From: a virus
Reading direction: 5' to 3' (one strand)
IMG/VR virus record: IMGVR_UViG_3300045996_001073
Coordinates: 1 to 22,069 of that record
DNA: 22,069 nt
The notes beneath the pieces were generated by a model. That model was not told the origin of the DNA. It did no database searches and saw only the letters and a program-made list of their open reading frames with translations. Both the position numbers and the translations under genes were made by a program. Below, piece after piece: positions 1 to 22,069 of the stretch. The stretch's first letter is position 1, and the number at the start of each line of letters is the position of its first letter.

Positions 1-114
1 CTGCAATCCTTCCCGCGAGCCTCGCTCGAGGAGCTCCTCGGAGACTTGCAAAAAAATTTGCAAAAGTCGCAGGCCGTTTTGCAAAACCGCGAGCTCGAGG
101 AGGCCGAAGCGTGA
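1..114 (+). CDS. C-terminal end of an upstream gene (partial)
   Basis: The window opens inside a reading frame that gives 37 residues before a TGA. The tail is rich in Leu, Gln, Lys and Glu (LQKNLQKSQAVLQNRE) and looks helical, perhaps coiled coil. Its stop overlaps the GTG start of the methyltransferase (GTGA), so the two are probably translationally coupled. Too little is present to name the product; a capsid-side structural gene would fit its place before the connector genes, but that is only positional. The codons CAA, AAA, AAT and TTG in this piece are A/T-rich compared with everything downstream. Confidence 0.7.
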   Translation: MQSFPRASLEELLGDLQKNLQKSQAVLQNRELEEAEA

Positions 115-674
115 AGCGGCCGGCGCTTCCCGCGACGAGCGTGCGCGGCGCAATCCGCAAATGGATCGAGCGCCATGCCGACAAGCTCGGCGACCATGTG
201 CTCGAGATCGGCTCGCGCAGGCACGCGCCCGATGCATGGTGGCTCGACAACCGCGACCTCGCGCGCGGCGAATGGACCGGAATCGACATGCAGCCGGGCC
301 CGGGCGTCGATGTGATCGCCGATGTGCACGAGCTCCCCGTCGCATGGCGCGGCTACTTCTCCGGCCTGCTCTGCAGCGAAGTCCTCGAGCATGTCGCGCG
401 GCCCTGGATCGCATTGCCGAAGATGCGCGCCGTCGTCAAGCCGGGCGGCTGGGCGATCTTCACGACGCTGACCTGCTTTCCGATCCACGGATTTCCGGAC
501 GACTTCTACCGCTTCACGGAGAGCGGGCTCGGCCTGATGCTCGAGGACGCGGGCTTCAGCAGCGTCGAGCTCGCAAGCGCCGGGCGCGTGACATTCGAGC
601 TCAACGACCACGGCGAGCGCGGCTATTCGCGGCGCCAGTCCCCCATGCATGTGTTCGCGGTGGCGCAATGCTGA
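111..674 (+). CDS. Class I SAM-dependent methyltransferase
   Basis: The 187-residue product has the order of motifs of a small Rossmann-fold methyltransferase of the Methyltransf_11 type. HVLEIGS at residues 29-35 is the SAM-binding loop, Asp59 in GIDM is the acidic residue ending strand 2, ADVHELP follows at 70-76, SEVLEHV at 89-95 and VKPGG at 109-113. The GTG start overlaps the previous stop by four bases, and the 3' end overlaps the glycosyltransferase start by seven bases, so the two enzymes are almost certainly made together. The acceptor cannot be read from the sequence. Relatives act on sugars, small molecules or proteins. Next to a glycosyltransferase and virion genes, I infer methylation of a glycan or of a virion component. 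It has no target-recognition domain of the DNA methylase kind. Confidence 0.85.
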   Translation: MKRPALPATSVRGAIRKWIERHADKLGDHVLEIGSRRHAPDAWWLDNRDLARGEWTGIDMQPGPGVDVIADVHELPVAWRGYFSGLLCSEVLEHVARPWIALPKMRAVVKPGGWAIFTTLTCFPIHGFPDDFYRFTESGLGLMLEDAGFSSVELASAGRVTFELNDHGERGYSRRQSPMHVFAVAQC

Positions 675-1336
675 CCCTGCTAACGCCGACCGGCGACCGC
701 CCGCAGGCCTGGGCCCTGTGCGAACGCTGGATGCTCGCGCAGGACTATCCCGATGACGTCCGGTGGATCGTCGTTGATGACGGCGCCGAGCCGCTGCAGA
801 TTCGATTCGAGCGCCCTGGCTGGCTCCTGCGCGTGCTGCGGCTGCCGCCAATGCAGGGCAACAGCCAAGCGCGCAACCTGCTCGCGGGGCTCGAGGAGGC
901 CGGCGTCGGGCCGCTCGCGATCATCGAGGACGACGATTGGTATGCGCCGTCCTGGCTCTCGACCTGCGCGCGCGAGCTCGAGCGCGCCGAGCTCGTCGGC
1001 GAACGCCGGGCGCGCTACTACAACGTCGCGCTGCGCTGCGGCCGCCAGCTGAAGAACGAGACGCACGCGAGCCTGTGCTCGACGGCGCTGCATGGCGCGG
1101 CGATCGGCGTGCTGCGCCGCGCCTGCGAGTCGCGCGAGAAGTTCATCGACATTCAGCTATGGCGCGCGCACCGCTTCGCGCGCCTCTTCAACGGGCACCG
1201 CGTGGTCGGGATCAAGGGGCTACCGGGCCGCGCCGGGATCGGCATGGGGCACCGCGCGGATTTCATCGGGCAGCGCGATCCGCACGGCGCGCTGCTGCGC
1301 GATTGGATCGGAAACGACGCGGAGGCCTACCTATGA
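668..1336 (+). CDS. GT-A-fold (family 2-like) glycosyltransferase
   Basis: The 222-residue product starts MLTLLTPTGDRP, a typical beta strand and nucleotide-sugar loop of GT-A enzymes. It continues with DVRWIVVDDG at about 30-39, a QARN motif at 67-70 and IIEDDDWYAP at 85-94, where the acidic cluster plays the DxD metal and nucleotide-sugar role. There is no transmembrane segment, so it should act in the cytoplasm. ATG at 668 is chosen over a longer upstream reading because that part lies inside the methyltransferase gene and has no conserved content. The gene ends in an ATGA overlap with the connector gene. Phage enzymes of this family can modify DNA, O-antigen or virion proteins; the position among virion genes favours virion protein decoration, but that is inference. 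Confidence 0.82.
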   Translation: MLTLLTPTGDRPQAWALCERWMLAQDYPDDVRWIVVDDGAEPLQIRFERPGWLLRVLRLPPMQGNSQARNLLAGLEEAGVGPLAIIEDDDWYAPSWLSTCARELERAELVGERRARYYNVALRCGRQLKNETHASLCSTALHGAAIGVLRRACESREKFIDIQLWRAHRFARLFNGHRVVGIKGLPGRAGIGMGHRADFIGQRDPHGALLRDWIGNDAEAYL

Positions 1337-1749
1337 TCCAGGCGACAACGATCACGCTCGAGCAGACGCGCAAGGCGCTGCGCATGACGCACACCGCGGA
1401 CGACGAGGAACTGCAGCGGCTGCTCGACGCGGCGACTCAGGAGTGCCTGCGCTTTCTGAATCGCTCGCAGCTGCCGACGCTGCCGCACGACATGCCGCGC
1501 TATCCGCTGCCGCGCGCCGGCGATGTCCTTTACCCTGGCTGGCCGGGCACCTATTGGGACGGCAGCAGCAGCAGCAGCAGCGAGAGCGAGGACACGCCGA
1601 GCAGCGAGGATCCCGTGGCGCCCGATGTCGCCGAAGGGATCATCCTGCTCGTCAAGGCGGGCTATGAGGGCGACCTGCTGAAGCGCGGCATCTACCGCGC
1701 AGCGGCCGAGGCGCTGTGGCAGCCCTACCGGATCGGCATGGGGGTTTGA
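1333..1749 (+). CDS. gp6-like head-tail connector
   Basis: The 138-residue product matches the small helical connector family (phage gp6-like). It has an N-terminal ITLEQTRKALR helix, then ADDEELQRLLDAATQECLRFL at about 18-38, and a C-terminal helix in PDVAEGIILLVKAGYEGD. Proteins of this family form a ring below the portal. The usual length is about 100 residues. This one is longer because a Pro/Tyr-rich and then Ser/Glu-rich segment (about residues 45-95, including six consecutive serines) sits between the helices. The start overlaps the glycosyltransferase stop by four bases (ATGA). The next gene follows three bases after its stop. Confidence 0.8.
   Translation: MIQATTITLEQTRKALRMTHTADDEELQRLLDAATQECLRFLNRSQLPTLPHDMPRYPLPRAGDVLYPGWPGTYWDGSSSSSSESEDTPSSEDPVAPDVAEGIILLVKAGYEGDLLKRGIYRAAAEALWQPYRIGMGV
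1564..1581 (+). repeat. AGC trinucleotide repeat, six units
   Basis: Six uninterrupted AGC codons encode Ser78-Ser83 of the connector protein, followed by the acidic Ser-rich stretch ESEDTPSSED. It is in frame, so length change by slippage would add or remove serines without breaking the gene. Confidence 0.9.
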
Positions 1750-1752
1750 GCC

Positions 1753-2106
1753 GTGACGACACTTTCGCAGCGCCTGCGCCACCGCGTCGATATTGAAGCG
1801 CTCGCGACGAGCCAGGATTCGGACACGGGCGCGGAAAGCGAGGCGTGGGACAGCATCCTCGATTCCGACGCGGAGCTCGTGCCGGCCGAGATCGTCGCGC
1901 TCTCGGGCCGCGAGTTCATCGCCGCCCAGGCCGGGCAGGCGGGGATCACCACGCGGATCACGCTGCGCTGGCGCACCGATCTGAAGGCGCACAGCACGCG
2001 CATCGTCCACGATGGAACGGCCTACAACATCGAAGCGATCCTCCCGGATCCCTCGCTGCGCGGGCATGTCACGCTGATGTGCTCGAGCGGGGTGAATGTC
2101 GGATGA
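1753..2106 (+). CDS. Head closure / head-tail joining protein
   Basis: The 117-residue product fits the Phage_H_T_join family (SPP1 gp16-like), which seals the connector and gives the tail its docking surface. Family features are the start RLRHRVDIE at residues 7-15, a SGREFIAAQA block at about 51-60, TRITLRW at about 68-74, a short HDGTAYNIEAI strand pair near 86-96 and a compact beta end. The start is GTG with weak ribosome binding, so it probably depends on coupling from the connector gene three bases upstream. The 3' end overlaps the next ATG by four bases. Confidence 0.82.
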   Translation: MTTLSQRLRHRVDIEALATSQDSDTGAESEAWDSILDSDAELVPAEIVALSGREFIAAQAGQAGITTRITLRWRTDLKAHSTRIVHDGTAYNIEAILPDPSLRGHVTLMCSSGVNVG

Positions 2107-2594
2107 AAACCGAGTTCAGGCTCCACGGCGTCGATGGCGTGCTCGACATGCTGCGCGCGCTGCCGCCCGAGATCGTCAGCAAGCGCGGCGGGCCGGTGCG
2201 CGCCGCGCTGCGCAAGGGAGCGCGCGTCATCCATCGCGCCGCGAAGGCGAACATTGAGGCGAAGACGGGCGAGGATCCGGCATTGAGCACCGGGCTGCTG
2301 GCCGAGAGCCTCGTCGTCTCGCGCGGCAAGGCGCCAGCGGGCGGCGGCGGCGAGCGCTACCTCGTGCGGCTGAAGCGCAAGACCTACCCGGGCCGCAAGG
2401 GCAAGCCGACGACGACGCTGAAAAGCGGGCATCTGCTGGAATACGGCTCGAGCCAGCAGCCGGCCGAGCCGTGGCTGCGGCCGGCCTTCGCGATAAAAGC
2501 GCGCGAGGCGATCGAGACGATCGAGCGCGACCTGCTCCGCTCGATCGACCGCATCACGAAGCGCCTCGCGCGCAGCGCAGCAGGAGGCCGCTGA
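2103..2594 (+). CDS. HK97 gp10-like neck/tail component
   Basis: The 163-residue product begins KTEFRLHGVDGVLDMLRALP and continues with a long basic helix (AALRKGARVIHRAAKANIEA). It ends with HLLEYGSSQQPAEPWLRPAF, close to the conserved 'E.G...QPA.PFLRPA' end of the HK97 gp10 family (PF04883). These proteins lie at the head-tail joint and are needed for a complete tail. The order connector, closure, gp10, terminator matches HK97-type genomes. It overlaps the gene before it by four bases and shares one base with the next start (TGATG). Confidence 0.85.
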   Translation: MKTEFRLHGVDGVLDMLRALPPEIVSKRGGPVRAALRKGARVIHRAAKANIEAKTGEDPALSTGLLAESLVVSRGKAPAGGGGERYLVRLKRKTYPGRKGKPTTTLKSGHLLEYGSSQQPAEPWLRPAFAIKAREAIETIERDLLRSIDRITKRLARSAAGGR

Positions 2595-2983
2595 TGTTTC
2601 CGCCGGTCTTCGCGAAGCTGAAGGCGAACGCCGCGGTCAAGGCGATCGTCGGGACCAATCCGCCGCACATCTGGCGCAAGCAGATCCCGGACGACATTCC
2701 TCGCCCGGTGCGGATCCCCTACATCACGTGGTTCGTCGTCGTCGGCGTGCCAGAGGGCTCGCTCGAGCTCGTTGCGCCGCTCGACCGCGTCGCGATTCAG
2801 GTGGACTGTTTCCACACCACGGATTCCGGTGTAATCGCGCTGGCGCAGGCCGCGCGCGACGCGCTCGAGCCTTTTGCGGTCATGACCGGCATGCCGGTGG
2901 ACGAGAAAGAGACGGAGACGAAGCTCCACCATCTGGCGCTTCAGTTCGATTGGTTCGTGGGGAGGCCTGCGCTGCAGGCCTGA
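2594..2983 (+). CDS. DUF3168-like tail terminator/completion protein
   Basis: The 129-residue product starts MFPPVFAKLKANAAVKAIVG and has PYITWFVVVG near residue 40, RVAIQVDCFH near 70, LAQAARDALEP near 85-95 and HHLALQFDWFV close to the end. This is the DUF3168 pattern, a gpU-like fold that caps the tail tube at the neck. AGGAGG at 2582-2587 is a strong ribosome binding site and supports ATG 2594. It is followed by the first real intergenic gap in the operon, 51 bases, before the major tail gene. Confidence 0.82.
   Translation: MFPPVFAKLKANAAVKAIVGTNPPHIWRKQIPDDIPRPVRIPYITWFVVVGVPEGSLELVAPLDRVAIQVDCFHTTDSGVIALAQAARDALEPFAVMTGMPVDEKETETKLHHLALQFDWFVGRPALQA
2964..2980 (+). other. Hairpin at the 3' end of the tail terminator gene
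   Basis: GGCCTGC and GCAGGCC form a perfect seven-pair stem with a three-base loop, ending just before the TGA of the tail terminator gene. No U run follows. It may be an mRNA-processing or stabilising structure at the boundary before the highly expressed tail tube gene. The function is not shown. Confidence 0.4.
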
Positions 2984-2996
2984 GCGTTTCAACCGC

Positions 2997-3021
2997 GGCC
3001 GGCTGAATGCTGGCCATTCTT
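2997..3021 (+). terminator. Possible weak terminator or mRNA-stabilising hairpin
   Basis: GGCCGGC (2997-3003) pairs with GCTGGCC (3009-3015) across a five-base loop, with one G-U pair. ATTCTT follows, which is only partly U-rich. It is the second hairpin in 50 bases and lies directly before the ribosome binding site of the major tail gene. A partial terminator or a 5' stabiliser of the tail tube message both fit. Confidence 0.3.
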
Positions 3022-3034
3022 CAGGAGAGCAGCC

Positions 3035-3559
3035 GTGTCCATCATCGACAACGCATTCGAGTCGAAGGGCTCGCACATCTACTTCACCGATTCATCGGTC
3101 GAGCCGGCGGTGATCCGCAAGCTCGTATGCCCGACCGGCGTGCCCGGCGTCAACGGCGGCACGACCGACCGCATCGACACGACCTGCCTGGACAACACCG
3201 GGCGCTATCGCACGAACATCCCGGGCTATGGCACGCCCGATGACGTCGCGGTCCCGTTCATCCTCTACGCGGGCGACGACGGGCACCGCGCGCTCAAGCG
3301 CCTGCAGACCTCCGCGGCTCAGGTGCATTGGTGGGTCGGCCTTTCCGACGCGCTCGTCGTGCCGGAAGAGATCGACAGCGACGGCCTGATGGTGCTGCCC
3401 GAGGACCGGAGCGCCTTCGACTTCATGGGCAGCGTCGCAAACCTCGTCTTCACGGTCGAGGAAAACAACGTCGTGCGCGGGACCGTGACGATCCGGCCGA
3501 GCGGCGACACCACATGGACGGAATCCTCCGCCCTGGCTGAATCCTCCTCTTCGTCCTGA
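3035..3559 (+). CDS. Major tail protein (tail tube)
   Basis: The 174-residue product should polymerise into the hexameric rings of the tail tube. Its position between the tail terminator and the tail chaperones is diagnostic for siphophages. The mixed beta content (SHIYFTDSS, TTDRIDTTCLDNTGRYR, VPFILYAGDDGHRAL, VNLVFTVEENNVVRGTVTIRPSG-like strands) fits a lambda V-type tube fold. The GTG start at 3035 has AGGAGAG about eight bases upstream. The C-terminus is Ser/Glu-rich and ends in five serines, a flexible tail that could sit on the outside of the tube. This is the one gene here with its own clear leader, as expected for the most abundant tail protein. Confidence 0.83.
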   Translation: MSIIDNAFESKGSHIYFTDSSVEPAVIRKLVCPTGVPGVNGGTTDRIDTTCLDNTGRYRTNIPGYGTPDDVAVPFILYAGDDGHRALKRLQTSAAQVHWWVGLSDALVVPEEIDSDGLMVLPEDRSAFDFMGSVANLVFTVEENNVVRGTVTIRPSGDTTWTESSALAESSSSS

Positions 3560-3564
3560 GCGCC

Positions 3565-3942
3565 GTGAAGGCGCTATTGATGGCTCGCGGTGGGGTGTGC
3601 ACCGCGGATCGAAAGCTCGCGGACGGCGAGGAGCACACCCTCCATTTCAAGGCGAAGACGCCGACCGAGGTCGCGCTCTTCTCCGCTGCCGAATCGCGCT
3701 GGCAGAACACCGGCGACGAAGCCGTCAAGGAACGGGAAAAGCGCCGCGCCGCATTCATCGCCTCGAGCCTGTGCGACGAGAGCGGCGCGCTGCTGATGAC
3801 CGAGGCGGAGGCCGAGCAGATCCCCGCGTCGCTGCGGCCGGAGCTCTGCTCGATGATTCTCGACGGCTCCGCGCAGACGGTCGGCGGAAAAAACGATTTG
3901 CGGTCAGGGGCGAAGAATGGTTCTGGCACATCCTCGCCCTAG
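3565..3942 (+). CDS. Tail assembly chaperone G
   Basis: The 125-residue product is the zero-frame product of a lambda G/G-T type arrangement, lying between the tail tube and tape measure genes. It is acidic and helical (TPTEVALFSAAESRW at 32-46, AVKEREKRRAAFIASSLCD at 53-71, AEAEQIPASLRPELCSMIL at 81-99). G proteins bind the tape measure and tube subunits during assembly and are absent from the finished tail. The frame runs through a slippery A AAA AAC at codons 109-110 and stops 16 codons later. The GTG start is five bases after the tail tube stop. An in-frame ATG at 3580 is an alternative. Confidence 0.82.
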   Translation: MKALLMARGGVCTADRKLADGEEHTLHFKAKTPTEVALFSAAESRWQNTGDEAVKEREKRRAAFIASSLCDESGALLMTEAEAEQIPASLRPELCSMILDGSAQTVGGKNDLRSGAKNGSGTSSP

Positions 3943-4241
3943 CACTCGGGGGCCGCACGATCGCCGAATGGCAAGCATCCATGACGCTGCCCGAGTTCCT
4001 GTCATGGGCGGAGTTCTACGAGGCCTATCCCTTCGACGACTTCAATCGCTTTCACCGGCCGGCCGCGCTCGTGGCCAGCGCGGCGAACCCGAACCGGGAG
4101 ATCCGCGCAAGCCTGGATTGGCTGCAGCCGCTGCCAAAGGCCGCGCCAGCGCCGGGCGTGCTGCCGCCGGTGCAGAAGAGCCTCGCGAACGCCTTCGCAG
4201 CCTTCCCGCGGCCGCGCCGCCGGGCTAAGAAAGAGGACTGA
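3565..4241 (+). CDS. Tail assembly chaperone G-T (-1 frameshift product)
   Basis: Joining 3565-3894 to 3894-4241 gives a 225-residue fusion: 110 residues of G, then a T domain read in the -1 frame. The T part has no start of its own near the junction and reads RFAVRGEEWFWHILALALGG, then SMTLPEFLSWAEFYEAYPFD, the conserved 'L.EF..W..FY...PFDD' pattern of phage T-like domains. It ends in a basic, Pro-rich tail (RPRRRAKKED). In lambda the G-T form is a minor product needed in a fixed ratio to G, and its T domain recruits tail tube subunits to the tape measure. The fusion stops five bases before the tape measure start. A second frame carrying a conserved domain right after a canonical heptamer makes frameshifting very likely. 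Confidence 0.85.
3888..3894 (+). promoter_or_regulatory. Programmed -1 frameshift slippery site A AAA AAC
   Basis: In the G frame the codons are GGA AAA AAC, so the heptamer has the correct X XXY YYZ phase. A -1 slip leads directly into the T-domain frame at CGA (3894-3896). Confidence 0.88.
3906..3940 (+). promoter_or_regulatory. Possible stimulatory stem-loop for the frameshift
   Basis: AGGGGCGA (3906-3913) can pair with TCGCCCT (3934-3940) with one bulged G and a 20-base loop. It begins 11 bases after the slippery site, slightly longer than the usual spacer. A different or larger fold is possible; no energy was calculated. Confidence 0.35.
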
Positions 4242-4246
4242 CCATC

Positions 4247-6664
4247 ATGACTGCCGGCTCCATCATCGTTGACCTGCTGATGCGCACCGCCTCTTTCGAG
4301 ACGGACACGAAGCGCGCGGAGAAGCGCCTCGCGGACATGCGCAAAGAGGCCGAGCGCATCGGAAAGGGCATCGGCGTCGCGATGGCGGCGGTCGGCGTGG
4401 CGGCCGTCGCGCTGGTGAAGAATTCGATCGACGCGGCCGACGCGACTGGAAAGCTCGCGCAGCAGACGGGCACCACCGTCGAGGAGCTCTCGGCGCTGAC
4501 CTATGCGGCGAGCCTTGCGGACGTCTCTCAGGAGGAGCTCGCCGCCGGGCTGGTGAAGCTGACGCGCACCATGAGCGAGGCAGAGGCCGGTAACAAGGAT
4601 GCGGCCGCCTCGTTCGATGCGCTCGGGATCAAGCTGCGCAACACGGACGGCAGCCTGAAGAGCTCGGATCAGGTGCTGCGCGAGATCGCCTCGCGCTTTG
4701 CGTCGATGCCCGATGGGATCGAGAAGACGAACGCGGCCGTCGAGCTCTTCGGCCGCTCCGGCGCGCAGCTGATCCCGCTGCTGAATGGCGGCGCGAGCGG
4801 CATGCAGGCGATGCGCGAGGAGGCCGAGCGGCTCGGCGTCGTGATCTCCACCGACACCGCGAAGGCCGCGGAGGAGTTCAACGACAACATCACGCGCGTG
4901 ACGGCCGCGATCACCGGGCTCGCGAACCGCGCGACGGCCGACCTGCTGCCGTCGCTGGGCGCCGTTTCCGAGGAGCTCGTCGCGCTCGCGAAGAGCGAGG
5001 AGACGGTCGCGGTCGCGACTGCGCTGATCCGCGGCGCGATCGACACGGCGATCGTGCTCTTTCAGACGCTGGCCGTGGTCGGCTCCGACGTCGGCTTCGT
5101 GTTCCTGGGCGTCGGGCGCGAGATCGGCGCTTGGATCGCTCAGATCGAGGCCGCGGCGCGCGGCGACTGGCAGGGCTTCAAGGCGATCAGCGAAGCGGTC
5201 AAGGCGGACGGCGAGCGCGCGCGCGAGGAGCTCGACAAGTTTCAGGCGCGCATCATGGCGATCGGGCGCACGCGCGTGCCAGAACGGCCCACGCTGGCCG
5301 ACAACCCGTTCCTGGCTGTCGATGCCTCGGGCGGGGGCTCCGCGCCTGCTGGCGGCCGTCCTGGCAAGCCCGCGAAGCAGTCCGAGGCAGAGCGCTACCT
5401 CGAGGGGCTGCAGAAGCAGTCCGAAAAGGTCCGCGAGCTCTCCGTCCTCGAGCAGGCGCTCGCGGACATCCAGGGGCGCCGGATCGAAGGCCTGACGCCG
5501 AAGCTGCGCGATCAGATCCTCGCGCAGGCCGCGCTCGTCGATCAGCAAAAGCGCGCCGCCGGCATGCTGGACGCGCAGAAAAAGCAGGAGGAGGAGCGGC
5601 TCGAGTTCATCCGCAAGGCGGCGGAGGAGGAGGCCGCGATCCGCCGCAGCGTCTCCGAATCCATGCGCGCCCAGGCGGAAGCCCGCATGGCGGAGATCGC
5701 CGGCCTGATCGAGGGCAACGAGTCGCTGCGCGACGAGATCGCGGTCCTGCAGGGCGGCGTCGAGGCGCGGCGCGCGATCGAGCGCGCGCGGATCTCGAGC
5801 ACGATCGCGCTGAAGGAAGAGACGCGCGCGATGCTGCAGAACGCGGGCGGCAGCGAGGCGCAGATCCAGGCGCTCGAGCAGGAGATCGCGCTGCTGCGCG
5901 AGCGCGCCGGGCTGCTCGACAAGCGCGTCCTGGCCGAGACGGACAAAGAGGTCCGCGACGCCGCGGCCGAGAGCCGCAAGACGCTCGCCGATCAGATCGA
6001 GCGCGGAATTCTCGAGGGCTCGCGCGAAGGGCTCGACCTCATGGAGATTTTCGAGGCCGAGCTCAAGGCGCATTTCGCGAAGACGGTGCTCCGGCCGGTG
6101 ATCGAGCCGGTCGCGGACGCGCTGACGAAGGTGATCGAGGAGTTCGTCAAGGCGATCGTGCTCGGGGGGCGCTCGAGCTCGAGCGGCGGCGGCGGGCTGG
6201 CCGGGCTCTTCGGCTCCCTATTCGGCAGCAGCGGCGGCGCTGGCGGGACGGTGGCCACGGACGACGCGCTCGCGCTGTTCTTCCATCGCGGCGGCATCGC
6301 GGGCTATGACGGCGATGTGCGGCGCTACCACTCGGGCGGGCTGGTGCACGGCGAGGTGCCGCTCATCGCCCAGGCCGGCGAGGAGATTCTCAGGCGCGAC
6401 GATCCGCGGCACCGCTGGAACATGACGGCGCGGCGCGACGGCCCGGCTCTCGTCGCTGCTGCGGCGCCCATCTTCAATTTCGAGATCGTGAACAACGCGC
6501 CCAACGTGCGGCCGCGCGTCGAGCGGCGCGAAGACGGCGGCGCGCGCGTCATCATCGACCAGATCAAAGGCGAGCTCGCGGAGGACATGCGCAACGGCGG
6601 CGAGTTCGCCTCCGCGATGGAATCGAACATGGGCGCGCGGCGGGCGCCTTCGCTGATGCGCTGA
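4247..6664 (+). CDS. Tail tape measure protein
   Basis: The 805-residue product is the longest early tail gene and directly follows G-T, as a tape measure should. The start region (FETDTKRAEKRLADMRKE at 17-34, then a hydrophobic GIGVAMAAVGVAAVALV at 41-57) and ADATGKLAQQTGTTVEELSA at 64-83 are typical of this family. A second hydrophobic stretch lies at about 265-300. Long charged helices at about 375-480 and 530-590 suit an extended coiled rod. The end has LMEIFEAELKAHFAKTVLRP near residue 600, a recurring lambda H-like feature, then a Gly/Ser linker. It sets tail length (about 120 nm predicted) and is probably ejected before DNA. No peptidase or transglycosylase domain is evident. Confidence 0.9.
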   Translation: MTAGSIIVDLLMRTASFETDTKRAEKRLADMRKEAERIGKGIGVAMAAVGVAAVALVKNSIDAADATGKLAQQTGTTVEELSALTYAASLADVSQEELAAGLVKLTRTMSEAEAGNKDAAASFDALGIKLRNTDGSLKSSDQVLREIASRFASMPDGIEKTNAAVELFGRSGAQLIPLLNGGASGMQAMREEAERLGVVISTDTAKAAEEFNDNITRVTAAITGLANRATADLLPSLGAVSEELVALAKSEETVAVATALIRGAIDTAIVLFQTLAVVGSDVGFVFLGVGREIGAWIAQIEAAARGDWQGFKAISEAVKADGERAREELDKFQARIMAIGRTRVPERPTLADNPFLAVDASGGGSAPAGGRPGKPAKQSEAERYLEGLQKQSEKVRELSVLEQALADIQGRRIEGLTPKLRDQILAQAALVDQQKRAAGMLDAQKKQEEERLEFIRKAAEEEAAIRRSVSESMRAQAEARMAEIAGLIEGNESLRDEIAVLQGGVEARRAIERARISSTIALKEETRAMLQNAGGSEAQIQALEQEIALLRERAGLLDKRVLAETDKEVRDAAAESRKTLADQIERGILEGSREGLDLMEIFEAELKAHFAKTVLRPVIEPVADALTKVIEEFVKAIVLGGRSSSSGGGGLAGLFGSLFGSSGGAGGTVATDDALALFFHRGGIAGYDGDVRRYHSGGLVHGEVPLIAQAGEEILRRDDPRHRWNMTARRDGPALVAAAAPIFNFEIVNNAPNVRPRVERREDGGARVIIDQIKGELAEDMRNGGEFASAMESNMGARRAPSLMR

Positions 6665-6668
6665 CGCC

Positions 6669-7268
6669 ATGCACTTCCCCTCCTACAACGCCTACCCGAA
6701 AGAGCTTCCCGTCTGGCTCGTCGCGGGGCACGCCTTCGATGCCGTCGCGATCGCGGAGGAAACGCCGATGGAGCGCGGCGAGGATCTCGCGCGCCAGCTG
6801 TACACCTGGGCGCCGCAGATCGTGGCCGTCGCGACGATCCTCGAGCAGCCGCAGTTCGACCGCTTCTCCGCGTGGTTTGAGGCCGACATCAGGGCCGGCG
6901 AGCGGCGCTTCGATACGCGCGTCGCGCGGCACGGCGGCATCGCGCTCGCATGGTGGACGGCGCAGTTCATCGCGCCCTATCAGTGGGAAGCGATGGGGCG
7001 GAATCCCGAGACGGGGGAGAACCGCTACCGCGTCTCGGCACAGCTGCTGCTGCTCGACGGGCCGCACGACACGCGCGTCGATCCCGCGCTGCGCGGCCTC
7101 GCCCGTTTCGAGATCCGCCTCACCGCGCGCGCGGCGGCTGGCTTCACGCTGCGCGGGCTGGCGACGTTCACCACGACGCTGACGGCGCTCGCGCCGGAGG
7201 ACTGGCGCGTCACGGAATCCGGCGAGGACCGGCTGACCGAGGACGGCGAGCTCCGAATGACCGAATGA
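6669..7268 (+). CDS. Distal tail protein, paralogue of the 12597-13559 product
   Basis: The 199-residue product follows the tape measure, where distal tail or baseplate proteins are encoded. Residues 8-130 share a pattern with the N-terminal 117 residues of the gene at 12597: 'YP..LP' near the start, 'EQ..F..W.AWF...I..G.R.F' in the middle (EQPQFDRFSAWFEADIRAGE against EQMEVWRAWFDDTLIKGQRW), and a final 'YRVSAQLLL / FRVSARLEQ' strand. It ends in a near-repeat of TExG.xRxTE units (residues 180-199), a tag I have seen at the end of other phage tail proteins. The exact role is not known; a ring between tube and tip is an inference from position. Confidence 0.7.
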   Translation: MHFPSYNAYPKELPVWLVAGHAFDAVAIAEETPMERGEDLARQLYTWAPQIVAVATILEQPQFDRFSAWFEADIRAGERRFDTRVARHGGIALAWWTAQFIAPYQWEAMGRNPETGENRYRVSAQLLLLDGPHDTRVDPALRGLARFEIRLTARAAAGFTLRGLATFTTTLTALAPEDWRVTESGEDRLTEDGELRMTE

Positions 7269-7275
7269 GGCAAGC

Positions 7276-9579
7276 ATGACAAAGACGATCACTCAGATCC
7301 GCGCCGAGGCGCCTGCAGGGCCGCTCACCGGCGCCGAGCTCGTCGAGATCACGCAGGAGGGCGCGACGAAGGGCGGCAGCTACTCGGAGCTCAAGGCCTG
7401 GGCCATCAGCGAAGTGCAGGCCGCGATCCTCGCGCTGCAGAACGCTTCGGCGCCGACGCCGACCGGAAATCTGCTCATCAGCGGCGGCGGCGTCGCCTGG
7501 GCGGGCGACTTCGACCTGATCGTCAGCGCCGCGTCTTTCCTGATCCAGGGCGAGGCGCACACCTCTGCGCAGACGACGCTGACGCCGGCGGCGGCGGATG
7601 CGGAGGATCCCCGCATCGACGTGATCGCGGCGACGGCCGACGATGAAGTGGTGATCATCGCCGGCACGCCGGATCCGAACCCGGTGAAGCCCGATCTCGA
7701 TCCGCTGACGCAGCTGGAGCTCACCTTCGTCTACGTGCCCGCGGGCGCGACGGAGCTCGTCGCGACGATCACCGCGGACCTCTACCATGAGAACGCCGAG
7801 TGGACGACGAGCCGCAGCGGAACGACGATCGAGCTCGCATCGGCGACGGCGCCGCACGCCGGCGCCGTCTCGCTCAACGGCACCGCCGTCACGACCGGAA
7901 ACTGGGTGCAGTTCGCCGCGCCGGCGCCGCTGGATCTTGCGGAAAGCGACTCGCTGATCTTCTGGATCCTCTCGAAAGCGCAGTGGCCGGCGACGCGCTC
8001 CATGAGCCTGCAGTGGCGCAGCGGAAACACGACGCCGCGCGGCTCGGTGGTGACGTTCAAGCACGGATCCTTCGGCTTCGACTCCTCGATCACCGGCGCC
8101 TATCAGCAGATCGTCATTCCGCTCGCGCTCTTCGGCGCCAACGGCCTCTCTGTCGATCGCCTGCGCCTGACTTGCGCGGGCTCCGGCGCGACGATCGGCT
8201 TCTACGCTGATGACTTTGTGCTGCAAGGCGGGCTGAATGCGACGCCCACGCTGGCTAACGACCGGCTGCGCGACCGCGGCGCCTGGGTCGCGACGAGCGC
8301 CTATGAGGCGAATGACCTCGTGACGCACTCGCGCATGGTCGCGGTCGCGAAGGCGGCGAGCACGAACAGCGAGCCAACCGCGTCGAATCCGAATTGGCGC
8401 CTGCTGGTCGATTTTTCTGACGTCGCGCTGAAGAGCCAGGGCAACGCTTTCACGGGACAGCAGTACTCGGCCGCAGTGCCGCTCGGCCTGACGCTCTCAG
8501 GCGCTGTCGAGCTCGACGCGCTCGATGGCAACGTGTTCGAGGGCACGGTGACCGGAAATATCACGGAGCTCTCGATCGTCAACGGCGCGGCGGGGATGAC
8601 GTTCTCGCTGCGCCTGACCATCGGCGGCGCGGGCGGCTGGTCGATCGCCTACGACGAGAGCATCCACTTCCCAGGCGGCGAGCCGGTCTTCCCGGAGGAT
8701 CCGGATGACGTCATCGTCATTTCGGGCCAGTACCACGCCAGCAATGCGACCTGGGAATGCTCCGCCGTCGCGCCTGGGAGCGGCGGCGGAGGCGGCAGCA
8801 GCGCGGCGGAGGACATCACCATCGTTGATGTCGGCGCGCATTACGCCGGCACCAACGTCGAGGCGGCGCTGCAGGAGGTTCCGGCGCTCGTCTCGGCCGC
8901 CGTCTCGGCCGTGGTGGCGGCCGCGCCGGGCACGCTGGACACGCTGAATGAGCTAGCGGCCGCGCTGGGCGACGATGCGAACTATGCGGCGACGGTCACT
9001 GCGGCGCTGGCCGACCTGCAGGATCAGATCGACGCTCTCGACGCTGGCGGCGGCGGATCGACGGGCGTGCACGATGTGCCGCTCATGGCCGGCGCCTGGA
9101 CGCCGCGCAGCAATGGCACCGGCTGCGGCGCGGGCATGGTGGACACCGGCGCCGGCACGCCCGAGTGGTATGGGCTCTCATTCGATCAGACGACGCAGCA
9201 ATATGCGACGGCGCCGCTGATCCTGCCGAAGTCATACGACGGCGGGACGATCACCGCGCGGATCCTTTTCGTGCGCGAGACGGGCGCCGGGACCGGCGTG
9301 CGATGGAGCCTGCGCGCGACATCCGCAAGCGATGGCGACGCGGCGAACGTTGCCTTCGGCACGGCGGCCGAGGTGACGAAGACCGCGGCGTCGACGAACA
9401 CTTTCTACACAACCGCATCATTCGGGCCGATCACGATCGGCAACACGCCGGGAGACTATGACTCGATCCACCTCGAGCTCTCGCGGCTGCCAGCGCATGC
9501 CGATGACGACATGAGCGCGCGCGCGATCGTGCTCGGCGTCATCCTGCATGTGACCCTCGACGCGAGCAACGACGCATGA
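7276..9579 (+). CDS. Multidomain tail fibre / receptor-binding protein
   Basis: The 767-residue product is a string of phage-fibre modules. Residues 1-60 look like an attachment segment. Residues 95-160 have the recurrent PRIDVI...GTP..NPVKP......LE.T.VYVPAGAT module. Residues 165-320 form a beta-rich region resembling a galactose-binding or carbohydrate-binding jelly roll. Residues 336-376 (AWVATSAYEANDLVTHSRMV) resemble a CBM5/12 chitin-binding module. Residues 391-499 are a beta module common in tail proteins. Residues 553-590 (LDTLNELAAALGDDANYAAT) are the classic phage fibre repeat with a short coiled coil, flanked by Gly/Ser linkers. Residues 600-767 are a beta sandwich widely found in phage structural proteins. 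It probably contacts surface glycans. ATG 7276 follows AGGCA weakly. Confidence 0.82.
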   Translation: MTKTITQIRAEAPAGPLTGAELVEITQEGATKGGSYSELKAWAISEVQAAILALQNASAPTPTGNLLISGGGVAWAGDFDLIVSAASFLIQGEAHTSAQTTLTPAAADAEDPRIDVIAATADDEVVIIAGTPDPNPVKPDLDPLTQLELTFVYVPAGATELVATITADLYHENAEWTTSRSGTTIELASATAPHAGAVSLNGTAVTTGNWVQFAAPAPLDLAESDSLIFWILSKAQWPATRSMSLQWRSGNTTPRGSVVTFKHGSFGFDSSITGAYQQIVIPLALFGANGLSVDRLRLTCAGSGATIGFYADDFVLQGGLNATPTLANDRLRDRGAWVATSAYEANDLVTHSRMVAVAKAASTNSEPTASNPNWRLLVDFSDVALKSQGNAFTGQQYSAAVPLGLTLSGAVELDALDGNVFEGTVTGNITELSIVNGAAGMTFSLRLTIGGAGGWSIAYDESIHFPGGEPVFPEDPDDVIVISGQYHASNATWECSAVAPGSGGGGGSSAAEDITIVDVGAHYAGTNVEAALQEVPALVSAAVSAVVAAAPGTLDTLNELAAALGDDANYAATVTAALADLQDQIDALDAGGGGSTGVHDVPLMAGAWTPRSNGTGCGAGMVDTGAGTPEWYGLSFDQTTQQYATAPLILPKSYDGGTITARILFVRETGAGTGVRWSLRATSASDGDAANVAFGTAAEVTKTAASTNTFYTTASFGPITIGNTPGDYDSIHLELSRLPAHADDDMSARAIVLGVILHVTLDASNDA

Positions 9580-10373
9580 TCCGCGCCTTCCAATCGGGCC
9601 AGCTGGGGCGCTTCGCGCGCGATCACCTGTGGTGGCATTCCGCGCTGGTCGTCAATGGCCGCGGCAGCGAAGGTTCGGTCACGATCCGCGATGAATCGCG
9701 CTTGACGAACCATGCGGCGGCGACCGTGGGCGGCAATGCAAAAGTGACGCTGCTCGACGCCGACTTCCCGCAGGGCTGCCTGATCTTCGACGGCAGCGGC
9801 GATTACGTGCGCTTCGCAAGCCACGCGCGGCGCGACATGCACGCGACCGCCTCGATCAGCACGACAACGAATTGGACATTCGAGGCCGACGTCGATTGGA
9901 CCGACCCCGGCACCGCAGTCGCGACGGTCGCCTACAAGGGGTTTCCCGGCTCCGGCGGCGATGGCGACCCCGGCTGGGGCATCGCGATCGAAGGCGATGG
10001 AAAGGTCGATTTCATCGTCGGCCTGAATACGCCCACATCGCAGTTCGGGCTATGGCAGACGACGACGGCGCTCGTCTCCGGCGCGCGCACGGTGCTCTGC
10101 TGCGAGGTCGTGGACGGCGTTCCGAACATCAAGTTCAACGGCGTCGTGCAGGCCGGCGCCTTCGTCGCTTCGACGCTGACGACATGGCGGGCCTCGAGCG
10201 GCGCGAAATCCGGCGCGCTGCTCTACCTGGGCGCGGCCGGCATCGACTCCGTGCACCCCTCGCCGAGCCAGTTCCTGACCGGGAAGCTGGCGCGCATTCG
10301 CGTGACCTATGGCATCGCGCGCTATCGCGGGAACAACTACGCGGTCCCGCACGGCCCCCTATCGACAGGCTGA
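9576..10373 (+). CDS. LamG / concanavalin-like lectin tail protein
   Basis: The 265-residue product carries one LamG-type beta sandwich. FPQGCLIFDGSGDYVRFASH near residue 65 is the standard entry strand of the Laminin_G_3 family, NWTFEADVDW near 98-107 the next strand, GWGIAIEGDGKVDFIVG near 133 and GALLYLGAAG near 212 follow, and the last strand is KLARIRVTYGIARY. Phage proteins with this domain are usually accessory fibres or adhesins. The start overlaps the fibre stop (ATGA), so the two are coupled and may form one adhesion structure. The ligand is unknown. There is no signal peptide, as expected for a virion protein. Confidence 0.78.
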   Translation: MIRAFQSGQLGRFARDHLWWHSALVVNGRGSEGSVTIRDESRLTNHAAATVGGNAKVTLLDADFPQGCLIFDGSGDYVRFASHARRDMHATASISTTTNWTFEADVDWTDPGTAVATVAYKGFPGSGGDGDPGWGIAIEGDGKVDFIVGLNTPTSQFGLWQTTTALVSGARTVLCCEVVDGVPNIKFNGVVQAGAFVASTLTTWRASSGAKSGALLYLGAAGIDSVHPSPSQFLTGKLARIRVTYGIARYRGNNYAVPHGPLSTG

Positions 10374-10379
10374 AGCCCC

Positions 10380-10811
10380 ATGACGATCTACTACCGACTC
10401 CCGACGCCGACGCAGGCCGGCGAAACCTTCGACATTCCGCCGGAGCAGTTCGCCGTGATGCAGGCCAACGGCAAGGCGGCCGATCTGCGGCTGTGGCTCG
10501 TCGATCCGATGCCGCCATTCGATCCGGCCTCGCAGGTGGTCGAGAGCTCGATCGTCGTCGGGCCGGCGGAGGCGCGGCGCACATGGGCCGTCCGCGCCAA
10601 GACGGAAGAGGAATTGCAAGCGGACGCGGCGATCGCTGCGCGCGCGGCCATCACCGGCCGGATCACCGACATAGCAGCGCAGCGCGCCGTCACCCGGGCG
10701 ACCTGGGATGGCTACTCGGCGGCGCAGCTGCGCGCCGAGCAGTGGCGCGACCGTCAGGCGCTGCTGCAGGCGATGGACGATGTTCTGAAGATGCTGCGGC
10801 GCGGGCTATGA
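10380..10811 (+). CDS. Small tail accessory protein, unknown function
   Basis: The 143-residue product opens TIYYRLPTPTQAGETFDIPP and has a short beta-rich first half with LRLWLVDPMPPFDPASQVVE near 40-60. A helical second half follows (EEELQADAAIAARAAITGRI near 77-96, then RAEQWRDRQALLQAMDDVLK). That two-part plan resembles small fibre-accessory or fibre-chaperone proteins, but I do not recognise a named family with confidence. It sits between the lectin and the hydrolase-like gene and overlaps the latter by four bases, so it probably serves one of them. Confidence 0.6.
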   Translation: MTIYYRLPTPTQAGETFDIPPEQFAVMQANGKAADLRLWLVDPMPPFDPASQVVESSIVVGPAEARRTWAVRAKTEEELQADAAIAARAAITGRITDIAAQRAVTRATWDGYSAAQLRAEQWRDRQALLQAMDDVLKMLRRGL

Positions 10812-12592
10812 GCGAAGAGATCGTCAGCACCACGCGCAAGGGCTACGTGCTCGTGCAGGAGCTCGACGGGACGATCGTCAGCCAGCACGCCGACCGCGAG
10901 AAAGCGATCAGCGCGGCGACGAACCTGGTGCTCGCGCGGCCGGTCGGCGCCGAGCTCGAGATCCACCACACCAGCCGCGTGCGGAAGGAAAAGGACATGT
11001 TCACCCCCCCGCTGCCGCCGGCGCCGCCGCCGCCGACCGAGCCGCCGTCGCCTCCTCCTCCCCCTCCTGCGCCGCCGCCTGCGCCTGCCAGCGCGCAGCC
11101 GCTGACGGCCTCGCTTCAGCATGGCGCGGACGATCGCGGCGCGGGATCCGCCAGCCGGCGCGAGGCGCTCGCGCGCTTCGATTGGGTGCTGTGGGGCATC
11201 TATCGGAAATCGCCGACGCTGAATGCGCGCGCGGAAGCCGCGATCGCCTACTGCAGGACGGTCAAGCCGGCCGGCATCCATTCGAACTACTCGATCGCCT
11301 ACGAGCTCTCGTCGCAGACGGCGCGGATTCTGCGCATCACGCGCGTCGGCACCACCGTCACCGTGACCACGCCAGCCATCGCGCCGAACATGCAGGTCGG
11401 GCGGCAGGCCTACATCGCGGCCGCCGGCGTCGCGGCCTACGTGGGACTCTGGACGATCACCGCGATCAGCACGGCGGTCGCGGGCGCGCACACATGGCAG
11501 TTCACCGCGACCGGGGGCGCAGCGACGGCGGCCGATGACAACCCCTGCGCCGGCGGGCGCTACGTCTGCTCGATCTCCACGGGCTACGACGCGCTGGTCA
11601 AGCTGCAGGAGGAGAACTGGTTTCTGCGCAAGCTGGGCACCGCAGGCGCGCAGACGGCGTGGACGAACGCCTACAGCGCCGTGGACATGAACTGCACCGA
11701 TTGGCTGCCGGTGGATTCGAACGGCGATCGCTGGGTCGATTGGAAGGCGAAGGACGACGACGCGGAAATCTTCGGGCAGATCGCAGGGCTCGATTACGTC
11801 TTCAGCGACAACCACATGGATCCGCGCGACGACATCATCAACGACAGCGCGTATCCGGCGCAGCGCGCAAAGCGCGATTGGAAGCGCACCGGCGCGCTGC
11901 AGGCGCGCACCGATGCCGACATCCTGGCCGCGCACCGCGCCGGGCTCGCGCGCTTCGCGCAGAAGCACCGCGATCTGTCCGTCGCCCGCCCGAAGAGCCC
12001 GGACGTCAAGATCATCGGAAATACGGACGGCTCTTTCGCGAATGGCGCCGGCTGGGACGATCAGATCGAGGCCGGATTCATTGAGGGCGCGACAGGCGCC
12101 TCCTACTCGCTTGCGACGCTGGCGCTCCTCGTCGCGCGGCACGATGCGATCAAGGCGCGGCTCCTGGCGCCGGCGCTGATGGTCTGGCACAGCCATGGGC
12201 CTTCGATCACCGACTACGCGGCGATGCGCTTCGGCTTGTGCTGCGCGCTGATGCGGCCGGGAACCTACTACTCGTTCGGCGCCAGCAAGCACGACAACAT
12301 CACCTTTTACAACGAGTACGAGCTCCAGATCGGCGCAGAGGTCGGCGGCGTCGATCCCTCCGCGCCGTGGAGCAACGGCGTCTGGCGCCGCGAGTTCGCG
12401 AACGCCTGGGCCTTCGTCAATGACACGGACACCGCGCGCACCGTGACGATCCTGGCCGGCCTGCGCCGCCCTGGCGCGGCGGACCTCCCGGCGGGCGCCG
12501 CGATCCACGATCCCGCGGTCTGGACAGGCGCGGCGCTGGGGACTTCGCTGACGCTAGGGCCGCGGCAGGGCCTCATTGCAATGAAGGTCTGA
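10808..12592 (+). CDS. Glycoside-hydrolase-like tail protein with Pro-rich neck and inserted beta domain
   Basis: The 594-residue product has four parts. Residues 1-60 are a small domain (GYVLVQELDGTIVSQHADRE...AISAA) also present in the 17919 gene. Residues 66-98 are almost all Pro and Ala. Residues 120-470 look like a TIM-barrel glycoside hydrolase of the 'hypothetical glycosyl hydrolase' kind (FDWVLWGIY at 124-132, GLDYVFSDNHMD at 327-338, KIIGNTDGSF at 401-410, PALMVWHSHG at 455-464). Residues 470-594 are the C-terminal beta domain ending LTLGPRQGLIAMKV. A beta module at about 172-236 (LRITRVGTTVTVTT...HTWQFTATGG) interrupts the barrel. A depolymerase or glycan-binding role is inferred. 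Catalytic residues cannot be named. A second in-frame ATG at 10997 with AAGGAA upstream could give a form lacking the first domain. Confidence 0.68.
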   Translation: MSEEIVSTTRKGYVLVQELDGTIVSQHADREKAISAATNLVLARPVGAELEIHHTSRVRKEKDMFTPPLPPAPPPPTEPPSPPPPPPAPPPAPASAQPLTASLQHGADDRGAGSASRREALARFDWVLWGIYRKSPTLNARAEAAIAYCRTVKPAGIHSNYSIAYELSSQTARILRITRVGTTVTVTTPAIAPNMQVGRQAYIAAAGVAAYVGLWTITAISTAVAGAHTWQFTATGGAATAADDNPCAGGRYVCSISTGYDALVKLQEENWFLRKLGTAGAQTAWTNAYSAVDMNCTDWLPVDSNGDRWVDWKAKDDDAEIFGQIAGLDYVFSDNHMDPRDDIINDSAYPAQRAKRDWKRTGALQARTDADILAAHRAGLARFAQKHRDLSVARPKSPDVKIIGNTDGSFANGAGWDDQIEAGFIEGATGASYSLATLALLVARHDAIKARLLAPALMVWHSHGPSITDYAAMRFGLCCALMRPGTYYSFGASKHDNITFYNEYELQIGAEVGGVDPSAPWSNGVWRREFANAWAFVNDTDTARTVTILAGLRRPGAADLPAGAAIHDPAVWTGAALGTSLTLGPRQGLIAMKV

Positions 12593-12596
12593 GGCC

Positions 12597-13559
12597 GTGG
12601 CGCTGCCCATCGTCTACCCCGCCTCGCTGCCGGCGCCGCAGCGCTGGATCGGCGTGCCGCGCGAGCGCCGCGCGCTTTCGGCGCAGCCCGGCAACACGCA
12701 GCTGCGAGGGCGCTCGCGCGACCTGCTGCAGGACATCGACGCGCAATGGATCTATGAGCCTGAGCAGATGGAGGTCTGGCGCGCGTGGTTCGATGACACG
12801 CTCATCAAAGGGCAGCGCTGGTTCGCGCTGACGATTCTCGGCGCCGGCGGCTGGATCTCGCGGACGGTGCGCTTCCGCACCGGCAGCGTGCGCCGGGAGC
12901 ATGTCTCGCACGGCGTCTTCCGCGTCTCGGCGCGGCTCGAGCAGCGCGGCCGCAGCGCGCCGCCTGCCGTCTGCGATGTCTGGCGCGAATCCTTCGCGAG
13001 CCTGGACCCTTACGCGGTCACGAACGGCAACGGGGCTCTCTTCGCGGTCGCCGGCGGAGTGCTCTCGATCGCGCCGCAAAACACCGGCGCCGGCAACATC
13101 GCGCGGATCCTGCGCGACATCGCTCCTGAGCTGCTGACCGCGCGGCGCTTCGCGTTCAACTTCCGGCTCACGACGGCGGCCGCGAACGACTCCGGCATCC
13201 TCGACGTGCTCGACAACGCCGGCGTCGAAAGCATCCTGCAGTTCCACGCGCGGCGCGATGCCGCGTTCGACGAGCAGCAGCGGGCCCGGCTGGTGCACGA
13301 TGACGAGGCGCTGCCGGTCAGCGACGAGGCGCTCGCCATCGGCACGTGGTATCGGATCGTGTTCCGCGTGCGCTCGGGCGTCGGCCAGTCCTCGTGCGTG
13401 CTGTCCGAGCTGGCGACGGGCGCCGTGCTGAAAACCACCGTCTACGCGAACGCGCACCCGGCGCTGACAGTCGATTCGCTTGCGTTCATTGCCGATAGCG
13501 GAGGGCTGACTTCCGGGGTGCAATACGCGGCCATTGAAATCGACAACTGCGAGGAGTGA
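12597..13559 (+). CDS. Distal tail protein fused to a lectin-like domain
   Basis: The 320-residue product starts GTG and has two parts. Residues 1-118 match the pattern of the gene at 6669 (YPASLPAP, then EQMEVWRAWFDDTLIKGQRW at 56-75, then HGVFRVSARLEQR). Residues 128-319 form a beta sandwich that looks like a concanavalin or LamG-like fold (WRESFASLDPYAV, GGVLSIAPQNTGAG, RFAFNFRLTTAAANDSGI, TWYRIVFRVRSG, VQYAAIEIDNCEE). The 6669 protein instead has a shorter, different C-terminal region. I infer a structural ring protein carrying a glycan-binding arm. It closes the adhesion block and is followed after six bases by the tail-tip genes. Confidence 0.7.
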   Translation: MALPIVYPASLPAPQRWIGVPRERRALSAQPGNTQLRGRSRDLLQDIDAQWIYEPEQMEVWRAWFDDTLIKGQRWFALTILGAGGWISRTVRFRTGSVRREHVSHGVFRVSARLEQRGRSAPPAVCDVWRESFASLDPYAVTNGNGALFAVAGGVLSIAPQNTGAGNIARILRDIAPELLTARRFAFNFRLTTAAANDSGILDVLDNAGVESILQFHARRDAAFDEQQRARLVHDDEALPVSDEALAIGTWYRIVFRVRSGVGQSSCVLSELATGAVLKTTVYANAHPALTVDSLAFIADSGGLTSGVQYAAIEIDNCEE

Positions 13560-13565
13560 TCCGCG

Positions 13566-14129
13566 ATGCCCACCTATCTGCCGCCGCGCCTGGGAATCAG
13601 CTACAGCGAAGCGATCGCCGAGAGCATGGCGAGCGCGACGGTCGGCGATCCGCTGCTGCTGGCGCTCGAGCTCCGGCGCGACTGGACCGAGGCCGGCGAG
13701 CCGGTGGCCGCGCGCGTGGTGAACGATTTCCGGCCGCTGACGGCCACGCTCGAGGCCGACGCGCCGCTGAATCCAGGCGAGGCGGTCGAGTTCACGCCGG
13801 TGCCTTTCCGGCATGCGCGGCAGGAGCAGACCGACAGCGGGGCGCCTGCCGCGATCGGCGTCGAGGTGGACAATGTGTCGCAGACGCTGACCGAGCTCCT
13901 GATGCGCGACAAGACGAGCCGCGAGCCGCTGCGGCTGATCGAGCGCGAATACCTGCCGAGCGACACGAGCGCGCCGCACGTGATGCCGCCGACAAAGCTG
14001 GTGCTCGCAAAGGTCGAAGCCAGCAGCACGACGGTCAGCGCGCAGGCGTCATTCGGCGACCTGACGACGCGGCGCTTCCCGGTCGATCTCTTCACCCGCG
14101 AGCGCTTCTCCGCGCTCTCCGCGCGATGA
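13566..14129 (+). CDS. DUF1833-family tail protein
   Basis: The 187-residue product has the features of the DUF1833 family: an N-terminal helix (YSEAIAESMAS), a VNDFRPLTATLEADAPLNPG stretch near residues 56-75, PVPFRHARQEQTDSGAPAAI near 80-100, a long LTELLMRDKTSREPLRLIER region near 112-132, then PPTKLVLAKVEASSTTVSAQ. It ends with the FGDLTTRRFPVDLFTRERF motif common to these proteins. Members lie directly before an NlpC/P60 gene and a J-like gene in many siphophages, as here. It is likely a tip or hub-attached structural protein. The role is known only by context. It overlaps the next start by four bases. Confidence 0.78.
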   Translation: MPTYLPPRLGISYSEAIAESMASATVGDPLLLALELRRDWTEAGEPVAARVVNDFRPLTATLEADAPLNPGEAVEFTPVPFRHARQEQTDSGAPAAIGVEVDNVSQTLTELLMRDKTSREPLRLIEREYLPSDTSAPHVMPPTKLVLAKVEASSTTVSAQASFGDLTTRRFPVDLFTRERFSALSAR

Positions 14130-14581
14130 ACCTGACGCCGCATGCCTCCGCGACGCATTGGAGCGCGCGCTACGTGGGGCTGCCCTGGGCGCCCGGCGCC
14201 GATGGGCCTGACGCCTACGACTGCTGGGGCCTCGTGCGCGCCGTGCAGCGCGAGCGCTATGGGCGCGACCTGCCGCGGCTGGCGGTGCGCGCCGACGCGC
14301 CGCCGGGCCAATGGGGCGAGCTCCGGCAGCTGGTCAAGCGCTCCTCCTCCTGGCGGCAGATCGACGGCGCCTGGGCAGACGGGGACATCCTCGTCATGCT
14401 GAATGCGAAGGGGCTGCCGCATGTCGGCACGGTCGTCGCGCGCGAGCGGCTCTTCGTGCTGCACTCCTGCGGCGAGCTCGACGAGCAGCAGCGCCCGCGC
14501 GGCGAGTCTGCGCTCGATCCTGTCGCCGAGCTCGGCGCGAGCGGGTTCGGCCACATCGACGCATGGCGGTGGCTGCCATGA
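14126..14581 (+). CDS. NlpC/P60-family tail-tip peptidase
   Basis: The 151-residue product has YDCWGLVRAVQRERYG at 31-46, with Cys33 as the expected nucleophile, and GLPHVGTVV at 96-104, with His99 as the expected partner. A later His113 or Asp is the possible third residue. This is the small peptidoglycan-peptide cleaving domain found alone or as half of lambda K. It would act in the periplasm at the tail tip during DNA entry, not in lysis. No MPN/JAB domain is attached or nearby, unlike lambda K. Four-base overlaps on both sides tie it to the DUF1833 and J-like genes. Confidence 0.86.
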   Translation: MNLTPHASATHWSARYVGLPWAPGADGPDAYDCWGLVRAVQRERYGRDLPRLAVRADAPPGQWGELRQLVKRSSSWRQIDGAWADGDILVMLNAKGLPHVGTVVARERLFVLHSCGELDEQQRPRGESALDPVAELGASGFGHIDAWRWLP

Positions 14582-17412
14582 GCGCGCGCGAGCTCTTTGC
14601 GCTCGGCCGGCCGGCGGCTTATGCCGTGGTCGAGGATCCGATGCAGTTCGACGTCGCGCCGCGCGACCTGCGGCCGGTGCCCGATGGCGCCGCGCTGGGC
14701 GACCTCGCGCCGGGGCAGGACTTCGTGTGCGCGATCATCGGGCCCGACTATCCCGATGGCGGCTACGTGCCGCGGGCGCTCTGGCACCACGCGCCGGCGC
14801 CGGGGCATGTCGTGCTCTTCCATCGGCCGGTGCTTGGCGGCGGCGGCAAAGGCGGCTCCGCCCGGCTCGTGCTGCAGATCGCGCTGATGGTGATGCTGCC
14901 GCAGCTGGCGCCGGCGCTGAAGCTGGCGGGCATCCTGACCGGCGTGCCCTCCGCGCTCATCACCGCGGCGGGCGCGATCGCCGGAAATGCGCTCATCAAC
15001 ACGCTTGTGCCGCTCGACAACAGCAACGCGGCCGGCAGCGCCGGCGGCTCGCCGACCTATTCCGTCAACGCGCAGGGCAATCAGCCGCGCATAGATCAGG
15101 TGATCCCGGAGCTCTTCGGGCGATCGAACACCTACGCGGACTTTGCGGCGCCGCCCTACAGCCTGTTCGTCGATCAGGACCAATTCCTGCACCTTGTGCT
15201 GATCGTCGGCACCGGGCAATACCGGATCTGGAAAGTCGCGAACGAATCGACGCCGCTCGAGGCCTATCAGGATGTGCAGATCATCCGCGCGGGCCCAGGG
15301 CAAAGCACGCAGGCCGGGCCCGGCACGGGCGTCGAGACGCTCGCGGAGCAGACGCTCGTCGCGCTGAACATCTGGACATCGCCGGTCGTGACCGGGCAGG
15401 AGCTCGAGTTCGGGCGCTTCTCCGGGCCCTACGCCGCAAGCCCGCCTGAGCGCGAGGTGACGTCGATCGGTGTCGACGTTTTGCTGCCGCGCGGGCTGGA
15501 CGATGGCCGATCGGTGCAGTGGGTCGTTCAGGCGCAGCTGATCGACGACTTCGACCAGCCGCTCGGCGCCTGGACGACGATCGGCTCGCACACCTACAGC
15601 ACGAGCTCTCCGATCCCGATTCGGCTCTCCTACGACTACGCGGTCGCGGCCGGCCGCTACAACGTCGGATTCCGCCGCATGGATGCGCGCTCCGCGGATT
15701 CCGGCTCGGCGCACGACATCACGATCGCCGGCCTGCGCGGGACGCTGAATGAGGCGGGCGTGGACTATCCGGCGGGAACCTACGTCTGCATCAAAGCGCG
15801 GGCGACGGGCCAGCTGAATGGAGCGCTGCGCGTCCGCGTGATGACGGATCGCATGCTGCCGGTGTGGGATGGTTCCACGTGGAGCGCGCCGCAGATCACG
15901 CGCAGCCCGGCGTGGGCGCTGGCGCGCGTGCTGAAGGCGCGCGGGCTCGAGGACGAGCAGATCGACCTCGAGCAGCTGCTCGCGCTGGATGCGGCCTGGG
16001 CCGCGCGCTTCGATCGCTTCGACTTCGCCTTCGATACCGTGTCGACGATGTGGGACGCGCTTGCGCTGATCGCGCGCGTCGGCCGCGCGGTGCCGCTGAT
16101 CCGCGGCTCGCGCTACACGTTCTGGCGCGATCAGCAGGAGAGCGTCGTCGTCGGCTCGTTTTCGATGCGCTCCATCCGGCGCGATTCCTTCCGGCTCGTC
16201 TTCGCCTTTCCGGAAGACGACCCGATCGAGGCGATCGCCTGCGAGTATTTCGACGGCCGGCGCGGCGATTGGGTGACGGTGACCGCGCAATGGGACGCGG
16301 CTGCGCAGGCCGTGCAGACATGGCGCTCGCAAGCGCAGCGGATCGCGCTGGGCCTTGCGGCGCCGGAGACGCCGGCGCGGATCAAGGTGCCCGGCATCAT
16401 CGGAGAGAACCACGCGCGGCGCTGGGCCGCGTTCCATCTCGCCGACCTGATCTTCCGGCCGCATCGGGCGCGCTTCAACACGGAGCTTTCCGGCCTGCTG
16501 CCGGCTTATGGCTCGCTCTGCAGCCTGCAGCACGACGTCGGCAACTTCGGGCAGGGCGGCGACTGCGTGGATTGGGACGAGGGCACGCTGACGATCGAGA
16601 CGAGCGAGCCGCTGCAATGGACGAGCGGCGCGGCGCACTACATCCGGCTCACGCGGCCGACCGGCGTCGCGACCGGCGCGATCCTCGCGACGCCTGGGGC
16701 TGACGTCAACCATGTGACGCTCGCGACTGCGCCGGGCTTCACGCCGCTCACGAGCGATCCAGACCGCGCGCGAACGACCTACGTCTTCGGGCCGGCGACG
16801 AACCTCGAGGCGCTCGTCAAGCCGCGCGTGATCAAGCCGCGCACGGAGCTCGACATCGAAATCGAGGCCGTGCTCGAGGACGATCGCGTGCACAGCGCCG
16901 ACTTGCCCTGGGCGATCGCGGATGTGCTGCCGGATCCGAACGCGCTTCCGGACCTGAGCGGCGGCCATGTGCTGAACCTGAGCTCGCGGGCGGTGGGCGA
17001 GGAAGTGCACGAATTCGAGGGCCTCATCCCGGCGGCGGCGATCGAGCTCCGCAATGACGGCGTGCTGCGCACCTATGCGCGGACCTACTCGGGCATCGGG
17101 ACGCTTGCATCCGAGACGGTCGCGGACATTGCCACCGAATGGGTGCAGCCGCAGCCGCTGACCACGGCGATCACCGGGCTCTATGCGGTTCGCTTCACGG
17201 CGCTCGGCACCGTGCCGCCCGGCCTGAGCGGCACCTTCGATGCATGGCTCGCGCTCGATACGAGCCGCAGCGTCGAATTCCGCAACGGCGACAACCCGTC
17301 CCAGGCCGCGGCGATCCGCGTCGAGATCCGCGACATCGCAACCGAGACAATCCAGGTCACGCGCACGATCACCCTGGCCACAACCGTCATTCCTGGCGGC
17401 GGCGGCGAATAG
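14578..17412 (+). CDS. Central tail-tip protein, gpJ-like
   Basis: The 944-residue product is the largest protein here and closes the tail-tip set. Residues 1-85 form a small domain (CAIIGPDYPDGGYVPRALW). Residues 97-146 are hydrophobic and Ala/Gly-rich, recalling lambda I. Residues 159-215 (TYSVNAQGNQPRIDQVIPEL, GRSNTYADFAAPPYSLFVD) are the usual entry to J-type hub domains. A middle beta region and helices follow, then the YFDGRRGDWVTVT region at about 559-571 typical of Phage-tail_3. The C-terminal half has fibronectin-like or tip domains. J proteins form the trimeric hub below the tube and bind the receptor. The possible I-J fusion is an inference. The protein stops at a Gly-rich GGGGE end. 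Confidence 0.85.
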   Translation: MSARELFALGRPAAYAVVEDPMQFDVAPRDLRPVPDGAALGDLAPGQDFVCAIIGPDYPDGGYVPRALWHHAPAPGHVVLFHRPVLGGGGKGGSARLVLQIALMVMLPQLAPALKLAGILTGVPSALITAAGAIAGNALINTLVPLDNSNAAGSAGGSPTYSVNAQGNQPRIDQVIPELFGRSNTYADFAAPPYSLFVDQDQFLHLVLIVGTGQYRIWKVANESTPLEAYQDVQIIRAGPGQSTQAGPGTGVETLAEQTLVALNIWTSPVVTGQELEFGRFSGPYAASPPEREVTSIGVDVLLPRGLDDGRSVQWVVQAQLIDDFDQPLGAWTTIGSHTYSTSSPIPIRLSYDYAVAAGRYNVGFRRMDARSADSGSAHDITIAGLRGTLNEAGVDYPAGTYVCIKARATGQLNGALRVRVMTDRMLPVWDGSTWSAPQITRSPAWALARVLKARGLEDEQIDLEQLLALDAAWAARFDRFDFAFDTVSTMWDALALIARVGRAVPLIRGSRYTFWRDQQESVVVGSFSMRSIRRDSFRLVFAFPEDDPIEAIACEYFDGRRGDWVTVTAQWDAAAQAVQTWRSQAQRIALGLAAPETPARIKVPGIIGENHARRWAAFHLADLIFRPHRARFNTELSGLLPAYGSLCSLQHDVGNFGQGGDCVDWDEGTLTIETSEPLQWTSGAAHYIRLTRPTGVATGAILATPGADVNHVTLATAPGFTPLTSDPDRARTTYVFGPATNLEALVKPRVIKPRTELDIEIEAVLEDDRVHSADLPWAIADVLPDPNALPDLSGGHVLNLSSRAVGEEVHEFEGLIPAAAIELRNDGVLRTYARTYSGIGTLASETVADIATEWVQPQPLTTAITGLYAVRFTALGTVPPGLSGTFDAWLALDTSRSVEFRNGDNPSQAAAIRVEIRDIATETIQVTRTITLATTVIPGGGGE

Positions 17413-17436
17413 GGCCCTCATCAGGAGAGAGAAGCG

Positions 17437-17886
17437 ATGCTCACCGACTACGCACTCAACCGCATCATGGACGCGGCTTATCGCGGGCAGGCGATCGCAT
17501 GGCCGGCGACGCGCTGGGCGGCGCTCTTCACGACGATGCCGACCGCGGCCGGCGGCGGCGTCGAGCTCGCGACCGTCGATGTCGGCCGCGTCGCGATCGC
17601 CTCGAGCTTGGCGAATTGGAGCGGGACGCAGGGCGCGGGAACCACCGTCGCGAGCAGCGGCTCTACGGGGCTGATCTCGAACAACATCGACGTCGAGTTC
17701 GCCGCCGAGCTGACCGTCGCCGTTGCGGGCGTGGTGGGCTGGGGCCTTTTCGATGCAGCGGCCGCGGGCAACCTGTGGGACTTCGGCTACATCATCGACG
17801 CGGACGGCAACCCGATCAGCCGCTCATGGTCGATCGGCGACGAGCTCCTGTTCGGCCCGGGGACCATGATGGTCGAGGGCGTCTAG
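17437..17886 (+). CDS. Small fibre-tip-like protein
   Basis: The 149-residue product starts LTDYALNRIMDAAYRG and contains RWAALFTTMPTAAGGGVELA near 26-45, SLANWSGTQGAGTTVASSGS near 56-75 and VVGWGLFDAAAAGNLWDFGY near 98-117, then an ISRSW...GDELLFGPGTMMVEG end. This combination is a recurring family of small phage tail-fibre proteins with a beta-rich adhesin-like fold. ATG 17437 has AGGAGAGA about six bases before it. It is the first gene after the J-like protein, where side fibres and tip proteins are often found. Ligand and exact location are unknown. Confidence 0.72.
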   Translation: MLTDYALNRIMDAAYRGQAIAWPATRWAALFTTMPTAAGGGVELATVDVGRVAIASSLANWSGTQGAGTTVASSGSTGLISNNIDVEFAAELTVAVAGVVGWGLFDAAAAGNLWDFGYIIDADGNPISRSWSIGDELLFGPGTMMVEGV

Positions 17887-17918
17887 GCGGGCGGCCAAGG
17901 AAAGGGGAGGCGCAAAAG

Positions 17919-18719
17919 GTGGACGAGGATCAGCGAAGCGATGCCAGCGCGCCCCTTCCGGGCGAGGGCCGGTTCTTCGTGCGCCCGAACGGAGGCGCTG
18001 CGCTGCAGCAGGCGCACCCGGATCTGAGGCAAGCGATCAGCGCGGCCGGAAAGCTGGGGCCTGGGCGCCACCTGATCGAGCACCCTGCGCTCGAGGTCAT
18101 CGTGACCGTCCAGGCCGCGCGCCTCGCGGCGCCGCCGGCTCCTGCTGCGCGGGCCGCTGCGCCGGCTGCAGCTGCCGCGCCGCCTGCGCCGCCTCGCGAG
18201 CGCGCGCTCGTCGGGGCGCGGATCTTCGGGCTGTGCCGCAACCGCGGCGGCGAGTCGCCGATCTTCCGCACCTGGGCAGACATGTGGCGGCGCTACTGCA
18301 GCATGCAGGAGGCGGCTCGATTTCCGCAAAACGTCATCCTGAAAATCGTCGCAGCCGCGGGCGATTACCAGCGCATGCGCTGGGGCCTCGCGACCGCGCT
18401 GCTCGGGGAGGGCGGCTACACGGTGATCGATCCGATGGGGCAGGCGATGCCGTGGTATGACGAATACGACGCCGCCTTCGGCCTGCCGATAGACCCGGTG
18501 CCCGACCATTCCGTCACGCTGACGGGCACAACGTGGATGCGGCGCTACGAGGGCGGGCTCGCGCTGGTGAATACTTCGGCCGAAGCTCCGGACACGATCG
18601 CGGTCCCCTCGGGCTATCGGCGCATCAATGGCCGGCAGGATCCCGAGGTCAACAGCGGCGCGACCGTGAGCGATCTCCGCCTGCCGCCGCAGTCCGGAAT
18701 CCTGCTCGTGAAGGCCTGA
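17919..18719 (+). CDS. Shortened relative of the hydrolase-like tail protein
   Basis: The 266-residue product begins at GTG with GGGGAGG upstream. Residues 17-63 resemble the first domain of the 10808 protein (both contain AISAA after a short beta part). Residues 68-95 are an Ala/Pro neck. Residues 98-148 keep only what looks like the end of a hydrolase barrel. Residues 149-266 match the C-terminal domain of the 10808 protein: DYQRMRWGLATAL against DYAAMRFGLCCAL, then DEYDAAFG, W..R.EGGLALVN, then DPEVNSG and a final LPPQSGILLVKA. Most of the barrel, and with it any active site, seems absent, so this may be a glycan-binding or structural remnant. It is intact as a reading frame. Confidence 0.65.
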   Translation: MDEDQRSDASAPLPGEGRFFVRPNGGAALQQAHPDLRQAISAAGKLGPGRHLIEHPALEVIVTVQAARLAAPPAPAARAAAPAAAAAPPAPPRERALVGARIFGLCRNRGGESPIFRTWADMWRRYCSMQEAARFPQNVILKIVAAAGDYQRMRWGLATALLGEGGYTVIDPMGQAMPWYDEYDAAFGLPIDPVPDHSVTLTGTTWMRRYEGGLALVNTSAEAPDTIAVPSGYRRINGRQDPEVNSGATVSDLRLPPQSGILLVKA

Positions 18720-18725
18720 CACCCC

Positions 18726-19097
18726 GTGGATTGGAAAGAGGTCGGAACCGCGCTCGCCGCGGTGCTCGTCGGCGCCGGTGCGCTCGCTCACAGAGCGCGG
18801 CGCGCGAATTCGCGCGAGCGCGTCGAGAGCGCGAAGGACGAAGCGGAGACGCGCCTGATCTCCCGGCTCGAGGAGGAGCGCGACGAGGCGCGCGAGGAGG
18901 CCGCCCGCGAGCGATCGCAGCGCGTCGCCGAGACGCGGCGGCTCGCGAAGCTGGAAGCGGAAAACGCCTACCTGAAGAGCTACGCGCGGCGCCTGATCCG
19001 CGCGCTGCCGCCGGCCGATCGTGCGGTGCATGAGACGGACTTCGCGCCGTTCGACGAGGCGGCGCACACGAAGCCGGGCGGCGAGGTCCAGCGGTGA
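18726..19097 (+). CDS. Single-TM coiled-coil protein, holin candidate
   Basis: The 123-residue product has one hydrophobic segment near the N-terminus (VGTALAAVLVGAGALAH, about 6-22), a basic stretch HRARRANSRER just after it, and a long charged coiled coil at about 30-92. By the positive-inside rule the N-terminus would be outside and the coiled coil in the cytoplasm. It is the gene directly before the endolysin and overlaps it by four bases, the usual holin place. No sequence family is recognised. A DUF2730-like or other lysis-associated membrane protein is an equal possibility. Start is GTG six bases after the preceding stop. Confidence 0.6.
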   Translation: MDWKEVGTALAAVLVGAGALAHRARRANSRERVESAKDEAETRLISRLEEERDEAREEAARERSQRVAETRRLAKLEAENAYLKSYARRLIRALPPADRAVHETDFAPFDEAAHTKPGGEVQR

Positions 19098-19714
19098 AGA
19101 TCACGCTCGCCGGGCTGATTGCCGCCGGCCTGCAGCCGACGCAGGCGCGGATTTTCGAGGCGCCGCTGCAGCTGGCGTGCGAGCGCTTCGCGATCGACGC
19201 CTCCGCGGGCCGGCTGGCGGCGTTCCTGGCGAACGCGGGCCACGAGAGCCGCAATTTCACGCGCCTCGAGGAGGATCTCTTTTATCGCTCCGCCGAGCGG
19301 ATCCGCGCCGTCTTTCCTTCGCGTGTTCGCGACCTAGCGGAGGCCGCGGCGCTCGTCGGCCGGCCGCAGGCGCTGGCGAACCGCGTCTATGCGGGCAAGC
19401 TTGGCAACGGCCCGGAGGACAGCGGCGATGGCTGGCGCTTCCGCGGCCGCGGGCTCTTCCAGCTGACCGGGCGCGGGAACTACCGCTCGGCCGCCGTGGC
19501 GCTGAAGTTCGACTACGAGCTCTCGCCTGACCTCGTGGCCATGCCGCACCATGCAGCGCTGACCGCGGCCTGGTTCTGGCAGTCGATCGGCGGCAACGTG
19601 CTCGCGGACGCGCGGCAGATCGATGCGATCACGCGCCGGATCAACGGGCCGGCGATGCTGGCGGCGGAAGAGCGGCGCGAGCGCTACGAGCAGGGCCTAC
19701 AGGCCTTCGCGTGA
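19094..19714 (+). CDS. GH19-family endolysin
   Basis: The 206-residue product is a lone glycoside hydrolase 19 (chitinase/lysozyme-like) domain. FLANAGHESRNFTRLEEDLF at 44-63 contains the likely acid Glu51 and a second acid at Glu59 or Glu60. NRVYAGKLGNG at 96-106 and WRFRGRGLFQLTGRGNY at 114-130 are the conserved substrate-cleft region. WFWQSIGGNVLAD at 160-172 and the ITRRINGP helix follow. It should cut the glycan strands of host peptidoglycan late in infection. There is no signal peptide or cell-wall-binding domain, so release needs a holin. It is bounded by short overlaps with the holin candidate and Rz. Confidence 0.87.
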   Translation: MKITLAGLIAAGLQPTQARIFEAPLQLACERFAIDASAGRLAAFLANAGHESRNFTRLEEDLFYRSAERIRAVFPSRVRDLAEAAALVGRPQALANRVYAGKLGNGPEDSGDGWRFRGRGLFQLTGRGNYRSAAVALKFDYELSPDLVAMPHHAALTAAWFWQSIGGNVLADARQIDAITRRINGPAMLAAEERRERYEQGLQAFA

Positions 19715-20265
19715 TGCTGGCGGCTATCCTGGCGCCGGCGGCCTGGAAAAACGCCGTGGCGGGCCTCCTCGTCGGTCTGGCGGCCATCCTCGCGGGGGGG
19801 CTGGCGTGGCAGACGGTCAGGCTGGCCGACGAGCGCGCGGCGCACGCCAGCACGCGGGCCGACCATGCGCGGCAGGCTGCGCGGCAGGCGGAGGAGCGGA
19901 TCGCCGCCGTCGAGGCCGCGCGGACGGAAGAACAGCGGCGAAGCGCCGCGCTGCAGGGGATCGCCGATGAAACGATGCAGGAGCTTGAGCGAGCTCGCGC
20001 TGCTGCTGCTGCTGCCGGCGATGCTGGCCGGCGGCTGCGCGCAGAGCTCGGCGCCCGGCTTGCCGCCGCCTGCAATCCGGCCGGCCGCCGTGCCGCCGCT
20101 GCCGCCCCAGGCGCGGCAGCCTCCTCCGCCGCCGATCTGCACGCCTTCGTGCAGCGAAGGGTTGACGCGGCTGCGGATCGAGTTGCTGCAGAAGCTGACC
20201 GGCGCCGCATCGCCGGCCTCGCCTGCGAGCGCGCCTACGAGGCAGTAGGCGGGCCGCTGCCCTGA
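19714..20265 (+). CDS. Rz: Rz-like i-spanin (DUF2514 type)
   Basis: The product is about 183 residues (184 from GTG 19711, which also overlaps the endolysin stop). It has one N-terminal transmembrane helix (NAVAGLLVGLAAILAGGLAW, about 13-32), then a long Ala/Arg/Glu coiled coil in the periplasm, and a C-terminal RRRIAGLACERAYEAV motif typical of the DUF2514 group of Rz proteins. It spans from inner membrane to outer-membrane Rz1 and joins the two membranes at lysis. The Rz1 gene lies wholly inside it in another frame. The 3' end overlaps, tail to tail, the end of the last minus-strand gene by 31 bases. Confidence 0.82.
   Translation: MLAAILAPAAWKNAVAGLLVGLAAILAGGLAWQTVRLADERAAHASTRADHARQAARQAEERIAAVEAARTEEQRRSAALQGIADETMQELERARAAAAAAGDAGRRLRAELGARLAAACNPAGRRAAAAAPGAAASSAADLHAFVQRRVDAAADRVAAEADRRRIAGLACERAYEAVGGPLP
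19967..20248 (+). CDS. Rz1: Rz1-like o-spanin lipoprotein, nested in Rz
   Basis: The 93-residue product lies in the +1 frame within Rz. It has a basic N-terminus (MKRCR), a hydrophobic core (LALLLLLPAM) and the lipobox LAGGC with Cys24 as the lipidated residue. The 70-residue mature part is Pro-rich (LPPPAIRP, QPPPPPIC), the hallmark of Rz1 proteins. It would be anchored in the outer membrane and bind Rz. AGGGGA lies six bases before ATG 19967. A longer reading from 19865 is open but adds a basic region that would spoil the signal peptide, so the shorter start is chosen. Confidence 0.85.
   Translation: MKRCRSLSELALLLLLPAMLAGGCAQSSAPGLPPPAIRPAAVPPLPPQARQPPPPPICTPSCSEGLTRLRIELLQKLTGAASPASPASAPTRQ
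20232..20251. other. Inverted repeat at the convergent gene junction
   Basis: CGCCTAC (20232-20238) and GTAGGCG (20245-20251) form a perfect seven-pair stem with a six-base loop. It lies where rightward lysis and leftward small genes overlap. The left arm holds the TAG stop of the minus-strand gene and the right arm the TAG stop of Rz1. There is no U run on either side, so an intrinsic terminator role is uncertain. Confidence 0.4.
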
Positions 20266-20465
20266 TCCTGGCGGATCTCGAGCGCGGCCGCGCCGTCGCT
20301 CTCGGCGATCCGCTGCACGAGCTCGAGCGTGCGCGTGATGCCTGCCAGCTGCGTCGCGGTGCGCCGGCCTGGATCGGCCGCGGGGTAGGTCAGGAGGTCG
20401 TGCCTGTGGCGCACCGCCAGCGCGTGCAGTAGCTTGACGTCCTCGATCGACAGCGGCGGGATCAT
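20235..20465 (-). CDS. Small phage protein, unknown function
   Basis: The 76-residue product begins IPPLSIEDVKLLHALAVRHR and has a helical middle (TATQLAGITRTLELVQRIAE). A GAGGAG ribosome binding site sits about nine bases before ATG 20465, and the start overlaps the stop of the gene upstream (ATGA), which together fix this start. A longer reading to 20777 exists but runs inside two other genes. It is the last gene of the leftward set and its 3' end overlaps Rz. No family recognised. Confidence 0.6.
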   Translation of the reverse strand: MIPPLSIEDVKLLHALAVRHRHDLLTYPAADPGRRTATQLAGITRTLELVQRIAESDGAAALEIRQDQGSGPPTAS

Positions 20466-20659
20466 CGCTTCGGCTCCTCGTGCAGGCTCGCGCGGCGCGC
20501 GTCCACCCACTCGGGCTTCGCGCCGGCGCGGTTCGGCTGGAACTTCACGTAGCGGCCGCTGTGCGCGGCCTCGATGAACCGCCCGTAGCTTTTGCCGCCG
20601 CCGCCGCTGGTGACCCAGCCGGTGCGGCCGGCGCAGGTCGCGGCCTCGAGTGGCGTCAT
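20462..20659 (-). CDS. Small phage protein, unknown function
   Basis: The 65-residue product opens TPLEAATCAGRTGWVTSGGG and continues KSYGRFIEAAHSGRYVKF, with a basic, Arg-rich end. It is bounded by four-base overlaps on both sides, which argues for a real gene in a coupled chain. GGGGA lies about ten bases before its ATG. The Gly-rich stretch followed by KSYG superficially recalls a nucleotide-binding loop, but the pattern GxxxxGK[ST] is not convincing in such a short protein. Function unknown. Confidence 0.6.
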   Translation of the reverse strand: MTPLEAATCAGRTGWVTSGGGGKSYGRFIEAAHSGRYVKFQPNRAGAKPEWVDARRASLHEEPKR

Positions 20660-21009
20660 CGCTTTTCCCCAGCGCCTGACGGCGCAGCACCCATAGCGGC
20701 GGCCAGTCGTTGTCGAGTCTTTCGAGACGTGGGTGAGGCAGAACCGGCCCGACCTTGACTTTCCTCGATCTGCTCATCCGTCAGAGGCTGGGGTGAGGGC
20801 TCCACTTGTCCCTGGTGTGGTGCGGCGGACACCTTGCCGAGCAGGAGCGCTTGCACCCTGCCGAGCCACTGATAGACCGTCGATCGATCCGCGCGCCGCG
20901 CCGGGCGCTCTCCGGAAAGCAGGTCCGTGGCCATGCAATCGAGCACGATCCGCCGCGCGTTATCGACGTCATCCTGCGTGACGATGACATCGCTCTCGGC
21001 CGCGCTCAT
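20656..21009 (-). CDS. Small phage protein, unknown function
   Basis: The 117-residue product has an ordered first half (TQDDVDNARRIVLDCMATDL near 11-30, then RSTVYQWLGRVQALLLGK near 42-59) and a low-complexity Pro/Gln/Ser second half with a basic end. The acidic start and the two amphipathic helices suggest a small soluble protein, perhaps a DNA- or protein-binding one, but no family is recognised. The start overlaps the stop of the gene upstream by four bases and its stop overlaps the next start in the same way. No ribosome binding site is seen, so it probably relies on coupling. Confidence 0.62.
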   Translation of the reverse strand: MSAAESDVIVTQDDVDNARRIVLDCMATDLLSGERPARRADRSTVYQWLGRVQALLLGKVSAAPHQGQVEPSPQPLTDEQIEESQGRAGSASPTSRKTRQRLAAAMGAAPSGAGEKR

Positions 21010-21281
21010 CGCCGCGCCATCCGCCGCGCGAGCCGCCGGGCGACGCGCTGCATGGCGGCGTTGGGGGCCGGGGCCGGCGCGGGCGCGGGCGCGGGCGCTG
21101 GCGCGGCGGCGATCGTGGGCGGCTCGCTCGAGGCCTGGATCGCGCGCTCGCGGCGGCGCTGGGCCTTCGCGGCGTAGTTCTTCACCGCGGGCCAGTCCTC
21201 CGGGTGGACGTAGAGCTCGACGCGCTTCAGGCCGAGTTGATCGCGCCGCGCGCGCAGCGCGGCAAGGGCGGGTGCAGTCAT
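21006..21281 (-). CDS. Small basic protein with Ala-Pro repeat
   Basis: The 91-residue product has a first domain LKRVELYVHPEDWPAVKNYA (about 18-37) followed by a basic helix AKAQRRRERAIQ. An (Ala-Pro) repeat at about 60-73 comes next, then a second Arg-rich helix (MQRVARRLARRMARR) at the C-terminus. Two basic ends joined by a stiff linker would suit nucleic-acid binding, but this is inference. GGAGG lies about nine bases before ATG 21281. It overlaps its neighbours by four bases on each side. Confidence 0.6.
   Translation of the reverse strand: MTAPALAALRARRDQLGLKRVELYVHPEDWPAVKNYAAKAQRRRERAIQASSEPPTIAAAPAPAPAPAPAPAPNAAMQRVARRLARRMARR
21066..21107. repeat. GGCGCG-type hexanucleotide repeat
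   Basis: Several imperfect copies of GGCGCG/GGCGCT encode the Ala-Pro run of the minus-strand gene at 21006-21281. Unit number could vary without a frameshift, changing linker length by two residues per unit. Confidence 0.6.
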
Positions 21282-21511
21282 GGTGCGGAATCCTCCGTGG
21301 CAGTGTCGATCATGGAAATGATGGGCTGCAAGCGCTTGTCGATGCGGCTCGCGATGCGCTCCGCTTCGCTCTTCAGCGCATAGGCGGGGCGCTGGATGAC
21401 GAAGAAAGGCGCGACGCCGCCTGGGCCCGGGCCGGCGACGTGGCTCATCCGAACCACTGCCCAGGCCTTGCCTTTCGGCGCCTCGTCGGGGTTGCGCGGG
21501 CGGCGGGTCAC
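21278..21511 (-). CDS. Small phage protein, unknown function
   Basis: The 77-residue product starts at GTG 21511 with GGAGG six bases upstream. It reads TRRPRNPDEAPKGKAWAVVR, then GGVAPFFVIQRPAYALKSEA and a helix ERIASRIDKRLQPIISM. The start overlaps the stop of the 31-residue gene (GTGA), and its stop overlaps the next start. An open frame continues upstream to 21811 but it runs through two other genes with good ribosome sites and is Ser/Arg-rich, like a shadow frame. A beta strand then helix layout is seen; no family is recognised. Confidence 0.62.
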   Translation of the reverse strand: MTRRPRNPDEAPKGKAWAVVRMSHVAGPGPGGVAPFFVIQRPAYALKSEAERIASRIDKRLQPIISMIDTATEDSAP

Positions 21512-21603
21512 GCAGGCCTCCGCAGCGCGAGGCGCAGCGCTTCGGCGGGCTTGTGCCCGACCGCGCGCAGCGTGAAGTAGATCAGCGGAAAGGTGGTGGT
21601 CAT
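21508..21603 (-). CDS. Very small protein (31 residues), unknown function
   Basis: ATG 21603 is preceded by AGGAG about six bases away. The frame encodes TTTFPLIYFTLRAVGHKPAE then ALRLALRRPA and stops in a GTGA overlap with the next gene. The short hydrophobic start and amphipathic basic end form a helix-like peptide. Its good ribosome site, exact coupling to the next gene and position filling an otherwise empty 100-base gap between two genes argue that it is real. It is below the length cut of most gene finders. Confidence 0.55.
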   Translation of the reverse strand: MTTTFPLIYFTLRAVGHKPAEALRLALRRPA

Positions 21604-21617
21604 GGCTGGCTCCTGGC

Positions 21618-21821
21618 TCAGGGGCTGACGAACATCTTGCCGACCGGGCGGCCGGCGGCCTGCTGCTTGGCGGCGAAGCGCCGGGCCTCGTCCTTCGCCT
21701 CGCTGAAGAAGCCGTTGTGCTCGAAGACGACCTCGCGGGCCTCGTTCTCGAAAATCCAGAAGCCGCGGCCGCGCGGGGCCTTGCCGTGGCTGAAGCGGAA
21801 GCGGGAATCATCGAATCGCAT
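21618..21821 (-). CDS. Small phage protein, unknown function
   Basis: The 67-residue product begins RFDDSRFRFSHGKAPRGRGF and continues WIFENEAREVVFEHNGFFSE, then a helix AKDEARRFAAKQQAAGR. The aromatic beta-hairpin followed by a basic helix is a compact single-domain plan. GGAG lies about seven bases before ATG 21821. A longer open frame to 22013 would run through the partial gene upstream, so it is rejected. It is 14 bases ahead of the 31-residue gene. Function unknown. Confidence 0.65.
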   Translation of the reverse strand: MRFDDSRFRFSHGKAPRGRGFWIFENEAREVVFEHNGFFSEAKDEARRFAAKQQAAGRPVGKMFVSP

Positions 21822-21846
21822 GGTGAGCTCCGGGGTGGTGGTGGTG

Positions 21847-21867
21847 GGCCGCCCTGCGCGGGCGGCC
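21847..21867. other. GC-rich hairpin in the leader of the 21618-21821 gene
   Basis: GGCCGCCC and GGGCGGCC form a perfect eight-pair stem with a five-base loop, inside the 59-base gap after the partial gene. On the leftward transcript a CCACC-rich stretch follows and no U run, so a simple intrinsic terminator is unlikely. A processing or translation-control element is possible. Confidence 0.4.
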
Positions 21868-21880
21868 TGGGTGGTGGATT

Positions 21881-22069
21881 TCAGGCGGCGGCCTTCCAGG
21901 CGCGCAGGTGGTTTGCGATGAAGCCGGCGACGTGGGCCTCGAGGCGGGCCTCGTCGGTGCAGAAGGCGCTCAGTTCGTGGCTCGTGATTCGGCCGTTCGT
22001 GCCGATCGCCCAAATGACGATCACGTCGTCTCGGCCGCAGTTGATGGTGCTGATCGCGACGCCGGCGTC
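21881..22069 (-). CDS. C-terminal part of a small phage gene (partial)
   Basis: The frame is open from the right edge to a TGA at 21881-21883 and gives 62 residues: AGVAISTINCGRDDVIVIWA, then NGRITSHELSAFCTDEARLE and a helix AHVAGFIANHLRAWKAAA. No ATG occurs in frame, and the only in-frame GTG (about codon 16) lies inside a beta strand, so the true start is probably outside the window. It heads the leftward set as far as can be seen. Function unknown. Confidence 0.55.
   Translation of the reverse strand, partial: DAGVAISTINCGRDDVIVIWAIGTNGRITSHELSAFCTDEARLEAHVAGFIANHLRAWKAAA

Follow-up and report, generated by a model that had tools for sequence, protein, structure and literature searches.

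Gene content of the locus

The window, by which we mean the whole 22,069-base virus record that was analysed, carries a siphophage-like tail region and a lysis module. The tail region includes a tape-measure-like protein (4247-6664, recognised by reading of the sequence) and also holds fibre genes. Two proteins are considered here, protein A (10808-12592, + strand, 594 aa) and protein B (17919-18719, + strand, 266 aa), whose genes are 5.3 kb apart and adjoin different fibre genes. The gene of protein A is adjoined by that of a phrog_384-type structural protein (12597-13559). Protein B is encoded after a J-like tail tip protein (14578-17412, + strand; phrog_469 4e-97, phrog_31 8e-45) and, directly upstream, a Gp80-like small fibre protein (17437-17886, + strand; PF23140 1.6e-19). 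It is directly succeeded by the lysis genes (18726-19714, + strand), which are spanin/holin-like (18726-19097) and an endolysin (19094-19714). The slot between J and the lysis genes is filled in phages BcepGomr, JWT and ART, which are related through J, by other small proteins of ~220 aa, and no homology to B was found among these neighbours. Among the head-tail genes of the window, the C-terminal part of frame 161-1336 (~680-1336, + strand) is glycosyltransferase-like (LLTPTGDRPQAWALCERWMLAQDY...) and, judged on its sequence, could possibly be a host-glycan-modifying gene.

Protein A is made up of an N-domain, a Pro-rich neck, a GHL15-type barrel and a C domain. The N-domain (residues ~12-63, 10841-10996, + strand) has a sub-threshold resemblance to DUF2188 and is succeeded by the neck (11000-11098, + strand), which was delimited from the sequence. 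An insertion of ~75 aa lies inside the barrel (residues ~172-250, 11321-11557, + strand). This insertion is beta-rich, follows the second barrel strand and is absent from the bacterial relatives examined; no match to it was found in Pfam, PHROGs or the phage collection.

The open reading frame of protein B is real, having a GTG start, a Shine-Dalgarno-like site upstream (GGAAAGGGGAGG) and a length of 266 aa. All of its parts lie on the + strand. An N-domain (residues ~17-67, 17967-18119), marginally similar to that of A and modelled at low confidence, leads into a Pro/Ala-rich neck (residues ~68-95, 18120-18203) that is evident from the sequence and has low pLDDT. A neck of this kind, noted for both proteins in the preliminary description, is indeed seen in both. 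There follow a barrel remnant (residues ~96-187, 18204-18479), delimited by the GHL15 profile and the model, and a C-terminal beta domain (residues ~203-266, 18525-18716), in which the conserved core is kept and pLDDT is 89-96. The remnant runs in the order possible beta6, then alpha6, beta7, alpha7, beta8 and a WYDEY segment. The remnant and the beta domain together make up a non-catalytic C-terminal third of a GHL15 protein.

Homology to GHL15 and the loss of the catalytic pair

The C-terminal similarity of the two proteins, previously proposed from the sequence alone, is real and far exceeds chance. BLASTP aligned A469-593 with B149-265 at 29% identity (E = 3e-9), and in a shuffle test of the C-terminal parts none of 5000 shuffles was as good (z = 15.8). 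Both proteins exceed the Pfam cut-off of 27 bits for GHL15 (hypothetical glycosyl hydrolase family 15, PF14885), A with 32.5 bits over model positions 90-271 and B with 29.4 bits over positions 209-270 of 271. The C-terminal motif given earlier as 'LP..G.L...K' is common to both, and is better written L.L.P..G[LI]...K (LTLGPRQGLIAMKV / LRLPPQSGILLVKA). Relative to the Pfam family, A differs by its insertion and by the added N-domain and neck, whereas B retains only the last 62 of the 271 model positions and is without the catalytic pair.

A second GHL15 profile of 420 positions was built from ~65 bacterial GHL15 proteins. It matched A over positions 116-382 and B over 261-417, so that B, far from having a complete barrel, corresponds to no more than the final ~37% of profile positions. 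Within the stop-to-stop frame 17058-18716 the match begins only at residue ~117 of B. Since profile coverage is confined to the C-terminal part, the preliminary description was right that nothing but the end of the barrel is left in B. The missing portion is not hidden in another frame or gene, as no frame of the window gave a further profile match.

The barrel of A is of the (beta/alpha)8 type, its N-terminal half being modelled at low confidence, and contains an Asp and a Glu (Asp334, 11807-11809; Glu426, 12083-12085; + strand) that are invariant in 65/65 homologues. The best fold matches of the A model were GH168 fucanase-type barrels (Foldseek 6.2e-9 and 1.9e-9), namely the GH168 endo-1,3-fucanases (Fun168A, PDB 8ya6/8ya7) and PbFucA (8rg5). 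The catalytic residues of the GH168 fucanase FunA are D206 and E264 (Table 3, PMC11943901). A profile of the A family aligns D334 and E426 with this pair, which has an equal spacing of 58 residues in the aligned chain; how far the published numbering is shifted from the chain index was inferred from that equality. Sequence identity to these enzymes is low (12-18%), and the likeness is one of fold and catalytic pair. The GH191 and GH114 alpha-galactosaminidases are more distant fold matches (9ep5, 9euz, 2aam). They use an Asp nucleophile and a Glu acid/base, the same plan as the pair in A (PMC12054363), and profile comparison of A with the GH191 structures gave no sequence-level match. Given the invariant Asp and Glu, the GH168-type fold and the alignment with the GH168 catalytic pair, A is plausibly an active glycosidase.

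B has neither acid, the corresponding part being absent or replaced, and its alignment starts (residue 117) downstream of both. Within the barrel remnant the active face has been altered at four positions (N142K, D170I, H174G, W178P). With both acids gone and these four residues changed, B is almost certainly not a glycosidase. The losses in the later part are restricted to L187F, E234R and D259S, and most of the C-domain core is kept. Altogether, B retains 20 of the 28 near-invariant positions (columns at least 90% conserved in the bacterial relatives) and 3 of 38 variable ones. Its codon use, read in frame, fits that of the other window genes (z = 7.4, or z = 5.5 for the C-terminal part alone), and no frameshift, internal stop or lost coding character was seen in the gene. 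Retention and codon use are as expected where catalysis was given up and the fold kept, and unlike drift. Moreover, the intact frame, the Shine-Dalgarno-like site and the coding-type codon use make B look constrained rather than dead.

The model of B (mean pLDDT 71.7, residues 140-266 mostly 76-96) comprises a helix (119-132), a strand (140-144), a helix (150-162) and a strand (166-170), with the beta domain after them; ~3 of the 8 strands of a barrel are thus present besides this domain. GH168 enzymes can be superposed through their last third on residues 99/100-265 of the model (Z ~10, rmsd 2.6), with 8ya6 giving Z 10.3 and rmsd 2.6 over 121 residues and 9jp3 giving Z 10.5. Foldseek searches with B in the PDB and BFVD returned no significant match. 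A beta6 strand kept in B with its Glu changed to Gly104 was suggested by the model superposition and was set aside, as the sequence gives it no support; when compared with the expected beta6 segment, residues 91-118 did not outscore shuffled sequences. In the alignment used for structural comparison (A1), residues 15-35 of B were paired by MAFFT with the bacterial beta6 segment, and for this reason the model of B is not to be read over its N-domain. One third of a barrel may, alone, fold poorly.

N-domains, relatives and origin

The N-domains of A and B had also been described as shared, and here the similarity is suggestive at best. A local alignment of 31 residues (KGYVLV..DREKAISAATNL / EGRFFV..DLRQAISAAGKL) was reached by 7 of 2000 shuffles and the global alignment by 29 of 5000 (p ~0.004-0.006), the similarity being centred on AISAA. 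A comparison of the two single sequences by hhalign gave a probability of 19%, and model confidence is low for either N-domain. The 16-base identity cited in favour of a common domain is present (18031-18046, + strand, identical to 10902-10917) and consists of in-frame codons of K/Q-AISAA, QAISAA in B. An identity of at least 16 bases arose in 2 of 1000 codon shuffles of the pair. The stretch carries little weight as evidence: the 22 kb contain three more complex 16-mers that are repeated at unrelated positions, and AISAA is encoded by common codons in a GC-rich, codon-biased window. DUF2188 (PF09954) was rejected as the identity of the domain, A scoring 13.3 bits against 22 (E 0.095) and B not matching; by hhalign it is weak for A and gives nothing for B. 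A profile of the two N-domains finds, by construction, only A and B in the window, and a third member was not found.

A pattern search with the WYDEY segment recovered ~80 bacterial GHL15 proteins, mostly from Patescibacteria, and a class search added proteobacterial GHL15 proteins, which are nearest to A. The WYDEY-type segment and C-domain core are common to A, B and the ~80 bacterial members. Among the relatives recovered, those closest to A (up to 35% identity) are three apparently secreted GHL15 paralogues (L127, L132 and L135) of one proteobacterial genome, G032. Full-barrel GHL15 genes were also found in tail or fibre loci of two other viral contigs, whose genes were identified from their translations. 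In L004 the gene adjoins a tape-measure-like gene, and in L138 it lies between beta-helix-spike-like and endosialidase-chaperone-type fibre genes. Signal-peptide-like N-termini, odd for virion proteins, were seen in the GHL15 proteins of L004 (2263-5478) and L138 (1351-2892) and in a neighbouring fibre gene of L138. The literature searched contained no account of a GHL15 protein in a phage tail.

Searches of IMG/VR with B, its C-terminal part, A and the J protein returned no close relative, and neither did searches of the phage collection with B, its C-terminal part, A and the whole window; neither source yielded an orthologue of B. Two candidates were discarded. L003 matches at FRTWADMW by chance, in a protein without relation to B, and AP013541 is likewise a chance hit, to a generic fibre protein that the C-domain profile misses. 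C-terminal GHL15 fragments do occur in bacteria and are broken copies, one with a frame change (L107, 4837-5265) and one split between frames (L136). The former lies a few kb from a GHL15 gene (2-817) in a betaproteobacterial exopolysaccharide-type locus, and this pair is a natural example of how truncated GHL15 copies arise. As the bacterial fragments are broken and the same-slot phage proteins non-homologous, B is the only intact gene of its shape in the material examined.

A and B are 28% identical in their common part and each is closer to some bacterial protein (34% and 39%). Their branches lie near the proteobacterial group and are longer than 2 changes per site (column) each. Both the identity and the branch lengths rule against a recent duplication of A to give B; if B derives from a copy of A, the event took place long ago. 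The AU test gave p = 0.485 for an A+B clade and p = 0.392 for B with the proteobacterial group, and a single shared origin of A and B is neither shown nor excluded.

Possible roles of protein B

The reading we prefer, which we hold to have about an even chance of being right, is that B is an accessory tail protein, derived from GHL15 and non-catalytic, that contacts sugars or fibres. In its favour are the truncated GHL15 homology without the catalytic pair, the intact and coding-like frame, the place of the gene between tail-tip and lysis genes, and the full-barrel GHL15 genes in the tail or fibre loci of L004 and L138. We infer a location in the virion, docking through the N-domain and binding of glycans. 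B would be anchored by its N-domain to the tail tip or close to it, with the Pro/Ala neck serving as a flexible tether that gives reach to the C-terminal module. This module would bind a host-surface polysaccharide or stabilise neighbouring fibres without cutting, and hydrolysis would be done by protein A. The C-terminal domain of GH168 and GHL15 proteins may, though, be purely structural.

The same gene could be a remnant, whether copied from A or acquired separately, which has lost its barrel and is decaying or functionless. The broken second copies in L107 and L136 show bacterial C-terminal fragments of just this sort, and no intact architecture like that of B was found elsewhere. However, an intact frame of 266 codons with a Shine-Dalgarno-like site and coding-type codon use is not what a remnant should display, nor is selective conservation of the core along branches of more than 2 changes per site. 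We consider this explanation unlikely, and the 'decaying duplicate' of the preliminary description is in the same way disfavoured by the deep divergence of A and B, the open frame, the codon use and the retention of near-invariant positions. A role away from the virion, in which B is a soluble or assembly factor, such as a chaperone or a competitor that binds A, or GHL15 enzymes of the host, at the C-domain interface, would account for the GHL15 part being its only recognisable domain and for the lack of any known virion domain. It is the least probable of the readings, with the gene placed among those for tail tip, fibre and lysis proteins and a free interface partner having to be supposed ad hoc.

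It was also proposed that A and B share a docking N-domain for the same tail site, so that one arm would carry the enzyme and the other would not. As regards enzyme content the proposal stands, A having the barrel with its Asp/Glu pair and B neither acid. The common plan of N-domain, neck and GHL15 C-terminal part, and the shuffle statistics of the N-domains, agree with shared docking. Against this, the similarity spans ~31 residues around AISAA, no third member was found, and the genes are separated and adjoin different fibre genes; we regard shared docking as decidedly improbable. A fuller version, in which A and B occupy equivalent tail sites via a common N-domain, A cutting and B gripping, and the ratio of arms sets the speed of the virion through the layer, requires both N-domains to be the same module and seems to us very doubtful. 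A comparison may be made with the branched tailspikes TSP1-4 of phage CBA120, which, according to PMC8825819, place several receptor or enzyme proteins on each virion, joined via N-terminal domains. This is an analogy only; in the present phage the partner that lacks the enzyme is a glycosidase in truncated form.

GHL15/GH168-type enzymes, which are mostly bacterial in the material considered, are now placed in phage tail loci by the window, L004 and L138. Should the preferred reading hold and B work in the virion, this phage would have retained, for accessory use in its tail and beside a full-length relative, that third of a glycosidase which takes no part in catalysis, and the separation of gripping from cutting would become directly testable.
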